A stretch of DNA of 64,000 nt from Helcobacillus massiliensis (GTDB lineage Bacteria; Actinomycetota; Actinomycetes; Actinomycetales; Dermabacteraceae), in the NCBI RefSeq assembly GCF_014191425.1, contig NZ_JACHWP010000001.1:682001-746000 (forward strand). The letters are read 5' to 3'. The first letter of the stretch is position 1. Every line of letters begins with the position of its first letter. The position numbers were made by a program, and so were the translations under genes. Shown one piece after another: positions 1-64,000 of this stretch. The notes beneath the pieces are model-generated. The model worked only from the letters and a program-made list of their open reading frames with translations. It did no database searches and was not told where the DNA came from.

Positions 1-1
1 G

Positions 2-406
2 CTGCGCGCCATGGGGGCGGAACAGGTGGTGAAGGAATGGGACCGCAAGCGGGTGCACCGGGAGGAGCGCGCAGCCGCGAACCGCCTCGCGAACTTCGAC
101 GACGCAAACCTGCGGCGCTCCGCCCGCGCCGCCGTCGCAGCGAGCGCGCGCGTGCAGCGGGCCCTGGAGATCCTGGAGGGCCAGGCTCCCGACCACCTCC
201 TCGCCGCGGGCGCGCTGCGCCTGCAGCACCGCCAGGCCAGCCTGGAGGAACTCGGGCGGCTGTCGGACCCGCCGATGACGAAGGACGCGGTTGCGGGAAG
301 GATCCGTCGGCTGCTCGCCCTGGCGGACAGAAGGGCCGCTGAGCTGGGGGTTGAGCCGACGGATGCACACCTAAGTCCTGAAATGTTGAACGGAACGGGC
401 CACTGA
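2..406 (+). CDS. whiA: WhiA family DNA-binding regulator, C-terminal part (5' end outside window)
   Basis: The reading frame is open to the left edge of the window, so only the last ~134 residues are present. The visible part has the conserved WhiA C-terminal helix-turn-helix signature: [20 protein letters not shown], then [16 protein letters not shown] and [16 protein letters not shown]. WhiA is a transcription factor that evolved from LAGLIDADG homing endonucleases and controls cell division or sporulation genes in actinobacteria. In this phylum it commonly lies directly upstream of gap-pgk-tpiA, as here, which supports the call. The stop codon is at 404-406. Nothing can be said about its own promoter or start. 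Confidence 0.93.
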
Positions 407-1567
<1,161 letters not shown>

Positions 1568-1585
1568 TCCGACCCCACTGACAAT

Positions 1586-1629
1586 CGGCCCGTGCGTCTC
1601 ATTCCGACAGGAATCGGGCGCACGGGCCG
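1586..1629 (+). terminator. Hairpin between gap and pgk (terminator or attenuator)
   Basis: Eleven-base arms CGGCCCGTGCG (1586-1596) and CGCACGGGCCG (1619-1629) pair perfectly. Inside the loop, ATTCC and GGAAT (1600-1614 region) pair again. There is no T tract afterwards, so it may be a partial terminator, an mRNA-stabilising structure or a processing site between gap and pgk. Confidence 0.65.
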
Positions 1630-1665
1630 TTGCATTCACCGCCCGCACCACCACAAGGAAGACTC

Positions 1666-2862
1666 GTGCTGAAGACCATCGACTCCCTCGGCGACCTCGC
1701 CGGCAAGCGCGTCCTCGTCCGCGCCGACCTCAACGTTCCCCTGGACGGCGACCGCATCACCGATGACGGCCGCATCCGGGCCTGCCTGCCCACCGTCACC
1801 GCCCTGCGTGACAAGGGCGCTCGCGTCATTCTGGTGGCCCACCTCGGGCGGCCCAAGGGCGAAGCGGACCCCGCCTTCACCCTGAAGCCCGTCGTCGATC
1901 GCCTGTCCGAACTCCTCGGTGCGGACGTCGCGTTCGCTGAGGACACCGTCGGCGACAGCGCCCGCTCCGTGGTCGACTCCCTCGGTGACGGCGACGTCGC
2001 CGTGCTGGAGAACGTCCGCTTCAACGCGGGCGAGACCAGCAAGGACGAGGCCGAGCGGCAGGAGTTCGCCCGCCGCCTCGCCGACCTCGCCGACGTCTTC
2101 GTGTCCGACGGGTTCGGCGTCGTCCACCGCAAGCAGGCGTCCGTGTACGACGTTGCGCAGCTGCTGCCGGCAGCGGCGGGACTGCTGGTGCAGAAGGAAG
2201 TGGAGTCGCTGCGCCGCGTCACCGACGACCCGAAGCGCCCGTTCGTCGTGATCCTCGGCGGCGCGAAGGTGTCCGACAAGCTCGGCGTCATCGAGAACCT
2301 GCTGGACCGCGCCGACACCATCATCATCGGCGGCGGCATGTCCTACACCTTCCAGAAGGCGCTCGGCCACGAGGTCGGCAACTCCCTGCTCGAGGAGGAG
2401 CAGGTCGACACGGTGAAGGGCTACATGGAGCGCGCCCAGAAGAACGGCGTGGAGATCCTGCTGCCGGTGGACAACGTGGTCGCCCCCGCGTTCGGGCCCG
2501 ACGGCCCCGCCACCACCGTCGGCTCCGACTTCATGCCCGAGGACCAGGAGGGCCTGGACATCGGTCCCGACTCCGCGAAGCAGTTCGGCGACGCCCTCAA
2601 GGACGCCGGCACCGTGTTCTGGAACGGCCCGATGGGCGTGTTCGAGTTCGACCTGTTCCAGGCCGGCACGAAGGCCGTCGCTGAAGCCCTCGCCGAATCG
2701 CCCGCGTACACCGTGGTCGGCGGCGGCGACTCCGCATCCGCCATCCGCAACCTCGGCTTCGACGAATCCCGCTATTCCCACATTTCGACCGGCGGCGGCG
2801 CATCCCTCGAACTGATCGAGGGCAAGCAGCTGCCCGGCATCGCCGTTCTGGAGGAGAACTGA
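1666..2862 (+). CDS. pgk: Phosphoglycerate kinase
   Basis: This transfers the acyl-phosphate of 1,3-bisphosphoglycerate to ADP in glycolysis. The 398-residue product has the N-terminal [11 protein letters not shown] signature, the substrate-binding HLGRPKG, the mid-protein [14 protein letters not shown], and the C-terminal nucleotide-binding [10 protein letters not shown] with [14 protein letters not shown]. The start is GTG at 1666, ten bases after an AAGGAAG ribosome binding site; the earlier in-frame ATG at 1630 overlaps the intergenic hairpin and adds residues not seen in homologues. The stop is one base from the tpiA ATG. Confidence 0.97.
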
Positions 2863-2863
2863 T

Positions 2864-3634
2864 ATGACCCGCACCCCGCTCATCGCCGGCAACTGGAAGA
2901 TGAACAAGACCCACCTCGAGGCGCAGGCCCTCGTGGAGGACCTGAACGACGCGCTCACGGACCACGACTTCGACGCGGTCGACGTCGCTGTGCTGCCGCC
3001 GTTCGTGGACATCCGCACCGTGCAGACCGTCCTGGACGCCGCGAAGTCGTCGATCGGTCTCGGCGCACAGGACATCTCCCAGCACGAGTCCGGCGCCTAC
3101 ACCGGTGAGGTGTCCGCCGCCATGCTGAAGGCCCTGAACGTCACCTTCGCCGCTATCGGCCACTCCGAGCGCCGCCAGTACCACGGTGAGGACGAAGCGA
3201 TCACGAACGCCAAGGTGAAGGCCGCCCTCGGCGCCGGCATCACCCCGATCCTGTGCGTCGGCGAGCCCCTCGAGGTCCGCCAGGCCGGCACGCACGTGCA
3301 GCACACCCTCGACCAGGTGCGCGGCGGCCTCGAGGGCCTGAGCGGCGATCAGGTCGCCGACACGGTCATCGCCTACGAACCGGTGTGGGCGATCGGCACC
3401 GGCGAGGTCGCCACCCCGGAGGATGCGCAGGAGGTGTGCGGTGCGATCCGCGGCCTCCTCAGCGACCTGCACGGCGATGACGTGGCCTCCCGCGTCCGCG
3501 TCCTGTACGGCGGTTCGGTGAAGTCCTCGAACGTCGCCGACATCATGGCGAAGGACGACATCGACGGCGCCCTCGTGGGCGGCGCGAGCCTGAAGGCCGA
3601 CGAGTTCGCCGCGCTCGCCGGCAACGCCGCCTGA
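2864..3634 (+). CDS. tpiA: Triosephosphate isomerase
   Basis: This interconverts dihydroxyacetone phosphate and glyceraldehyde 3-phosphate. The 256-residue protein begins with [13 protein letters not shown], carrying the catalytic Asn/Lys pair. It also has the IGHSERR motif with the electrophilic His and the [11 protein letters not shown] motif with the catalytic Glu near residue 172. It is translationally close-coupled to pgk (one base gap) and is followed by a strong terminator-like hairpin. The dha kinase genes near 26 kb would feed dihydroxyacetone phosphate to this enzyme. Confidence 0.97.
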
Positions 3635-3657
3635 GAGTCCCGCCTCACCCGCAGACC

Positions 3658-3697
3658 ACGCCGCGCCCGATGCATGACACAGCACCGGGCGCGGCGT
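3658..3697 (+). terminator. Terminator after tpiA
   Basis: Perfect 12-base arms ACGCCGCGCCCG (3658-3669) and CGGGCGCGGCGT (3686-3697) enclose a 16-base loop. It lies 24 bases after the tpiA stop and before secG. There is only a short TAGTCTTGG tail, as is common in high-GC actinobacteria. The 3' edge overlaps a possible -10 (TAGTCT) for secG. Confidence 0.75.
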
Positions 3698-3746
3698 AGT
3701 CTTGGATGCGACTGTTCGACGTCGAGGAAAGAGTCACCCGCTGCCC

Positions 3747-3995
3747 ATGGACACCCTGAAGATCGCCCTGTTCGTGGTGCTGGCCATCACCAGCATCCTG
3801 CTCATCCTGCTCGTGCTCATGCACAAGGGACGCGGCGGCGGCCTGTCCGACATGTTCGGGGGCGGCATCTCCGCGGGCGCCGGCTCGTCCGGCGTCGCCG
3901 AACGCAACCTCAACATCCTCACCGTGATCGTCGCCCTCATCTGGGTGGGCAGCATCATCGGCATCGGGGTCATCCAGCGCTTCTACCCCGGCTGA
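3747..3995 (+). CDS. secG: Preprotein translocase subunit SecG
   Basis: A small membrane subunit of the SecYEG channel. The 82-residue protein has two hydrophobic helices (about residues 5-25 and 55-78) separated by the conserved loop HKGRGGGLSDMFGGG, which is diagnostic of SecG. I chose ATG 3747 because this gives the usual length; an in-frame ATG at 3702 would lie against the upstream hairpin. GAGGAAAGA at 3724-3732 is the nearest ribosome binding site and is somewhat far (14 bases). Gene order tpiA-secG is standard in actinobacteria. Its last 26 bases overlap the end of the convergent rpiR-type gene. Confidence 0.92.
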   Translation: MDTLKIALFVVLAITSILLILLVLMHKGRGGGLSDMFGGGISAGAGSSGVAERNLNILTVIVALIWVGSIIGIGVIQRFYPG

Positions 3996-4869
3996 TCGCA
4001 AGGTACGTCCGTGACAGGGCGCTGCGGGCCGATTCGATGTCCCGCTGCGCCGTCGCGATGAACAGCATGTCCACCACGCTCAGCTGAGCGATCCTGGACG
4101 CGGTCGCACCGGAGCGCATCTCCGATTCCTGCGCCGCGGTCAGCAGCACGACGCCGGCCCCCTCCGACAGCGGAGAGCGGCCTGCGTTCGTCACTCCCAC
4201 GGTCCGCACTCCGGCGCGCTTCGCCGCGGCGAGCACATCGATCGCATCCGTCGTGAACCCCGAATGGGACACGATCACGGCGGCATCGTCGCCGTCGAGC
4301 AGCGCCACGCCCGGCAGCCCCTGATGGACGTCGGTGAACGCGACGGCGCTGCGGCCGATCCGCGCCAGCTTCTGCTGCAGGTCCAGGGCCGCGAACGCTG
4401 ACGCCCCCACCCCGAACGTCACGATCCGCTGCGCGGAGGCGAGAGTGTCGACAGCCCGGCCCAGGGCGTCCAGGTCGAGCTGGTCGGCCGTGTCCTGGAC
4501 GGCGCGGGCGTCGGCGAACGCGATCTTCGCGACCGTTTCGGCGAGCGTGTCCGAAGCGGACAGATCATTCCCCAGCATCTGCGCCTGCGCATCGCCGGCG
4601 AACGATGCGGTGCGGCCCTCATTGAACGCGATCTCGGTGCGCAGCATCGACCGCAGCTCCCGGTAGCCGGACAGGCGCAGTTCGCGGGCGAGGCGGACAG
4701 CGCTCGCCTCTGACGACCCGGCCTCGCGCGCCACCTTCGAGATCGTCATCGCGGCAGCAGCCGACGGGTCCGCCAGCAGCAGTCGCGCCACCCGGTCCAC
4801 GGCCGGAGGCAGTGTGGGACGGGCGTCTCGGATCAGTCGCAGCACCGACGGCCGGTGCTGGTCATGCAC
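3970..4869 (-). CDS. RpiR/MurR-family transcriptional regulator (HTH plus SIS domain)
   Basis: The 299-residue protein has an N-terminal RpiR helix-turn-helix (about residues 5-80, including AMTISKVAREAGSSEASAVR) and a C-terminal SIS sugar-phosphate binding domain (about 120-255, with FGVGASAFAALDLQQKL and VIVSHSGFTTD). RpiR proteins of this kind, such as MurR, sense MurNAc-6-phosphate or related sugar phosphates. The start is GTG at 4869, which overlaps the stop of the nagZ-murQ fusion by eight bases. It is therefore the last gene of the salvage operon and probably autoregulates it by binding the divergent promoter region near 10.19 kb (inference). Its 3' end overlaps convergent secG by 26 bases. 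Confidence 0.88.
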   Translation of the reverse strand: MHDQHRPSVLRLIRDARPTLPPAVDRVARLLLADPSAAAAMTISKVAREAGSSEASAVRLARELRLSGYRELRSMLRTEIAFNEGRTASFAGDAQAQMLGNDLSASDTLAETVAKIAFADARAVQDTADQLDLDALGRAVDTLASAQRIVTFGVGASAFAALDLQQKLARIGRSAVAFTDVHQGLPGVALLDGDDAAVIVSHSGFTTDAIDVLAAAKRAGVRTVGVTNAGRSPLSEGAGVVLLTAAQESEMRSGATASRIAQLSVVDMLFIATAQRDIESARSALSRTYLAISRGRSAG

Positions 4870-6991
4870 GGCGCAGCTCCTCAGCGGCCGTGCGGATCCC
4901 GGAGGGGTCGCCGTCACGGGACGGGTCGGGCGGTGCCGCGGCGCGGGCGGCGCGGGCGGACTCGCGGACGGCGGGATCCGTCGGGTCCTCGCCTGCGAGC
5001 AGGATGACGAGGGCGGTGCGCAGCTCCCCGTCGCAGGCCCGAAGGGCGGCACGGGCGCCGTCGGCGTCGATGCCGGTGGCGGTGGCGAGGATGCGGGCTG
5101 TGCGCTCCACCAGCTTCTCGTTGGTGGCGCGCACGTCGATCATGAGGTTCTCGTAGGTGGTTCCCAGCCGCACCATGGTGGCGGTCGAGAGCGCGTTCAG
5201 CGCCATCTTCTGTGCCGTTCCCGCCTTCATCCGGGTGGAGCCGGCGATCGCCTCAGGGCCCGTCGGCAGCAGCACAGCCACATTCGCGAGGCCCGCCAGC
5301 GGGGCCGACGGGTTCGCGGAGATCAGCCCGGTGCGAAGGCGGCGGGCACGGGCCGCTTCGAGTGCGCCGCGCACGAACGGGGTGCGGCCGGAGGCGGCGA
5401 GTCCGATGACGGTGTCGCATCCACCGCAGTGCTCGGCGATCAGGGCGGCGCCGGCGGCGCTGGAGTCCTCAGCGCCCTCCACGGCGTGGAACATCGCGCT
5501 GGGTCCGCCGGCGAGGTGGGCGGCGAAGACGTCGGAGTCGGCGTTGAATGTGGGCAGCAGTTCGGCGGCGTCGAGCACGGCGAGGCGCCCGGACGTGCCG
5601 GCGCCGACGTAGTGCACCGTTCCGCCGCTGACGATGGTGTCCACACAGATCTCGGCGAGTTCGGCGATCTGCGCTGCCTGGGAACGGACGGCGTCCACCG
5701 AGGTCTGCTCCTCGGCGAGGATGAGGTCGACCGCGTCCGGGGTGCTGACCGTGTCGATGTGTCGGGTGCGCTCGTTGCGCTGCTCCGTGGGGACATCGGC
5801 CGCGCTGACTGACGATTCTCCGGCCGCACGTGCCTCATCACCCACCTGCCACAGGTGCGCCACCAGGGGCTCCAGATCGGACGAGGCGGGGCGGGTGGGC
5901 GCTGTGACGCGGCGGGCACGCTGGCAGCGCGCGGCGCGTTGGTGCGCGTCCCGCAGCTGCTCGCGGGTGAGGCGGCCGGAGCCGACGGCGCCCAGGATCG
6001 CATCATGCGCCGCCGTCAGCAGGTCATGTTCGCGGGCCTGCAGCGGGGAGCCCAGGCACAGAAGGTGCGCGCCCGCTTCCAGCGCCCGGATGCAGCCGTC
6101 GCCGAAGCCGGCGGCGTGGGTGACGGCCCCCATATCGAGCGCGTCGGTGACGATGACGCCGGTGAAGCCGATCTCATCCAGGAGGTCTGCGGACCAGCGG
6201 GAGAGGGAGGCAGGTCCGTCGCCGAGGGCGGGGACCTCCAGGTGGCCGGTCATGACGGCGTCGACGGCGGCGGCGCCGTCCATCTCCCCGGTCCAGAGCG
6301 CAGAGAACGGCTCGGCGTGGTCACTCAGCACCGTGGCGCGGTCCAGGCGGATGGTCGGCATGGACAGGTGGGAATCGGTGTCGGCGTCGCCGTGGCCGGG
6401 GAAGTGCTTCGCGCAGGCGGCGACCCCAGCCGAGTGCAGACCGCGGGTGAACGCCGCGGCGTGCCGCAGGGCAGCGGCCGGGTCGGAGGAGAACGCGCGG
6501 TGCCCGATCACCGGGTTCTCCGGGTTCGTGGCGACATCGGCGACGGGCGCGAAGTCCATGGTGATGCCGAGCTCTGCCAGCAGGGCGCCGAGGGCGGCAC
6601 CGGCACGTGCGGTGAGGTCCTCATCGTCGGCGCGGCCGAAGACGGCAGCCGCGGGCAGCGGGCCCTCATGCCGGCTGGTCTCCGCCTGGGTCAGAGGTGC
6701 GGTATCCGTCGGCCGGCCGGGAGGCCCGCCGAATCCGTCACCGTGGCCGAACAGGCGAGTGACGCGCCCGCCCTCCTCGTCGATCGCGATGATGGGGTCT
6801 GCTCCGGCGTCCCGGATCTGCGCGCACAGGCGCTGCGTGGCGCCAAGGGTCGGGGTGTTCGGGGCGAACAGGGTGATGCCGCCGAGGCCGGAGGCGAGGG
6901 CTGAGCGCATGAAGTCGCTGAGTTCAGTGCCCTCCATCGGGGCGAGGAGGACGCCGAGGACATCAGGGTCCCAATCGGTGCGTGGGCTCAT
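4862..6991 (-). CDS. nagZ-murQ: Fused beta-N-acetylglucosaminidase (NagZ, GH3) and MurNAc-6-phosphate etherase (MurQ)
   Basis: This 709-residue protein joins two peptidoglycan-recycling enzymes. Residues ~1-365 are a GH3 NagZ domain, with AIDEEGGRVTR (69-79), the His/Asp motif KHFPGHGDADTDSH (195-208) and the nucleophile region VTDALDMGAV (281-290). Residues ~402-700 are MurQ, a SIS-fold lyase that removes D-lactate from MurNAc-6-phosphate. It begins PTEQRNERT and has GAGTSGRLAVLDAAELLPTF (463-482) with Glu477 and the EGAED segment (505-509) in the active-site positions. There is no signal peptide, so cleavage is intracellular, after uptake. It is seven bases downstream of the MalG-like permease gene and overlaps the regulator gene. 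In other bacteria nagZ and murQ are normally separate. Confidence 0.93.
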   Translation of the reverse strand: MSPRTDWDPDVLGVLLAPMEGTELSDFMRSALASGLGGITLFAPNTPTLGATQRLCAQIRDAGADPIIAIDEEGGRVTRLFGHGDGFGGPPGRPTDTAPLTQAETSRHEGPLPAAAVFGRADDEDLTARAGAALGALLAELGITMDFAPVADVATNPENPVIGHRAFSSDPAAALRHAAAFTRGLHSAGVAACAKHFPGHGDADTDSHLSMPTIRLDRATVLSDHAEPFSALWTGEMDGAAAVDAVMTGHLEVPALGDGPASLSRWSADLLDEIGFTGVIVTDALDMGAVTHAAGFGDGCIRALEAGAHLLCLGSPLQAREHDLLTAAHDAILGAVGSGRLTREQLRDAHQRAARCQRARRVTAPTRPASSDLEPLVAHLWQVGDEARAAGESSVSAADVPTEQRNERTRHIDTVSTPDAVDLILAEEQTSVDAVRSQAAQIAELAEICVDTIVSGGTVHYVGAGTSGRLAVLDAAELLPTFNADSDVFAAHLAGGPSAMFHAVEGAEDSSAAGAALIAEHCGGCDTVIGLAASGRTPFVRGALEAARARRLRTGLISANPSAPLAGLANVAVLLPTGPEAIAGSTRMKAGTAQKMALNALSTATMVRLGTTYENLMIDVRATNEKLVERTARILATATGIDADGARAALRACDGELRTALVILLAGEDPTDPAVRESARAARAAAPPDPSRDGDPSGIRTAAEELRRA

Positions 6992-6998
6992 GGCGGGC

Positions 6999-7826
6999 TC
7001 ACCCCTTCACGGCTCCGGCGGTGAGGCCGGACGCCAGGTTGCGCTGGACGAGGACGAAGAAGACCACCACCGGCAGGGCGATGATCGTGGAGGCCGCCAT
7101 GACAGCGCCCCATTCCGCGGTGTTGGTGGTGAAGAAGGTCCGCAGTCCCACGCCGACGGGGTACTTCGAGGAGTCCGTCATGAACGTCAGGGCGAAGATG
7201 AACTCGTTCCACGCGGTGATGAAGCTGAACACTGAGGTCGCCACCAGGCCGGGCGCCACCAGTGGCAGCAGGACGGAGCGGAACATGCGCCACCAGGACG
7301 CGCCGTCCACGTAGGCCGCCTCCTCCAGCTCCTTGGGGACAGCAGCGACGAAGCCGCGCAGGTTCCAGATCGCGAACGGCAGTGAGAACGCCAGGTACAC
7401 GATCACCAGCCCGAGCAGGGAGTTCAGCATGTTCAGCGACTTCGCCTGCAGGAAGAGGGGGATCACGAGCGCTTCGAGCGGCACCATCTGCACCACCAGC
7501 ACCATGATGAGCACCACGGAGCGGAACCGGAACCGGAAGCGCGCCACCGCCACCGCCGCGAGCAGGGCGATGGCGCCGGAGGCGACGACGGTGCCGAGCG
7601 CCACCAGCAGGCTCACCTTCACGTACTGCAGGAAGTCCGCTTCCACCAGCACCCGATGGAAGTGGTCGAGGGTGAACCCGGATGGCAGCAGGCCGGCGCC
7701 GCGGGCGTCCGCATGGGGGTCCACGGCGGTGCTGAGCATCCAGTAGAACGGGAACAGGGCGTAGATCAGCACCACGGCGATGCCGAACCCGGTGAGGATG
7801 CGGCGTGCGGGGGAGGGGCCTCTCAC
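6999..7826 (-). CDS. Carbohydrate ABC transporter permease (MalG family)
   Basis: An inner-membrane subunit of a CUT1-type sugar importer. The 275-residue protein has about six hydrophobic helices. The EAA loop contacting the ATPase reads EEAAYVDGASWWRMFRSVLL, placed as usual in the second half. The GTG start at 7826 overlaps the stop of the MalF-like gene (GTGA), so the two are translationally coupled. No ATPase gene is in the operon; actinobacterial CUT1 systems often share an MsiK-type ATPase encoded elsewhere. From its operon partners the cargo is likely a GlcNAc- or MurNAc-containing saccharide (inference). Confidence 0.9.
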   Translation of the reverse strand: MRGPSPARRILTGFGIAVVLIYALFPFYWMLSTAVDPHADARGAGLLPSGFTLDHFHRVLVEADFLQYVKVSLLVALGTVVASGAIALLAAVAVARFRFRFRSVVLIMVLVVQMVPLEALVIPLFLQAKSLNMLNSLLGLVIVYLAFSLPFAIWNLRGFVAAVPKELEEAAYVDGASWWRMFRSVLLPLVAPGLVATSVFSFITAWNEFIFALTFMTDSSKYPVGVGLRTFFTTNTAEWGAVMAASTIIALPVVVFFVLVQRNLASGLTAGAVKG

Positions 7827-8773
7827 AGGTCGTCCTCCTTCAGAAGAGTCCGCAGGTACACCACGGAGATGACGAGCAGAAGGGCGGTCAGGAGCACGGC
7901 GATGGCGGCGCCCATGCCGTAGTGGCCCTGCCCGGCGGCTTCGGTGTAGGACCAGACGCCGAGGTTCATGACGGATCGGTTCGAGCCGTCACCGCCGGGC
8001 ATGAGGTAGATCTGGGTGAACACTTTGAAGTCCCAGATGGTGGAGAGGATGAGGCACACGGCGAAGATGGGCCGCATGGTCGGCACCGTGACGGAGGCGA
8101 AGCGCCGCCACGCGCCGGCGCCGTCCACGCGGGCCGCTTCGTACAGCTCCTTCGGGACCGTCATCAGGCCGGCGAGGATCGTCACCGCGATGAACGGGAA
8201 CCCGTGGTAGACCACGTTGAGAGCGGCGATGCCGTAGAACGCCCACCGGTTGTTCCACCAGTTGACGGTGTCCGCCTCCAGCAGACCGAGCCACTCCAGC
8301 ACACCGGCGACGAACCCGGAATGGGGATCGAACAGCCACACGAAGATGTACGTGCCGGTCAGCGCCGGCACCGCCCACGCCACCATGATCGCGGTGGTGC
8401 AGATGATGCGCCACGGCGTGGACAGGGTGTTGAGGAACAGAGCCACCACCGTTCCCACCAGCATGGTGGCGGCGACGCACACGGCGGCGAAGCCGATGGT
8501 GTTCGGCAGGACCGTCAGCCACAGGTGATCGTCGGTGAGGATCTTCTGGTAGTTCTCCAGAACGATGTACTCGCGTTCGCCGCGCAGGAGGTGGCGCAGC
8601 CGGAACTTCTGCAGGGACAGGTCCGCCACGCGGATCATCGGCCACAGCAGCAGCACGCCGAGGGTGATCAGGGCGGGCGCCAGCAGCAGCCAGGGCGGCA
8701 GGGCCCGCCGCAGGCGCGCGGCCCGGCTGGGGCGGCGCACCGACGGCGCGGCGGTGGAGGGGGCAGTGCTCAA
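7823..8773 (-). CDS. Carbohydrate ABC transporter permease (MalF family)
   Basis: Partner permease of the MalG-like protein. It has an N-terminal membrane helix (LPPWLLLAPALITLGVLLLW) followed by five more, and an EAA motif (ELYEAARVDGAGAWRRFASV). The best start appears to be TTG at 8773, giving 316 residues, because a GAGG sequence lies six bases upstream. A GTG at 8740 is an alternative but has no clear ribosome binding site. The frame stays open further upstream without a supported start and would then overlap the binding-protein gene. The exact N terminus is therefore uncertain. Confidence 0.85.
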   Translation of the reverse strand: MSTAPSTAAPSVRRPSRAARLRRALPPWLLLAPALITLGVLLLWPMIRVADLSLQKFRLRHLLRGEREYIVLENYQKILTDDHLWLTVLPNTIGFAAVCVAATMLVGTVVALFLNTLSTPWRIICTTAIMVAWAVPALTGTYIFVWLFDPHSGFVAGVLEWLGLLEADTVNWWNNRWAFYGIAALNVVYHGFPFIAVTILAGLMTVPKELYEAARVDGAGAWRRFASVTVPTMRPIFAVCLILSTIWDFKVFTQIYLMPGGDGSNRSVMNLGVWSYTEAAGQGHYGMGAAIAVLLTALLLVISVVYLRTLLKEDDL

Positions 8774-8838
8774 CGGGAACCTCGAGACGAGCGGAATCGG
8801 GCAGGGGGGGGAGAGTACGGGACGACTGGGCCGACGGG

Positions 8839-10131
8839 TCAGTCGTCGAAGATCTGGTCCATCTCCTTCGCGGCGTCCTGGCATGCGGTCGCCGCGTCCT
8901 TCCCTCCGGTCAGCACGGTGTTCAGAAGGTTCGGGATGGTCTTCTTGCCTTCGACCTGGCCCCACAGTGGGGTGACGGGCACGGACTTGCCGCCTTCGGT
9001 CATCTGCTTGGCGAATACGGCGGTGAGGTCATCACCGCTCGTGACGACCTCGTCGAGGGCGGACTGCTCACCGGGGAAGAAGTTGGTCTGCTTCGCCCAG
9101 TTCGCGGCGAACTCGCCGGTCGTCATCAGCTTGATCAGCTCGAACGCCAGCTCCGGCTCCTTCGTGCCGGTGAAGCGGCACAGGTGGGAGCCGCCGAGGA
9201 AGCTCGGGGCCACCTCGGAGTCCTTCGCGGGGATGGTGAACGCCATCAGCTTGTCGTACAGCTCCGGCGACTTCTCCTTGATGGTGGCGGGCACCCAGGA
9301 GCCCGTGATGAACATGCCCACATCGCCCTTCTGGAACGCGGCGAGGGCGTCGGTCTCCTTCCAGGTGGAAGCGGCGGGGGTGGACAGCTTGTGCTTCAGC
9401 GCGATGTCCGTGTACCAGGTGACGCCCTCCACGGCGGGGGAGTCGGCGATGGCGGCCTTCCAGGTGTCGCCGGACTGCTTCGCGATCTCGCCGCCGGCGC
9501 CCCAGATGAACGGCAGCAGGCCGAACGGGGAGCCGCCGGAGATGGGGAACGGGATGGTGGAGGGGTCCTTCTTCTTCAGGGCCTGGGCAGCGTCGAGCAG
9601 CTCCTGCCAGTTGCCGGGCTGCTTGTCGACACCGGCTGCGCTGAGCAGGTCCTTGTTGGCGAGGATGGAGCGGACACCGGCGTACCAGGGGGCGCCGAAC
9701 ACCTCGCCCTCAAGCGTGGCGGACTCTTTGAGGGCCTTGACGTACTTTCCGCTGAGCCCGGCCTCCTCGAGTTCGTCGCCGATGGGGTCGAGGCCGCCGG
9801 CGTCGGCGAACTCGGGGGTCCAGGTGGTGCCGACTTCGGCGACGTCCGGGGCGCTGTCCCCGCCCATGACGTTGACGAACTTGTCGTGGGCGCCGTCCCA
9901 GGGCTGCACTTCGACCGTGAGGTCCGCCTGGGTCGCCTCCTTGAACTTCTTCTTGAGGTCGGCGATGTAGGCGTCGGTGGAGGGGTTGGTGCCCTCCATG
10001 ATCCAGAGGGTGAGGGTCTTGCCCTTGCCGTCGGTGCCGCTGCCCTTCGAGGAGTCGGAGCCGCAGGCCGCGAGGCCGAGGGCTGCGGCGCTGGCTGCGC
10101 CGCCTGCGAGGACTGTCCGCCGTGCAATCAT
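8839..10131 (-). CDS. Extracellular solute-binding lipoprotein, family 1 (sugar ABC importer)
   Basis: The 430-residue protein is the substrate-binding subunit of the importer. It starts with the signal peptide MIARRTVLAGGAASAAALG followed by the lipobox LAAC (20-23), so Cys23 should be lipidated and anchor it outside the membrane. The body is a typical family 1 sugar-binding protein (TLTLWIMEGTN, VVTSGDDL). It is the first gene of the minus-strand operon and has a good ribosome binding site, AAAGGAGA, before ATG 10131. Its ligand is not readable from the sequence; linkage to NagZ, MurQ and a sugar kinase points to peptidoglycan-derived amino sugars. Confidence 0.9.
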   Translation of the reverse strand: MIARRTVLAGGAASAAALGLAACGSDSSKGSGTDGKGKTLTLWIMEGTNPSTDAYIADLKKKFKEATQADLTVEVQPWDGAHDKFVNVMGGDSAPDVAEVGTTWTPEFADAGGLDPIGDELEEAGLSGKYVKALKESATLEGEVFGAPWYAGVRSILANKDLLSAAGVDKQPGNWQELLDAAQALKKKDPSTIPFPISGGSPFGLLPFIWGAGGEIAKQSGDTWKAAIADSPAVEGVTWYTDIALKHKLSTPAASTWKETDALAAFQKGDVGMFITGSWVPATIKEKSPELYDKLMAFTIPAKDSEVAPSFLGGSHLCRFTGTKEPELAFELIKLMTTGEFAANWAKQTNFFPGEQSALDEVVTSGDDLTAVFAKQMTEGGKSVPVTPLWGQVEGKKTIPNLLNTVLTGGKDAATACQDAAKEMDQIFDD

Positions 10132-10254
10132 GAGATCTCCTTTGACCCGACCGGTGCTGAGCTGTCACCGACCGCGAAGTGAAAATAAGTTTTATCGACT
10201 CGCGATGGACTGCAAGTTACCATGATCGGGTTGTGACGTCGAGAGGAGGATCAC
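10132..10254. promoter_or_regulatory. Divergent control region of the amino-sugar salvage cluster
   Basis: This 123-base gap separates the binding-protein operon (minus) from the kinase gene (plus). It contains a markedly AT-rich block at 10181-10195 with AAAA-TAAG-TTTT symmetry (10182-10193), which is a plausible operator for the RpiR-type regulator of the cluster. On the minus strand TTGCAG (10216-10211) is a good -35; the matching -10 would fall in the same AT-rich block, so a repressor there would block it. These assignments are by eye. Confidence 0.45.
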
Positions 10255-11220
10255 ATGCCGCGCTTGATCCTGGGGGCCGACATCGGCGGCACCAGCACCC
10301 GCCTCCGCCTCACCCGCGGGGAAGTCCGCGTCGCCGAGCGCAACGGCGGCGGCTGCAACATCCGATCCTCCGGGACTGACGCCGCCGGGCGTGTCGCCGA
10401 CCTCCTCACCGAACTCGCCGGGGACGCCCGCGCCGCGGGGGAGGACCTCGCGTCGGTGGAGGCGGCGGTGCTCGGTGTTGCGGGCGCCGGGCCGGCACGG
10501 CACGCGGAGGTCAGCGCGCTCCTGCTGCCCGCTCTCGCGCGGGCGGGCGTGCCGGCCGGGGTGGGCAGGGTGGTCGATGACCAGGTCACCGCGTTCACCG
10601 CGGGTGCCGGCCGGGTGGGGGCCGACGGGTTCCTGCTGCTCGCCGGCACCGGCGCCGCCGTGGCTCGGTTCGAACAGGGCCGGATGGTCGCCCGGGCGGA
10701 CGGCATGGGCTGGCTGCTGGGGGACTGCGGCTCCGCCGTGGACATCGGCCGACGGGTGCTGCGCGCCGCCGCCGCCGATCTCGACCACCGAGGCCCCGCC
10801 ACGGCGATGACTGCGCGGGTGCTGGAGGAGCTCGGCATCGCGGGCAGCACCAGGCCCGCGGGCAGCGGGGACGCGGTGGATGTGCGCCAGGCGCTGATCC
10901 AGGCGGCGGATCCGCTGACGCCCGCCCAGTGGGGCCGCTTCGCCCGCATCCCCGGCAGCTGCGCGGGGGATGTGGTCGCGCAGAGCATCATCGACGGCGC
11001 CGCGAGTGACCTCGTGGCGACGCTGGACGCGCTGGGTGCACCCGTCGGCGCCCTCGTGGTGCTGGCGGGCGCTCTGCTCGCCGCCGACACCCCGATCACG
11101 CGGAGGGTTGAGCAGGCGCTGGCGGCGCGGGGCCTGCAGACGACGCGAGCAGCAGAGCCCGTGGTGGGGGCGCTGCTGCTCGCGCAAGCGGATGAGGACG
11201 GGTCAGTGCTCGATCGCTGA
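10255..11220 (+). CDS. BadF/BadG-type ATPase, probable N-acetylmuramic acid / N-acetylglucosamine kinase
   Basis: The 321-residue protein has the ASKHA-fold phosphate motifs GADIGGTSTR (residues 7-16) and LLLAGTGAAV, plus GMGWLLGDCGSA, as in the NagK/MurK-type sugar kinases of the BadF family. These phosphorylate amino sugars at C6. It would provide the MurNAc-6-phosphate that the fused MurQ needs, which fits its divergent position. AGAGGAGGA precedes ATG 10255. Its last 18 bases overlap the end of the convergent opcA-pgl gene. Specificity for MurNAc rather than GlcNAc is inference from context. Confidence 0.82.
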   Translation: MPRLILGADIGGTSTRLRLTRGEVRVAERNGGGCNIRSSGTDAAGRVADLLTELAGDARAAGEDLASVEAAVLGVAGAGPARHAEVSALLLPALARAGVPAGVGRVVDDQVTAFTAGAGRVGADGFLLLAGTGAAVARFEQGRMVARADGMGWLLGDCGSAVDIGRRVLRAAAADLDHRGPATAMTARVLEELGIAGSTRPAGSGDAVDVRQALIQAADPLTPAQWGRFARIPGSCAGDVVAQSIIDGAASDLVATLDALGAPVGALVVLAGALLAADTPITRRVEQALAARGLQTTRAAEPVVGALLLAQADEDGSVLDR

Positions 11221-12909
11221 GGCCGCCTCCGGATCAAGGAACCAGGTGGTGGAGACGGTGCCGCGCACGGCGGACGCCGGCAGGTTCACCGGGTCGATGT
11301 CGCCGTGGGCGCGGGCCGCGAACTCCGCCTTCTCCTCACCGGCCACGAGGAACACCACGTGGCGGGCCGCGTTCAGCATCGGCCACGTCAGCGAGATCCT
11401 CTCCGACGGCGGCTTCGGCGAGTTCCGCACCGACACCGCGGACCGGGTCGCATCGCCCGCGTCCTCATGATCGGGGAACAGGGACGCGATGTGCCCGTCC
11501 TCGCCCATGCCGAGCAGGACCACGTCGAAGAATGCGCGCTCCTCGTCGGTCTCCTCCGTGTGGGCGCTGTCCGCACCCAGCAGGGACAGCTGCTGGCCGT
11601 ACCAGGCGGCGGCGTCGTCCAGTTCCATGCCCATGTCGCTGGCCGGCATCGAGTGCACGTTGTACACGGGGATGCCAGCGGTCAGCGTCAGCGCGGACAG
11701 GGCCGGGCGGTCGTTGCGGTCATCGGACTTCGTCTCCACGAAGCGCTCATCGCCCCACCAGACGTGGACCTTCGAGGCGGCCACATCGGTGGAGTGCAGC
11801 AGTTCGCCGATGCGGCGCGCCACCTGCGTGCCGGTGCGGCCACCGGTCATCGCGATGTGGGCGATGCCGCGCTCACGGACCGCTTCGTCGATCATCTCCA
11901 CGGAGAACTGCGCCGCATGCTCGATGAGGTCGTCCTTGTCCTTCACCCGGATGTCCGACGGCGCCGGCTTGCCGGTCGCGAAGTCCTTCACATCCACGTG
12001 GTGGGGGAACGCCGCGGTCAGGACCCTGCCGTAGATGTCGTCCGCATCGAGGCGACGCAGTTCCTCACTGAGGAGGTCGTGCATGGTCCGCACCGGCATC
12101 GTCACCGACTGGTCATCGGTCTCGCCGGGGGTGGACACGATCACCGTGTGCGGGGAGACGCGGCGCAGCGTGATGTCGCCGTCCTCACGGTGCAGGGTGA
12201 TGGAGATCAGACCGAAGTCGCCGTCGGTGTCCTTCACCGTCACCGGCACGCACAGGAAGTCCGCGAGCCACTGCCGCATCAGGGTCACCGTCGGCTTGTT
12301 GAGCTTCCCCTCGATGGTGACGGCGGTTGGGGCGCTGATCGGCGGCTGCTCGTACGCGGCTGCGAGCAGTCCCCGCCAGTTCGTCAGGCGGCTCCAGCAC
12401 AGGTCCGTGTCGCCGGGATGGTAGTTGTGCGACAGGCGGCGGATCACCGCGTCCGGGTCGTCCGCGGCGAGCGCATCGGTGATGCGGCGGGTGGACAGCG
12501 CCCCCACCACGTCCTGGCTGGGGCACACCGGCGGAGCCGCCGACCACCAGGTGACGATCGGCGCATCCGGCAGCAGCAGTGGGGTGATCAGCGTGTCCAT
12601 GCCGTTGACCACCAGGCCCGACGGGCGCAGCACGATCAGCTCACCGGCGCCGGCGTCGGCACCGACGCGGACCTCCGCGTCGAGCGCGTTGCGGTCGGTG
12701 TCGCCCTGCGGCACGATCACGATGATCCGCGCCGGATGCTCATGCGAAGCGTGGACGGCGACATCGATGCTGTCATCCAGGTGGTCCTCCGGGGAGATCA
12801 CCACGAGAGTGGCGACCCGGCCGAGCGTGACCAGGCCCGTGTCCTCGCGCAGTTCGATCAGGACCCGGCTCACCTCGGACGTGGTGGTGTCCTTCATCGT
12901 GTGGATCAT
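11203..12909 (-). CDS. opcA-pgl: Fused OpcA (glucose-6-phosphate dehydrogenase assembly protein) and 6-phosphogluconolactonase
   Basis: The 568-residue protein has an OpcA domain (about 1-310: SRVLIELREDTG near the start, PDAPIVTWW, and DTDLCWSRLTNWRGLLA) followed by a 6-phosphogluconolactonase domain (about 320-568: MTGGRTGTQVA, VHVWWGDERFV and LLGMGEDGHIASLFP with the catalytic His region). OpcA is needed for G6PDH activity in actinobacteria and cyanobacteria; Pgl hydrolyses the lactone that G6PDH makes. In most actinobacteria opcA and pgl are adjacent separate genes. The start is ATG 12909: it overlaps the zwf stop (ATGA) and has GGAGG five bases upstream; a TTG at 12921 is less likely. 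Confidence 0.92.
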   Translation of the reverse strand: MIHTMKDTTTSEVSRVLIELREDTGLVTLGRVATLVVISPEDHLDDSIDVAVHASHEHPARIIVIVPQGDTDRNALDAEVRVGADAGAGELIVLRPSGLVVNGMDTLITPLLLPDAPIVTWWSAAPPVCPSQDVVGALSTRRITDALAADDPDAVIRRLSHNYHPGDTDLCWSRLTNWRGLLAAAYEQPPISAPTAVTIEGKLNKPTVTLMRQWLADFLCVPVTVKDTDGDFGLISITLHREDGDITLRRVSPHTVIVSTPGETDDQSVTMPVRTMHDLLSEELRRLDADDIYGRVLTAAFPHHVDVKDFATGKPAPSDIRVKDKDDLIEHAAQFSVEMIDEAVRERGIAHIAMTGGRTGTQVARRIGELLHSTDVAASKVHVWWGDERFVETKSDDRNDRPALSALTLTAGIPVYNVHSMPASDMGMELDDAAAWYGQQLSLLGADSAHTEETDEERAFFDVVLLGMGEDGHIASLFPDHEDAGDATRSAVSVRNSPKPPSERISLTWPMLNAARHVVFLVAGEEKAEFAARAHGDIDPVNLPASAVRGTVSTTWFLDPEAASAIEH

Positions 12910-14423
12910 GGGCGCCTCCAATGCCGTCCGTCGCGGGCGAGCATGTCATGCGCCGTCTGGGGGCCCCAGGTGCCGGCGCGGTACGGGCTGGGCGGCATGC
13001 TCTCCGCCCAGAACTCGGTGACGGGATCGAGGATCGCCCAGGACAGCTCCACTTCCCGCTGGCGCGGGAAAAGTGGCGGGTCGCCCAGCAGCATGTCCAG
13101 GATCAGACGTTCGTACGCCTCCGGCGACTCCTCCGTGAAGCTGGAGCCGTACACGAAGTCCATCGAAACGTCCCGCACCTCCATCTGGGAACCCGGCACC
13201 TTCGAACCGAACCGCATCGTCACACCCTCATCCGGCTGGATGCGGATCACGATCGAGTTCTGCCCGAGGTCCTTTGTGTCCGTGTCGTTGAACGGGAGGA
13301 ACGGCGCAGACTTGAAGACCACGGCGATCTCCGTGACCCGTCGGCCCAGGCGCTTGCCGGCGCGCAGGTAGAACGGGACACCCGCCCAGCGGCGCGTGTT
13401 GACGTTCAGCTGCATCGCCGCGAACGTCTCCGTTTCGGAGTCCTCCGGGATGCCCTCCTCCTCCAGGTAGCCCTTCACCCACTGGCCGCCCTGCCAGCCG
13501 CCCACGTACTGGCCACGGGCCGTGGAGGTGGCGAGGTCACCGGGCAGTTCGACCGCGGCAAGGACCTTCTCCTTCTCGGCGCGCAGGTCCGCGGCTTCGA
13601 ACGAGATCGGCTCCTCCATCGCGGTCAGCGCGAACAGCTGCAGGAGGTGGTTCTGGATGACGTCGCGGGCGGTGCCGATGCCGTCGTAGTAGCCGGCGCG
13701 CGACCCGATGCCGATGTCCTCAGCCATCGTGATCTGCACGTGGTCCACATAGTTGGCGTTCCACACCGGCTCGAACATCTGGTTGGCGAAGCGGAAGGCG
13801 AGGAGGTTCTGCACCGTCTCCTTGCCGAGGTAGTGGTCGATGCGGAAGACGTCCTCCTCATCGAACACCTTCTCCACCACGTCGTTCAGTTCGCGTGCGC
13901 TCTCGAGGTTGTGCCCGAAGGGCTTCTCGATGACGACGCGCCGCCACGACCCGTTCTCCGACGCGTTCAGGCCGGAGTTCGCGAGCTGCTCGCAGACCTG
14001 AGGGAACGCCTTCGGCGGGATCGACAGGTAGAACGCGTGGTTGCCGCCGGTGCCGCGGGTCTCATCGAGCTCCTTCACCACGTCGGTGAGGCGCTCGTAC
14101 GCGGCGGTCTCATCGAACTCGCCGGTGACGAAGCGCAGGCCGCCGCGCAGCTGGTCCATCACGCTCTGGCGGAAGCCGGTGCGGGCGCCCTCCTTCACCG
14201 CCTCTTCGACATAGTCGGCGAAGTCCTCATGCGACCAGTCGCGGCGCCCGAAGCCGACCAGGCCGAAGCTCGGCGGCAGCAGGCTGCGGTTGGTGAGGTC
14301 GTAGATCGCCGGCAGCAGCTTCTTCTTCGCGAGGTCACCGGTCACACCGAACATGACCATCGAACTCGGTCCCGCGATCAGCGGCAGGCGCCGGTCGCGG
14401 GGATCGCGCAGGGGGTTGTTCAC
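12906..14423 (-). CDS. zwf: Glucose-6-phosphate 1-dehydrogenase
   Basis: This is the first enzyme of the oxidative pentose phosphate pathway, reducing NADP. The 505-residue protein has the N-terminal dinucleotide-binding FGVTGDLAKKKLLPAIY and the active-site signature RIDHYLGKE (194-202), plus VVIEKPFGHN (164-172). The start is GTG 14423, preceded by GGGAGGACA. It follows tal by 23 bases and overlaps opcA-pgl by four bases. The coupling places the dehydrogenase next to its assembly factor and the enzyme for its product. Confidence 0.96.
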   Translation of the reverse strand: MNNPLRDPRDRRLPLIAGPSSMVMFGVTGDLAKKKLLPAIYDLTNRSLLPPSFGLVGFGRRDWSHEDFADYVEEAVKEGARTGFRQSVMDQLRGGLRFVTGEFDETAAYERLTDVVKELDETRGTGGNHAFYLSIPPKAFPQVCEQLANSGLNASENGSWRRVVIEKPFGHNLESARELNDVVEKVFDEEDVFRIDHYLGKETVQNLLAFRFANQMFEPVWNANYVDHVQITMAEDIGIGSRAGYYDGIGTARDVIQNHLLQLFALTAMEEPISFEAADLRAEKEKVLAAVELPGDLATSTARGQYVGGWQGGQWVKGYLEEEGIPEDSETETFAAMQLNVNTRRWAGVPFYLRAGKRLGRRVTEIAVVFKSAPFLPFNDTDTKDLGQNSIVIRIQPDEGVTMRFGSKVPGSQMEVRDVSMDFVYGSSFTEESPEAYERLILDMLLGDPPLFPRQREVELSWAILDPVTEFWAESMPPSPYRAGTWGPQTAHDMLARDGRHWRRP

Positions 14424-14446
14424 TCGTGTCCTCCCGGTCGGCGCGC

Positions 14447-15571
14447 TCAGGCGTTCTCGGACGGCCGAGCGGAGCCGACGGTGTCCAGCAGCTCACCCCA
14501 GGCGTCGACGAACTTCGACACGCCTTCGGACTCCAGCTGTGCGAACACGTCCGCGAGGTCGATGCCGGCCTCAGCGAGGCGGTCGAACAGCTCCTCCGCC
14601 TTCTCCTCCTCATCGGCGGCGCTTGCGACGGTGAGGCGGCCGGAGGCGTCGCCGTGGTCGGCGAACGCGTCCAGGGTCTTCTCCGGCATTGTGTTCACCG
14701 CCGGGTCGGTGACGAGCTCGTCCACGTAGAGGGTGTCGGAGTAGTCTTCGTTCTTCACACCGGTGGACGCCCACAGGGGACGCTGCACATTCGCGCCCTT
14801 CTCCTTCAGCGCACCGAAGCGCTCCGAGGAGAACTCGCGGGCGTACAGCCCGAACGCGGCGCGACCGTTCGCCACGGCCGCCTTGCCGAGCAGTTCGAGG
14901 GCGTCGCCGCCGATCTCCTCCAGGCGCTTGTCGATCTCCGTGTCCACGCGGGAGATGAAGAACGAGGCCACCGAATGGATCGTGGCGAGATCGCGGCCGG
15001 CCTCTGCCGCCTTCTCCAGGCCCTCCAGGTAGGCCTCGATGACCTCCTCGTAGCGGGCGACGGAGAAGATGAGAGTGACGTTGACGCTGATGCCGCGGGA
15101 GATCACTTCGGTGATCGCCGGCAGACCCTCGAGGGTCGCCGGGATCTTGATCATGACGTTCTCGCGGTCCACCAGGTCGTACAGGCGCTGCGCCTGCTCG
15201 ATGGTGGCGTCGGTGTCGTTGGCGTGGCGCGGATCCACCTCGATGGAGACGCGGCCGTCGTACCCCTGGGTGGAGCGGTACAGGTCCATGAAGACGTCGC
15301 AGGCGTCGCGCACGTCATCGGTGGTGAGTGCTTCGATGATGCCGTCCACGTCGCGGCCGTCGGCGTAGAGGCCTGCGATCGCGTCGTCGTAGTCCTTCGA
15401 GCCGGAGATCGCGCCCTGGAAGATCGACGGGTTCGTGGTCACACCGACCACGTTCTTCGAGGCGATCAGGTCCTTCAGGCCGCCGCTGGTGAGGCGGTGG
15501 CGGGAGAGGTCGTCCAGCCAGATGGAGACGCCGGCATCGGACAGGGCCTGAGTGTTCGGGTTCTGAGCCAT
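14447..15571 (-). CDS. tal: Transaldolase
   Basis: This moves a three-carbon dihydroxyacetone unit between sugar phosphates in the non-oxidative pentose phosphate pathway. The 374-residue length fits the actinobacterial transaldolase type. Motifs include [12 protein letters not shown] near the N terminus and [14 protein letters not shown] with the Schiff-base lysine, then NVTLIFS. ATG 15571 follows GAAAGGA. The frame remains open upstream across the tkt end but without a supported start. It sits between tkt and zwf in one minus-strand operon. Confidence 0.95.
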
Positions 15572-15621
15572 GGGTTCCCAGTCCTTTCGGGAGGGTCGTC
15601 GGGTGAGCGGGATGGTGCGGG

Positions 15622-17712
15622 TCAGTTGCCGGCAGCGGCGAGGGACTCCTTCGCCGCCTTCATCACGTTGTCGGCGGTGAAGCCGAACTCCTCGAACAGC
15701 AGGGCGCCGTCGGCGGACGCGCCGTAGTGCTCGAGGGAGACGGCGCGGCCGGCGTCGCCGAGGTAGCGGTGCCACGGCATCGCAATGCCCGCCTCGACGC
15801 TGACGCGCGCCTTCACGGAGCTCGGCAGAACCGATTCGCGGTACGCCTCGTCCTGCTCCTCGAACCACTCCATGCACGGCATGGACACGAGACGGGTGGG
15901 GATCCCGTCGGCCTCCAGCTTCTTCTGCGCGGCAGCGGCGTGCTGCACCTCGGAGCCGGTGGCGATGAGGATCAGCTGGGGCTCAGCCGACGCCTCCTTC
16001 ATCACGTACGCGCCTTTGGCGAGACCGGCGGCGTCGGCGTACTCCTCGCGGTCGAACGTCGGCACCGCCTGGCGGGTCAGAATGAGGCCGACGGGGCCGC
16101 GGTCCCGCTCCAACAGGGCCTTCCACGCCTGAGCGGTCTCGGTCGCGTCAGCGGGCCGCACGATCGACAGGTTCGGGATCGCACGGTACGCGGCGAGGTG
16201 CTCGACCGGCTGGTGCGTGGGGCCGTCCTCACCGAGGCCGATGGAGTCGTGCGTCCACACGTAGGTGGAGGGCACGTTCATCAGGGAGGTGAGGCGGACA
16301 GCGCCGCGCATGTAGTCGGCGAACTGGAAGAAGGTGCCGCCGTACGGGCGGGTCAGGCCGTGCAGCGAGATGCCCGCGAGGATCGAGCCCATCGCGTGCT
16401 CACGGATGCCGAAGTGCAGGGTGCGGCCGAACGGATTGCCGGAGAAGTCCTCGGTCTGATGCTCGGTCGGGATGAACGACGGCTCCCCCTTCATCGTGGT
16501 GTTGTTGGAGCCGGCGAGGTCAGCGGAGCCGCCCCACAGCTCAGGAACCACATCGGCGAGGGCCTCAAGGATCTTCCCGGAGGCGGCGCGGGTGGCGATG
16601 CCCTTCTCATCGGCATCGAAGGCGGGCAGGGCGTCGGTGAGGTCCGGCAGTTCACGCTTCTGCAGACGCTCAAGCAGCTCGGCCTTCTCAGGGTTCGCGC
16701 TCTTCCAGGCGTCGAACTTCTTCGCCCACTCATCGCGCTCGGCCTGGGTCTTCTCACCGCGGGCGCGGGTGTGCTCGAGCACCTCGGGGGCGACCTCGAA
16801 GTCCTTGTCGGGGTCGACCCCGATGTTCTCCTTCAGGCCGCGGATCGCTTCGGCGCCGACGGCGGAGCCGTGGACGGACGCCTTGCCCTGCACGCCCGGC
16901 AGCGGCCAGCCGATCATGGTCTTCAGCTGGATGAAGGTCGGCTTGTCGGTGACCTTCTTGCCGTCCTCGATCGCCTGCTTGAGCGCGGCAACGTCCTCGC
17001 GGTACTGGCCACCGTTGCGCCAGTCCACGGTGCGCACATCCCAGCCGAGCGCTTCGTACCGGGCGGCGACGTCCTCGGTGAAGGCGATCTCGGTGTCACC
17101 CTCGATGGAGATCTCGTTGTCGTCCCAGATCACGACGAGGTTGCCGAGCTTCTGGGTGCCGGCGAGGGAGCTGGCCTCGTGGGAGACGCCCTCCTGCAGG
17201 TCGCCGTCGGAAGCGATGACGTAGGTGAAGTGGTCGAACGGGCTCTCGCCGGCGGGAGCGTCCGGGTCGAGCAGGCCGCGCTCACGGCGCTGCGCCATGG
17301 CCATGCCCACGCTCATGGCGACGCCCTGGCCGAGGGGACCGGTCGTCACCTCGACGCCGTCGGTCACGAAGTTCTCCGGGTGGCCGGGCGTCTTGGAGCG
17401 GAAGGTGCGCAGCTGCTTGAGGTCCTCGAGCTCGAGGCCGACTCCGGCGAGGAACAGCTGGGCGTACTGGGTGATGCTGGAGTGGCCGGCGGAGAGCACG
17501 AAGCGGTCGCGGCCCATCCAGTTCGGGTCCTTCGGGTCGTACGCCATGACGTCCTGGTAGAGGAGGTAGGCGGCCGGGGCGAGGCTGACGGCGGTGCCGG
17601 GGTGGCCGTTGCCGACCTTCTCGACGGCGTCCACAGCGAGGGTGCGGGCGGTGTCAACGGCGCGGCGGTCGAGGTCGGTCCAGCCCTCGGGAGCGATGAA
17701 GTCAGTGGTCAT
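15622..17712 (-). CDS. tkt: Transketolase
   Basis: A thiamine-diphosphate enzyme that transfers two-carbon units. The 696-residue protein has the substrate-site [10 protein letters not shown] near the N terminus, the thiamine-diphosphate motif beginning [13 protein letters not shown] and ending in DDN, and the pyrimidine-domain segment [15 protein letters not shown]. The start is ATG 17712 after AAAGGAAA; a long in-frame extension upstream crosses the divergent promoter region and is rejected. It is the first gene of tkt-tal-zwf-opcA/pgl. Confidence 0.97.
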
Positions 17713-18004
17713 GAACAGTTTCCTTTCGGGAGTGTTCGGCTCGGCCCGCTCGCGGCCGCCGATGCGGCGGGGGCGGAGGCGGAGCTCGGCATCAGCGCAT
17801 CCGAGCCTAACGCTTCCCACTCGGCTCACTCTGCGAGGTCCACGTCTCGCGCGCCCGGTCATCACGGCGGGGCCGGGGCCGAGTGGGCGTGACGTGCAAC
17901 GCCCCTCAGATGCTGGCCCACCAGCGCCCCCGCCGATACACTGGCCGGGCCCGTGGCCCTTGGAGCGCGGGTGTGTCGGACAGCGAGAAGACGAGGTCGG
18001 TGAC
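17713..18004. promoter_or_regulatory. Divergent promoter region tkt / ctaB
   Basis: No gene is visible in these 292 bases. On the minus strand TAGGCT (17809-17804) is a good actinobacterial -10 for tkt, giving a leader of about 85 bases. On the plus strand TACACT (17937-17942) is a likely -10 for ctaB. Neither has a convincing -35 hexamer. Confidence 0.5.
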
Positions 18005-18976
18005 GTGACGAAACCCGTGGACAGCCCAGTGCAGGCAGAGCCCGCCGCACCTGAAGCAGTGCAGGTGAGCGCGCCGCAGCGGCCCCGGTCCGTCAAGCGC
18101 ACCGTGCTCAACTACGTGGCGCTGACCAAGCCGCGCATCATCGAGCTGCTGCTCATCACCACCGTGCCCACCATGTTCCTCGCGGCCGGTGGCTTCCCGC
18201 CGTTCCTGCTGATCCTCAACACGATCATCGGCGGCTACCTCGCGGCCGGCGGCGCCAACGTGCTCAACATGTTCTTCGACCGCGACATCGACGCGAAGAT
18301 GAAGCGCACGAAGAACCGCCCCCTGGTGACCGGTGAGATCAGCCCCCGCGCCGCCGTCATCTTCGGCCTGGTGCTCTCGGCGCTGTCCACCGTGTACCTG
18401 TGGGTGCTGGTCAACGCCGTGTCGGCGATGCTCGCGCTCGGCGCCATCGTCCTGTACGTGGTGTTCTACACCCTGATCCTCAAGCGCCGCACCAGCCAGA
18501 ACATCGTGTGGGGCGGCGTCGCCGGCTGCATGCCCGTGCTAATCGGCTGGTCGTCGGTGACCGGGACCGTGTCCTGGACCGCGTTCCTGCTGTTCCTCGT
18601 CATCTTCTTCTGGACGCCGCCGCACTACTGGCCGCTCGCGGAGAAGTTCACCCGCGACTATGAACGCGCCGGTGTGCCGATGCTGCCGGTCGTGTCCTCC
18701 CGCCGGAACGTGGCGGTGCAGATGATCGCCCACACCGTCGCCATGGTCGCCTGCTCTCTCGCGATCATCCCTCTGGCACCGACCGGCCCGGTGTACGCCG
18801 TCGCCGCCATCGCCGTGGGCGCCTGGTTCCTTGCCCTGATCATCCGCTACGCCGTGCGCGTGTTCCAGGGCCGCACCGGCCGCGATCTCCACCCGATGGG
18901 GGTCTTCCACGCCTCCATCACCTACCTGACGCTGCTGTTCGTGGCGCTCGCGCTCGACCCGTTCCTGCGCTTCTGA
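18005..18976 (+). CDS. ctaB: Protoheme IX farnesyltransferase (heme O synthase)
   Basis: This membrane prenyltransferase makes heme O for the cytochrome oxidase. The 323-residue protein has a UbiA fold with about eight or nine helices and the Asp-rich substrate motif NMFFDRDIDAKMKRTKNRPL. The start is GTG 18005, with GAGG eight bases upstream; the hydrophobic core begins after a ~45-residue Pro/Ala-rich leader. In actinobacteria ctaB is normally divergent from tkt, as here. Confidence 0.93.
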   Translation: MTKPVDSPVQAEPAAPEAVQVSAPQRPRSVKRTVLNYVALTKPRIIELLLITTVPTMFLAAGGFPPFLLILNTIIGGYLAAGGANVLNMFFDRDIDAKMKRTKNRPLVTGEISPRAAVIFGLVLSALSTVYLWVLVNAVSAMLALGAIVLYVVFYTLILKRRTSQNIVWGGVAGCMPVLIGWSSVTGTVSWTAFLLFLVIFFWTPPHYWPLAEKFTRDYERAGVPMLPVVSSRRNVAVQMIAHTVAMVACSLAIIPLAPTGPVYAVAAIAVGAWFLALIIRYAVRVFQGRTGRDLHPMGVFHASITYLTLLFVALALDPFLRF

Positions 18977-18993
18977 GCCCCACCACCGGCCCC

Positions 18994-19983
18994 ATGGACG
19001 AGCCCCTGCTCCGCGGATTCCTCACCCACATCCGCGTGGAGCGGGGGCTCGCCGCCAATACGGTCCGCGCATACCAGCGCGACCTCACCCGCTACGCCCA
19101 CTACCTCCGCAGCCAGGGCCTCGGCATCGCCGACGCCGGCAGCGAGCACATCACCGCCTTCCTCCAGGCCGTCCAGGAGGGGGCCGACGGAGGCCGCGCC
19201 CTGGCAGCGTCCTCAGCGGGCCGTATGCTCGCCTCCATCCGAGCCCTGCACCGGTTCGCGGAGGAGGACGGTGCGCGCAGCGATGACCCGTCGGCCCGCC
19301 TCACCGGCCCGGCGCGCCCCCTCGACCTCCCCGAAGCGCTCAGCATCGACGAGGTCGCCCGCATCATCGACGCCGGCTCCGGGCCGTTCACCGGCCGCCT
19401 CGCCGAGGAGCGGTCCCTGCGCAACCGGGCGCTGCTGGAGATCCTGTACGGCACCGGTGCCCGCATCAGCGAAGCGATCGGCATCGACCTCGACGACCTT
19501 CTGCTGGAGGAGAGGGTGCTGCGCCTGCACGGCAAGGGCGACAAGCAGCGCGCCGTCCCGCTGGGGTCCATGGCGATCGACGCCGTCACCGCCTACCAGG
19601 TGCGGGCCCGTCCCGTGTTCGCTCAGCGCGGCACCGGCGGCCCAGCCCTGTTCCTCGGCCACCGCGGCACCCGCCTCACCCGTCAGGCGGCGTTCACGAT
19701 CGTGCGGGACGCCGCCGAAGCAGCCACGATCCCCGCGCAGGTCAGCCCGCACACGCTGCGGCACTCCTACGCCACCCACCTGCTGCAGGGCGGCGCCGAT
19801 GTGCGCACCGTGCAGGAGCTGCTGGGGCACGCCTCGGTCACCACAACGCAGCTCTACACGCACGTGACACCGGACGCGCTGCGGGAGGTGCACGCCCTCG
19901 CTCATCCCCGGGCGCTGGACGCACCTTCGGCAGGTACGATGAACAACTGCACACCGACCGACGAGAATCAGGGAGCGACGTGA
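18994..19983 (+). CDS. xerD: Tyrosine recombinase XerD
   Basis: Resolves chromosome dimers at dif together with XerC. The 329-residue protein has the SAM-like N-terminal domain (1-95) and the catalytic domain with Arg157 (GTGARISE), Lys181 (HGKGDKQR), His253 and Arg256 (SPHTLRHSYATH), His279 (LLGHAS) and the nucleophile Tyr288 (TTQLYTHV). It has an extra C-terminal tail of about 25 residues after the usual end. The stop overlaps the GTG of the parA gene. The position upstream of parA is conserved in actinobacteria. Confidence 0.92.
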   Translation: MDEPLLRGFLTHIRVERGLAANTVRAYQRDLTRYAHYLRSQGLGIADAGSEHITAFLQAVQEGADGGRALAASSAGRMLASIRALHRFAEEDGARSDDPSARLTGPARPLDLPEALSIDEVARIIDAGSGPFTGRLAEERSLRNRALLEILYGTGARISEAIGIDLDDLLLEERVLRLHGKGDKQRAVPLGSMAIDAVTAYQVRARPVFAQRGTGGPALFLGHRGTRLTRQAAFTIVRDAAEAATIPAQVSPHTLRHSYATHLLQGGADVRTVQELLGHASVTTTQLYTHVTPDALREVHALAHPRALDAPSAGTMNNCTPTDENQGAT

Positions 19984-20852
19984 AGGACAGAAACGAACTC
20001 GAGCTCGAGCTCAGCTACGGCCCCACGGGACGCCCGCTGCCCGAGTTCCCCGAGCCGACTCCTCTGGACTCCCACGGACCCGCCCGCATCATCTCGATGG
20101 TCAACCAGAAGGGCGGGGTCGGCAAGACCACCAGCGTCATCAACCTGGGCGCCGCCCTCGCCGAATACGGCCGACGGGTTCTGCTCGTGGACCTCGATCC
20201 GCAGGGTGCGCTGTCCGCCGGCACCGGCGTCAACCCGTACGACCTCGACGTCACCGTCTACAACCTCCTGCTGGAGCGCGAGCACGACATCCGCGATGTC
20301 ATCCAGGAGACCGGCACGGAGAACATGGACGTGCTGCCGGCGAACATCGACCTGTCCGCCGCGGAAGTGCAGCTGGTCAACGAGGTGGCCCGCGAGATGG
20401 CACTCGCCCGCGTGCTGCGCCCCGTGGTCGACGACTACGACGTCATCATCATCGACTGTCAGCCGTCGCTCGGACTGCTCACCGTCAACGCCCTCGCCGC
20501 CAGCCGCGGCGTCATCATCCCGCTGGAAGCGGAGTACTTCGCACTGCGCGGCGTCGCACTGCTGGTGGAGACGATCGAGAAGGTGCAGGACCGCATCAAC
20601 CCGGCGCTGGAGATCGACGGCATCCTGATCACCATGTTCGATCCGCGCACGCTGCACGCCCGCGAAGTGTGCGCCCGCGTGGTCGAAGCGTTCGACGACA
20701 AGGTGTTCCACTCCACCATCAACCGCACCGTGAAGTTCCCCGACGCCTCGGTCGCCGCCGAACCGATCATCTCCTTCGCCTCCTCCACGAAGGGCGCGGA
20801 CGCCTACCGTCAGCTCGCCCGTGAACTCATCGCCCGGGGGAGCGCTGCCTGA
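19980..20852 (+). CDS. ParA/Soj-family ATPase of the xerD-scpAB locus
   Basis: The 290-residue protein is a Walker-type ATPase with the deviant Walker A KGGVGKT (44-50), the Walker A' LVDLDPQGALSAG and Walker B VIIIDCQPSLGLLTVNAL. It has a ~35-residue N-terminal extension. This is the ParA paralogue found next to xerD, not the one beside parB near oriC. It usually precedes scpA and scpB, condensin subunits, which are absent here: its stop is immediately followed by the rluB ATG. The GTG start overlaps the xerD stop (GTGA). Its exact role is not established. Confidence 0.9.
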   Translation: MKDRNELELELSYGPTGRPLPEFPEPTPLDSHGPARIISMVNQKGGVGKTTSVINLGAALAEYGRRVLLVDLDPQGALSAGTGVNPYDLDVTVYNLLLEREHDIRDVIQETGTENMDVLPANIDLSAAEVQLVNEVAREMALARVLRPVVDDYDVIIIDCQPSLGLLTVNALAASRGVIIPLEAEYFALRGVALLVETIEKVQDRINPALEIDGILITMFDPRTLHAREVCARVVEAFDDKVFHSTINRTVKFPDASVAAEPIISFASSTKGADAYRQLARELIARGSAA

Positions 20853-21746
20853 ATGACCCAGCCGAAGCGTCGCCGTCGCTCCAGCGACTTCACGGCCCCC
20901 AAGCAGATCCGCCTGCGCGACTCCGACGGCGCCGACCGTCCCGCTCCCGCGAAGGACGAGGACCTCGAGGACTTCGGCGGCTCCTGGGGCCCCGAGGTCG
21001 GTGACCAGGGGCCGACGGGGGAGCGGCTGCAGAAGGTCCTTGCCCGCGCCGGCTTCGGGTCCCGCCGCGCCTGCGAAGCGCTCATCGCCACCGGCCGCGT
21101 CGCCGTGGACGGCGAAACGGTCACCACGCAGGGCGTCCGTGTGGACCCTGAGACGCAGGTGGTGCACGTGGACGGTCGCCGCCTGCAGCTCGACGACACG
21201 AAGCTGACGATCGCGCTGCACAAGCCGCCGAAGGTGATGTCCACGATGGACGACCCGGAAGGCCGCCGGAGCCTCAGCGAGTTCGTCGAGGAGTACCCGG
21301 TGCGGCTCTACCACGTGGGCCGGCTCGACTACGAGACCGAAGGGCTGCTGCTGCTCACCAACGACGGGGAGCTCGCCCACCGCCTGATGCACCCCAGCTT
21401 CGAAGTGTCCAAGACGTACGTCTGCCGCTTCGACCTCGACGCCCCGGAGTTCCCCCGCGGCATCCTCAAGCAGCTGCGCGACGGCATCGACCTGGAGGAC
21501 GGCTCCGCGACTGCGGACCGCGCCGCCCTGCTCGCCCACAACGGCAGGGAAGCGCTCGTGGAGATCACCATCCACGAGGGACGCAACCGAATCGTTCGCC
21601 GCATGTTCGAGGCCCTCGGCCACCCGCTGACGGGCCTGGTGCGCACCCGCATCGGCCCCGTGCTGCTCAACGACCTGAAGTCGGGCCAGTCGCGTGAGCT
21701 CACCGGCAAGGAGCTCGGCACCCTGATGGCGAGCGTCGGCCTGTGA
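20853..21746 (+). CDS. rluB: Ribosomal large-subunit pseudouridine synthase RluB type
   Basis: Modifies 23S rRNA (the family targets U2605). The 297-residue protein has a basic/acidic N-terminal tail, an S4 RNA-binding domain (about 56-105, ERLQKVLARAGFGSRRACEALI) and a synthase domain with catalytic Asp159 in HVGRLDYETEGLLLLTNDG, then HEGRNRIVRRMFEALGHPL. It follows parA with no gap and its stop overlaps the tyrA GTG, so it is tightly coupled. Confidence 0.94.
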   Translation: MTQPKRRRRSSDFTAPKQIRLRDSDGADRPAPAKDEDLEDFGGSWGPEVGDQGPTGERLQKVLARAGFGSRRACEALIATGRVAVDGETVTTQGVRVDPETQVVHVDGRRLQLDDTKLTIALHKPPKVMSTMDDPEGRRSLSEFVEEYPVRLYHVGRLDYETEGLLLLTNDGELAHRLMHPSFEVSKTYVCRFDLDAPEFPRGILKQLRDGIDLEDGSATADRAALLAHNGREALVEITIHEGRNRIVRRMFEALGHPLTGLVRTRIGPVLLNDLKSGQSRELTGKELGTLMASVGL

Positions 21747-22837
21747 CCGTCCTGGTCATCGGCGCCGGGCTGATCGGCGGCTCCGTCGGCCTCGCCCTGC
21801 GCGCCCGCGGCCGCGAGGTCCTGGTCCGCGACTCCTCACCCGGCACCGCCCGCCTCGCCCGTGAACTCGGCGTCGGTGCCGATGAGGGGGAGTCGACCCC
21901 CGGCCTCGTCGTCGTCGCCACCCCACCGGATGTCACCGGGCGCATCGTCGTGGACGCGCTGCGGGAGTTCCCCGACGCGATCGTGTGCGACGTCGCCAGC
22001 GTGAAGGAGACGATCCAGCGCGCCGTCCTCGACGCCGCCGCAGCGGACCCGGACCTGGACGCCTCCCGGTACGTCGGCGCGCACCCCATGGCCGGGCGCG
22101 AGGTCTCCGGCGTGGTCGCCGCCCGCGGCGACCTGTTCCTCGGTCGCCCGTTCGTGCTCGTCCCGCACAACGGCTCGAGCCGGCGCGCCGTCGATGCGGT
22201 TGAGAGGCTCGGCCACGAACTCGGCGGTGTCGTCGTCCGCTCCGAAGCCGCCGCGCATGACCTCTCCGTCGCCTATGTCTCCCACGCCCCGCAGCTGGTC
22301 GCGAGCCTGCTCGCGCGGCAGCTGCAGTCCGCCGCCGACGGGTCCCTCGCCCTCGCCGGGCAGGGACTGCGCGACACCACTCGCATCGCCCACTCCGATC
22401 CGCGCCTCTGGGTGGAGATCCTCGTGGCGAACGCCCCCGCACTTCGGCCCATCCTGCGGGCCTTCCAGGAGGACCTGGGCCGCCTCGTCGGCGCGTTCGA
22501 CTCGCTGTGCGACGCCGACGGGCAGGGCACGCCGCGGGCGGAGATAGCCCGCACCATCGCCGACGGCAACCTCGGTGTGGCCCGCATCCCCGGCAAGCAC
22601 GGCGGCTCCGCAGATTCGTTCGCCGCGTTCACCATCCTCGTGCCGGACAGCCCCGGTGCCCTGGCGCGTCTGCTCAGCGATATGGGCGATGCGGGGATCA
22701 ACATGGAGGACCTGCGGCTGGAGCATTCGATCGGCCAACCGGTGGGCCTGGCGCACATCAGCGTGCTGAAACGTGATGAGGGGCGCATGGTGGCCATGCT
22801 GGAGGAGAAAGGCTGGGCCCGCGCGGGCGAAGAGTAA
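21743..22837 (+). CDS. tyrA: Prephenate dehydrogenase
   Basis: Converts prephenate to 4-hydroxyphenylpyruvate in tyrosine synthesis. The 364-residue protein has the NAD-binding [17 protein letters not shown] (7-23), the conserved GAHPMAGRE segment of the active site, and a C-terminal ACT domain (about 290-364, [20 protein letters not shown]), probably for tyrosine feedback. GTG 21743 overlaps the rluB stop. Confidence 0.93.
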
Positions 22838-22838
22838 C

Positions 22839-22844
22839 TATCCT
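22839..22844 (+). promoter_or_regulatory. Possible -10 box for cmk-der
   Basis: TATCCT immediately follows the tyrA TAA and lies 31 bases before the cmk-der start, which has its own GGAGG (22867-22871). This would let the essential cmk-der gene be transcribed independently. Confidence 0.35.
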
Positions 22845-22875
22845 GGAGGCTGTTGCCGAACGAATTGGAGGACCA

Positions 22876-25047
22876 GTGGACCCCGTAACCATTGCGATCG
22901 ACGGGCCCGCCGGCTCGGGCAAGTCCACCGTGTCGCGAGAGGTCGCCCGCGCCCTGAGCGGCGGCTATCTCGACACCGGCGCCATGTACCGTGCCGCCGC
23001 TTGGTCCTGCATGAAGGCCGGCATCGATCTCTCTGACGAGAAGGCCGTCACCGAGCACGTCGGCGAGATGCCGCTGCAGATCATCACCGACCCGAGCGAC
23101 CCGCGTGTCCTCGTCGGCGAGGACGACATCACCGACGCCATCCGCACCGAAGAGGTCTCCACCCGCGTCAGCGCCGTCGCGACGAACCCGCAGGTGCGGA
23201 TCATCCTGCAGGAGCGGCAGCGCGCCCTGCTGTTCTCCACCGCTCACCGGCTCGGGTTCTGCGTCGCCGAAGGCCGTGACATCACCACTGTGGTCGCCCC
23301 GGAAGCGGACGTGCGCGTGCTGCTGACCGCCAGCGAAGAGGCCCGCATGGCGCGCCGCTCCCAGCAGTTGCAGCTCGAGGACAACGAGGAGACCGCGCAG
23401 CGCATGCGCGACCAGGTGCTGCGCCGCGACCGCGACGACTCCACCGTCTCGGAGTTCATGACCGCCGCCGAGGGCGTCACGACCATCGACACCACCCGCC
23501 TCAGCATCGACGACGTCGTCAACGCGGTGCTGGAGCTCGTGCCCGGCATCGAACTGGTCGACGACGATGACGACTGGGAGGACGACGACTGGGCGGAGGA
23601 CGGCGTCGACGCCGACGACGTCCAGCGCACCCAGGCGCTGCGCGCGGGCCTGGACGATTACGACCTCGACGACGAGGACGCCGCCCTGCTCAGCGGGGAG
23701 TTCGCGGACTTCCCCACCGAACAGGAGCAGCGCCTCCTGCCCACCCTCGCGATCGTCGGCCGCCCGAACGTCGGCAAGTCGACGTTCGTCAACCGCATCC
23801 TCGGCCACCGCGCCGCCGTCGTCGAGGACACCCCCGGTGTCACCCGCGACCGCGTCTTCTACGAAGCGAACTGGGCGGGCCGCGACTTCATGCTGGTGGA
23901 CACCGGCGGCTGGGAGGACCGGGTCGCCGGCATCGACCACCGTGTTGCCGAGCAGGCGGAGGCCGCGATCGGCCTGGCCGACGCGGTGGTGTTCATCGTG
24001 GACGTCCACGTCGGCATCACCACCACCGACGAACAGTTCGTGAAGGTGCTGCGCCGCTCCAAGAAGCCGGTGCTGCTGGTTGCGAACAAGGTCGATGATG
24101 AGCGCGCCGAGCTCGAAGCCGCGTCGCTGTGGAACCTGGGCCTGGGGGAGCCGCACATGGTGTCGGCGCTGCACGGGCGCGGCTCCGGTGACGTCCTCGA
24201 CGCCGTCCTGGAGATCCTGCCCGAGGAGGGCTCCACCCCGGCGAAGCCGGACGGTCCCCGCCGCGTCGCCCTGATCGGTCGCCCGAACGTCGGCAAGTCC
24301 TCCCTGCTGAACAAGCTGGCGAAGGAGAACCGCGTGGTGGTGGACAACGTCCCCGGCACCACCCGCGACCCCGTTGACGAGGTCATCACCCTCGCCGGCC
24401 GCGAATGGACCTTCGTGGACACCGCCGGCATCCGCCGACGCGTCAACCAGACCGGCGGCGCTGACTTCTTCGCCTCCATCCGTACGCAGGCGGCGCTGGA
24501 CCGTGCGGAAGTGGCCGTGGTGCTGCTGGAGGCGACCGAGACGATCTCCACGCAGGACATGAAGATCATTGACATGGTCCTCGAGTCCGGCCGCGCCCTC
24601 GTCCTCGCCTTCAACAAGTGGGACCTGATCGACGAAGACCGCCGCAAGGAGCTCGAGTGGGAGATCGAGAAGGACCTCGCGCACGTGGCGTGGGCTCCCC
24701 GCATCAACATCTCCGCCGAAACGGGCCGCCACACCGACAAGCTGGTGCCGGCGCTGGACCGCGCCCTCGAATCGTGGGATGCGCGCATCCCCACCGCGCG
24801 CCTCAACGCGTTCCTCGGCACTCTGGTGGCGGCGCACCCGCATCCGCTGCGCGGCGGCAAGCAGCCCCGCATCCTGTTCGCGACCCAGGCGCGCTCCCGC
24901 CCGCCCCGGTTCGTCATCTTCGCCTCCGGGTTCCTCGAGCACGGGTACCGCCGCTTCATCGAACGCCGCCTCCGGGAGGACTTCGAGTTCACCGGGTCGC
25001 CGATCGAGATCTCGGTGCGGATCCGCGAGAAGCGCAAGCGGCGCTGA
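22876..25047 (+). CDS. cmk-der: Bifunctional cytidylate kinase / ribosome-assembly GTPase Der
   Basis: The 723-residue protein joins two essential activities. Residues 1-225 are CMP kinase, with the P loop GPAGSGKST (10-18), [10 protein letters not shown] (31-40) and [10 protein letters not shown] very acidic linker (about 228-285) follows. Residues ~290-723 are Der, with two tandem G domains: [10 protein letters not shown] near 295 and [10 protein letters not shown] near 467, NKVD and NKWD base-recognition motifs, and a C-terminal KH-like domain. Der acts in 50S subunit assembly. This fusion is known in several actinobacterial lineages. GTG 22876 follows GGAGG. Confidence 0.95.
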
Positions 25048-25049
25048 CC

Positions 25050-25544
25050 ATGACGACCCCCGATTTCATCCTCGCGCTGCGGGAGAAGGTCGGCACGGCG
25101 CCGCTGTGGCTGTCCGGCGCCACGGCGGTGGTGCTGACCCCGCAGCGGGACCGCGCCCTGTTCGTGCGCCGCTCCGACAACGGCGAATGGACCCCGGTCA
25201 CCGGCATCATCGACCCGCTGGAGCATCCCGCGCGGGCGGCCCTGCGGGAGATCGAGGAGGAGACCGGGGTGCAGGCGCGGGTGCTGCACCTGGCTGCGCT
25301 GGACACCGTCGGCCCCATGACGTACCCCAACGGCGACGAGGCGAGCTACCTCGACCTCGCGTTCGTGTGCGAATGGAAGGCGGGGGAGCCGCACCCGGCC
25401 GACGGGGAGAACACCGAGGCGCGCTGGTTCCCGGCGGATCAGCCGCCGCCGATGAATGATCGCTTCACCCGCGTGTATGCGCGCGCCCTCGAGCAGCTCG
25501 AGAACGGGGTCACCACCACGGACCTGCCCGACGACGTCCGCTGA
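25050..25544 (+). CDS. Nudix hydrolase
   Basis: The 164-residue protein contains a perfect Nudix box, GIIDPLEHPARAALREIEEETGV (positions about 51-73, matching Gx5Ex7REUxEExGU), so it should hydrolyse a nucleoside diphosphate linked to another group using Mg2+. The substrate cannot be told from the sequence. It starts two bases after the der stop and is probably co-transcribed. An in-frame extension upstream lies inside der and is not used. Confidence 0.9.
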   Translation: MTTPDFILALREKVGTAPLWLSGATAVVLTPQRDRALFVRRSDNGEWTPVTGIIDPLEHPARAALREIEEETGVQARVLHLAALDTVGPMTYPNGDEASYLDLAFVCEWKAGEPHPADGENTEARWFPADQPPPMNDRFTRVYARALEQLENGVTTTDLPDDVR

Positions 25545-25577
25545 CGGCGCGGCGCCGCCCCGGCTGAAGCCCGCGCC

Positions 25578-25994
25578 TCAGGAGGCGATCTGCGACCGCT
25601 TGGCGTCCACGGCCCGACCCGCTTCCTCAGCGACCGCCTCAGCGCCCGCGCCGGCGGAGGCGGTGACGACCGCACCGATCAGGCCCTCCACCAGCGGCGC
25701 ATCCGACAGGATCACCCGCTCGGCGACCTGCGGGTCCAGGAACTCCAGCGCCATCTGCGCGGACAGCACGGCGGAGCCGATGTCGCACAGCACCACCGCG
25801 CCCGGCGCGTCCTCACCGGAGGTGACGGTCTCGATCGCGGCTGAGATGGCGGCGGCGTCGGTGCCGGTGGATCCGTCGGCCGTGCCCGCTGCGATCTCGA
25901 TCGGCGGGCCCTCACCGCGCACCATCTCCATCGCGAGGTCCACGGCGGCGCGCGCCAGGGCGGGGGAGTGGGACACCACCACGATGCCGGTCAT
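25578..25994 (-). CDS. dhaM: Dihydroxyacetone kinase phosphotransfer subunit DhaM (EIIA-like)
   Basis: Carries phosphate from the PTS to DhaL-ADP. The 138-residue protein is a mannose-type EIIA domain with the phosphorylated His9 in VVVSHSPALA and the conserved VVLCDIGSAVLSAQMALEFL. It lacks the HPr and EI-like domains fused to DhaM in E. coli, so it must be charged by a separate HPr. The start ATG overlaps the dhaL stop (ATGA). It is the third gene of dhaK-dhaL-dhaM. Confidence 0.92.
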   Translation of the reverse strand: MTGIVVVSHSPALARAAVDLAMEMVRGEGPPIEIAAGTADGSTGTDAAAISAAIETVTSGEDAPGAVVLCDIGSAVLSAQMALEFLDPQVAERVILSDAPLVEGLIGAVVTASAGAGAEAVAEEAGRAVDAKRSQIAS

Positions 25995-26628
25995 GCTGCT
26001 GCTCCCACGGCGGCCTGCAGCGCTTCCAGCAGCAGCACCGCGGACTGCGAACCGGGGTCGATGTGCCCCTTCGCCCGCTCACCCACATAGGAGGCGCGGC
26101 CCTTCGTGGCGACCGAGTCGATCACGGCGTCCCGTCCTTCACGCGCGGCTGCGACCGCAGCGGTGAGCATCGCTGTGATATCTGCTCCTTCGGCTGCCGC
26201 CTCCTTCGCCGCGTCAGCTGCGGGACGGAGAGCATCGAGCATCGTCTTCTCCCCGATGTCCGCCTTTCCGCGCTGTGCAACACCAGCCGCTGCGGCGTCG
26301 AGGGCAGCGGCGAGCGCTTCGGCATCGAGATCGGCGGCGTCGCCAGCGCCCTGGGCGAATCGGAGGAAGAACGTGCCGTACAGGGGACCTGAGGCACCGC
26401 CGACGGCGGAGACGAGCGACATGCCGACCTTCTTCGCGAGCGCAGCGGGCGTCTCGAACTCAGCGTCGGCGACGGCGTCCGCGGCGGCGCGCATCCCTCG
26501 CTTCATGTTGGTGCCGTGGTCCGCATCGCCGATGGCGGCGTCCAGGTCCGTCAGTTCTGCGGCGTGCTCAGCGAGGGAGTCGGCGGCAGTGCTGATCCAG
26601 GCGATGAGTTCAGACGTGGTGAGGGTGC

Positions 26629-26632
<4 letters not shown>
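25991..26632 (-). CDS. dhaL: Dihydroxyacetone kinase ADP-binding subunit DhaL
   Basis: Holds ADP/ATP and phosphorylates dihydroxyacetone bound to DhaK. The 213-residue protein has the Mg-nucleotide motif LDAAIGDADHGTNMKRG (about 30-46, Asp31/36/38) and the GGASGPLYGTFFLRF motif. ATG 26632 overlaps the dhaK stop and ends where dhaM begins, so the three genes are coupled. An in-frame upstream extension lies within dhaK and is ignored. Confidence 0.94.
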
Positions 26633-27630
<998 letters not shown>

Positions 27631-27634
27631 GACA

Positions 27635-27678
27635 CCAGCCTACGTCTCTGTGACTGTGAGCACAGGGACGCAGGCTGG
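27635..27678 (-). promoter_or_regulatory. Inverted repeat with dhaK -10 box and Crp-like site
   Basis: Arms of 18 bases (27635-27652 and 27661-27678) pair at 16 positions around an eight-base loop. This can act as the terminator of phoX transcripts. The same DNA carries TAGGCT (27642-27637) as -10 for dhaK and TGTGACTGTGAGCACA (27649-27664), one mismatch from the Crp/GlxR half-site pattern TGTGA-N6-TCACA. Promoter and terminator therefore seem to share one element. Confidence 0.5.
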
Positions 27679-27719
27679 TGGTGGGCGCCGGTGGCAGCGC
27701 CGGATCTCAGGGCTGAGGA

Positions 27720-29885
27720 TCAGTGCTTCTTCCGGCCCTTCCCATTTCCCTTGCCCTTGCCCTTGCCGTGACCGGGCTTGTCCTTGCCGTGACCGGGCTT
27801 GTCCTTGCCCTTGCCGGGCTTCTGATCGGCGTGGTCGGGGCGGTTGCCGCGGCGCGGCAGCACCTGCACCACGGTCGGGCGGGGACCGGTGCCGTTGTAG
27901 TCCGGAAAGAAGGAGTGCTGGTCGGCGAAGGTGCCGTCCTCACCGGGGTGCTGGACGGACACGAATACGGACTCGTCGCGGTCGTGGACCACGGGGCCGC
28001 AGGTCTCGCCTTCGCGCGGCACGGACAGGAACTGCTCCACACGGCCGCGCTCCTCGCCCTCCAGGGTGACGCGGAAGAGGCCGTCGTTGTAGCCGATGCC
28101 GCCGGGGGCGCCGTCGGTGGAGATCCAGAGGTTGCCGACGGAGTCGAAGGCGACGTTGTCCGGGCACGAGATCGGGGAGACCTTGTCCACCGGGAAACCG
28201 GAGAAGTACACCGGGTCGCCCTGCGCCGGATCACCGGCCACCAGGAGGATGTTCCACGCGAAGGTCTGCGACGCCTGGTCGCCGAGCTCGTCGATCTCGA
28301 TCACGTGGCCGTCGCGGTTCTTGGCGCGCGGGTTCGCTTCGTCGGCGGGTGCCTTGCCGGCGGCGCCGCGGTCGGAGTTCTTCGTGCACGCCATGTACAC
28401 CTTGCGGCTCACGAGGGACGGCTCGACATCCTCCGGGCGGTCCATCTTCGTGGCGCCGACGGCGTCCGCGGCAGCGCGGGTGTTCACCAGCACCTCCTCC
28501 AGCGTGAAGCCCTCAACGGCGGACTCGCCGTCCTTCACGAGGGCGATCCACTCGCCGGAGCCGTCGAAGGCGCCGTCGGAGGGGAGCTCGGCGCTGCCGG
28601 TGATCTCAGCGGCGGGGGAGTTGCCGGTGAAGCGGGCGACGTACAGGTCGCCCTTCTCCAGCAGGGTCATGTTGTGGGCGCGATCGCCTTCGCAATAGCG
28701 GTCAGCGGAGACGAACTTGTAGAGGTACTCGAATGCCTCGTCGTCACCGGTGTAGGCGACGGCGCGGCCGTCCTCACCGATGATGATGTTGGCGCCCTCA
28801 TGCTTGAGGCGTCCGAGAGACGTGTGCTTGCGGGGTGTGGAGGTCGGGTCCCACGGATCCACCTCGACGATGTAGCCGAAGCGGTTCGGTTCGTTCTCGT
28901 AGCCGTCGATGCGGGAGTCGAAGCGGTCGTACTTCTTCTCCCAGCCGCGGGCGGTGCCCTCGGTATTGGTGACGCCGTAGCGCTTGTTCGACCCGTAGGA
29001 GGCGCTGCCCAGGAAGTAGCTGTGGAAGTTCTCCTCACCGGAGAGGATGGTGCCCCACGGGGTGAGACCGCCGGAGCAGTTGCCGAGGGTGCCGAGCACG
29101 CGGCGCCCCTCCGGATCCTCCTTGGTCTTCACGGCGTCGCTGCCAGCGAGGGGGCCGGTGAGTTCGAAGACCTCGTCGAGGAGGATGCGGCGGTTCAGCG
29201 GGGCGTCGACGATGGGGGAGTAGGGGCAGGTGCGGTTCTTGCGCTCCAGCTCCACCACGGACAGGCCGTGAGCGGCCATGCCGATCTCGATCACATCGTC
29301 TTCGCTGGTGCCCTCGGGCAGCATGATCTGCTCGTTGGTGTATTCGTGGTTGGCGAACATGACGGCCTTCTTCCCGGCCGTGCCCGGCTGCTCCTGAATC
29401 GCGGAGTAGTCGTTGTTGTAGCCGAAGGCGCGCTTCTGCTGCTCGGCGGACTGCTTGGCCCAGTCGAACTCGGGTGCGTCGGAGAACAGGCGGTCGCCCC
29501 AGCGGATGACGGTGTGCCAGTCGAAGCCCTCGGGCACGGTCAGCTCATCCACGGTGTGCTCGACCGGGGCGATGGCGTCGAAGCGGAGCTTCGAGCCGCC
29601 GGGGGCCGACGGCTTCAGGCCGAAGGCGGCGCCGGGGGCCTCGGCAGCGGTGGCAGGAGCAGCGCCCTGGGTACCGGCGGCGGCGATGGCGACTGCGGCA
29701 GCGGCGCCGCCGCCGAGGAGGGCGCGGCGGGAGAGGGCGCCGGAGGCGACGTCGCGGAAGTAGGAGTTGTCGGAAGTGTTGCACAGTGCGCCGACGCACT
29801 GGTTGCCGCACTTGAGCGCACAGGTGACGGCTGAGCGCTTCCCGGCGACGTGGTCCTTCATCAGCAGGGGCAGACGAATGGGCAT
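27720..29885 (-). CDS. phoX: PhoX-family alkaline phosphatase, Tat exported
   Basis: The 721-residue protein belongs to the Ca/Fe-dependent PhoX phosphatases, which release phosphate from organic esters outside the cell. It has the usual long N-terminal region with CALKCGNQC and NTSDNSYFRDV, then a twin-arginine signal (SRRALLGGGAAAAVAIAAAG, about 52-71). The catalytic core includes NCSGGLTPWGTILSGEENF and a DNVAFDSVGNLWISTDG segment near the C terminus. The last ~38 residues are an unusual Lys/Gly/His tail with KDKPGHG repeats. ATG 29885 follows AAAGGA. A Pho-box-like repeat array lies 70-110 bases upstream. Confidence 0.93.
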   Translation of the reverse strand: MPIRLPLLMKDHVAGKRSAVTCALKCGNQCVGALCNTSDNSYFRDVASGALSRRALLGGGAAAAVAIAAAGTQGAAPATAAEAPGAAFGLKPSAPGGSKLRFDAIAPVEHTVDELTVPEGFDWHTVIRWGDRLFSDAPEFDWAKQSAEQQKRAFGYNNDYSAIQEQPGTAGKKAVMFANHEYTNEQIMLPEGTSEDDVIEIGMAAHGLSVVELERKNRTCPYSPIVDAPLNRRILLDEVFELTGPLAGSDAVKTKEDPEGRRVLGTLGNCSGGLTPWGTILSGEENFHSYFLGSASYGSNKRYGVTNTEGTARGWEKKYDRFDSRIDGYENEPNRFGYIVEVDPWDPTSTPRKHTSLGRLKHEGANIIIGEDGRAVAYTGDDEAFEYLYKFVSADRYCEGDRAHNMTLLEKGDLYVARFTGNSPAAEITGSAELPSDGAFDGSGEWIALVKDGESAVEGFTLEEVLVNTRAAADAVGATKMDRPEDVEPSLVSRKVYMACTKNSDRGAAGKAPADEANPRAKNRDGHVIEIDELGDQASQTFAWNILLVAGDPAQGDPVYFSGFPVDKVSPISCPDNVAFDSVGNLWISTDGAPGGIGYNDGLFRVTLEGEERGRVEQFLSVPREGETCGPVVHDRDESVFVSVQHPGEDGTFADQHSFFPDYNGTGPRPTVVQVLPRRGNRPDHADQKPGKGKDKPGHGKDKPGHGKGKGKGNGKGRKKH
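27761..27822 (-). repeat. 21-base tandem repeat coding for the basic tail of PhoX
   Basis: The segment GCCGTGACCGGGCTTGTCCT recurs with a period of 21 bases (copies beginning at 27765 and 27786), followed by a shorter degenerate copy. It encodes KDKPGHG units and runs into KGKGKGNGKG. Such repeats can change copy number by slippage. Confidence 0.7.
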
Positions 29886-30068
29886 GGGGGAGAGATCCTT
29901 TCGACGGTGACCGGCGCTTCTGCGCACGGCCGCCATCGATGCTGGACCCCGCGGGTGACCCGATGCCCACACTGCGGTGACCGATGGGTAAACAAGCGGC
30001 ATGAGATCGGCAATGGGTATTGCCTGCCCGTGACGGAACCGCTAGCCCCGTTATCGGAGCGTGACGAA
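29886..30068 (-). promoter_or_regulatory. phoX control region with Pho-box-like repeats
   Basis: On the plus strand GGTGACC (29954-29960), GGTGACC (29976-29982) and GGTAAAC (29987-29993) lie at exact multiples of 11 bases, with a degenerate unit at 29965. Read on the minus strand these are GGTCACC/GTTTACC, the direct-repeat units of the actinobacterial PhoP box (GTTCACC consensus, 11-base period). Their position upstream of phoX fits phosphate-starvation control. No other gene is visible here. Confidence 0.6.
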
Positions 30069-30107
30069 GGGCCCGGGCAGTCGGCATATGCCGCCCGCTC
30101 CGGGCCC
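30069..30107 (-). terminator. Terminator after asnB
   Basis: GGGCCCGG (30069-30076) pairs with CCGGGCCC (30100-30107). Inside is a second perfect palindrome, CGGCATATGCCG (30082-30093). It starts 39 bases beyond the asnB stop. Confidence 0.6.
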
Positions 30108-30145
30108 CGTCGGCTTCCCCGGTCAGGGCGGGGGAGGCGTGGTCG

Positions 30146-32806
30146 TCAGTCCTGACGGATCACGATCGCCAGCGGCGTCTGCTGACGCCCCTGGCCCAGC
30201 GGGTTGTCCGCGAACATCGCACCGAGGGCCGCTTCGGTGTCGGACACGTCCGAGCCGAGCACGTTGCGGCCGAGGTCGTTGGCGTCCATCACGACAGTGC
30301 CCTGGAATCCGGCGAGCACATCCGCGGGCAGATCGAGGCCCCGCACCATGGCGCTGAGGCGGCGGGCCACCGCGTCCGGGTCCTTCGGCGGCAGCTTTGC
30401 GGATACGTTGGACGGGTACGCGGAGTACTCGGTGGGGCCGTCGATCGCGCGGACGTTCGCGCCGGCGAGGTCGTAGAACAGGCCCTTGCGGCCCACCAGC
30501 TTGCCGACTGCTCCGGCGAGCGCAGCACCGGCGATGCGCGGCAGGCCGGCTTCACGGATCGCCAGCTCCATCGTGAACGGGCTGCCCAGGCCGATGCCGG
30601 CGGGGGTGCGGGTCACGAATCGGCTGAGCACGTTTGCGCCGATGGACGGCTTGATCTCCCAGGTGAAGTAGGAGCGGCCCTGGGAGATCGCGATGATCTT
30701 CTCGCTGATGAACAGATACCAGTCCTTGCCGGCGGGAAGGTCCTCCGGCTTCGCCTGCTGGGCGAAGTCCGCGAGGTACTGTTCGGTGAAGTCCTCGATG
30801 CGGGTGTCGCGGTCCACCAGACCGGTCTGGATCGGGTAGCGGCGGTAGGTCTTCTGATCGTGACTGGAGCGGATGTCCAGCTCCTTGCCCGGGTTCGCAA
30901 CGAACGGGCTCTTGTGCTCGATGACCTTCTCCGCCTTCTTCTCGGCGACGCCGTTCGCGGGGTCGATGAACTGGCGCATCCACAGCTCCACGTTCAGAAT
31001 GCGCCAGAACAGCAGAGTCCCGTGGTTCTTCGGATGCTTGATGTAGTCCTCGAACAGGGCGATGACGGTCGGAGCATCGAAGTAGGGGCGGGAGGCGAAC
31101 GAGTCCGACTTGAAGATCGCGTACAGGGAGTTCTTGATGCGGACGAACCACTCCTGCTCCGGGGTGGTGAAGCCGATCTTGTTGCGGCGCTTGGAGATCA
31201 TGTCCGGCAGCACCGGGTCCATGGACTCGCGCAGGATGCGCTTGTTCCAGCCGTCGGAGAGGATCGCGTCCTCGCTGAGGGTGAACAGGTAGCGCATGAG
31301 CTCCTTGTCCACGAACGGGACGCGGCCCTCGAGGCTGAAGCGCATTGTGTTCTTGTCCTCGTAGCGCAGCAGCGACGGCAGCGAGTTGTGGAACGTGTCC
31401 TCGATGAGGCGCATCTTCAGGTTGTCCGAGACGGAGGAGACCTTCTCGTTGCGGAAGCGCTCAGCGAACTCGCTGTTGAGCAGCGGCTCCATGCTGGTGG
31501 TGTTGCGCAGACGCATCTTCGCCATCAGCAGTTTGCGGGCGATGTCGCGGGAGCGGAACATCTCCTTGGCGAGGGCGAAGAACTGCTTGCGGGCCTTCAG
31601 CTGTCGCCAGTACACGTAGTAGTACGGGTTGTAGCCGGCCATCATCTCGTCCGCGCCCTGGCCGTCCAGCAGCACGGTGACGTGCTTGGTCGCCTCCCGC
31701 ATCACCACGTACTGGGCGTACGGGCCGGTGGAGATGATCGGCTCCTCCTGGGTGCGCACGAAGTCCTCGAGGTCGGTGAGGAAGCTGCTGGCGTCCGGGT
31801 GGATCTTGTGCGCGGCGATCTGGCCGTCGTACCGGTTGAGGAGGGAGTCCACGTAGGCCTCCTCATCGTTGTTCGACTTCGGGAACACGGCACTGAAGGT
31901 GTTCTGGCGGGAGCCGACGGAGTCGTACACGTCGTCGTCACCGCCCTGCTTGAGGTGCTCGGCGATGACGGCCGCCACGGCGGAGGAGTCGAGGCCGCCG
32001 GACAGGGACGTGCCGACGGAGACGTCCGCCTGCAGGCGCATGCGGATCGACTCGCGCAGGCGCTCACCGTACTCGTCCCGGACCTTCTCGGAGTAGGGGG
32101 TGCCGGGAGTCTTCGCCAGCTCCTTCAGGTCCTCTTCGAGGGTGGTGTACTTCTCGGCACTGAGCCCGCCCTCGGTGATGGTGACGACCTCACCGGAGCG
32201 GACGCGGCGGATGTCCTGGAAGAAGGTCTCATCGCCTTCGTCCTGCACTCGGAACTTCAGGTAGCGGTAGACGGCGCGGTCGTTCGGCTGGGGCGTGAAC
32301 TGCTCAGCGGCGAGGATCGACTTGATCTCGGAGCCGAACAGGAGGCGGCCGCTCTGCTCATCGAACCAGTAGTAGACCGGCTTGATGCCGAAGTGGTCAC
32401 GAGCGATGACCAGGGTGTCGGTCTGCGTATCCGCGATGGCGATGGCGAACATGCCGTTGAAGCGGTCGAACGCCTCGGTGCCCCACTGCATGTAGGAGTG
32501 CAGCACGACTTCGGTGTCGCTCGCGGTGGTGAAAGTGTGGCCGAGGGCGGTGAGCTCCTCGCGCAGTTCGGTGAAGTTGTAGACCTCGCCGTTGTACGCC
32601 ATGGCGTAGCGCCGGTCCTCGCTGTAGAAGGGCTGGGCGCCGCCTTCGTGATCGATCACCGACAGGCGGCGATGCGCCAGGCCGATCGATCCGCCGGTGA
32701 AGGTGCCCTCGCCGTCAGGTCCGCGATGGCGCTGCGCATCGTTCATTCGGGCGACGATGTCGCCGGTTGAGGCACCGAAGCCGAAGCTTCCAGCGATTCC
32801 GCACAT
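30146..32806 (-). CDS. asnB: Glutamine-hydrolysing asparagine synthetase with C-terminal F420-0:gamma-glutamyl-ligase-like domain
   Basis: The 886-residue protein begins with the class II glutaminase Cys2 (MCGIAG), with RHRGPDGEG and YNGEVYNF. The synthetase domain follows, with the PP-loop SLSGGLDSS (267-275) and LLDGQGADEMMAGY. AsnB proteins normally end near residue 600-640. Here ~235 more residues (from about 650) contain DWYLFISEKIIAISQGR, GIGLGSPFTMELAIREAG, AIDGPTEYSAYPSNVSAKL and VVMDANDLGRNVLG, which I recognise as resembling the CofE / COG1478 F420-0:gamma-glutamyl ligase family. The role of that domain is unknown. AAGGAAGG lies nine bases before ATG 32806. Confidence 0.88.
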   Translation of the reverse strand: MCGIAGSFGFGASTGDIVARMNDAQRHRGPDGEGTFTGGSIGLAHRRLSVIDHEGGAQPFYSEDRRYAMAYNGEVYNFTELREELTALGHTFTTASDTEVVLHSYMQWGTEAFDRFNGMFAIAIADTQTDTLVIARDHFGIKPVYYWFDEQSGRLLFGSEIKSILAAEQFTPQPNDRAVYRYLKFRVQDEGDETFFQDIRRVRSGEVVTITEGGLSAEKYTTLEEDLKELAKTPGTPYSEKVRDEYGERLRESIRMRLQADVSVGTSLSGGLDSSAVAAVIAEHLKQGGDDDVYDSVGSRQNTFSAVFPKSNNDEEAYVDSLLNRYDGQIAAHKIHPDASSFLTDLEDFVRTQEEPIISTGPYAQYVVMREATKHVTVLLDGQGADEMMAGYNPYYYVYWRQLKARKQFFALAKEMFRSRDIARKLLMAKMRLRNTTSMEPLLNSEFAERFRNEKVSSVSDNLKMRLIEDTFHNSLPSLLRYEDKNTMRFSLEGRVPFVDKELMRYLFTLSEDAILSDGWNKRILRESMDPVLPDMISKRRNKIGFTTPEQEWFVRIKNSLYAIFKSDSFASRPYFDAPTVIALFEDYIKHPKNHGTLLFWRILNVELWMRQFIDPANGVAEKKAEKVIEHKSPFVANPGKELDIRSSHDQKTYRRYPIQTGLVDRDTRIEDFTEQYLADFAQQAKPEDLPAGKDWYLFISEKIIAISQGRSYFTWEIKPSIGANVLSRFVTRTPAGIGLGSPFTMELAIREAGLPRIAGAALAGAVGKLVGRKGLFYDLAGANVRAIDGPTEYSAYPSNVSAKLPPKDPDAVARRLSAMVRGLDLPADVLAGFQGTVVMDANDLGRNVLGSDVSDTEAALGAMFADNPLGQGRQQTPLAIVIRQD

Positions 32807-32864
32807 AGATTGTGGCCTTCCTTAGCAGGACTATCCGATTTCCCGATTCTATCGGGGTGAAACA

Positions 32865-32900
32865 GCAGAGGCGGCCAGGAAAACTCCTGGCCGCCTCTGC
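32865..32900 (-). terminator. Terminator downstream of tRNA-Pro
   Basis: Perfect 16-base arms (32865-32880 and 32885-32900) enclose a four-base loop. On the minus strand the stem is followed by TGTTTC, a short T-rich tail. It lies nine bases beyond the tRNA and before the asnB leader. Confidence 0.85.
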
Positions 32901-32908
32901 ATCCACGG

Positions 32909-32982
32909 TCGGGCTGACAGGATTTGAACCTGCGACCCCACGACCCCCAGTCGTGTGCGCTACCAAACTGCGCCACAGCCCG
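32909..32982 (-). tRNA. tRNA-Pro (anticodon GGG)
   Basis: Read on the minus strand, the sequence folds into a full cloverleaf: acceptor CGGGCTG/CAGCCCG with discriminator A, D arm GCGC-AGTTTGGTA-GCGC, anticodon arm CACGA-CTGGGGG-TCGTG, five-base variable loop, and T arm GCAGG-TTCAAAT-CCTGT. The loop gives anticodon GGG, reading proline codon CCC. CCA is not encoded. A TATAGT -10 box lies about 18 bases upstream (33005-33000). Confidence 0.95.
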
Positions 32983-32999
32983 TGGTCGAACCTTCGTCA

Positions 33000-33005
33000 A
33001 CTATA
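33000..33005 (-). promoter_or_regulatory. Probable -10 box of tRNA-Pro
   Basis: TATAGT on the minus strand is close to the consensus and lies 17 bases upstream of the mature tRNA 5' end, leaving a leader of about ten bases. No clear -35 is seen. Confidence 0.55.
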
Positions 33006-33097
33006 GCGAAGCCCCTGGCCCGGGGCGAATTGAGCTGACGTGACGCTCAGCACCCGTCGGCCGGCAGTGCGTTCTGGGCCCGATGGGAGGACAGAAT

Positions 33098-33142
33098 GCC
33101 CCGATCGAGGCCGATCAGGGCAAAGTCTCCCTAAAATCGGCC
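33098..33142 (+). promoter_or_regulatory. Nested hairpins upstream of garA
   Basis: Within the 247 bases between the tRNA and garA, GGCCGAT (33109-33115) pairs perfectly with ATCGGCC (33136-33142), with GGG/CCC pairing inside. An alternative, mutually exclusive stem joins 33098-33106 with 33113-33121 (GCCC and GATC arms). Downstream lies TTTGCA (33152 region) and a possible -10. Two competing stems hint at a structured leader or an operator. The rest of the gap shows nothing I can assign. Confidence 0.4.
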
Positions 33143-33229
33143 ACTGTAAGCGCCTTTGCAGGCCTCGGCATGACAAGATGGAACCTCCCGGGCGTGGATC
33201 CGCCCGCTTGGCCGACAGAAGGAGAGAAC

Positions 33230-33664
33230 ATGTCTGACACGTTCGATGCACTGGACCCGTCGACGCAGACCACTGCTCTGTCCCCGTTGGCGGATGTCGA
33301 CTTCCCCGATGAGCAGGAGCGCGGGCTCAGCCCGAAGGAGCGCTCCGCCGTTGACGCACTGCCGGCGGACTCCGCTCTGCTGATCGTGCGCAAGGGCCCG
33401 AACCTGGGTGCCCGCTTCCTGCTGGACGCGGAGAAGACCGTGGCCGGCCGCCACCCCTCCTGCGACATCTTCCTCGACGACGTCACCGTGTCCCGGCGGC
33501 ACGTCGCATTCCTCCGTCACGGCGGCCAGTTCGTCGTGCGCGACATGGGCTCACTCAACGGCACCTACGTGGAGCGCGAGCGCGTCGACGAGGCGACCCT
33601 GGTCAACGGCCAGGAAGTGCAGATCGGCAAGTACCGAATGACCTTCCACCAGATCGTCTCGTGA
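33230..33664 (+). CDS. garA: FHA-domain signalling protein GarA/OdhI
   Basis: GarA (OdhI in corynebacteria) inhibits 2-oxoglutarate dehydrogenase and tunes glutamate metabolism; Ser/Thr kinases such as PknG/PknB switch it off by phosphorylating an N-terminal Thr. The 144-residue protein has a twin-threonine site (QTTALSP, Thr14/15) and an FHA domain (about 55-140) with GRHPSCDI, SRRHVAF and MGSLNGTYV, the phosphothreonine-binding residues. ATG 33230 follows GGAGAG. The ftsR GTG overlaps its stop. The order garA-ftsR-merR is conserved in actinobacteria. Confidence 0.93.
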   Translation: MSDTFDALDPSTQTTALSPLADVDFPDEQERGLSPKERSAVDALPADSALLIVRKGPNLGARFLLDAEKTVAGRHPSCDIFLDDVTVSRRHVAFLRHGGQFVVRDMGSLNGTYVERERVDEATLVNGQEVQIGKYRMTFHQIVS

Positions 33665-34350
33665 GCGCCGCCCACAAGCACCGCGCCTCAGCGCTCCTCA
33701 GCATCGGGCAGGTCCGCGCGCAGCTGCGCGAGGAGTTCCCCGACCTGACGCACTCCAAACTCCACTTCCTCGAAGCGGAGGGCCTTATCGAGCCGGTGCG
33801 CACCGCATCCGGCTACCGGAAGTACTCCGCAGCCGACGTCGATCGCATTCTCCTGGTGCTGCGCGCTCAGCGCGACCTCTTCTGGCCGCTCAAGGTCATC
33901 AAGGAGCACCTCGACGAATTGGACCGTGACGGCTCGCCCGTGCGCAGCCTCAGTGTGCGCGCCCTCAGCGAGGGAGAGCGACGCCCCGCGGTCCGGCTCA
34001 GCCGACGCGAGCTCGCCCGAGAGGCCCGAGTGTCGGCCGCCTTCGTCACGGAGATGGAGGAGTACGGGTTTCTGGTGAAGGATGCGCCCGTCTACGACCA
34101 GCAGGACCTCGACGCGGTGACCGCCTGCCGCGACCTGGCCGAGCACGGCCTGCAGCCGCGCCACCTCTCGCTGGTGCGCTCCTCCGCACAGCGTCAGGCC
34201 CATCTCATCCAGTCGGTGCTCACCCCCTCCTCGCACCGCGATGACTCCGTGGCCGAAGGCGAGGCCGAGGATGCGCGAGCCAGTATGTCGGCGTCGCTGA
34301 CCTCCCTGCACACCGCTCTTCTGACCAGCGCACTGAACCGCTCACACTGA
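33661..34350 (+). CDS. ftsR: MerR-family regulator FtsR
   Basis: The 229-residue protein has an N-terminal MerR winged helix (about 12-75: LLSIGQVRAQLREEF, KLHFLEAEGLIEPVRTASGYRKYSAADVDRI). It matches the actinobacterial FtsR family, encoded directly after odhI/garA; in Corynebacterium FtsR activates ftsZ. The GTG start overlaps the garA stop (GTGA). The C-terminal part lacks metal-binding cysteines. Confidence 0.85.
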   Translation: MSAAHKHRASALLSIGQVRAQLREEFPDLTHSKLHFLEAEGLIEPVRTASGYRKYSAADVDRILLVLRAQRDLFWPLKVIKEHLDELDRDGSPVRSLSVRALSEGERRPAVRLSRRELAREARVSAAFVTEMEEYGFLVKDAPVYDQQDLDAVTACRDLAEHGLQPRHLSLVRSSAQRQAHLIQSVLTPSSHRDDSVAEGEAEDARASMSASLTSLHTALLTSALNRSH

Positions 34351-34398
34351 ACGCGACACGTCGGCGCTGCGTGATTCCCAAAACGGGCCCGGAGTCGG

Positions 34399-34404
34399 TA
34401 GGCT
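34399..34404 (+). promoter_or_regulatory. -10 box of the second merR gene
   Basis: TAGGCT lies 51 bases before the second MerR start. A weak TTCCCA (34375-34380) sits 18 bases upstream as a possible -35. The gene also has a good GGAGG ribosome binding site. Confidence 0.45.
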
Positions 34405-34455
34405 GAGGCCTGTGCCGGCCACCTTCCCCGACGGGCGGCACCACCTGGAGGCACC

Positions 34456-35031
34456 ATGAACAATCAGAAGAATCCGCGGTCGGCTCAGAGCACCATCCCG
34501 GCTGCTGAGCAGGGCGTCCTGTTCGATGATCTCGTCGACACCCCCGGTGAGCTCGGCTACCGCGGCCCCGCCGCCTGCAAGGCCGCCGGCATCACCTACC
34601 GCCAGCTCGACTATTGGGCGCGCACCGGCCTGGTGGAGCCGTCGGTCCGCTCCGCCACCGGCTCCGGTTCACAGCGCCTGTACGGCTTCCGCGACATCCT
34701 CGTGCTCAAGGTCGTGAAGCGCCTCCTGGACACCGGCGTGTCCCTCCAGCAGATCCGTGTCGCCATCAACGCGCTGCGCGAACGCGGCGCTGATGACCTC
34801 GCCCAGATCACCCTGATGAGCGATGGCGCCTCCGTCTACGAATGCACCAGCGCCCAGGACGTGTTCGACCTCGTGCAGGGCGGCCAGGGCGTGTTCGGCA
34901 TCGCCGTGGGCCGGGTGGCCCGCGAAGTGGAGAACGACCTCGCGATCCTGCCCAGCATCGACCCGGCGGACGACGCCGGCGCCCTCCTGCGCGACGAGCT
35001 CGCCGCCCGCCGCGCACGCCGCGCATCCTGA
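34456..35031 (+). CDS. MerR-family regulator (Rv1828-like)
   Basis: The 191-residue protein has a MerR winged helix (about 33-105: GYRGPAACKAAGITYRQLDYWARTGLV, SGSQRLYGFRDILVLKVVKRLL). It corresponds to the second MerR gene of the garA cluster, known as Rv1828 in mycobacteria, where it binds DNA as a dimer. The effector is unknown. ATG 34456 follows GGAGGCACC. In many actinobacteria a bifunctional-nuclease-domain gene is also present in this cluster; it is absent here. Confidence 0.88.
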   Translation: MNNQKNPRSAQSTIPAAEQGVLFDDLVDTPGELGYRGPAACKAAGITYRQLDYWARTGLVEPSVRSATGSGSQRLYGFRDILVLKVVKRLLDTGVSLQQIRVAINALRERGADDLAQITLMSDGASVYECTSAQDVFDLVQGGQGVFGIAVGRVAREVENDLAILPSIDPADDAGALLRDELAARRARRAS

Positions 35032-35066
35032 TCGTCAGCGGTCGCCCGCGAGCGGCCGCGCACAGC

Positions 35067-35103
35067 AGAAGACCCCCGCTTCCTCCAGGTGCGGGGGTCT
35101 TCT
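35067..35103 (+). terminator. Terminator after the second merR gene
   Basis: Perfect 13-base arms AGAAGACCCCCGC (35067-35079) and GCGGGGGTCTTCT (35091-35103) enclose an 11-base loop, followed by CGTTTCG. It also lies 30 bases beyond the convergent parA stop and may serve both strands. Confidence 0.85.
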
Positions 35104-35132
35104 CGTTTCGTGAGTGGGGGGAGTGGCGCTGG

Positions 35133-35927
35133 TCAGGAGTGCTGGCGCGAGTCCAGAATCGTGCCGAGCAGCGCGTCGAAGTCCTCCGTCAGCTGCTGCG
35201 CCGAGGCGCCCTCATAGGCGTGCAGCGGAACAGCGCCGCCCTGCGCCTGCTGCAGACCGATGCGCTCTTCGAGGATCGGGTCGATCACCTGATCGCCGAA
35301 CAGGTCCTTCAGCTCCTGCACGCGGAACTGGTGCTCCACGCTGCGTGGACGGTACCGGTTCACCAGCACGCCCAGCGGCTGCAGTCGTTGAGCGGCGCCC
35401 TGCGCCTTCAGCTCGTCACCGAGCTTCAATGCGCGGTCAGCGGCGGACACAGCGAAGAAGCCGGGCTCGGCGACCACAATGCTGCGGTCCGATGCGGACA
35501 GCGCCATCTGCGTCAGCCCGTTCAGCGACGGTGGGCAGTCCACGAGCACGATGTCGTACTGCTGGGTGCGCTTGTCGAGGGCGTCGCGCAGTCGGCGCAG
35601 CGCCCGCCGGTCCAGGGCGGGGGAGTCCAGCCGGGAGGAGCGGTGCGACCCGGGGATGATGTCGAGGTGGCTGCGGGCACCGGAGCGGGCCCACGGAGTC
35701 TGGATGACGGAGCGGTCGATCGTTTCGGTGCGTGCGGAGGCGATCACCTCGGCGATGTCGGGTTCGCCGCCGGGCTCGCCGAGGAGTCCGAGGGTGGTGT
35801 CAGCCTGGGGGTCGAGATCCACGACCAGAGCGTTCACCCCGCGATGCAGCGCCGCAGATGCCAGGCCGAGGGTCACAGACGTCTTGCCGACGCCGCCCTT
35901 GAGGGAATACAGACTCACAACAAACAC
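35133..35927 (-). CDS. ParA-family ATPase
   Basis: The 264-residue protein starts MFVVSLYSLKGGVGKTS, with the deviant Walker A at 10-16, then VVDLDPQADTTLGLLG and IVLVDCPPSLNGLTQMAL. The start is GTG 35927; a TATCCT box (35939-35934) lies only six bases upstream, so the mRNA is probably leaderless. Further in-frame sequence upstream overlaps the PAC2 gene and is not used. No parB lies nearby, so it is an orphan ParA whose cargo is unknown. It differs from the ParA near xerD in sequence. Confidence 0.88.
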   Translation of the reverse strand: MFVVSLYSLKGGVGKTSVTLGLASAALHRGVNALVVDLDPQADTTLGLLGEPGGEPDIAEVIASARTETIDRSVIQTPWARSGARSHLDIIPGSHRSSRLDSPALDRRALRRLRDALDKRTQQYDIVLVDCPPSLNGLTQMALSASDRSIVVAEPGFFAVSAADRALKLGDELKAQGAAQRLQPLGVLVNRYRPRSVEHQFRVQELKDLFGDQVIDPILEERIGLQQAQGGAVPLHAYEGASAQQLTEDFDALLGTILDSRQHS

Positions 35928-35967
35928 GGTGTCAGGATACCAACCGTCGGGTGGGCGGGAGCCGTGA

Positions 35968-36921
35968 TCAGGCGGGGGAGTGGCCGGTGTCCTGCCCACC
36001 GCCGGTCGGGCCGTTGTCCTCGTCCTCGCTCATCCGGCGCAGGAACTCCTCCACGTCCTCGCTGAGCTCCTCGGCCCCCGGAATACGGTCGCCGGAGGTG
36101 GGGATCTGCTGCAGGAAGCCGTCGAGCCGGGCGTAGTTCGCCTCGAACTCGCCGATCATGGTCTGCAGCTGCTCATTGGACTCCAGTGCGGCATCCATCT
36201 GACGGCGGACCCCGTCGGCCTTCTCCTCCAGCTGGGCGGAGGGCTCGATCGCGGGGCCGCCGGCTGTCTCCACCGCGGACAGCAGCGTCAGCACCGCGGG
36301 GAAGTACTCGACCTCGTGGGCGTAGGAGGGGATGTGCGCGGCCAGGCCGACGACGGCGTGATCGGCTTCCGCCAGTCGCATCGCCAGTACGAGCGGGAAC
36401 GCGGAGCGCAGGCCGACGGGCCCCGGCATCGGGTTGGAGATCGTCAGGTCCTCCGGGCGGGGCGCGAACGTGGTGACGGGCGTCGGGCGCGTATGCGGGG
36501 TGGCGGTCGGGAAGCCGGAGACCAGCACGGTGCGGGTCACGCCGAGCTGCTCGGTGACGATGCGGATCGCATGCGCGGTCCGCTCCCACTGGTAGTTCGG
36601 TTCGGGGCCGCGCAGCAGCAGGAACCGCGGCTTCGACGGCATCGACACCTCATGCAGTTCGATGCGGGGCGCTTCGTAGCCGGTGAGGCGGTCGGCGTCC
36701 AGGGTGATGCCCGGGCGCACCGCGGTGTAGTCGATGACCTGGTCGGCGTCGACCGTGCCGATGAGGCGGTGCTCGAACGAGGACAGGATGTGTTCATCGA
36801 TCGTGGCCTGCACATGCCCGGAATCGGTGTAGGAACCGAGGGTGACGAGCATGGTGGGCGCGTCGACGGTGCGGGCGTCGACATCGCGCTCATACGAGAA
36901 GAGCGTGGTGGGATCGAGCAT
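35968..36921 (-). CDS. PAC2-family protein (proteasome-assembly-chaperone-like fold)
   Basis: The 317-residue protein matches the actinobacterial PAC2 family: MLVTLGSYTDSGHVQATIDEHIL near the N terminus, the central FLLLRGPEPNYQWERT and SGFPTATPHTRP, and VGLAAHIPSYAHEVEYF. The family resembles archaeal/eukaryotic proteasome assembly chaperones, but its role in actinobacteria is not settled. The C terminus is acidic. ATG 36921 follows GGAGGA. It lies 40 bases upstream of the orphan parA. Confidence 0.85.
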   Translation of the reverse strand: MLDPTTLFSYERDVDARTVDAPTMLVTLGSYTDSGHVQATIDEHILSSFEHRLIGTVDADQVIDYTAVRPGITLDADRLTGYEAPRIELHEVSMPSKPRFLLLRGPEPNYQWERTAHAIRIVTEQLGVTRTVLVSGFPTATPHTRPTPVTTFAPRPEDLTISNPMPGPVGLRSAFPLVLAMRLAEADHAVVGLAAHIPSYAHEVEYFPAVLTLLSAVETAGGPAIEPSAQLEEKADGVRRQMDAALESNEQLQTMIGEFEANYARLDGFLQQIPTSGDRIPGAEELSEDVEEFLRRMSEDEDNGPTGGGQDTGHSPA

Positions 36922-37060
36922 GGCTCCTCCGTTCGTGGGCTCAGCGCCCGCAGGGGCGGGGTCTCGGATTCGCCACCTGCTGGTGGCGCCGGTCGTGTCC
37001 GATCCAACGTCCTCGGCGCGCCCGCTATTCCCGGCCCCGGGCACCGGTGATAATGGCCTC

Positions 37061-38431
37061 ATGAGCATTCGCCAGTTCCTGCCGCCCGGCGGCAGCGCCC
37101 AGGACTCCTTCGACGCCGGCCGGGAGATCCGCGCCGTCCACCCCCTGGGCGACCACGCCGAACTGGTGATCAAGGAGAACCGCGACCCGCTCACGGTCAT
37201 CGAACGCACCCACCGCACCCGCATCGAGGACCTCATCGGTGTGCGGGTGAACCGCATGCGGCAGAGCGCCTACGCCTACTACCGCGGCACCGCGGACATG
37301 ATGTGCGCGGACCTGCGCTACGGCGCCGATTCCGGCATCCGCACCATCATCGACGGCGACGCTCACCTCGGTAACTTCGGCCTATTCGCCTCCCCGGAGC
37401 GCCGCCTCATCTTCGACCTCAACGACTTCGACGAAGCCGGCATCGGCCCCTGGGAGTGGGACCTGAAGCGCCTGCTCACCAGTTATGTCCTCGAACTGCG
37501 CGAACAGGGCATGAAGAAGTCCGACATCCCTCAGGAGCTGCGGGACATCTCCCGTGCCTACCGCGACATGCTGCTGGCTCTGTTCTACATGGACGCGACC
37601 GACCGGTACTTCGCCTCCGTCGGCGCCCCCGACCTGCTCGCCACCGGGTACCGCACGTTCTCCAAGGCGCTGACGAAGGCGCGCCGCCGAACCAGTGAGC
37701 AGGTACTCGGCAAGATCGCCGAAGAGGACGAACGCGGCCGCCTCCGGCTCGCGCTGCAGCCGCCGCTGCTCATCCCGTACCCCGAGGGGCGGCGCGAGCG
37801 CATCCGCTACCGCCTCAACGAATACCTTGAGACGCTGCTGTCGGACCGCGCCCTGCTGCTCAGCCAGTACCGCCTGGTCGATGTGGCGCGCCGCGTGGTC
37901 GGTGTGTCGAGCGTCGGCACGCACTGCTCCGTGGTGCTGCTGCAGGGGCCGCAGGGGGAGCCGCTGGTGCTGCAGGTGAAGGAGGCGCTCACCTCCGTGC
38001 TGGAGTCCCACGGCGGCCTCACCGGCGTGACCCCGAAGGGAGCGGAGCACGCCTCCCGCCACGCCTACCGCGTCACCGAATCGCAGCGTGTGCTGCAGTC
38101 CACCTCCGACCCGTTCCTCGGCCGCACCGTGGACCCCGACGGCCGCAACTTCTACTGGCGGCAGTTCCGCGACATGAAGGGCAGCTTCAACCTCACCAGC
38201 GCCGAACCGGGGGAGGTGCGCGCCTATGCCGCGCTGTGCGCCCGCCAGCTCGCCCGCGCGCACGCCCAGTCGCCCGACGGCACCGCCATCGCCGGCTACC
38301 TGTACGAAGCCAAGAAGTTCGACAAGGCCGTTTCCCAGTGGGCCGTGGACTACGCCGACGTCATCGAGCAGGACTTCGAGGCGTTCACCCAAGCAGTCAA
38401 GGACGGGCGCTTCCCGGTCACCGACGGGTAG
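37061..38431 (+). CDS. DUF2252-family protein
   Basis: The 456-residue protein carries the family's hallmark kinase-like motifs: [26 protein letters not shown] and [25 protein letters not shown]2252 proteins have a protein-kinase-like fold but no established substrate. The start is ATG 37061; TAATGG lies five bases upstream with no ribosome binding site, which suggests a leaderless mRNA. It is divergent from the PAC2 gene. Confidence 0.88.
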
Positions 38432-38454
38432 GTTCCGCCGGTAGGATCAGCGCC

Positions 38455-39345
38455 ATGGCCATCCCGAAGATCCTCCTGTTCTACAAGTTCACCCCGCTGC
38501 CCGATCCGGAGGCGATCCGGCTCTGGCAGCGCACCCTGTGTGAGGCGAACAATCTGCGCGGACGGATCATCATCTCCGAGGACGGCATCAACGCGACCGT
38601 CGGGGGAGACCTCGACGATGTGAAGCGCTACGTGCGCACCACCCGCGAATACGCCCCCTTCAAGGACGCCGACATCAAGTGGTCCGACGGGCTCGGCGAC
38701 GACTTCCCGCGCCTCAGCGTGAAGGTGCGCCCCGAGCTGGTCACCTTCACCGTGCCCGAGGAAGTGAAGGTCACCGCCGACGGAGTCCAGGGCGGCGGGG
38801 TTCACCTCAAGCCCGAGCAGCTGCACGAGCTGGTGGAGGCCAGGGGAGAGGAGGTGGTGTTCTTCGACGGCCGCAACGCAATGGAGGCGGAGATCGGCCG
38901 GATGCGCGGAGCTGTGATCCCGAACACGGACACCACTCGCGACTTCATCGACGAAATCGAATCCGGCAAGTACGACGATCTGAAGAACCGGCCGGTCGTC
39001 ACCTACTGCACGGGCGGCATCCGCTGTGAGGTGCTGAGCGTGCTGATGAAGAACCGCGGCTTCACCGACGTGTACCAGATGGACGGCGGGATCGTCCGCT
39101 ACGGCGAGAAGTACGGCAACGACGGCCTGTGGGACGGGTCGCTGTACGTGTTCGACAAGCGCATGCACATCGAGTTCGGCCAGGGCGCCGAATCGCTCGG
39201 GTCCTGTGTGGGATGCGGTGAGCGCACGCCGGTGTTCGTCAACTGTGCGAACCTCGCGTGCCGGAAGCAGTACCTGCGCTGTGAGCAGTGCACCGAGGCC
39301 GGGCGTGTGCCCACCTGCGGGCAGTGCGAGGGCGCTCCGGCCTGA
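38455..39345 (+). CDS. trhO: tRNA uridine-34 hydroxylase TrhO (rhodanese-fold, UPF0176)
   Basis: TrhO hydroxylates U34 of tRNA on the way to 5-oxyacetic-acid-type modifications. The 296-residue protein has the N-terminal UPF0176 domain ([11 protein letters not shown], 41-51), a rhodanese domain with catalytic Cys185 in [12 protein letters not shown], and a C-terminal Cys-rich zinc-binding tail ([24 protein letters not shown]). TAGGAT (38442-38447) lies seven bases before ATG 38455, so the transcript is probably leaderless. Confidence 0.93.
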
Positions 39346-39390
39346 GACGAGGGAGGGGCTGGGCCCGATCAGGTTCCAGCGGTCCTGCGC

Positions 39391-39444
39391 GGGAGCACCC
39401 GCTCCCCACTCTCACTTTACATAACGTACATTATCGGCGTTATG
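39391..39444. terminator. Convergent end region trhO / pncA: hairpin and AT-rich palindrome
   Basis: GGGAGC-ACCC-GCTCCC (39391-39406) followed by CACTTTAC can terminate trhO. Next to it CATAACG (39420-39426) and CGTTATG (39438-39444) form a seven-base inverted repeat with an 11-base spacer inside an unusually AT-rich stretch. The second arm overlaps the pncA stop. Confidence 0.5.
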
Positions 39445-40060
39445 CAGAGGGTGTGTTCTGATCACTCGTACCGGTCAGGATCCCATGGCGCTCCAGATCC
39501 TCGAGCAGCTCCGCCGATGCCGCCGGATGCACCGCAGCACTCAGATCCGTCAGAACCCGCACACGTGCACCAGCAGCCACCAGGTCACGTGCCGTGGCCT
39601 GCACGCAGAAGTCCAGCGCCAGACCGGTGACATCGGCCTGCACGTCCTCATGTTCCGCGACCCACTCGGCGAACGACTCCGTCGGCCCGCCGGAGGACGG
39701 ATCGCCGATCACGCCCTCCATGCCGCTGTACGCCGGCATGCCGTAGCCCTTGCGCACGCGGATCACCTCCAGGTCGTCCGACAGGGCCGCGATCAGAGGA
39801 TGCAGCTCGCCGCCGCTCGTGCCGGCGACGCAGTGCACCGGCCACGTGTCCTGGAAATCGGGCTCATCAGCGAAGTGTCCGCCGTTGTCGCTGCCCGGCT
39901 GATGGAAGTCCTGGGTGAGGACGATGGCGTCGTAGTCGTCGGCGTGGGCGCGCGCATAGCGGTCGATGTGCTCGGCGACCGTGTGGCCGCCCTCAATGCC
40001 GAGCGCCCCTCCTTCGCAGAAGTCGTTCTGCACATCGACGATCATCAGCAGGCGGGTCAT
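39440..40060 (-). CDS. pncA: Nicotinamidase / isochorismatase-family amidohydrolase
   Basis: Hydrolyses nicotinamide to nicotinate for NAD salvage. The 206-residue protein has the catalytic triad Asp9 (LMIVDVQNDF), Lys104 (RVRKGYGM) and Cys152 (LALDFCVQATA), and the metal-binding Asp51/His53 (TQDFHQPGSDNGGHF). AAGGAGAA precedes ATG 40060, which overlaps the stop of the YhhQ-like gene (ATGA). The stop is TAA, unusual for this GC-rich DNA. Confidence 0.92.
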   Translation of the reverse strand: MTRLLMIVDVQNDFCEGGALGIEGGHTVAEHIDRYARAHADDYDAIVLTQDFHQPGSDNGGHFADEPDFQDTWPVHCVAGTSGGELHPLIAALSDDLEVIRVRKGYGMPAYSGMEGVIGDPSSGGPTESFAEWVAEHEDVQADVTGLALDFCVQATARDLVAAGARVRVLTDLSAAVHPAASAELLEDLERHGILTGTSDQNTPSA

Positions 40061-40788
40061 GGGGCTTCTCCTTCGGTGCGGATATAGGCATGGATGGAGC
40101 TGTCGGCGGCGCGCATGCGTGCCTGATAGCTCGGATCGGTCCGCTTCATCCAGCGGATCACGGCGGCGGTGGCCGGGACGGCGGCGTACTGCACGAGCAC
40201 CTTGTAGAGGAATCCGAACGCGGTGTAGTTCGCCCAGTCGCCGAGCGTTGTGATGCCGATCGCGGTGGCGGCGATCGTGCAGAAGATGATGGTGTCCACC
40301 AGTTCGCCGAGGCCCGACGCTGAGAACAGGCGCGCCATCAGGCCCTTCTCCCCCATGCGCGCCTTCATGCGCGCCACCACCAGTGAATTGACGGTCTGTC
40401 CGGCGAGGAAGCCCGCCAGGGACGCCACCACGATGATCCACACCGGACCGAGAGCGACCTCCAGGCCGTGCTGCTTCTCGATGCCGTAGTCGTCGGTGAA
40501 GCCGGGCAGGGCGATGATCACCTGGTACACCAGCACCGCGAGCACGTTCAGCACGAAGCTGGTGAGGATCGCGCGGCGCGCCGCAGCGGGCCCGTACATC
40601 TCGGTGATGATGTCGCCCATGATGTAGGCGATCGGGAAGAGGAAGAATGCGGCGTCGGTGATGACCGGTCCGATCAGGACGCCCTTGGCGGCCCCGATAC
40701 CCGAGAGGATCACCACCACGGCCTGCACGGCCACGAGGATGTCGAAGTGGGAGTTGCCGCGATCAGCATAGACAACGGTTCTGCTCAT
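40057..40788 (-). CDS. yhhQ: YhhQ/VUT-family queuosine-precursor transporter
   Basis: The 243-residue membrane protein has six hydrophobic segments and the family motifs LFPIAYIMGDIITEMYGPAAARRAI and FLAGQTVNSLVVARMKARM. The family imports queuine precursors (preQ0/preQ1) in E. coli. Here it is translationally coupled to nicotinamidase, so another heterocyclic substrate such as a pyridine should also be considered (inference). ATG 40788 lies 16 bases after the tetR stop; no clear ribosome binding site. Confidence 0.85.
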   Translation of the reverse strand: MSRTVVYADRGNSHFDILVAVQAVVVILSGIGAAKGVLIGPVITDAAFFLFPIAYIMGDIITEMYGPAAARRAILTSFVLNVLAVLVYQVIIALPGFTDDYGIEKQHGLEVALGPVWIIVVASLAGFLAGQTVNSLVVARMKARMGEKGLMARLFSASGLGELVDTIIFCTIAATAIGITTLGDWANYTAFGFLYKVLVQYAAVPATAAVIRWMKRTDPSYQARMRAADSSIHAYIRTEGEAP

Positions 40789-40804
40789 AGCGCCAGCCTG
40801 CGGT

Positions 40805-41452
40805 TCAGAGCGGATCCACAAAGGTGTCGAGGATGGCTTCGATGACCCGGTTGGTGGTCTCCACATCGCTGGCGCCGTCGAGCTGTTCACTGAGCATGAG
40901 GTTCATGAACACGCCCAGCAGGGTCTCCGCCAGCAGTGTGGGATCGAGGGTGAGGCGCGCCTCTCCCCTGGCCTCCGCGGCGCGGAAGGCGTCCGCCACA
41001 GCGGTGCGCAGCCGTCGGCGCTGCACTGTGACATGGCGGGCGAAGGACGGATCCCGCAGCGCATAGCTCACCGCTTCGGAGTGCAGCAGGTACCACGGGA
41101 TGGCGTTCGGCCGGAGCGCTTTGAGGACGGGGAGGTAGCCGGCCGACGGGTTCTCGTGCAGATCCGGCTTCGCCAGGTGGCCGGCGAGGTCGGCGATCAC
41201 GCGGTCGGTCACGAGCTCAAACGCTTCGATGAAGACGTCGACCTTGGAGCGGAAGCTCGAGTAGAAGGCGCCGCGCGTGAAACCGGCGACGCTGGTGAGG
41301 GCGTCGACGGTGGCACCGTCCACACCGAAGTCGATGAACACCTGAACACTGGACTCCACCAGCTTCGATCGGGTGTTCTCCTTCGAACGCACGGCACTGG
41401 TCGGGTCCTGGACCGCTTCGCGCACTTGGCTCACGTCACTTCTTCCCATCAT
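40805..41452 (-). CDS. TetR-family transcriptional regulator
   Basis: The 215-residue protein has an N-terminal TetR helix-turn-helix (about 24-72: RSKLVESSVQVFIDFGVDGATVDALTSVAGFTRGAFYSSFRSKVDVF) and a divergent ligand-binding domain. It faces the MMPL-YhgE operon across a short intergenic region with two palindromes, so it most likely represses that exporter and itself. The start is ATG 41452 or ATG 41449. Confidence 0.88.
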   Translation of the reverse strand: MMGRSDVSQVREAVQDPTSAVRSKENTRSKLVESSVQVFIDFGVDGATVDALTSVAGFTRGAFYSSFRSKVDVFIEAFELVTDRVIADLAGHLAKPDLHENPSAGYLPVLKALRPNAIPWYLLHSEAVSYALRDPSFARHVTVQRRRLRTAVADAFRAAEARGEARLTLDPTLLAETLLGVFMNLMLSEQLDGASDVETTNRVIEAILDTFVDPL

Positions 41453-41502
41453 TGAAACAGGTCTCGATGCATCATAGTATCGAGCCCGATACAGTTCTGT
41501 AT
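41452..41502 (+). promoter_or_regulatory. Promoter and operators of the MMPL-YhgE operon
   Basis: TTGAAA (41452-41457) and TAGTAT (41475-41480) are separated by exactly 17 bases, a near-consensus promoter for the plus strand. Two palindromes overlap or follow it: CTCGAT...ATCGAG (41463-41484) and ATACAG-TT-CTGTAT (41489-41502). Both are good TetR operator candidates. On the minus strand TACTAT (41479-41474) may be the tetR -10, overlapping the plus promoter. Confidence 0.65.
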
Positions 41503-41519
41503 TGAACGGAAGGTGTTCT

Positions 41520-44270
41520 GTGTCCTCATCCCTCTACCGCCTCGGACTGCGCGCCTCACACACCCCCAAGCGCATCATCCTCGCCTGGCTCGGCATCATC
41601 GTTCTGCTGGGTGCCCTCGCCGGCGCCTTCGGCGACCGCCTGAGCGACGAATTCGCCATCCCCGGCACCGAGGCTCAGCAGGGCCTGGACAACCTCGAGA
41701 CCCGCTTCCCGGAGATGTCCGGAACCTCCGGCGAAATGGTCTTCCGCACCACGGACGGCTCCCCCATCGACTCCCACCGCGACGAGATCACCGCAGTGAT
41801 GAAGGAGATCTCCACCTACAAGGACGTCGTCGCCGCTCCCGACCCCTACGGCGAACACACCAAGGGCGTCACCAGTGAGGACGGCACCGCCCTCATGGGC
41901 AGCGTCCAGATGGACGGCGGGCTCGGCTCCTACGACCCCAACAGCATCGAGAAGATCCAGAAGCTGGCATCGGAGCACACCGGCAACGGCCTCGAAGTCA
42001 TCCCGTCCGGATGGATGCTGAAGGACCCGTCGGTCCCGATCTCCATCACCGAAGCGCTCGGCGTCCTCGCAGCACTCATCATCCTTGCGGTTTCGTTCCG
42101 CTCCCTCGTGGCCGCGTTCATCCCGATCGTCACCGCACTGGTCGGCGTGGGCATCGCGATGCTCCTCATGTTCGCCGGCACCAGCATCCTGACCGTGTCC
42201 TCCACCGCGCCTACCCTCGCCGTCATGATCGGCCTGGCAGTCGGCATCGACTACTCCCTGTTCATCGTGTCCCGCCACATCGACCAGCTGCGGGACGGCA
42301 TGGCCGTGGACGAGTCCATCGGCCGCGCCACCGCCACCAGCGGCAGCGCCGTGGTGTTCGCAGGTATGACGGTGGTCATCGCCCTGATCGGTCTGTTCAT
42401 CACGGGCATCCCGTTCCTCACCATCATGGGCGTCGTCTCCGCCATCGCTGTGGCGGCGAACGTCGCCGTCGCACTGACTCTCCTGCCGGCGATCCTCGCG
42501 CTGCTCGGTGAACGGCTGCGGCCGAAGTCCGCCCGCTCGTCCCGCACCGCGCAGCAGGCCGACGGCCCCGACCATCGCTCAGGCTCGCACGCCGCGAAGC
42601 CCGCCCGCACACCCCTGCGGGAGAAGTGGGTCCGCCTCATCACCCGTGTGCCGGCCCTCACTCTCATCGTGGTGCTCGCAGCAACCGCTGCACTCATCAT
42701 CCCCGCGAAGGACCTGCGCCTCGCCCTGCCCGATCAGGGCACGGAGCCCGTCGGCTCCGCCTCCCGGGTCGGCAACGACGTCGTGGTCGAGGAGTTCGGC
42801 GAGGGCTACACCGCGCAGATCCTCGTCACCGCGGACATCGTCAACTCCACCGACCCCGTCGGCGTGGTCGACGAACTCGCCGCGCGCGCGACGAAGCTCG
42901 ACGGTGTCAGAACCGTCCAGCTCGCCACCCCGAACCGCGGCGCCGACATGGGCGTGGTGGTCCTCATCCCCGAGCACGGCAGCTCCCACCCCTCCACCGC
43001 GAAGCTCGTAGAGGACCTGCGGGACCACGCCGCCGGCTGGGAGAAGGATCTGAACATCTCCCAGGTCACGGTCACCGGGTCAACGGCCGCCGCGACCGAC
43101 ATCACCGCCCGCCTGTCCGCCGCTCTGATCCCCTTCGGCATCTTCGTAGTGGGACTGTCACTCGTGCTGTTGGCGATCGTGTTCCGCTCCATCTGGGTCC
43201 CGATCAAAGCGGCCCTCGGATTCCTTCTGTCCATCGGCGTCGCGTTCGGCGTCTCCGCGATGGTGTTCGAGTACGGCTGGGGCGCTGACATGCTGAACAT
43301 CGCCGCCACCGGGCCCGTCATCTCCTTCATGCCGATCATCGTGATGGGCGTGCTGTTCGGACTCGCCATGGACTACGAAGTGTTCCTCGTATCCCGAATG
43401 CGCGAGGACTTCACCCACACGCGTGACGCGAAGGGTGCGATCACCCGCGGCTTCACCCACAGCGCACCCGTGGTCATCGCCGCCGCCCTGATCATGCTGT
43501 TCATCTTCGCGGCGTTCGTGCCCGAGTCCACCTTCGAAGTGCAGCCCATCGCCCTGGCCCTCGCCGCCGGCGTGTTCGTGGATGCCTTCATCGTCCGCAT
43601 GACCCTCGTCCCCGCGGTCCTCGCCCTCATCGGCGAGCGCGCCTGGCACCTGCCCGCTTGGCTGGACCGGCTCCTGCCGAACATGGACGTGGAGGGCGAG
43701 GGCCTCGCCACCGTCCTGGAGCACCAGGCATGGACCCGCGAACACGGCCGAGCCGTGATCCGCCTCAATGAGGTGACCGCTCCCCTGCTCAGCGGAACCG
43801 GCACCCTCGGCCCGATCAGCGAGCACGTCCGCTCCGGGGAGATCATGCTGGTCACCGCCCCCACCGCCGACGAACGCGACACCTTCACCCTGCTGAGCGC
43901 GGGGCGCCTCCTGCCCGAATCCGGGCACGTGGTGATCGGCAACCGCATCATCCCGCTGGAGACCGGTGCCGCGCAGCAGAACGTGCTGCTCACCGGTGAG
44001 GACCCCGTCGGCGCCCTCACCCGCCACCGGCCCTCCGACCCGACCGCCACCGCGGTGGTTCTGCCCAGCCTCGCCGCCCTCGTGGAGGCCGACGGAGGCG
44101 TCGATGCGCTCCTGTCCCGCACCCGTCAGGGAAGTGCCGCCGTCATCGCGGCGGACACCGACCCCGCAGCCCTGCTCGACCAGATCGACGATCTCGCGGA
44201 CGTCCGCATCCTCGACCTGGCCGATCTGAGAACCCGCCCAACCGATGAGAATGCTGAGGTGCTCGCATGA
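41520..44270 (+). CDS. MMPL-family RND exporter with degenerate ABC-ATPase-like C-terminal domain
   Basis: The 916-residue membrane protein has the two-repeat MMPL architecture: a first helix (RIILAWLGIIVLLGALAGAF), a large outer loop, five clustered helices with the motif VGIDYSLFIVSRH, a second outer loop, and five more helices with LAMDYEVFLVSRMRED. Such exporters move lipids or other amphiphiles. After about residue 750 comes a ~165-residue cytoplasmic tail resembling an ABC ATPase start (TLGPISEHVRSGEIMLVTAP then SAGRLLPESGHVVIG) but with no Walker A. GTG 41520 follows GGAAGG. The stop overlaps the yhgE ATG. Confidence 0.9.
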   Translation: MSSSLYRLGLRASHTPKRIILAWLGIIVLLGALAGAFGDRLSDEFAIPGTEAQQGLDNLETRFPEMSGTSGEMVFRTTDGSPIDSHRDEITAVMKEISTYKDVVAAPDPYGEHTKGVTSEDGTALMGSVQMDGGLGSYDPNSIEKIQKLASEHTGNGLEVIPSGWMLKDPSVPISITEALGVLAALIILAVSFRSLVAAFIPIVTALVGVGIAMLLMFAGTSILTVSSTAPTLAVMIGLAVGIDYSLFIVSRHIDQLRDGMAVDESIGRATATSGSAVVFAGMTVVIALIGLFITGIPFLTIMGVVSAIAVAANVAVALTLLPAILALLGERLRPKSARSSRTAQQADGPDHRSGSHAAKPARTPLREKWVRLITRVPALTLIVVLAATAALIIPAKDLRLALPDQGTEPVGSASRVGNDVVVEEFGEGYTAQILVTADIVNSTDPVGVVDELAARATKLDGVRTVQLATPNRGADMGVVVLIPEHGSSHPSTAKLVEDLRDHAAGWEKDLNISQVTVTGSTAAATDITARLSAALIPFGIFVVGLSLVLLAIVFRSIWVPIKAALGFLLSIGVAFGVSAMVFEYGWGADMLNIAATGPVISFMPIIVMGVLFGLAMDYEVFLVSRMREDFTHTRDAKGAITRGFTHSAPVVIAAALIMLFIFAAFVPESTFEVQPIALALAAGVFVDAFIVRMTLVPAVLALIGERAWHLPAWLDRLLPNMDVEGEGLATVLEHQAWTREHGRAVIRLNEVTAPLLSGTGTLGPISEHVRSGEIMLVTAPTADERDTFTLLSAGRLLPESGHVVIGNRIIPLETGAAQQNVLLTGEDPVGALTRHRPSDPTATAVVLPSLAALVEADGGVDALLSRTRQGSAAVIAADTDPAALLDQIDDLADVRILDLADLRTRPTDENAEVLA

Positions 44271-47071
44271 GCCGCCGCCTTCGAACCATCCTCGTTGTCC
44301 TGCTCCTGCCGCTGCTGATCGCCGGCGCCGGCCTCTGGGCCCTGAAGGACCGCGCTGACGCCATCGACAAGGTGCCTGCCGCCGTCGTCAACCTCGACGA
44401 GGGCACCGAACTCACCCAGCCCGACGGGAAGAAGCAGTTCGTGCCCTTCGGGCGCCTCCTGACGGGCGCCCTCACCCACCCCGAGACCGTTGAGGGGTCC
44501 GACTCCCCCGACACCGCCGGCTTCGACTGGCAGCTCACCACCGAGGAGGACGCCCGTGAGGGCCTGGACAGCGGCAAGTACTCCGCCGTGGTCATCATTC
44601 CGAAGGACTTCTCGAAGAAGCTCGGCACGATGGGGTCGAAGGACGCGGTCCGCTCCCCCGTCACCGTGATCACCAACGATGCCTCCGGCATGCTCGACTC
44701 CCTCGTGGGCCAGGCGATCGCACAGGTGGCGACCTCCTCCATGAACAACCAGCTCGCCGAGCAGTACCTCTCCCAGCTGTACGTCGGCTTCAACTCGGCC
44801 CAGAAGGGCATGCAGGACGCCGCCGACGGCGCCGGCGAGCTCTCCGACGGCGCCGGCGACCTTGCCGAGGGGACGAAGAAGAACGCGAAGGGCGCTCGCG
44901 AGTACTCCGAGGGCGTCGACCAGTACACCAAGGGCGTGGACAAGCTCGCCGGCGGTGTCAGTGATGCCGCCGGCGGCGCGGGGGACCTCTCCACCGGTGT
45001 CGGTGAGCTGTCCAAGGGTATGAGCGGCCTCGCCGACGGCACCGGTGACCTCGCGAAGGGGTCAGCGGACCTCGCCGCGGGCGCTGACCGGTACGCCGAC
45101 GGTGTCCGCACCTACGGCAAGGGCGTCGACGCCCTCGCCGCCGGTGCCGGCGACCTCGACAAGGGCGCCTCCGGGCTCGCCAAGGGCGCCGGTGACCTCT
45201 CCACCGGTGCATCCGACCTCTCCACCGGTATGGAGGACCTCGTGGACGGATCCGATTCAGTCGCGACCGGCGCGGAGAAGCTGGACGCCGCCGTCAACGG
45301 TGAGGACGGGCTTGTCCAGGGCGTCCAGCGAGGCGCCGACATGATGAAGGGCAAGGACGGCCAGCCCGGCTTCGTGGAGGGCGCCACCGCCACGGCCGAC
45401 GGAGCCGAAGCCTTCGCCGGCGGCGTCTCGAAGCTGCAGCAGAGCACCGGGAAGCTCGCCCAGGGCTCCGACTCGGTCACCGGCGGCCTCAAGGACATGA
45501 ACGGTGCCCTCAACGGCTCCGGCAGTGCGCAGGACCCGGGCCTGCTGCCGATGCTGCAGCAGATGGAGGCCACCTGCGCCGACTCCGGTGCCTCCCCCGA
45601 GTACTGCCAGCAGGTTTCGGCCTCGCTGAAGTACGCGCAGGGCATGGACCAGGGCCTCAACGGCGACGGCGGCAAGGGCGGTCTGATCGACGGCTCCCAG
45701 CAGGTCACCGACGGCATCCAGCAGATCGACGGCGCCCTCACCGGGACGTCCGAGAAGCCGGGCCTGGTGGACGGCGCGCAGCAGGTCGCCGACGGCACCC
45801 GGGCTCTCGCCGACCACGCTCCCGCCATTGAGAAGGGCTTCCGGGATCTGAACACGCACGTCACGGAGCTCGGTGACGGCGTGCACCAGCTGGCGGTGGG
45901 CTCCCGCGGAGTCGCCGACGGTGTCTCCGCCTCCCAGAAGGGCGCCGCGGATCTCGCCACCGGTGCGTCCGGCCTCTCCGACGGAGCCGGGAAGCTCGCC
46001 AAGGGCACCGGTGACCTGTCCACCGGCGCCGAGAAGCTGTCCGCCGGCACCGGTCAGATCACCGAGGGCGCCGACGGTCTCGCTGCGGGTGCCCGCGGCG
46101 TGTCGGAGGGCTCCTCACAGCTTGCGGAGGGCGCCGATCAGCTCGCCGACGGCTCCGGCAGCGCCGCGAAGGGCGCCTCGGATCTGGCCACCGGTATGGG
46201 CGAGCTGGACCGCGGCGGTCAGCAGCTGTCGAAGAACTCCGGGGAGCTGTCGAAGGGCGGGCAGCAGCTCGCTGACGGTGCTGAGCAGATCGATGACGGC
46301 ACCGGGAAGCTCGCTGACGGCAGCGGTGACCTGCAGAAGGGTCTGCAGGACGGCGCGGACCAGATTCCGACGTACTCGAAGCAGGAGCAGAAGGATCTGG
46401 CTGCTGCCTCGACGCAGCCCATCTCAGTGGATTCGCTGCGGCAGAATGCGGTGAACGGCGGTGCGACGGGTGCCTTCCCGTTCGTGACTGCTCTGGCACT
46501 GTGGATCGGTGCGTTCGGCATCTTCGTGGTGTGGCCGGCGCTGTCGAAGCGTCGCCTGGATGAGGCGCGTCCGATGTGGCAGGTGGCGCTGCTGTCGCTG
46601 GTGCCCGCCGTGGTGATGGGCGCCGCGCAGGCGGTGCTGGTGCTGCTGACGCTGCTGGTGATCGGTGTGAACGCCGCCAGCGTGCTCGGAGTGGTGGCGC
46701 TGTCGCTGCTGGCGGCGGTGGTGTTCGCCGCGATCCACCAGATGATGCTGACGGTGTTCGGCACCTCGGTGGGCAGGGTCGCGTCGGTGGTGCTGCTGGT
46801 GCTGCAGGTGGTTGCACTGGTGGGCATTCTGCCGCTGGAGACCGCTCCGCAGCTGCTGCAGTCGGCGGCGGGTCTGATGCCGCTGACAGTGGCCACGCAG
46901 GGCCTGCTGCATGCGGCGCTCGGCGGGTCGGTGGTGTCGATGTCCAGCACCCTGGCGACTCTGCTGCTGATGGGGCTGGTGTCGGTTGCGGTCACGCTGG
47001 TGGCGGCGCGGTCGAAGCGCACGGTCACGGTGGACCCGCTCCCCCGCCGACGGGCACACGCTGCCGCATGA
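44267..47071 (+). CDS. YhgE/Pip-family membrane protein with long heptad-like repeat region
   Basis: The 934-residue protein has an N-terminal membrane helix (ILVVLLLPLLIAGAGLWAL), a YhgE/Pip N-terminal domain (about 30-170), a repeat region of about 500 residues, and five or six C-terminal helices (from about 730). The repeats follow a seven-residue pattern such as GAGDLSTG and GASGLAKG and should form a long extracellular rod. The family includes phage-infection proteins and is related to EsaA of type VII secretion. It is coupled to the MMPL gene (ATGA), so the two probably form one export complex. Confidence 0.88.
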   Translation: MSRRLRTILVVLLLPLLIAGAGLWALKDRADAIDKVPAAVVNLDEGTELTQPDGKKQFVPFGRLLTGALTHPETVEGSDSPDTAGFDWQLTTEEDAREGLDSGKYSAVVIIPKDFSKKLGTMGSKDAVRSPVTVITNDASGMLDSLVGQAIAQVATSSMNNQLAEQYLSQLYVGFNSAQKGMQDAADGAGELSDGAGDLAEGTKKNAKGAREYSEGVDQYTKGVDKLAGGVSDAAGGAGDLSTGVGELSKGMSGLADGTGDLAKGSADLAAGADRYADGVRTYGKGVDALAAGAGDLDKGASGLAKGAGDLSTGASDLSTGMEDLVDGSDSVATGAEKLDAAVNGEDGLVQGVQRGADMMKGKDGQPGFVEGATATADGAEAFAGGVSKLQQSTGKLAQGSDSVTGGLKDMNGALNGSGSAQDPGLLPMLQQMEATCADSGASPEYCQQVSASLKYAQGMDQGLNGDGGKGGLIDGSQQVTDGIQQIDGALTGTSEKPGLVDGAQQVADGTRALADHAPAIEKGFRDLNTHVTELGDGVHQLAVGSRGVADGVSASQKGAADLATGASGLSDGAGKLAKGTGDLSTGAEKLSAGTGQITEGADGLAAGARGVSEGSSQLAEGADQLADGSGSAAKGASDLATGMGELDRGGQQLSKNSGELSKGGQQLADGAEQIDDGTGKLADGSGDLQKGLQDGADQIPTYSKQEQKDLAAASTQPISVDSLRQNAVNGGATGAFPFVTALALWIGAFGIFVVWPALSKRRLDEARPMWQVALLSLVPAVVMGAAQAVLVLLTLLVIGVNAASVLGVVALSLLAAVVFAAIHQMMLTVFGTSVGRVASVVLLVLQVVALVGILPLETAPQLLQSAAGLMPLTVATQGLLHAALGGSVVSMSSTLATLLLMGLVSVAVTLVAARSKRTVTVDPLPRRRAHAAA
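44815..46375 (+). repeat. Seven-codon degenerate repeat array inside yhgE
   Basis: Codons for G-A/S-x-D/E-L-x-x-G recur roughly every 21 bases over ~1.5 kb, interrupted by a cysteine-containing stretch around 45540-45650 (ATCADSGASPEYCQQ). Reading them as protein gives the heptads of the rod domain. DNA copies are diverged, so it is an old array. Confidence 0.7.
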
Positions 47072-47118
47072 CGGTCTGACCGCTTCACCGCTGTATCCTC
47101 GGCGCCCGTTCCCCTCCC

Positions 47119-50100
47119 TCAGCAGAAGTTGCGGGAGGTGGAGCGGGCGCCGAGCGGCATAGCGGCGACGTCATCGGCAAGGACGCTGATCACCCCTTCG
47201 TCGCTCTTCTCCAGCCGGCCGCGGATGACGACGGCTGGACAGGTGCGCAGCACGGCCCGGTGACGGCCCCAGAACCCTCGTGAGCAGATGACGTTGAGGA
47301 TGCCCGTTTCGTCTTCGAGGCTGAGGAATGTGGCGCCGCTGGCGGTGGCGGGCCGCTGACGATGGGTGATGATCCCCGCGGTGCGCAGGCGCGTCCCGTG
47401 GTCGTGGTCGCGGAGCCGGGCGATGGGGTGGACTCCGTCGGCCTCCAGTGCGTCCCGCAGCAGCGCGACGGGGTGCTCAGCTGGGGAGATGCCGGTGGCC
47501 CAGGTGTCGGCTGCCATCAGTTCGGCGTCGCTCATGCCGGGAAGCATTGGGGCGTCAGCGCCGATGTGCACTCCGGGGATGGTGCCGGGGCTCTCGTGGG
47601 CGGCGATGCCGGCGGCCCACAGGGCGGCCCGTCGGGACCCGGCGATCTCATCCAGCGCACCGGCGGTGGCGAGGGCTTCGAGTTGGGCGAGGCTGAGCCG
47701 CACCCGCCGGGCGAGGTCGATGACGGAGGCGAACCTCCCTCCCCAGGCGCGCTCGTCCACGATCCTCTCCGCCACGGCGGTGGAGATGCCGCGGACACTG
47801 GACAGGCCGAGTCGGATCGCGGGGCCCGCGGCGGCTCGCTCTCCCTGCACCTGCTCCCCCGGTGCGAAGCGGTAGGGGCGGTGGTCGTCGGTGAGCTCAA
47901 GGGTGGTGAGGGCGTCGCTGGCGTGGAGGTCGGCGCCGAGGGTGACGACGCCGTGGCGGCGCGCATCCGCGACGAGGGACTGCGGGGAGTAGAACCCCAT
48001 CGGCTGGGATCGCAGCAGTGCGGCGGTGAACGCCGCCGGGAAGTGCGCTTTGAGGAACGCGCTGGCGTACACGAGGTACGCGAAGGAATAGGCGTGGGAC
48101 TCGGGGAAGCCGTAGTTCGCGAACGCGAGGATCTTGCGGTAGATCATCTCCGCTGCTTCGCCGTCGATGCCGTTGTTCGCCATGCCGTCGAACATGGCGG
48201 CGCGCAGCGCCATCACTTTCGCGCTGGAGCGCTTGGATCCCATGGCGCGGCGCAGCTGGTCGGCCTGGGCGGCGCTGAAGTCGGCGACATCGACCACCAT
48301 CTGCATCAGCTGCTCCTGGAACAGCGGCACCCCGAGTGTGCGGCCGAGTGACTTCTCCAGCCGCGGGTGGGCGAAGGAGATCTCCTCCTCCCCCATGCGC
48401 CGACGGATGTAGGGGTGGACGCTGCCGCCCTGGATGGGGCCGGGACGCACGAGCGCCACCTCCACCACGAGGTCGTAGAATTCGCGGGGCCGCAGCCGCG
48501 GCAGGGTGGAGATCTGCGCCCGTGACTCCACTTGGAACACGCCGACGCTGTCACCGGCGCACAGCATGTCGTACACCGCCGGGTCCTCCTGCGGGAGGGT
48601 TGCGAGGGTGTAGTGCTCGCCGTGGTACTGGGAGAGGATGCGCAGGCAGTGGTCGAGTGCGGTGAGCATGCCGAGGCCGAGGAGGTCGAACTTCACCAGG
48701 CCGGCGTCGGCGCAGTCGTCCTTGTCCCACTGCACAACGGTGCGGTCGACCATGCGGGCGCGCTCCACGGGCACCACGTCGATGACGGGGCGGTCGCACA
48801 GCACCATGCCGCCGGAGTGGATGCCGAGGTGCCGTGGGGCGTCCCGCAGGCGCCGCGCCATCCGCTGAACGTCCTCGGGCAGGTCGGCGGTGCCGAGGGA
48901 GGTGAAGGAGCGTTCGATCCGTCGCGCGAATGCGTCCTGCTGCCCGGGCGCGTATCCGAGGGCGCGGGAGGCGTCCCGCACCGCCATCCGCGCCCGGTAG
49001 GTGATGACGTTGGCGACCTGTGCGGCGTTCTGCCTCCCGTACTTGCGGTACACGTACTGGATGACCTCTTCGCGCCGGTCGGAGGCGATGTCGATGTCGA
49101 TGTCGGGTGGGCCGTCGCGTTCCGGTGCGAGGAACCGTTCGAACAGCAGCCCGTGCATGACGGGGTCGACCGCGGTGATGCCGAGCGCGTAGCAGACGGC
49201 GGAGTTCGCCGCTGAACCGCGCCCCTGAGCGAGGATCTCGTTGTCCCGGCAGAAGCGGATGATGTCCTCCACGATGAGGAAGTAGCCGGGGAAGTGCAGG
49301 TCGGTGATGACGCGCAGCTCATGCTCGATCTGCGTCCACGCCCGTTCGTTGTCACTGCCGCGCGGTCCGTAGCGCTCCTGCGCCATCTGGTGGGTGAGCT
49401 CCCGCAGCCAGGTCGCTTCGGTGTGCCCGTCGGGCACCTCGCAGGGCGGCAGGTCGGGGGCGAGGAGGGTGAGGTCGATGGCGCAGTCGCGGCCGATGAT
49501 GGCGGCGTTCGCCACGGCCTGCGGGTACCGCCGGTGGATGTGCGCCATCTCTTCGCCGCTGCGCAGGTGCGCGAGGCGGCTCGGCAGGTGCGGGTCGGCG
49601 TCCTCGAGGCTCTGCCCGGCGCGGAGGCTGGCATGGACGTCGGCGAGCTGCTTGTCGGTGGGGGCGGCATAGTGGACGTTGCCGGTGGCGACCAGCGGCA
49701 GGTCCGCCCCGGTCGACTCCCTCGCGATGCGGGCCCCTTGGGCGAGGGCGTCGTGCAACTCGTCCTGGAGGCCGCTGTGCTCCAGCGGAAGCTCCACCAC
49801 CACCGCATCCGTCCCGTACTGGTCGACGAGGCGTTCGATCTGCTCCGCGGCGGCCAGTGCCGCCTGCTCGATATCGCCCGTGGCCAGGTGCGGCAGCACG
49901 GCTTGCTGAACGGCGCCTTTGCGGCAGCCGGTGAGGATCAGCCAGTGCCCGCCCCGGGCCGCGTCCTGCAGTTCGGTGCGGTTGTAGCGGGGTTCGCCTT
50001 TGTCGGCGCCGTCGAGGTGGGCGCGGGCCATCGCAGCGGACAGCCGACGGTACCCGTCCTGACTGCGGGCCAGCACCAGCAGGTGTTCGCCCTGCGGGTC

Positions 50101-50505
50101 GTGGCTGCCGGTGCGGGGCGCCGACGCGGCGCTCGGCGGGGAGCCGGCGACGGGCAGGGTGAGCTCTGCGCCGTACACGGTGCGCAGGTCGTGCTCGCGG
50201 GCGGCCTGCGCGAACCGGATCGCCCCGTAGAACCCGTTGTGGTCGGTGAGGGCGAGCGCATCCAGTCCGAGCCGGTGCGCTTCGGCGACGAGGTCTTCGG
50301 GGCTGGAAGCGCCGTCGAGGAAGCTGAAGTGACTGTGGGCGTGCAGTTCCGCGTACGGAACGGCCCGCTCCGGCTCGTAGGTGGGAGTGCTGTCCTGCTC
50401 ACCGGTGTGCTCGATGTGGATCTGGGGCCCGACCGGCACCGACCGGTCCGACAGCACCGCTTCGAGGTCCCGCCAGCTGGGCGGCCCGAGGAACCATCTA
50501 GTCAT
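47119..50505 (-). CDS. dnaE2: Error-prone DNA polymerase DnaE2 (ImuC)
   Basis: The polymerase of the actinobacterial SOS mutasome, used for damage-induced mutagenesis. The 1128-residue protein has a PHP domain at the N terminus (YAELHAHSHFSFLDGASSPEDLV), the C-family polymerase core with catalytic acidic residues in PDIDIDIASDRREEV, SYAYLVYASAFLKAHFPAAF-type tail helices, and a C-terminal OB fold. The length fits DnaE2 rather than replicative DnaE1. ATG 50505 overlaps the imuB stop by eight bases. Confidence 0.93.
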   Translation of the reverse strand: MTRWFLGPPSWRDLEAVLSDRSVPVGPQIHIEHTGEQDSTPTYEPERAVPYAELHAHSHFSFLDGASSPEDLVAEAHRLGLDALALTDHNGFYGAIRFAQAAREHDLRTVYGAELTLPVAGSPPSAASAPRTGSHDPQGEHLLVLARSQDGYRRLSAAMARAHLDGADKGEPRYNRTELQDAARGGHWLILTGCRKGAVQQAVLPHLATGDIEQAALAAAEQIERLVDQYGTDAVVVELPLEHSGLQDELHDALAQGARIARESTGADLPLVATGNVHYAAPTDKQLADVHASLRAGQSLEDADPHLPSRLAHLRSGEEMAHIHRRYPQAVANAAIIGRDCAIDLTLLAPDLPPCEVPDGHTEATWLRELTHQMAQERYGPRGSDNERAWTQIEHELRVITDLHFPGYFLIVEDIIRFCRDNEILAQGRGSAANSAVCYALGITAVDPVMHGLLFERFLAPERDGPPDIDIDIASDRREEVIQYVYRKYGRQNAAQVANVITYRARMAVRDASRALGYAPGQQDAFARRIERSFTSLGTADLPEDVQRMARRLRDAPRHLGIHSGGMVLCDRPVIDVVPVERARMVDRTVVQWDKDDCADAGLVKFDLLGLGMLTALDHCLRILSQYHGEHYTLATLPQEDPAVYDMLCAGDSVGVFQVESRAQISTLPRLRPREFYDLVVEVALVRPGPIQGGSVHPYIRRRMGEEEISFAHPRLEKSLGRTLGVPLFQEQLMQMVVDVADFSAAQADQLRRAMGSKRSSAKVMALRAAMFDGMANNGIDGEAAEMIYRKILAFANYGFPESHAYSFAYLVYASAFLKAHFPAAFTAALLRSQPMGFYSPQSLVADARRHGVVTLGADLHASDALTTLELTDDHRPYRFAPGEQVQGERAAAGPAIRLGLSSVRGISTAVAERIVDERAWGGRFASVIDLARRVRLSLAQLEALATAGALDEIAGSRRAALWAAGIAAHESPGTIPGVHIGADAPMLPGMSDAELMAADTWATGISPAEHPVALLRDALEADGVHPIARLRDHDHGTRLRTAGIITHRQRPATASGATFLSLEDETGILNVICSRGFWGRHRAVLRTCPAVVIRGRLEKSDEGVISVLADDVAAMPLGARSTSRNFC

Positions 50506-52174
50506 ACAGCGCCTCGATCCGCCAGGTGCCGCGTTCGCTCAGCAGCACGAGCGCGAGACCGCTCTCCAGCAGCACCTGCATCCGTGCACCGCGGTGAGCA
50601 CTGGCAGCGTCCGCGCTGCGCCACCATCCCTGGTCGAGGATCTCGGGGGCGCTGAAGCCGGTGAGGCCGACGGGGGCCGTCCCCGGCAGGTGCGGCGGCA
50701 GTCCCTGCTCGCTGGTGAGGTGGGTGGGGTCGGCGCTGAGGACGCCGCGGGCGGTGACGACGACGTCGGCCCCGTCAGCGTCGGTCAGCTGCACGGGGAT
50801 GGTCTCGGCGAACACGGTGGCGGGCAGGGGCGCGGTGGGCCTGCCGGGCCAGGGACCCGTCGGCACCGCGGGTGCTTCGCTCTTCCACGGGATGGTGGCG
50901 CTGAGGTCCCGCAGGAGCCGGCCCGTCGCGTTCGGCGCGGGGATCAGCACCGCCTGCTCCCCCGCGATCGACTGGGCGCGAGTGAACGCGCGGTGCGCCC
51001 GCAGCGCCTTCTGCCCGGTCTGTCCCCACAGGGCGGGGGCGTGCGTCCCGGCGGGCACCACCTGTTCGGGCAGCAGCTGCAGGTGGGTGAGGGCGCCGGT
51101 GCGGATGTCGGTGCGCAGTCGGGCGGTCTGGATCCAGCCGTCGCACTGCCAGCGGACCCGGTCCACGATGTCGGCGGTGGTGAGGGCGCCGTCGTGCCGC
51201 CAGGTGCGGGCGGTCTCATGCCCGCCGTCGGCGCGGGCGATGACGGTCAGGCGCGTGCACACCGCCCCGTGCCGGCGCAGCTGCTCCTGCAGCTCCTCCG
51301 CCATGGGCTTGGCCACGAACGCCGCCTGGTCCACTCGTTCCAGCGGCGGGTCCAGCACTCTGTCCACCTGGATCGGCTGGTCGAGCCGAATGTGCACAGG
51401 CGCTGTCGGTTCCTGCCCGTTGGCCAGCAGGTGCAGCAGTGCCACGGCAGGACCGAACCGGTCGGTGACCGAGCGCACCGGCAGGGCGGCGAAGTCGCCG
51501 AGGGTGTGCATGCCGAGGCGCTGCAGCAGGTCAACCGTCTCCGGGAGGGACACATCGGTGGTGAGGAAGCGGGAGCTGTGCCCGATCGGCGCCTCCAGCA
51601 GCGTCGCGATGGGGTGCGGCGCGAGGTAACGGGCGGCTTCACCGGGGCGCACGATCCGGCCGGTGCGGGCGGCGAGGATCGCCGCGAGTGGTCCATCGGC
51701 GATGCCGACGGTGCATTCGAACCCGGTGAGGTCCGCAACCGCGTTGATCAGCGCTTCGGCGAGCTCCTCTTCACTGCCGGCGTGCCGGGCGGGTCCCCGT
51801 GCCGGCATCAGCAGCGCCCCGGGTCGCAGCGCCTCGACCCCGGCGGCGACGGTGTCCACAGCAGCCGCCACGGTTTCGAACAGGGCCGCTTCGGCATCCT
51901 CGCTGCGGTCCACGAGAACGAGGTTCGGGCAGGTGGCCTGCGCGGACCGCTTCTTCATCCCCGCATGGACCCCGAGAGCGCGGGCGCTCGCGGACGCGGT
52001 GAGGACCCGATGGTGGTCCATCACCGCCAGGAGAGCTGCTGCGCGGTCTGTCTGCAGGGTGTGGTCCCGCTGCGCTTCGAGGGCAGTGAGCAGCGGCCAG
52101 TCGGGCACCTGGACGCAGACGGTGCGGGTCGCGGTCGTGGGGGTGGCCGCGGTGCTGGAGGCGGGTGCGGACAT
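50498..52174 (-). CDS. imuB: ImuB, inactive Y-family polymerase-like mutasome subunit
   Basis: ImuB bridges ImuA', DnaE2 and the beta clamp. The 558-residue protein keeps Y-family segments (LLTALEAQRDHTLQTDRAAALLAVMDHHRVLTAS, VGIADGPLAAILAART, LQRLGMHTLGDFAALP) but lacks the acidic catalytic residues of true Y-family polymerases, as known for ImuB. ATG 52174 shares one base with the imuA' stop. It lies between imuA' and dnaE2 in one operon. Confidence 0.88.
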   Translation of the reverse strand: MSAPASSTAATPTTATRTVCVQVPDWPLLTALEAQRDHTLQTDRAAALLAVMDHHRVLTASASARALGVHAGMKKRSAQATCPNLVLVDRSEDAEAALFETVAAAVDTVAAGVEALRPGALLMPARGPARHAGSEEELAEALINAVADLTGFECTVGIADGPLAAILAARTGRIVRPGEAARYLAPHPIATLLEAPIGHSSRFLTTDVSLPETVDLLQRLGMHTLGDFAALPVRSVTDRFGPAVALLHLLANGQEPTAPVHIRLDQPIQVDRVLDPPLERVDQAAFVAKPMAEELQEQLRRHGAVCTRLTVIARADGGHETARTWRHDGALTTADIVDRVRWQCDGWIQTARLRTDIRTGALTHLQLLPEQVVPAGTHAPALWGQTGQKALRAHRAFTRAQSIAGEQAVLIPAPNATGRLLRDLSATIPWKSEAPAVPTGPWPGRPTAPLPATVFAETIPVQLTDADGADVVVTARGVLSADPTHLTSEQGLPPHLPGTAPVGLTGFSAPEILDQGWWRSADAASAHRGARMQVLLESGLALVLLSERGTWRIEALYD

Positions 52175-52908
52175 CAGGCGGACCGCACGATCGACAGGGC
52201 CGGGCGCTTCGACCGCGACGGCGCGGAGGAAGCAGGCGCAGACGCTGCGGTGGTCAGCGGCGATACGACCATGGCGCCGCTGACGCTGGGCAGAGTGATG
52301 TCGACACGGCCCGAGGGGAGGCCACGGTTGGTGACGGCAACGGCGACGTCGTGGTGACGAAGCCGCCCGGAGCCGCGGCGCAGGCCGCGCCAGCGCACAT
52401 GGTCGGCGCTGATCCGCAGGTCGGCACGGCCGGGCGGGTCCGCCGCGAGCAGCAGAGTGTCCTGTGCGCGGGCGCGGGAGATCGCGGCGCGCCACAGCTG
52501 GTCGGAGACGGCGCTGCCGATGACGACGACGTCGACCCCGTCGATCATGGCGGAGACGAGCTGGGAGATGCTGGCACCCGGGTCGGGCAGCAGGGCGAGA
52601 CGGGCGGGATCCACACCGAGGTCGGCGACAGCGCCGAGGCCGAGGTGCGGCATGCCGATGACGGCGCACCAGGACTCCTCCCCCATGGCGGCGCCGGCGA
52701 GGGCGAGCAGGAGCGATGTGCTGCCGGTGACGGCGACGCTGCTGCCGGGCCGCAGGCCGGCGAGCACTGAGGCCAGGGCACTGGGGACGGGCAGGGAACC
52801 GGTCTCCACGGGCCGACGGATGCCGCCGGTGAGACCGCTGACGCGCGCTTCGGCCGTGCTGAGGACGGCCTGCGCGCGGGCAAGCCGGTCATCGAACGCG
52901 ATGCTCAC
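52174..52908 (-). CDS. imuA': ImuA' mutasome subunit (RecA-like, degenerate)
   Basis: The 244-residue protein is a short RecA/SulA-like protein. It has a weak P-loop-like turn (GSSVAVTGSTSLLLALAGAAMGEESWCAVIGMP) and a Walker B-like VVVIG, as in actinobacterial ImuA'. The start is GTG 52908; a TTG at 52947 lies inside the promoter and is rejected. It is the first gene of imuA'-imuB-dnaE2, controlled by a LexA-like box upstream. Confidence 0.82.
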   Translation of the reverse strand: MSIAFDDRLARAQAVLSTAEARVSGLTGGIRRPVETGSLPVPSALASVLAGLRPGSSVAVTGSTSLLLALAGAAMGEESWCAVIGMPHLGLGAVADLGVDPARLALLPDPGASISQLVSAMIDGVDVVVIGSAVSDQLWRAAISRARAQDTLLLAADPPGRADLRISADHVRWRGLRRGSGRLRHHDVAVAVTNRGLPSGRVDITLPSVSGAMVVSPLTTAASAPASSAPSRSKRPALSIVRSA

Positions 52909-52931
52909 TGCAGTCCACCCCTTCCCCGAAT

Positions 52932-52975
52932 TCGAACGTGCGTCCAATCTAGTGGGGCAAGGCGTGTTCGATCAA
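52932..52975 (-). promoter_or_regulatory. SOS promoter with LexA-like box
   Basis: On the minus strand TTGATC (52975-52970) and TAGATT (52951-52946) form a promoter with an 18-base spacer. TCGAAC-GTGC-GTCCAA (52932-52947) matches the actinobacterial LexA box TCGAAC-N4-GTTCGA at 10 of 12 positions and overlaps the -10 and start site, the expected repressor position. Confidence 0.7.
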
Positions 52976-53068
52976 CCCTGTGTTCGAATGTGGTGGTGTG
53001 GATGCGGAAGAAGGCGCGGGCGCAGATACGGGTGCGTATCCGGTACCACCACGCTCAACTGCTTTCGA
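52976..53068. other. Intergenic segment without a supported gene
   Basis: Ninety-three bases between the SOS promoter and a decayed gene. A plus-strand frame from ATG 53002 (MRKKARAQIRVRIRYHH) runs about 45 codons but has no ribosome binding site. I see no RNA or repeat. Confidence 0.4.
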
Positions 53069-53307
53069 TCATTGCGGAGCAGGGGCGCTGGGATGCTTGC
53101 TGCTGCGCATTGAGAGCAATGCGGCAACCGCGTTGAGCAGGCCAGCGGAACCGATGACGGACCCCAGCACGACCGAGCGGGTCACGACAAAGCCCCAGGT
53201 CGATGTCGCCGAAGCAGACTGCGATCCCGAGGGTTGCGATCGATAGTCCAGCGATGAGGTTCTGCGCGGACCGGAAGCGAGCTTGGGGGGCGTGCGCTGT
53301 ACCTCAT
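53069..53307 (-). pseudogene. Frameshifted small two-helix membrane protein
   Basis: ATG 53307 (MRYSARP) has a good ribosome binding site, AAAGAGGCG. A run of six C (53290-53285) follows within the reading frame. Beyond it, one frame encodes SAQNLIAGLSIATLGIAVCFG, a clear membrane helix, and a different frame encodes VVTRSVVLGSVIGSAGLLNA and VAALLSMR, a second helix ending at a stop at 53069. No single frame carries start, helix 1 and helix 2. It looks like a ~75-residue membrane protein broken by two shifts. Confidence 0.4.
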
Positions 53308-53448
53308 GTTCGCCTCTTTCGAATGGCGTCGAGGTGGACCGGGACTGGACCCACGGGCTCGTCGATGGTCCGGGCCGCTGGCTTCCCTCGACTCCCGCCC
53401 CTCCTGACTCGAGGCGCCCCCTGAGCCTCCGGGCCCCGGGGTGGGGGG

Positions 53449-54789
53449 GTGTCCCTATGTTTCGAGTCAAGCCGCGAGAGCGGTCGGCTCGGGGGTAGGG
53501 GCGGTTGTCGGTGGCTGGTAGTAGGTGCCGTCGCGGAGCATGGCGTAGATGACGTTGCAGCGGCGGCGGGCTAGGCAGATCACGGCGGCGTTGTGCCGTT
53601 TGCCTTCGGCGCGTTTGCGATCGTAGTAGGCCTTGGAGATGGGGTCGTGGTTGGAGGCGACCCAGGCGGAGTAGAACAGGGCGTTCTTCAGGCGTTTGTT
53701 CCCTGACCGGGCGGGGAACTCTCCGCGGATCGAGGTGCCTGATCTGCGGGTGACCGGCGCGATCCCGGCATAGGCCGCGAGGTGGCTGGCGGACTCAAAC
53801 GCGGAGCCATCACCGATCGCGAGGAGGATCTGGGCGGCGGTCTTGATGCCGATCCCCGGCATGCTCATCAAGACCGAGGCGAGAGGGAAGTCCTCCAGCA
53901 TGCCCTCCACTTCGTGGGCCACGGTCGCGCGCTGTTCTTTCAGCTCTTTAACCTGGCCAGCGACTCGGGGGATCACCAGCTCAACCGCTGCGGTGGCGGG
54001 CACGATGACGGTCTGCTCGCTAAGGGCTGTGAAGATCTGCTCGACCAGCGTCTCGGGGTCGCGACGTGAATGCGCGCGGGCGAACCGCAGCACCTTCCCT
54101 CGGCCGGCACTTCGGAGGCCGGTGGGTCCGCCAAACTTCTCCAGCAGGTCCAGCACGAGCCCAGTGGAAAGCTTCCCGCCTGCGAAGACGCGCTCGAGCG
54201 CGGGGTGGATCTGGGTGAGCAGGGACCGGATCCGGTTCAGCGCCCTTGTGGTCTCGTGAGCGAGGTCCTCATCGAACCCGGCCAGAACCTTCAGCGCGGA
54301 GAGGACCTCGCTGTCACGATCGACCTGCCGGAGGGTGTGAGGCATGGTGCGGGCCGTGTCGGCGATGATGAAAGCATCCCGCGCATCAGTCTTTGACCTG
54401 CCCGGATACAGATCCGCGGCCTTCCGCATCGCCAATCCGGGAAGGTAGGCGACTGTGCAGCCGGTATCCCGGGCCACCGCGATCGGCAACGCTCCGATGG
54501 TGTTCGGCTGATCGACGACCAGCAGAACTTCGCCGTGGTTCTGCAGCTGGGTGAACAGCTCGCGAAGTTTGGTCTCGTCCTGCGGGAGGGGCTTGTCGAA
54601 CAGCTTGTTCCCCTCCGGGTCGAGTGCGCACGCGTGGTGAGCTGTCTTCCCGACGTCCAGGCCGATCACGACCGCGAACCCTGTGTTCATGACGCTGTCC
54701 TCCGCATCACTGCTGGCCGCAGTCTCGACACCCGATGCCGGCACCCACGTTACGAAGAGACCTCAGACAGAGCTGGGCCGTGTCCCTAT
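53449..54789. mobile_element. IS110-family insertion sequence (boundaries tentative)
   Basis: An intact IS110-type transposase is bracketed by a direct repeat GTGTCCCTAT at 53449-53458 and 54780-54789. IS110 elements lack terminal inverted repeats and leave the same short core at both ends, so this repeat is a reasonable boundary. The element would be ~1.33 kb. About 90 bases of non-coding DNA lie between the transposase start and the right repeat; IS110 elements encode a guide (bridge) RNA in that position. Confidence 0.55.
53467..54690 (-). CDS. IS110-family transposase (DEDD recombinase)
   Basis: The 407-residue protein has the N-terminal DEDD RuvC-like domain (VVIGLDVGKTAHHACAL with Asp12; VVDQPNTIGALPIAVARD; SKTDARDAFIIADTARTM) and the C-terminal Transposase_20 domain (SVLMSMPGIGIKTAAQILLAIG; LAAYAGIAPVTRRSG; NKRLKNALFYSAWVA) including the conserved serine region. 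The start is ATG 54690, after GGAGGACAG. The frame is intact, so the element may be active. Confidence 0.93.
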   Translation of the reverse strand: MNTGFAVVIGLDVGKTAHHACALDPEGNKLFDKPLPQDETKLRELFTQLQNHGEVLLVVDQPNTIGALPIAVARDTGCTVAYLPGLAMRKAADLYPGRSKTDARDAFIIADTARTMPHTLRQVDRDSEVLSALKVLAGFDEDLAHETTRALNRIRSLLTQIHPALERVFAGGKLSTGLVLDLLEKFGGPTGLRSAGRGKVLRFARAHSRRDPETLVEQIFTALSEQTVIVPATAAVELVIPRVAGQVKELKEQRATVAHEVEGMLEDFPLASVLMSMPGIGIKTAAQILLAIGDGSAFESASHLAAYAGIAPVTRRSGTSIRGEFPARSGNKRLKNALFYSAWVASNHDPISKAYYDRKRAEGKRHNAAVICLARRRCNVIYAMLRDGTYYQPPTTAPTPEPTALAA

Positions 54790-54921
54790 CAGCGGTCAAC
54801 GCGTGTCTCTCGACCGGGCGGCAACACCCCCCGGACCATCAATGGCAGGGCAACAAAGCCATACCCGGCCGAGCGACCAGACCCCGTCCATCGGGGTGCT
54901 CACAAGGTAACGGGCGATTCG
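54691..54921. other. Region upstream of the transposase (candidate bridge RNA) to the acyltransferase end
   Basis: No gene is supported in these 231 bases. The part up to 54789 probably belongs to the IS element and may encode its guide RNA. The rest contains short inverted segments (CCCCGTCCATCGGGG at 54886-54900) that could terminate the acyltransferase gene on the minus strand. Confidence 0.4.
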
Positions 54922-55836
54922 TCATGCCCGGCCGGCGCGCACGCCCTCACGCTTCGGGACCGGCAACCTGAACAGGAACGACTCCGACAGCCGCGTCAGC
55001 GCCAGCGGGACGCCGATCCCGACCACGAGCAGCAGCGGGCCCAGGACCCACCACGTCACGTCTCCGATCAGCAGGTACGCGACACCGATCGCAGGGAAGT
55101 GGGCGAGGTAGAAAACGATGGACCGCTCACCGATGAACTGCAGGCCCCGAGACCGGGGCGCACGCGGAGCGATCCACACGGCAGCGAGGATCCCCGCGAG
55201 TGAGACGAGGAAGCCGGCGATCGACTCATCCGATCCTTTCATCCAGACGGCCGCCGCAACGGCAGCTACGGCGAGCAGACAGGGGGCCCAGGCGCGGACG
55301 CCCTGCCATCGGTCCAGCCACCGCGCGAGGGCCGCGCCGGCAAAGAAGAACGAGCCGAACCAGAGCACTCGAACTACCGCGTTCGTGTCCGGGAACTGCG
55401 CCAGGATCACCATGGGGATCGGCCACACCCATGCGGGGATCCAGCGGGTCATCGGTGCGACCAGGTAGCAGGCGAGAAGGACAGCCAGGAACCAGAGGTG
55501 CCACGCCCCACCGGCCCAGGCCCAGATAGAGACCAACGTCGCGGGCGACAGCAAGACGATGCAGCTGATCACCATCCACAGCACGTACGGCCAGAGGATC
55601 CGCTGAACCTTCCCGGCGTAGAAGTCGCGCAGGGGTTTCGCCACAGACCGTGGGAGAAGCAGGCCCGAGAGTGCGAGCATCACAGGCATCCGGAACGGGA
55701 GCAGGAAGTCCATGACGGGCTGCCACGCTGGGGACGCACCGCCGAGGACGGCGGGGACCGTGAGCACGTGGTGGACGATGACGAGGATGATCGCCAGCCC
55801 GCGGAGCTCATCCATCCATTCGAGTCGCTTAGCCAT
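54922..55836 (-). CDS. Acyltransferase 3 family membrane protein
   Basis: The 304-residue protein has about ten hydrophobic helices and the family signature near the start, RLEWMDELRGLAIILVIVHHV, with the catalytic His in a membrane-edge position. Such enzymes O-acetylate or otherwise acylate surface glycans or exported molecules. TAGGAT (55848-55843) lies six bases upstream of ATG 55836, suggesting a leaderless mRNA. It lies in the accessory region next to the insertion sequence, so horizontal origin is possible. Confidence 0.85.
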   Translation of the reverse strand: MAKRLEWMDELRGLAIILVIVHHVLTVPAVLGGASPAWQPVMDFLLPFRMPVMLALSGLLLPRSVAKPLRDFYAGKVQRILWPYVLWMVISCIVLLSPATLVSIWAWAGGAWHLWFLAVLLACYLVAPMTRWIPAWVWPIPMVILAQFPDTNAVVRVLWFGSFFFAGAALARWLDRWQGVRAWAPCLLAVAAVAAAVWMKGSDESIAGFLVSLAGILAAVWIAPRAPRSRGLQFIGERSIVFYLAHFPAIGVAYLLIGDVTWWVLGPLLLVVGIGVPLALTRLSESFLFRLPVPKREGVRAGRA

Positions 55837-55900
55837 GTGCGGATCCTAGCCTGACCTCGCGGTATGTGCGCATCGGTCCCGGGTGGGGGTCTCGGGATGG

Positions 55901-56044
55901 TCAGTACGCCAAACTGTCGCGGAGTTCGGCCGCGCACTCGTCGGACTCGCAGATCGGGCTCCGCGGGGCGGCAGGGTGGTCGCTGCACATCATGCACCAG
56001 CCGGTGCGCGGCGGGAGCCCTAGCAGCGTCCGAATCCAGTTCAT
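55901..56044 (-). CDS. Small cysteine-containing protein (47 residues), unknown function
   Basis: MNWIRTLLGLPPRTGW is followed by CMMC and CESDEC, a possible zinc-binding pair of cysteine pairs, and an acidic C terminus. No clear ribosome binding site; it may be translated by coupling, since the preceding small frame ends 22 bases upstream. Genes of this size and type are common in actinophages. I do not recognise it. Confidence 0.4.
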   Translation of the reverse strand: MNWIRTLLGLPPRTGWCMMCSDHPAAPRSPICESDECAAELRDSLAY

Positions 56045-56066
56045 GCCCGCATCGCAGCGGCCGGGG

Positions 56067-56234
56067 TCATACCCGCGTCCACTGCCCACCGATCGTCGGC
56101 CCGGACCCGCACGCGCATGTCCGCCAGCCGAGCATCGCCCGCGTCGCCCCGCACGGGCACGGCGTGGGGAGCGGCTCCGCCCAGCCCACACGGATCCGCC
56201 GGAGCCACGGGTCGGGGGCCGGGATCGCGGTCAT
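56067..56234 (-). CDS. Small cysteine-rich protein (55 residues), unknown function
   Basis: The frame reads MTAIPAPDPWLRRIRVGWA, then PTPCPCGATRAM and WRTCACGSGPTIGG. The two CxC pairs could bind zinc. Its ATG overlaps the stop of the preceding small gene (ATGA), which argues for real translation. It resembles small actinophage proteins in style, but I cannot name it. Confidence 0.4.
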   Translation of the reverse strand: MTAIPAPDPWLRRIRVGWAEPLPTPCPCGATRAMLGWRTCACGSGPTIGGQWTRV

Positions 56235-56404
56235 GCCGGCTCCCAGCAGCCGGCGTCCTGCGACTCCTCACCGACTGATGCGAGAGGATCCACCGGCGCG
56301 GCCGCGTTCCGCTCGAACCAGGGGATCGGCTTGATTCCGGTCTTCATCTCCTCGACGGCGAGGCGGATACCGTAGGCCCAGTCGCGGTCTGCTTGACTGC
56401 TCAT
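56231..56404 (-). CDS. Small protein (57 residues), unknown function
   Basis: The frame reads MSSQADRDWAYGIRLAVEEMK, then GIKPIPWFERNAAAPVDP and an acidic C terminus ending GCWEPA. It is first of three small coupled frames on the minus strand. A GGAGGG lies about 20 bases upstream, too far for a normal ribosome binding site; a TTG at 56434 is an alternative start. Phage or plasmid origin is possible. Confidence 0.4.
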   Translation of the reverse strand: MSSQADRDWAYGIRLAVEEMKTGIKPIPWFERNAAAPVDPLASVGEESQDAGCWEPA

Positions 56405-56461
56405 GGGCAAGAGCCTGCCGCATCCCTCCAACACTCGAGCATGCGTTCGAGAAAAGGCGGC

Positions 56462-56791
56462 TCAGGGTTTGAGGCTGATGGCGACGGTGACGCCATCGGT
56501 GAACCGGGTGATGGCCTCCAGGGACGTGCGCCGGCCCAGCTGGCGGAGCGCATCCTCCACGTCCGCTCCGGCACGGATATCCGCGACAGTGCGGCCGGGC
56601 TCATGCGCCAGGGGGCCGCTCGTGCTTCTACTGCCCCTCTCCATCGCCGCAACAGTGCCTTCACCGGCGCCGACCGCGAGAGCGAGCAGGTCCGCAACCG
56701 TCGGGAAGGGGAACAGTCGTGCCCACGACCCCAACCAGCTCACCAGCACCCGCGGGCATGATTCACAGAAATTATGGACAGACCGTGACAT
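56462..56791 (-). CDS. Hypothetical protein (109 residues), doubtful
   Basis: The frame starts MSRSVHNFCESCPRVLVSW and ends TSLEAITRFTDGVTVAISLKP. The stretch PTVADLLALAVGAGEGTVAAM could be a helix-turn-helix. There is no clear ribosome binding site, and the reading frame could be chance in GC-rich DNA. It sits between the small phage-like frames and the SpoU methyltransferase, on the same strand. Confidence 0.3.
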   Translation of the reverse strand: MSRSVHNFCESCPRVLVSWLGSWARLFPFPTVADLLALAVGAGEGTVAAMERGSRSTSGPLAHEPGRTVADIRAGADVEDALRQLGRRTSLEAITRFTDGVTVAISLKP

Positions 56792-56825
56792 CCGGCAGCC
56801 AGGCGTCCGACGCCGCGGGGCGGTC

Positions 56826-57641
56826 TCAGGCCAGTGCGAGCTCCGCCTGCCGCTGCCAGAACACAACAGCGCTCGCCGCCGCGACGTTCAACGAGTCCAC
56901 TCCCCCGCTCATCGGGATGATGATCGTGCCGTCCACTCGCGACAGGGTGGACCGCTTCAGCCCGTGCCCCTCGGTGCCGAGGATGAACGCGACCTTCCCC
57001 CCGGGGCCGAGCTCGGCGTCCTGCAGCGGCACCGACCCCTCTTCCAGCGCCAGCGCGTAACTGGTGAACCCGTGCTCGCGCAGCACATCCAGGCCATGCG
57101 GCCACGCTTCCAGGCGGGTCCACGGCACCTGGAACACCGTCCCCATGGAGACCCGAATGGACCGCCGGTACAGCGGGTCCGCGCTCGACGGCGTCACCAG
57201 CACCGCATCCACTCCGAGTGCCGCCGCGGAGCGGAACATCGCGCCCAGGTTCGTGTGGTCCACGATGTCCTCGAACACCGCCACAGTGCGTGCACCTGCG
57301 AGGACCTCCGCCACCGTCGGCAGCTCGGGGCGGTGCATCGCCGCCAGTGCCCCGCGGTGCACATGGAAACCGGTGGTCTGCTCGAGCACGTCCTCGCTGG
57401 CCACGAACACGGGGACCGATGGATCCTTCTCGAACAGCGGCGCGAACTTCTCCAGCCACTTCTCACTCATCATGAACGACCGCGGGCGGCACCCCGACCG
57501 CAGCGCCCGGTCGATGACGTTGAAGCTCTCCGCCATGAACAGACCGCACTCCGTCTCCAGAGCACGGCGCAGGTTCACGTCCGTCATCGAGTGGTAGTCC
57601 CGCAGGCGCTCATCCTGCGGGTCCTCGAAGCGGATGATCAC
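56826..57641 (-). CDS. SpoU/TrmH-family rRNA or tRNA 2'-O-methyltransferase
   Basis: The 271-residue protein has an N-terminal RNA-binding domain and a SPOUT domain with the three motifs: DHTNLGAMFRSAAALGVDAVL, FILGTEGHGL and IPMSGGVDSLNVAAASAV. It should methylate a ribose in stable RNA; the target is not evident. ATG 57641 overlaps the stop of the ABC ATPase gene (ATGA). Confidence 0.9.
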   Translation of the reverse strand: MIIRFEDPQDERLRDYHSMTDVNLRRALETECGLFMAESFNVIDRALRSGCRPRSFMMSEKWLEKFAPLFEKDPSVPVFVASEDVLEQTTGFHVHRGALAAMHRPELPTVAEVLAGARTVAVFEDIVDHTNLGAMFRSAAALGVDAVLVTPSSADPLYRRSIRVSMGTVFQVPWTRLEAWPHGLDVLREHGFTSYALALEEGSVPLQDAELGPGGKVAFILGTEGHGLKRSTLSRVDGTIIIPMSGGVDSLNVAAASAVVFWQRQAELALA

Positions 57642-58429
57642 GAGAGGGTGAGGGCCCGCGCAGTGAAGCGCTCCCCCTTCTTCTCCGCCACCAGGGGCAG
57701 GCCGAACGTCTTCGTCAGGTTCTGGGAGGTCAGCACGTCGCTGATCGCGCCGGCCTTCACGATCTCGCCGCCGCGCAGCAGGACAGCGTGCGTGCAGCCC
57801 GGCGGGATCTCCTCCACGTGGTGCGTCACCAGCACGGTCACCGGGGTGGCGGGATCCTTCGCGAGGATGCCGAGGGCGCGCACGAGGTGCTCACGGCCGC
57901 CCAGATCGAGGCCGGACGCGGGCTCATCCAGCAGCAGCAGCTCCGGGTCCGTCATCAGAGCGCGCGCCGAGAGCACGCGCTTCTTCTCCCCGGTGGACAG
58001 CGTGCCGAAGCGCCGATCGGCGAGCTTCCCAGCGCCGAACACGGTCAGGAGGCGGCGCGCGCGCTCCACATCGGAGTCCTCATACTCTTCGCGCCAGCGG
58101 CCCACCACCGAGTACCCGGCGGTGACCACAACGTCCAGCACACGCTCACCGGCGGGAATGGAGTCGGCGAGGGCCTGGCTGGCGAGGCCGATCATGGGGC
58201 GCAGCTCGAACACGTCGGTGCGGCCCACGCGCTCATCGAACAGGTCCACGGTGCCGGAGCTGGGGTGCATGCGCGCCGCCAGCAGGGAGATCAGGGTGGA
58301 CTTCCCAGCGCCATTGGGGCCGAGCACCACCCAGCGCTCCCCCTCGCTGATCGTGAGGGAGACGTCCTTCAGCAGGTGCTTCTCACCTCGGCGAACACTG
58401 ACGCTGTTCAGCTGCGCAACAGGAACCAT
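57638..58429 (-). CDS. ABC transporter ATP-binding protein
   Basis: The 263-residue protein has Walker A GPNGAGKST (38-46), the signature LSTGEKKRVLSARAL, Walker B LLLLDEPASGLDLGG and the H-loop VTHHVEEI. It most resembles the soluble ATPases of the ModF/PhnC-like group; no permease gene is next to it, so its partner and role are unknown. TAGGGT (58442-58437) lies seven bases before ATG 58429: probably leaderless. Confidence 0.9.
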   Translation of the reverse strand: MVPVAQLNSVSVRRGEKHLLKDVSLTISEGERWVVLGPNGAGKSTLISLLAARMHPSSGTVDLFDERVGRTDVFELRPMIGLASQALADSIPAGERVLDVVVTAGYSVVGRWREEYEDSDVERARRLLTVFGAGKLADRRFGTLSTGEKKRVLSARALMTDPELLLLDEPASGLDLGGREHLVRALGILAKDPATPVTVLVTHHVEEIPPGCTHAVLLRGGEIVKAGAISDVLTSQNLTKTFGLPLVAEKKGERFTARALTLS

Positions 58430-58493
58430 GCCACCAACCCTACCGCCCGCTCCCCCCACCCTGGAGGCAGGGCGCGCCCGTACACTGGCGCGC
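58430..58493. promoter_or_regulatory. Compact divergent leaderless promoters
   Basis: Only 64 bases separate the ABC ATPase (minus) and the RNase gene (plus). TAGGGT (58442-58437, minus) and TACACT (58481-58486, plus) each lie seven bases from a start codon. Neither start has a Shine-Dalgarno sequence. Confidence 0.55.
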
Positions 58494-59978
58494 ATGACGA
58501 ACCGAACGGTGAGACTGTCCGCCCACGGCGTCGCGGCCGATGAGATCCGCGCCGCCATCGATGTCCTGGTCGCCGCCACCGAGGTTCCGGTGGAGTTCCC
58601 GCCCGCCGTCCTGGAGGCCGCTGAACGCGCCGCCGGCTCCTGGCAGAACGGCGAGGTGGAACGCGAGGACCTGCGGGACATCCCGTTCGTCACCCTCGAC
58701 CCCGCCTCCTCCACCGACCTCGACCAGGCGCTGCACATCGACCCCGATGGGGACGGCTTCCGCGTCCGCTACGCCATTGCGGATGTGCCCGCCTTCGTGC
58801 ACCTCGGGGACGTGATCGATCAGGAGGCGCGTCGGCGCGGCGCCACCGTGTACCTCCCGGGCCGACGGGTTCCGCTGCACCCCGAGGTGCTGAGCGAAGG
58901 AGCGGCATCCCTGCTGCCGGACCAGGACGCTCCCGCATTCGTGTGGGACATGCGCCTGGACGCGGCCGGCGCCGTCACCGCCTGCAGCCTCACCCGTGCC
59001 GTGGTCCGCAGCCGCGAGAAGCTCGCCTACGACGCTGTCCAGCACGACCTCGACGCCGGCCAGGGCCACCCCATGATGCTGCTCCTGCAGCAGGTCGGCG
59101 ACCTCCGCATCGAACAGGAGAAGCTGCGCGAGGGCGCCTCGCTGAACACGCCGGAGCAGGAGGTGGAGGAGAACGAGGACGGCAGCGTCCGCCTCGCCTG
59201 GCGCACCCCGCAGCCGATCGAGGACTCCAACGCGCAGATCTCCCTCATGACGGGCATGGCCGCAGCGCAGATGATGATCGATGCCGGTGTCGGCATCCTG
59301 CGCACCATGCCCGCCCCCACCGATGAGGCCCGCACCCGTTTCCGTCTGCAGGCGGAGGCCCTCGGCATCACCTGGGCCGACGGTCAGCCGTACGGGCAGT
59401 TCCTCCGCACCCTCGATTGGCGCAACCCGCAGCATCTCGCGCTGCTCAACCACGCAGGGGTGCTGTTCCGCGGTGCCGGATACCTGCCGCTCGGGGCCCC
59501 GCCGGCCGACGACGACGCGGACGAGGCGCCCAGCCTGGAGCAGGCCGCGATCGGCGCCCCGTACGCCCACGTCACCGCGCCGCTGCGCCGCCTCGTGGAC
59601 CGCTTCGGACTCCTCGTCTGCTGGATGATCAGCACCGACCGCGCCATCCCCGCTGAGCTGCGCGCCGCCCTCGGCGAACTGCCGGAGATCATGAAGTCCA
59701 CCGGTTCCGTCGCCGGGAAGCTGGAGCGCGAAGCGGTGGATCTCGTGGAGGTGCTGAGCCTGAAGCCGTTCGTGGGCCAGGAGTTCACCGGCACCGTCAT
59801 CAAACGCTCCGACGGGGAGAAGCCGCGCGTGGAGGTGCAGCTCGTGGAACCACCCGTCACCACGTGGGTGGCCGCCGACGCCGACCTCGGCACGCACGTT
59901 CGACTCCGCCTGGAACGGATCGCTGAACCGGAGAAGGACGGCGCGATCCCCACCGCCGAGTTCAGCCTCCTGACGTGA
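58494..59978 (+). CDS. RNase II/R-family 3'-5' exoribonuclease
   Basis: The 494-residue protein has the RNB catalytic domain: DPASSTDLDQAL (69-80, with metal-binding Asp69, Asp75, Asp77), YAIADVPAFVHLGD, EARRRGATVYLPGRRVPLHP and a late RRLVDRF segment. It is shorter than RNase R, without evident cold-shock domains at the N terminus or an S1 domain. It degrades single-stranded RNA. The frame is open far upstream (to 56403) across other genes; ATG 58494, behind a TACACT box, is the true start. Confidence 0.9.
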   Translation: MTNRTVRLSAHGVAADEIRAAIDVLVAATEVPVEFPPAVLEAAERAAGSWQNGEVEREDLRDIPFVTLDPASSTDLDQALHIDPDGDGFRVRYAIADVPAFVHLGDVIDQEARRRGATVYLPGRRVPLHPEVLSEGAASLLPDQDAPAFVWDMRLDAAGAVTACSLTRAVVRSREKLAYDAVQHDLDAGQGHPMMLLLQQVGDLRIEQEKLREGASLNTPEQEVEENEDGSVRLAWRTPQPIEDSNAQISLMTGMAAAQMMIDAGVGILRTMPAPTDEARTRFRLQAEALGITWADGQPYGQFLRTLDWRNPQHLALLNHAGVLFRGAGYLPLGAPPADDDADEAPSLEQAAIGAPYAHVTAPLRRLVDRFGLLVCWMISTDRAIPAELRAALGELPEIMKSTGSVAGKLEREAVDLVEVLSLKPFVGQEFTGTVIKRSDGEKPRVEVQLVEPPVTTWVAADADLGTHVRLRLERIAEPEKDGAIPTAEFSLLT

Positions 59979-60682
59979 CGGCGATCCCTGTGCCGCGCCT
60001 GGCGGTGCTGTCCTCCTGGACGCACGGTCTGCTGCGCGGCCGCCTCTGCGCCGACGGGCTCCTCGACCAGCTCGACGGCCCCGAGTTCTTCTTCGCTCCC
60101 CCGTTCGACCCGGCGGCGTGGCTGCTGGACCTGCAGCTGATGCACCGCCCCATCGTGAACCTCGTGCTGCCGCAGCCCGGGCGGATCGCCGGCCTCATCG
60201 GCCCGCCCCCGGCGATCGCGGCGGCGCTGGACGCAGGGCAGGCGCTCGTGGTCGCCGACGGGCCCCTCGCCCACCACACCCTCACGGTCCACCGCCAGGA
60301 TCCGCACCACCGCACCCTCGTGGTGGATCGGCACAACGCCCCACCGAACCGGCCCGTCACGCCGCAGCGGACCGACGGGGCCCGGGAGCACCTGTTCCGC
60401 TGCCTGCAGGACGCGGCTGACCGCGCGCAGCGCCTGGACATCGTGCTGGAGGAACCCGTCGGCCCCGCGGAGCTGCCCGACGACTGGTTCCTGATGGAGC
60501 CCCACCCCGGGATCGACGCGGGGCATGTGGAAACCGCGCGGATCGCGGGCCGCGCCGCGGTGCAGTGCGAGCGGCTTCTGGAGGACCCGGACCTCGATAC
60601 GGCGCGACGGGAGTTGGTGCGGGATCTGCATGATGCTGCCCGCAGCGCCCTCAGCGCGGTCCTCTCCTCCTCACCAGTGTGA
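59975..60682 (+). CDS. Hypothetical protein (235 residues) coupled to the RNase gene
   Basis: I do not recognise this family. The frame starts at GTG 59975, overlapping the RNase stop (GTGA), so it is translationally coupled and likely expressed with it. It is rich in Ala, Leu, Pro and His, without membrane helices or a signal peptide. The C-terminal 60 residues are predicted-helical (ETARIAGRAAVQCERLL). Confidence 0.65.
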   Translation: MTAIPVPRLAVLSSWTHGLLRGRLCADGLLDQLDGPEFFFAPPFDPAAWLLDLQLMHRPIVNLVLPQPGRIAGLIGPPPAIAAALDAGQALVVADGPLAHHTLTVHRQDPHHRTLVVDRHNAPPNRPVTPQRTDGAREHLFRCLQDAADRAQRLDIVLEEPVGPAELPDDWFLMEPHPGIDAGHVETARIAGRAAVQCERLLEDPDLDTARRELVRDLHDAARSALSAVLSSSPV

Positions 60683-60689
60683 GCGCGGC

Positions 60690-60695
60690 TAGACT
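60690..60695 (+). promoter_or_regulatory. -10 box of serB
   Basis: TAGACT follows the end of the preceding gene by seven bases and lies 34 bases before the serB start, which has its own GAAAGGA. Confidence 0.45.
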
Positions 60696-60728
60696 GCGCA
60701 GACGAGAGCCCCGTCGAAAGGACATGCT

Positions 60729-61385
60729 GTGGTTGACACCGCCTACCGCGGACTGCTGATCTCCGACGTCGACTCCACCTTCCTCACGCAGGAGGTGATC
60801 GAACTGGTCGCCGACTACGCCGGCGTGCGCGACGACGTCGAAGAGGTGACGCTGCGGGCGATGCGCGGCGAACTGGACTTCGCCGAGTCTCTGCACCACC
60901 GCGTCGCCGCCCTCAAGGGCCTGCCCGCCACCGTCATCGACGAGGTGCGCGAGCAGCTCGTGCCGACCCCTGGCGCGCTCGAACTCGCCTCCGAGGCGAT
61001 CGAGCGCGGCTGGCTGGTGGCGCTGGTGTCCGGCGGCTTCGAGGAGATCATCACTCCGCTCGCGGAGCAGGTCGGCATCCAGTCGGTGCTGGCGAATCGC
61101 TTCGAGGTGGCCGACGGGCACCTCACCGGCAGGGTCGACGGCCCGATCGTGGACCGCGAAGCGAAGGCGATGCAGGCGCGGTTCCTGTCCGCCGCGCACG
61201 GTGTGCCGCGCGAGCGCATCATCGCCCTCGGCGACGGCGCCAACGACATCGACCTCATGGCGGAGGCCGGCCTCGCGGTGGGGTTCCACCCGAAGCCGGC
61301 CCTGCGGGAGGTTGTGGACCTCGTGATCGACGGCCCGTCCCTCGACCCGGTGCGTGAGCACCTGGCCCGACTCGACGGGTTCTGA
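60729..61385 (+). CDS. serB: Phosphoserine phosphatase
   Basis: The last step of serine synthesis. The 218-residue HAD-family protein has DVDSTFL (13-19, nucleophile Asp13 and Asp15), the VSGGFEEII motif II and IALGDGANDIDLMAEAGLAVGF motif III/IV. It lacks the N-terminal ACT domains found in some homologues. GTG 60729 follows GAAAGGA at seven bases. It is convergent with the SixA-like gene. Confidence 0.92.
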   Translation: MVDTAYRGLLISDVDSTFLTQEVIELVADYAGVRDDVEEVTLRAMRGELDFAESLHHRVAALKGLPATVIDEVREQLVPTPGALELASEAIERGWLVALVSGGFEEIITPLAEQVGIQSVLANRFEVADGHLTGRVDGPIVDREAKAMQARFLSAAHGVPRERIIALGDGANDIDLMAEAGLAVGFHPKPALREVVDLVIDGPSLDPVREHLARLDGF

Positions 61386-61387
61386 GC

Positions 61388-61414
61388 GACGGCCCGGCCG
61401 TTCGCTGGGCCGTC
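61388..61414. terminator. Bidirectional terminator serB / sixA
   Basis: Perfect eight-base arms GACGGCCC (61388-61395) and GGGCCGTC (61407-61414) lie between the two convergent stops, touching the sixA stop. No clear T tract on either side. Confidence 0.6.
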
Positions 61415-61937
61415 AGCCGCGCAGCAGCGCGTGCAGGCTCAGCGAATCCTCACCGAGCTCAGCCCACGAGCCGAGGCGGCCGCTGAAGACGCTGACGGAC
61501 CCCGTCGGCATCCCCAGCCGCACCTGTGCGGTCGCACCCGAATCGGACGACTCCTCATCGGCGAGGTGGGAGGCGAGCGAGGACATGACCGGCTCGTGGC
61601 CTATCACCAGCACCACCGATTCGTCGGCGGGCAGGCGGTGGAGCTCCTCGAGCACCTCAGCAGGTCCGGTGGCGTAGAACTCGTCGTGGACGCTGACGTC
61701 CCCGTCGAAGTCCGGAAGACCGGGGCGCAGCGCATCCCACGTGTCGCGGGTGCGCTGCGCGGAGGAGACGAGGACTCGGGTCGGGCAGATGCCCTGCGAA
61801 CGGAGGTAGTCGCCGACGGCGCGGGCCTGAGTGACGCCCTTGGAGGCCAGAGGGCGCTCCTTATCGGTGGGGGCGGAGTTCTCCGCTTTGCCGTGGCGCA
61901 TGAGCAGAAGCATCCGACTCGGAGGTTCGTCGTTCAC
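61413..61937 (-). CDS. SixA-type histidine phosphatase
   Basis: The 174-residue protein belongs to the histidine phosphatase (phosphoglycerate-mutase-like) superfamily: LLLMRHGKAE with catalytic His15, SSAQRTRDTWDAL, and VVLVIGHEPVMSSLA with the second catalytic His. SixA proteins dephosphorylate phosphohistidine. The start is GTG 61937 after AGGAAGAGG; a downstream ATG (MLLLMRHG) is possible. It follows the fabG gene by 34 bases. Confidence 0.88.
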   Translation of the reverse strand: MNDEPPSRMLLLMRHGKAENSAPTDKERPLASKGVTQARAVGDYLRSQGICPTRVLVSSAQRTRDTWDALRPGLPDFDGDVSVHDEFYATGPAEVLEELHRLPADESVVLVIGHEPVMSSLASHLADEESSDSGATAQVRLGMPTGSVSVFSGRLGSWAELGEDSLSLHALLRG

Positions 61938-61971
61938 AAGTCCTCTTCCTGTGTGATGGGGACGGTCCGAA

Positions 61972-62682
61972 TCAGTGTCCCATACCGAGGCCGCCGTCGA
62001 CCGGGATGACAGCACCGGAGATGTAGGCGGCGTCATCGGAGGCGAGGAACGCGGCGACCTTCGCCACCTCCTCCGGCTGGGCGAAGCGGCCCGCCGGGAT
62101 CGCCTTCTGGTACTCCTTCTTCAGATCGTCGCTGAGCTGCTGGGTCATCTCCGTGTCGATGTAGCCGGGGGCGATGACATTCGCGGTGATTCCGCGGGAG
62201 CCGAGCTCACGGGTGATGGAGCGCGCCATGCCGACCAGGCCGGACTTGGAGGCGGCGTAGTTGACCTGGCCCGGGGAGCCGTACAGGCCCACCACGGAGG
62301 AGATCAGGATGATGCGGCCCTTCTTCTTTCGCATCATGCCTTTGATGGCGCGCTTCACGGAGCGGAACGCACCCGTGAGGTTGGTGCCGAGGACGTTCTC
62401 GAAGGAGTCGTCGCTCATGCGCAGCAGCAGCTGGTCGTCGGTGATGCCGGCGTTGGCGACCAGCACCTCGATCGGGCCGTTCTTCTCCTCCGCCTCAGCG
62501 AACGCGGCGTCCATGGAGGCGGAGTCGGTGACGTCCGCAGCCACGGTGAGCGCGCCGTCGGGGCCGCCCGTGCCGGAGCGGGAGGTGACGGCGACCTTGT
62601 CGCCGAGGGACAGGAAGTGCTCTGCGAGGGCGTAGCCGATGCCTCGGTTGCCGCCGGTGATCAGGACGCTGCGTGCGGTCAC
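61972..62682 (-). CDS. fabG: 3-oxoacyl-ACP reductase FabG (SDR family)
   Basis: NADPH-dependent reductase of fatty-acid synthesis. The 236-residue protein has the nucleotide motif ITGGNRGIGYALAE, VANAGITDDQLLLRM, and the Ser-Tyr-Lys active site in ISSVVGLYGSPGQVNYAASKSG. I chose GTG 62682 because AAGGAG lies six bases upstream; the ATG at 62706 would translate that ribosome binding site. A TAGGGT box (62726-62721) provides the promoter. Confidence 0.88.
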   Translation of the reverse strand: MTARSVLITGGNRGIGYALAEHFLSLGDKVAVTSRSGTGGPDGALTVAADVTDSASMDAAFAEAEEKNGPIEVLVANAGITDDQLLLRMSDDSFENVLGTNLTGAFRSVKRAIKGMMRKKKGRIILISSVVGLYGSPGQVNYAASKSGLVGMARSITRELGSRGITANVIAPGYIDTEMTQQLSDDLKKEYQKAIPAGRFAQPEEVAKVAAFLASDDAAYISGAVIPVDGGLGMGH

Positions 62683-62774
62683 CGCGTTCTCCTTCGATGG
62701 GGTCATGAATGGGCCCCGCTACCCTATCGCGGCCGCCTGGTGCGCTGATCGCCCCCGCGAACCCGGCACGGTCG

Positions 62775-62780
62775 TACACT
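62775..62780 (+). promoter_or_regulatory. -10 box of the Trp/Pro-rich membrane protein gene
   Basis: TACACT lies 57 bases before ATG 62838, in the gap between fabG and the divergent gene. A small CCCTGC-AGCAGGG stem (62806-62820 area) lies in the leader. Confidence 0.4.
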
Positions 62781-62837
62781 GGTGGCCGCACCCACTGACC
62801 GATGCATCCCTGCAGCAGGGGAAGGGACACGACCACT

Positions 62838-63806
62838 ATGGCACTGCGCTTCAACCCACCGCCCAACTGGCCGCCGGCAGAACCGGGCTGGACACCGCCC
62901 GAAGGCTGGCAGCCGGACCCCGCGTGGGGCGAAGCGCCCGCCGACTGGCAGTACTGGGTGGAGGACGACGCGGACGACTCCGCCTCCCACGCCGGTGCCG
63001 CAGGCTCCGCGTCCGAAACAGGTTCGTCCGCGACGGGCTCCTCCGCGGCGAGCGCCGCCCCCGCCCCGATGTTCGGCGCCGGTGACAGTGAGCCCTCCGG
63101 CGCGACCACGCAGAACTGGACACCGATCCAGGCGCAGGGCGTGCCGGAGAAGAAGGGCTTCTTCGCCCGGTTCTGGTGGCTGACCTGCCTGGTGCTGCCG
63201 CTGCTGCTCGCGATCCTTGCCGCAATCGCCCTGTCCTTCTACTTCTTCAAGGGCGACGACGAGGCGACAGCTGACCCGTCGCCCAGCCCCAGCTCCAGCT
63301 CCAGCGCACCGGCTGACCCGACCACCACGTCTGAGGCCCCGTCACCCACTGAGACTGCTGAGCCCACGCCGAAGGAACCGCTGGTCAAGCCGGACAAGAA
63401 CGCTGAGAAGAAATCTGTGGTCACCTTCTCCGGCTCCGGTGAGGTGGTCCTCTCCACCCGCTGGTCCGACGGCAGCGACATCAAGACGAGCGACGGCGAA
63501 CCGGTGGACAAGCCCACCAACGGCACCTACCTCGTGGTGACGGTTCAGACCACCTCGAAGTCCGGAAAGATCCACCAGAACCCGCTGAACGTCCGGGTCA
63601 ACACCCCGTACGGCGGTGTGGTGGATGTCGCGCGCACCTCCTACAGCCAGTCCGATGAAGCGGGCCTGAACACGTTGGACTACGACCTCGAAGAGGGCGA
63701 GTCCGGCACCATGCGCATCCTGTACGACATCAAGAAGGTCCCGGACCTCACCATCACCTGGAACGGTGACAAGTCCGGCGCCAAGTGGGCAGTCCCCGAG
63801 AAGTGA
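62838..63806 (+). CDS. Membrane-anchored protein with N-terminal Trp/Pro repeats and C-terminal DUF4352-like domain
   Basis: The 322-residue protein begins with repeats of the form NPPPNWPPAEPGWTPPEGW, then an acidic, Ser/Ala-rich stretch. One membrane helix (about 114-135, WLTCLVLPLLLAILAAIALSF) follows, then a Ser/Pro/Thr linker and a C-terminal beta-rich domain (about 200-322, TYLVVTVQTTSKSG) resembling DUF4352. The Trp/Pro part should be cytoplasmic and the C-terminal domain outside. An in-frame ATG at 62802 lacks a ribosome binding site. Function unknown. Confidence 0.8.
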   Translation: MALRFNPPPNWPPAEPGWTPPEGWQPDPAWGEAPADWQYWVEDDADDSASHAGAAGSASETGSSATGSSAASAAPAPMFGAGDSEPSGATTQNWTPIQAQGVPEKKGFFARFWWLTCLVLPLLLAILAAIALSFYFFKGDDEATADPSPSPSSSSSAPADPTTTSEAPSPTETAEPTPKEPLVKPDKNAEKKSVVTFSGSGEVVLSTRWSDGSDIKTSDGEPVDKPTNGTYLVVTVQTTSKSGKIHQNPLNVRVNTPYGGVVDVARTSYSQSDEAGLNTLDYDLEEGESGTMRILYDIKKVPDLTITWNGDKSGAKWAVPEK

Positions 63807-64000
63807 CCGTGTCCCGCTTCAACCCCGCCCCCGCCTGGCCGGAGCCGCCCAGTGCCGACTGGGAGCCTCCGGCCGGGTGGGTGCCTCCCGCTGACTGGCC
63901 CACCCCGCCGGCGGGGTGGCGCTGGAACGCGGAGGAGCTGCCGACGGATGCTCCCCTGGCGCCGAGCGGCTCGCTGCGCGCCAGCGGAGCCCGCCTCCAG
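63803..64000 (+). CDS. Second Trp/Pro-rich protein, N-terminal part (cut by window end)
   Basis: The frame runs to the right edge. It begins at GTG 63803 (overlapping the previous stop, GTGA) or GTG 63809. The N terminus, SRFNPAPAWPEPPSADW then EPPAGWVPPADWPTPPAGW, is the same kind of Trp/Pro repeat as in the preceding protein (RFNPPPNWPPAEPGW). The two genes look like tandem paralogues and are translationally coupled. Confidence 0.75.
   Translation, partial: MTVSRFNPAPAWPEPPSADWEPPAGWVPPADWPTPPAGWRWNAEELPTDAPLAPSGSLRASGARLQ

Follow-up and report, generated by a model that had tools for sequence, protein, structure and literature searches.

A Helcobacillus asparagine synthetase-like protein with a C-terminal CofE-like domain, and its split, fused and decayed relatives

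The window, the whole 64,000-nucleotide stretch of the Helcobacillus massiliensis contig NZ_JACHWP010000001.1 that we analysed, contains on its reverse strand an uninterrupted open reading frame (30146–32806) of 886 amino acids, running from an ATG start (MCGIAG) to a TGA stop. The product joins an AsnB-type glutamine amidotransferase/synthetase to a C-terminal CofE-like domain (Table 1). It scores 428 bits against the NCBIfam asparagine synthase model TIGR01536 (cut-off 267), and it retains 11 of 11 catalytic motif residues in the AsnB half (including Cys2, YNGE and SGGxDS) and 45 of 45 invariants in the CofE-like half, counted against sets that were defined with the window protein among their members. 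With both halves intact, the protein appears by these residues to be of an ancestral-looking type. Its gene, the sole Asn_synthase gene in the genome, is flanked by genes for a PhoX phosphatase (27720–30002), a dihydroxyacetone kinase DhaK/DhaL (25991–27630), an FHA-domain protein (33083–33664) and tRNA-Pro(ggg) (32907–32982), and no functional link is apparent between the fusion and any of these four neighbours.

Table 1. Features of the fusion gene and its product, in window coordinates
Feature	Coordinates	Strand	Basis or remark
Fusion gene, AsnB-type glutamine amidotransferase/synthetase with C-terminal CofE-like ligase domain	30146..32806	(-)	Single ORF, Pfam, CofE fold
Ntn-type glutaminase domain, residues 1-166; Cys2, HRRLS, YNGE and SDTEV intact	32309..32806	(-)	PF13537 (GATase_7) 155 bits, residues 45-166
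Glutaminase catalytic Cys2	32801..32803	(-)	MCGIAG N-terminus; missing in decayed relatives
Asn_synthase (ATP-pyrophosphatase) domain, residues 247-611	30974..32068	(-)	PF00733 225 bits
SGGLDSS PP-loop motif, residues 269-275	31982..32002	(-)	Degenerate in L006, L013, L014, L017, L019, L023, L027
LDGQGADE motif, residues 380-387; Gln versus Glu (SGEGADE) in most unlinked AsnBs	31646..31669	(-)	
Linker, residues 612-632	30911..30973	(-)	From PF00733 match end to start of conserved tail
CofE-like domain, residues 633-886	30149..30910	(-)	AF2/Foldseek matches to CofE only; hhalign E 5e-8
FISEKIIAISQGR, residues 699-711, matching CofE HKVVSKAEGR	30674..30712	(-)	Alignment (SEKIIAISQGR to HKVVSKAEGR)
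GIGLGSPFTMELAI, tail motif, residues 737-750		(-)	
AIDGPT motif, residues 787-792; Asp invariant in the family	30431..30448	(-)	
AKLPPKDPD, matching CofE LLPxDPDASA	30374..30400	(-)	Alignment; changed in CofE-decayed paralogs
VMDANDLGRNVLG, residues 839-851, matching CofE VVxSDSFGR (VMDANDLG to VVxSDSFG)	30254..30292	(-)	Alignment
FADNPLGQG, invariant F-x-D-N-P-x-G-Q subfamily signature	30188..30214	(-)	Family alignment

A preliminary description of this DNA had read the protein as an AsnB with a C-terminal CofE-like domain and had quoted four tail motifs, all of which are present (FISEKIIAISQGR, GIGLGSPFTMELAI, AIDGPT and VMDANDLGRNVLG); the conserved tail begins a little before the boundary it gave, near residue 633 (coordinate about 30910). 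The Pfam comparison it suggested was indecisive for the window protein itself, which stays below the F420_ligase threshold (12.8 bits, cut-off 25), and NCBIfam returned no match for the tail, but relatives pass the Pfam cut-off (L099 at 42.5 bits, L079 at 40.2 and the fused protein of G052 at 50.8). An AF2 model of the tail, built from an alignment of 17 relatives, has a pLDDT of 87, and a Foldseek search of the PDB matched it to 2phn, 2g9i and 7uld (E about 1e-7 to 1e-6, probability 1.00, TM about 0.5), with the next match at E 1.2, so that below E 1 the list holds solely CofE entries. All three are structures of A. fulgidus CofE, the F420-0:gamma-glutamyl ligase. By hhalign, the tail profile aligned over 127 columns to a profile of nine bona fide actinobacterial CofE proteins (probability 94.8%, E 5e-8). 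These profile and model comparisons indicate that the window tail is a true CofE homologue with the CofE fold, as the preliminary description had proposed.

The tail resembles CofE and the N-terminal domain of FbiB (PF01996, COG1478; 2phn, 7uld) in fold, in its counterparts of the SK..GR, LPxDPD and D..G motifs and in its predicted amide-ligase activity, and the invariant Asp of AIDGPT is possibly the counterpart of the Asp in CofE AG(V/I)D, with an unsure register at this point. It differs from CofE in sharing only 11–15% identity in structural alignment, in having an extra segment around GIGLGSPxTMELAIREAG and in being found, as a fusion or in a pair with AsnB, in genomes that have no other CofE. 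After the VMDA motif it continues for about 45 residues, versus about 92 in CofE, so that part of the CofE C-terminal region (about 50 residues) seems to be missing, the exact register being uncertain there. In CofE, a domain-swapped hairpin of this region and R234 contact F420 (PMC10861534). FbiB, a CofE-nitroreductase fusion, provides a precedent for linking a CofE domain to another enzyme of its pathway, although the window fusion has another partner, order and pathway.

We considered whether the CofE-like domain serves in F420 synthesis or in folate polyglutamylation. A search of the window genome for CofE, in line with the suggestion of the preliminary description to look for F420 genes, found no other CofE at E 1e-3, and two other genomes (G040 and G052) encode a genuine CofE (about 200 bits) alongside the fusion, which therefore is not the F420 enzyme in them. 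F420 synthesis was rejected as the fusion's function on these two grounds together with the shortened C-terminal part. The chlamydial COG1478 protein CT611 is FolC2 and complements an E. coli folC mutant (PMC1971073), and this example of a CofE homologue with a role outside F420, in a bacterium that lacks the coenzyme, raises the reading that the CofE-like domain likewise carries out folate polyglutamylation. We regard this as very improbable, because a canonical FolC is encoded in the window genome (338 bits against a cut-off of 163), so that a FolC2 role is not needed; moreover, the window domain has a different partner, and we noticed no folate genes in the neighbourhood of any relative. 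A second FolC-like Mur ligase of the window genome (L134:826-2082; 104 bits to TIGR01499, below cut-off) adjoins a WhiB-like gene; it had been considered as a MurT and was set aside as such.

The CofE-like domain forms a distinct family that is fused to AsnB in two phyla, in Dermabacteraceae, Intrasporangiaceae, Actinomycetaceae, Microlunatus and Saccharibacteria, and stands alone in Patescibacteria, WOR-3, Chloroflexota and some Actinomycetota. Among loci from named species, fused forms were found in Brachybacterium, Dermabacter/Helcobacillus, Microlunatus, Actinomyces/Schaalia, Humibacillus and Saccharibacteria, and stand-alone forms in Actinopolymorpha, WOR-3 and MAGs labelled Thermotogota, Chloroflexi and Colwellbacteria. 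The domain was found in 35 of 47 genomes of the window's family, in 38 of 120 from the Humibacillus family and in 5 of 151 from the family to which Actinomyces mediterranea belongs; broader sampling gave 31 of 380 in a Patescibacteria sample (about 24 of them strong) and 25 of 396 in an Actinomycetota sample, this last count including more distant stand-alone homologues. A plasmid search returned no relatives, and viral contigs gave pattern matches yet no relatives, which ruled out phage or plasmid cargo.

Linkage to AsnB extends beyond the fusions. At 6 of 44 stand-alone loci (L037, L079, L104, L111, L114 and L117), spanning Chloroflexota, Actinomycetota and Patescibacteria, an AsnB gene directly precedes the CofE-like gene on the same strand, matching the fusion's order, with gaps of -3 to 15 bp and a longer overlap in L037; by chance, about 0.04–0.15 such adjacencies would be expected among 44 loci, assuming that AsnB accounts for 1/1000 to 1/300 of genes. 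In an AsnB tree, 12 unlinked AsnBs group in one clade (SH-aLRT 100) that contains no fused or operon AsnB; two rows labelled unlinked in this tree, L142 and L144, are a split-off copy and another fusion, respectively. This clade includes AsnBs of other Dermabacteraceae, WOR-3 and Saccharibacteria genomes, all without the tail, and we therefore rejected the possibility, raised in the preliminary description as an objection to its own reading, that the tail is a general feature of actinobacterial AsnBs.

The linked AsnBs also differ in sequence. Intact ones carry GQGADE or the variants GQAGDE, GQGGDE and GNGGDE, versus GEGADE in other Dermabacteraceae AsnBs, so that the Glu of SGEG(A/S)DE is Gln or Asn in intact fused and operon members (LDGQGADE in the window protein). 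E. coli-type asparagine synthetase B, which shares the GATase and Asn_synthase domains but has no tail, has the canonical Glu in an SGEGSDE motif, and this residue is important for acyl-adenylate formation in the E. coli enzyme; its replacement in the partner AsnBs counts against plain asparagine synthesis. The segment between the DE motif and ExRVPF spans 104–113 residues in partner AsnBs versus 127–131 in other Dermabacteraceae AsnBs. At one Patescibacteria locus (L111:6640-8471), AsnB is split between a glutaminase and a synthetase gene that overlap and precede the CofE-like gene.

AsnB is dispensable for the CofE-like part, since many genomes have the latter alone or with a decayed AsnB. 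Most of the stand-alone genomes tested have no AsnB (G316, G343, G388 and 10 of 15 Patescibacteria), which implies that a substrate shared by AsnB and the ligase is not required everywhere. AsnB co-occurrence in Patescibacteria (8/18 vs 3/19, p 0.08) is not significant and is biased by the inclusion of adjacent cases, and it was dropped as statistical support.

Decay of the AsnB half next to an intact CofE-like half is seen in Dermabacter, Microlunatus and several Brachybacterium, where Cys2, YNGE and the SGGxDS loop have been lost; the decayed AsnB halves are 23–43% identical to the window protein and their CofE-like halves 57–62%, with 44–45 of the 45 invariants. In the family of Humibacillus, the tree reveals an old duplication that gave rise to two clades. 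Four genomes (G455, G875, G930 and G949) have one copy that keeps its AsnB motifs and has a CofE-like half altered by QGR to QHR and KDPD changes or by a frameshift, and another copy with 45 of 45 CofE-like invariants and altered AsnB motifs. The AsnB-intact copies of G852 and G862 are entirely devoid of a CofE-like half, and so, in a separate case, is that of G438, a member of the window's family. G901 breaks the reciprocal pattern, with an AsnB-altered copy that lacks the CofE-like half and an AsnB-intact copy that reads QQR and keeps 44 of 45 invariants, and four genomes (G904, G864, G947 and G902) have a single fusion, altered in AsnB, and no other AsnB. A single duplication probably underlies the Intrasporangiaceae cases, which thus are not seven independent events; the decayed copies sit on long branches and their placement in the tree is unsure. 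In the comparisons made, a rough Nei-Gojobori estimate puts dN/dS higher for whichever half has decayed, and the direction flips between the two kinds of copy. All values are below 1, so that the decayed halves are still under some constraint, and the AsnB half of intact pairs, too, is under somewhat looser constraint than the CofE-like one.

This reciprocal decay, the usual outcome where a genome holds duplicated copies, is the strongest line of evidence. Its simplest interpretation has the two halves carrying out distinct activities of one pathway, both of benefit to some lineages, and the CofE-like ligase being the core, indispensable wherever the gene persists. The same pattern bears on the proposal that the protein is a plain asparagine synthetase whose CofE-derived tail is structural or regulatory. 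Such an enzyme would fit the TIGR01536 score, the intact AsnB motifs and the status of the fusion as the genome's only Asn_synthase gene, but an accessory tail predicts the opposite of what several relatives show, namely loss of the AsnB catalytic motifs with a nearly invariant tail. Given also that the tail is a stand-alone gene in many phyla and that intact members of the partner clade have Gln or Asn for the SGEGADE Glu, we consider this proposal improbable.

Starting from the established fold and homology of both halves, their conservation, the operon and fusion linkage and the reciprocal decay, we hold with moderate confidence that the protein would catalyse two separable amide-forming reactions, as a bifunctional enzyme of one non-F420 pathway. 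By analogy with the mechanism of CofE (PMC8498797, PMC10861534), the CofE-like domain would use a nucleoside triphosphate (GTP in CofE) to activate a carboxylate as an acyl phosphate, which it would then couple with an amino acid, in CofE glutamate. The AsnB half, to judge from known families, would hydrolyse glutamine, adenylate a carboxylate with ATP and amidate it with the ammonia released, most likely as an optional last step on the same acceptor or on the newly attached amino acid. The core step would be that of the CofE-like domain, because the domain occurs alone in many bacteria and is nearly invariant when the AsnB half decays. That the two steps share a pathway we infer, and the added amino acid, the acceptor and the order of the steps are guesses; a cell-envelope precursor is our tentative candidate for the acceptor, put forward with low confidence.

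A specific form of this idea, in which the AsnB half amidates the stem-peptide diaminopimelate (or a cross-bridge acid) like LtsA/AsnB1, with the CofE-like half extending that same stem by an amino acid, draws on several gene neighbourhoods. CofE-like genes lie upstream of mraZ-mraW-PBP at two Patescibacteria loci (L099 and L100, which are syntenic and hence count as one), in the order proC-yggT-asnB-cofE-divIVA at an actinobacterial locus (L079), next to LysM-M23 and YkuD/DacA genes at L102 and next to VanW/PG_binding_4 at L105. Actinobacterial and firmicute AsnB relatives amidate mDAP (PMC8554201, PMC7920481), and Dermabacteraceae have A4gamma mDAP peptidoglycan (PMC6090031). Most neighbours, however, are unrelated; the cell-wall context, read from the raw neighbourhoods and comprising the dcw cluster at the two syntenic Patescibacteria loci and DivIVA/YggT in one actinobacterium, is suggestive only. 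Carriers outside Dermabacteraceae are expected to have other wall types, and peptidoglycan type, with A4gamma fitting Dermabacteraceae, was not used as evidence.

The partner AsnB shares with the mDAP-amidating enzymes LtsA, AsnB and AsnB1 the two-domain amidotransferase architecture, which is known in Actinomycetota, but it differs from them in its CofE-like tail, in DGQGADE for SGEGADE and in a shorter substrate-region segment. It also falls outside the clade of the other Dermabacteraceae AsnBs, which we take to be LtsA-like, in a tree built without characterised LtsA/AsnB1 sequences, and G438 carries both AsnB types. The DE-ExRVPF segment is about 20 residues shorter in the partner AsnB, which probably lacks the extra loop of the mDAP-amidating enzymes (PMC8554201), assuming that the loop is located there. 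On this evidence, stem-peptide modification seems rather unlikely to us. The preliminary suggestion of a linked modification instead of plain asparagine synthesis gains support from the six operon loci, the fusions in two phyla, the reciprocal decay and DGQGADE, whereas its peptidoglycan acceptor, for which the context described above is suggestive, and its added glutamate are only candidates.

The acceptor might instead be a uronic acid of a surface glycan or a small peptide of the osmolyte or siderophore-like kind, to which the CofE-like half would couple an amino acid and which the AsnB half would amidate. This would agree with the closest non-AsnB NCBIfam families of the AsnB half, the XrtA-system (367 bits) and N-acetylglutaminylglutamine (328 bits) amidotransferases, both below their cut-offs, and with CofE-like genes that adjoin Wzy O-antigen ligase genes (L103/L104) or glycosyltransferase/GH57 genes (L101/L118). 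No such cluster surrounds the window fusion, with its tRNA-Pro, PhoX, dihydroxyacetone kinase and FHA neighbours, and we judge this version unlikely.

For the wider family, we lean slightly towards an undescribed system, composed of an AsnB-type amidotransferase and a non-F420 CofE-like amide ligase, that would produce a widespread amide, either an envelope component or a small molecule, in Actinomycetota, Patescibacteria and other phyla, with its activities split between paralogs by reciprocal decay. In a text search of the literature, no paper combined the terms for an AsnB/CofE-like fusion. A gene annotated as asparagine synthetase would thereby encode two enzymes in one chain, one adding ammonia and the other a CofE-related amide-forming ligase. 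CofE homologues in bacteria lacking F420 are likely labelled F420 ligases and the fusion ‘asparagine synthase’, and both labels look wrong. The family's presence in Saccharibacteria and in some very small Patescibacteria genomes, with few biosynthetic genes left, suggests that its product probably matters. Naturally split paralogs and those with reciprocal decay offer ready single-activity enzymes for dissecting the pathway.

CofE-like domains were also seen in other settings. In Actinomycetota, more distant CofE-like genes (L085–L087) stand directly before class-III aminotransferase, phosphatase-like and dnaX-like genes, possibly as another non-F420 CofE pathway, and at L088:5653-7826 a CofE-like gene overlaps an Orn/Lys/Arg decarboxylase gene by 4 bp, perhaps as a glutamyl-polyamine-type pathway. 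N-terminal TPR repeats are fused to CofE-like domains at L090, L092 and L094, and at a Patescibacteria locus (L112:5576-6985) a CofE-like domain is fused to an adenylate kinase directly downstream of secY.
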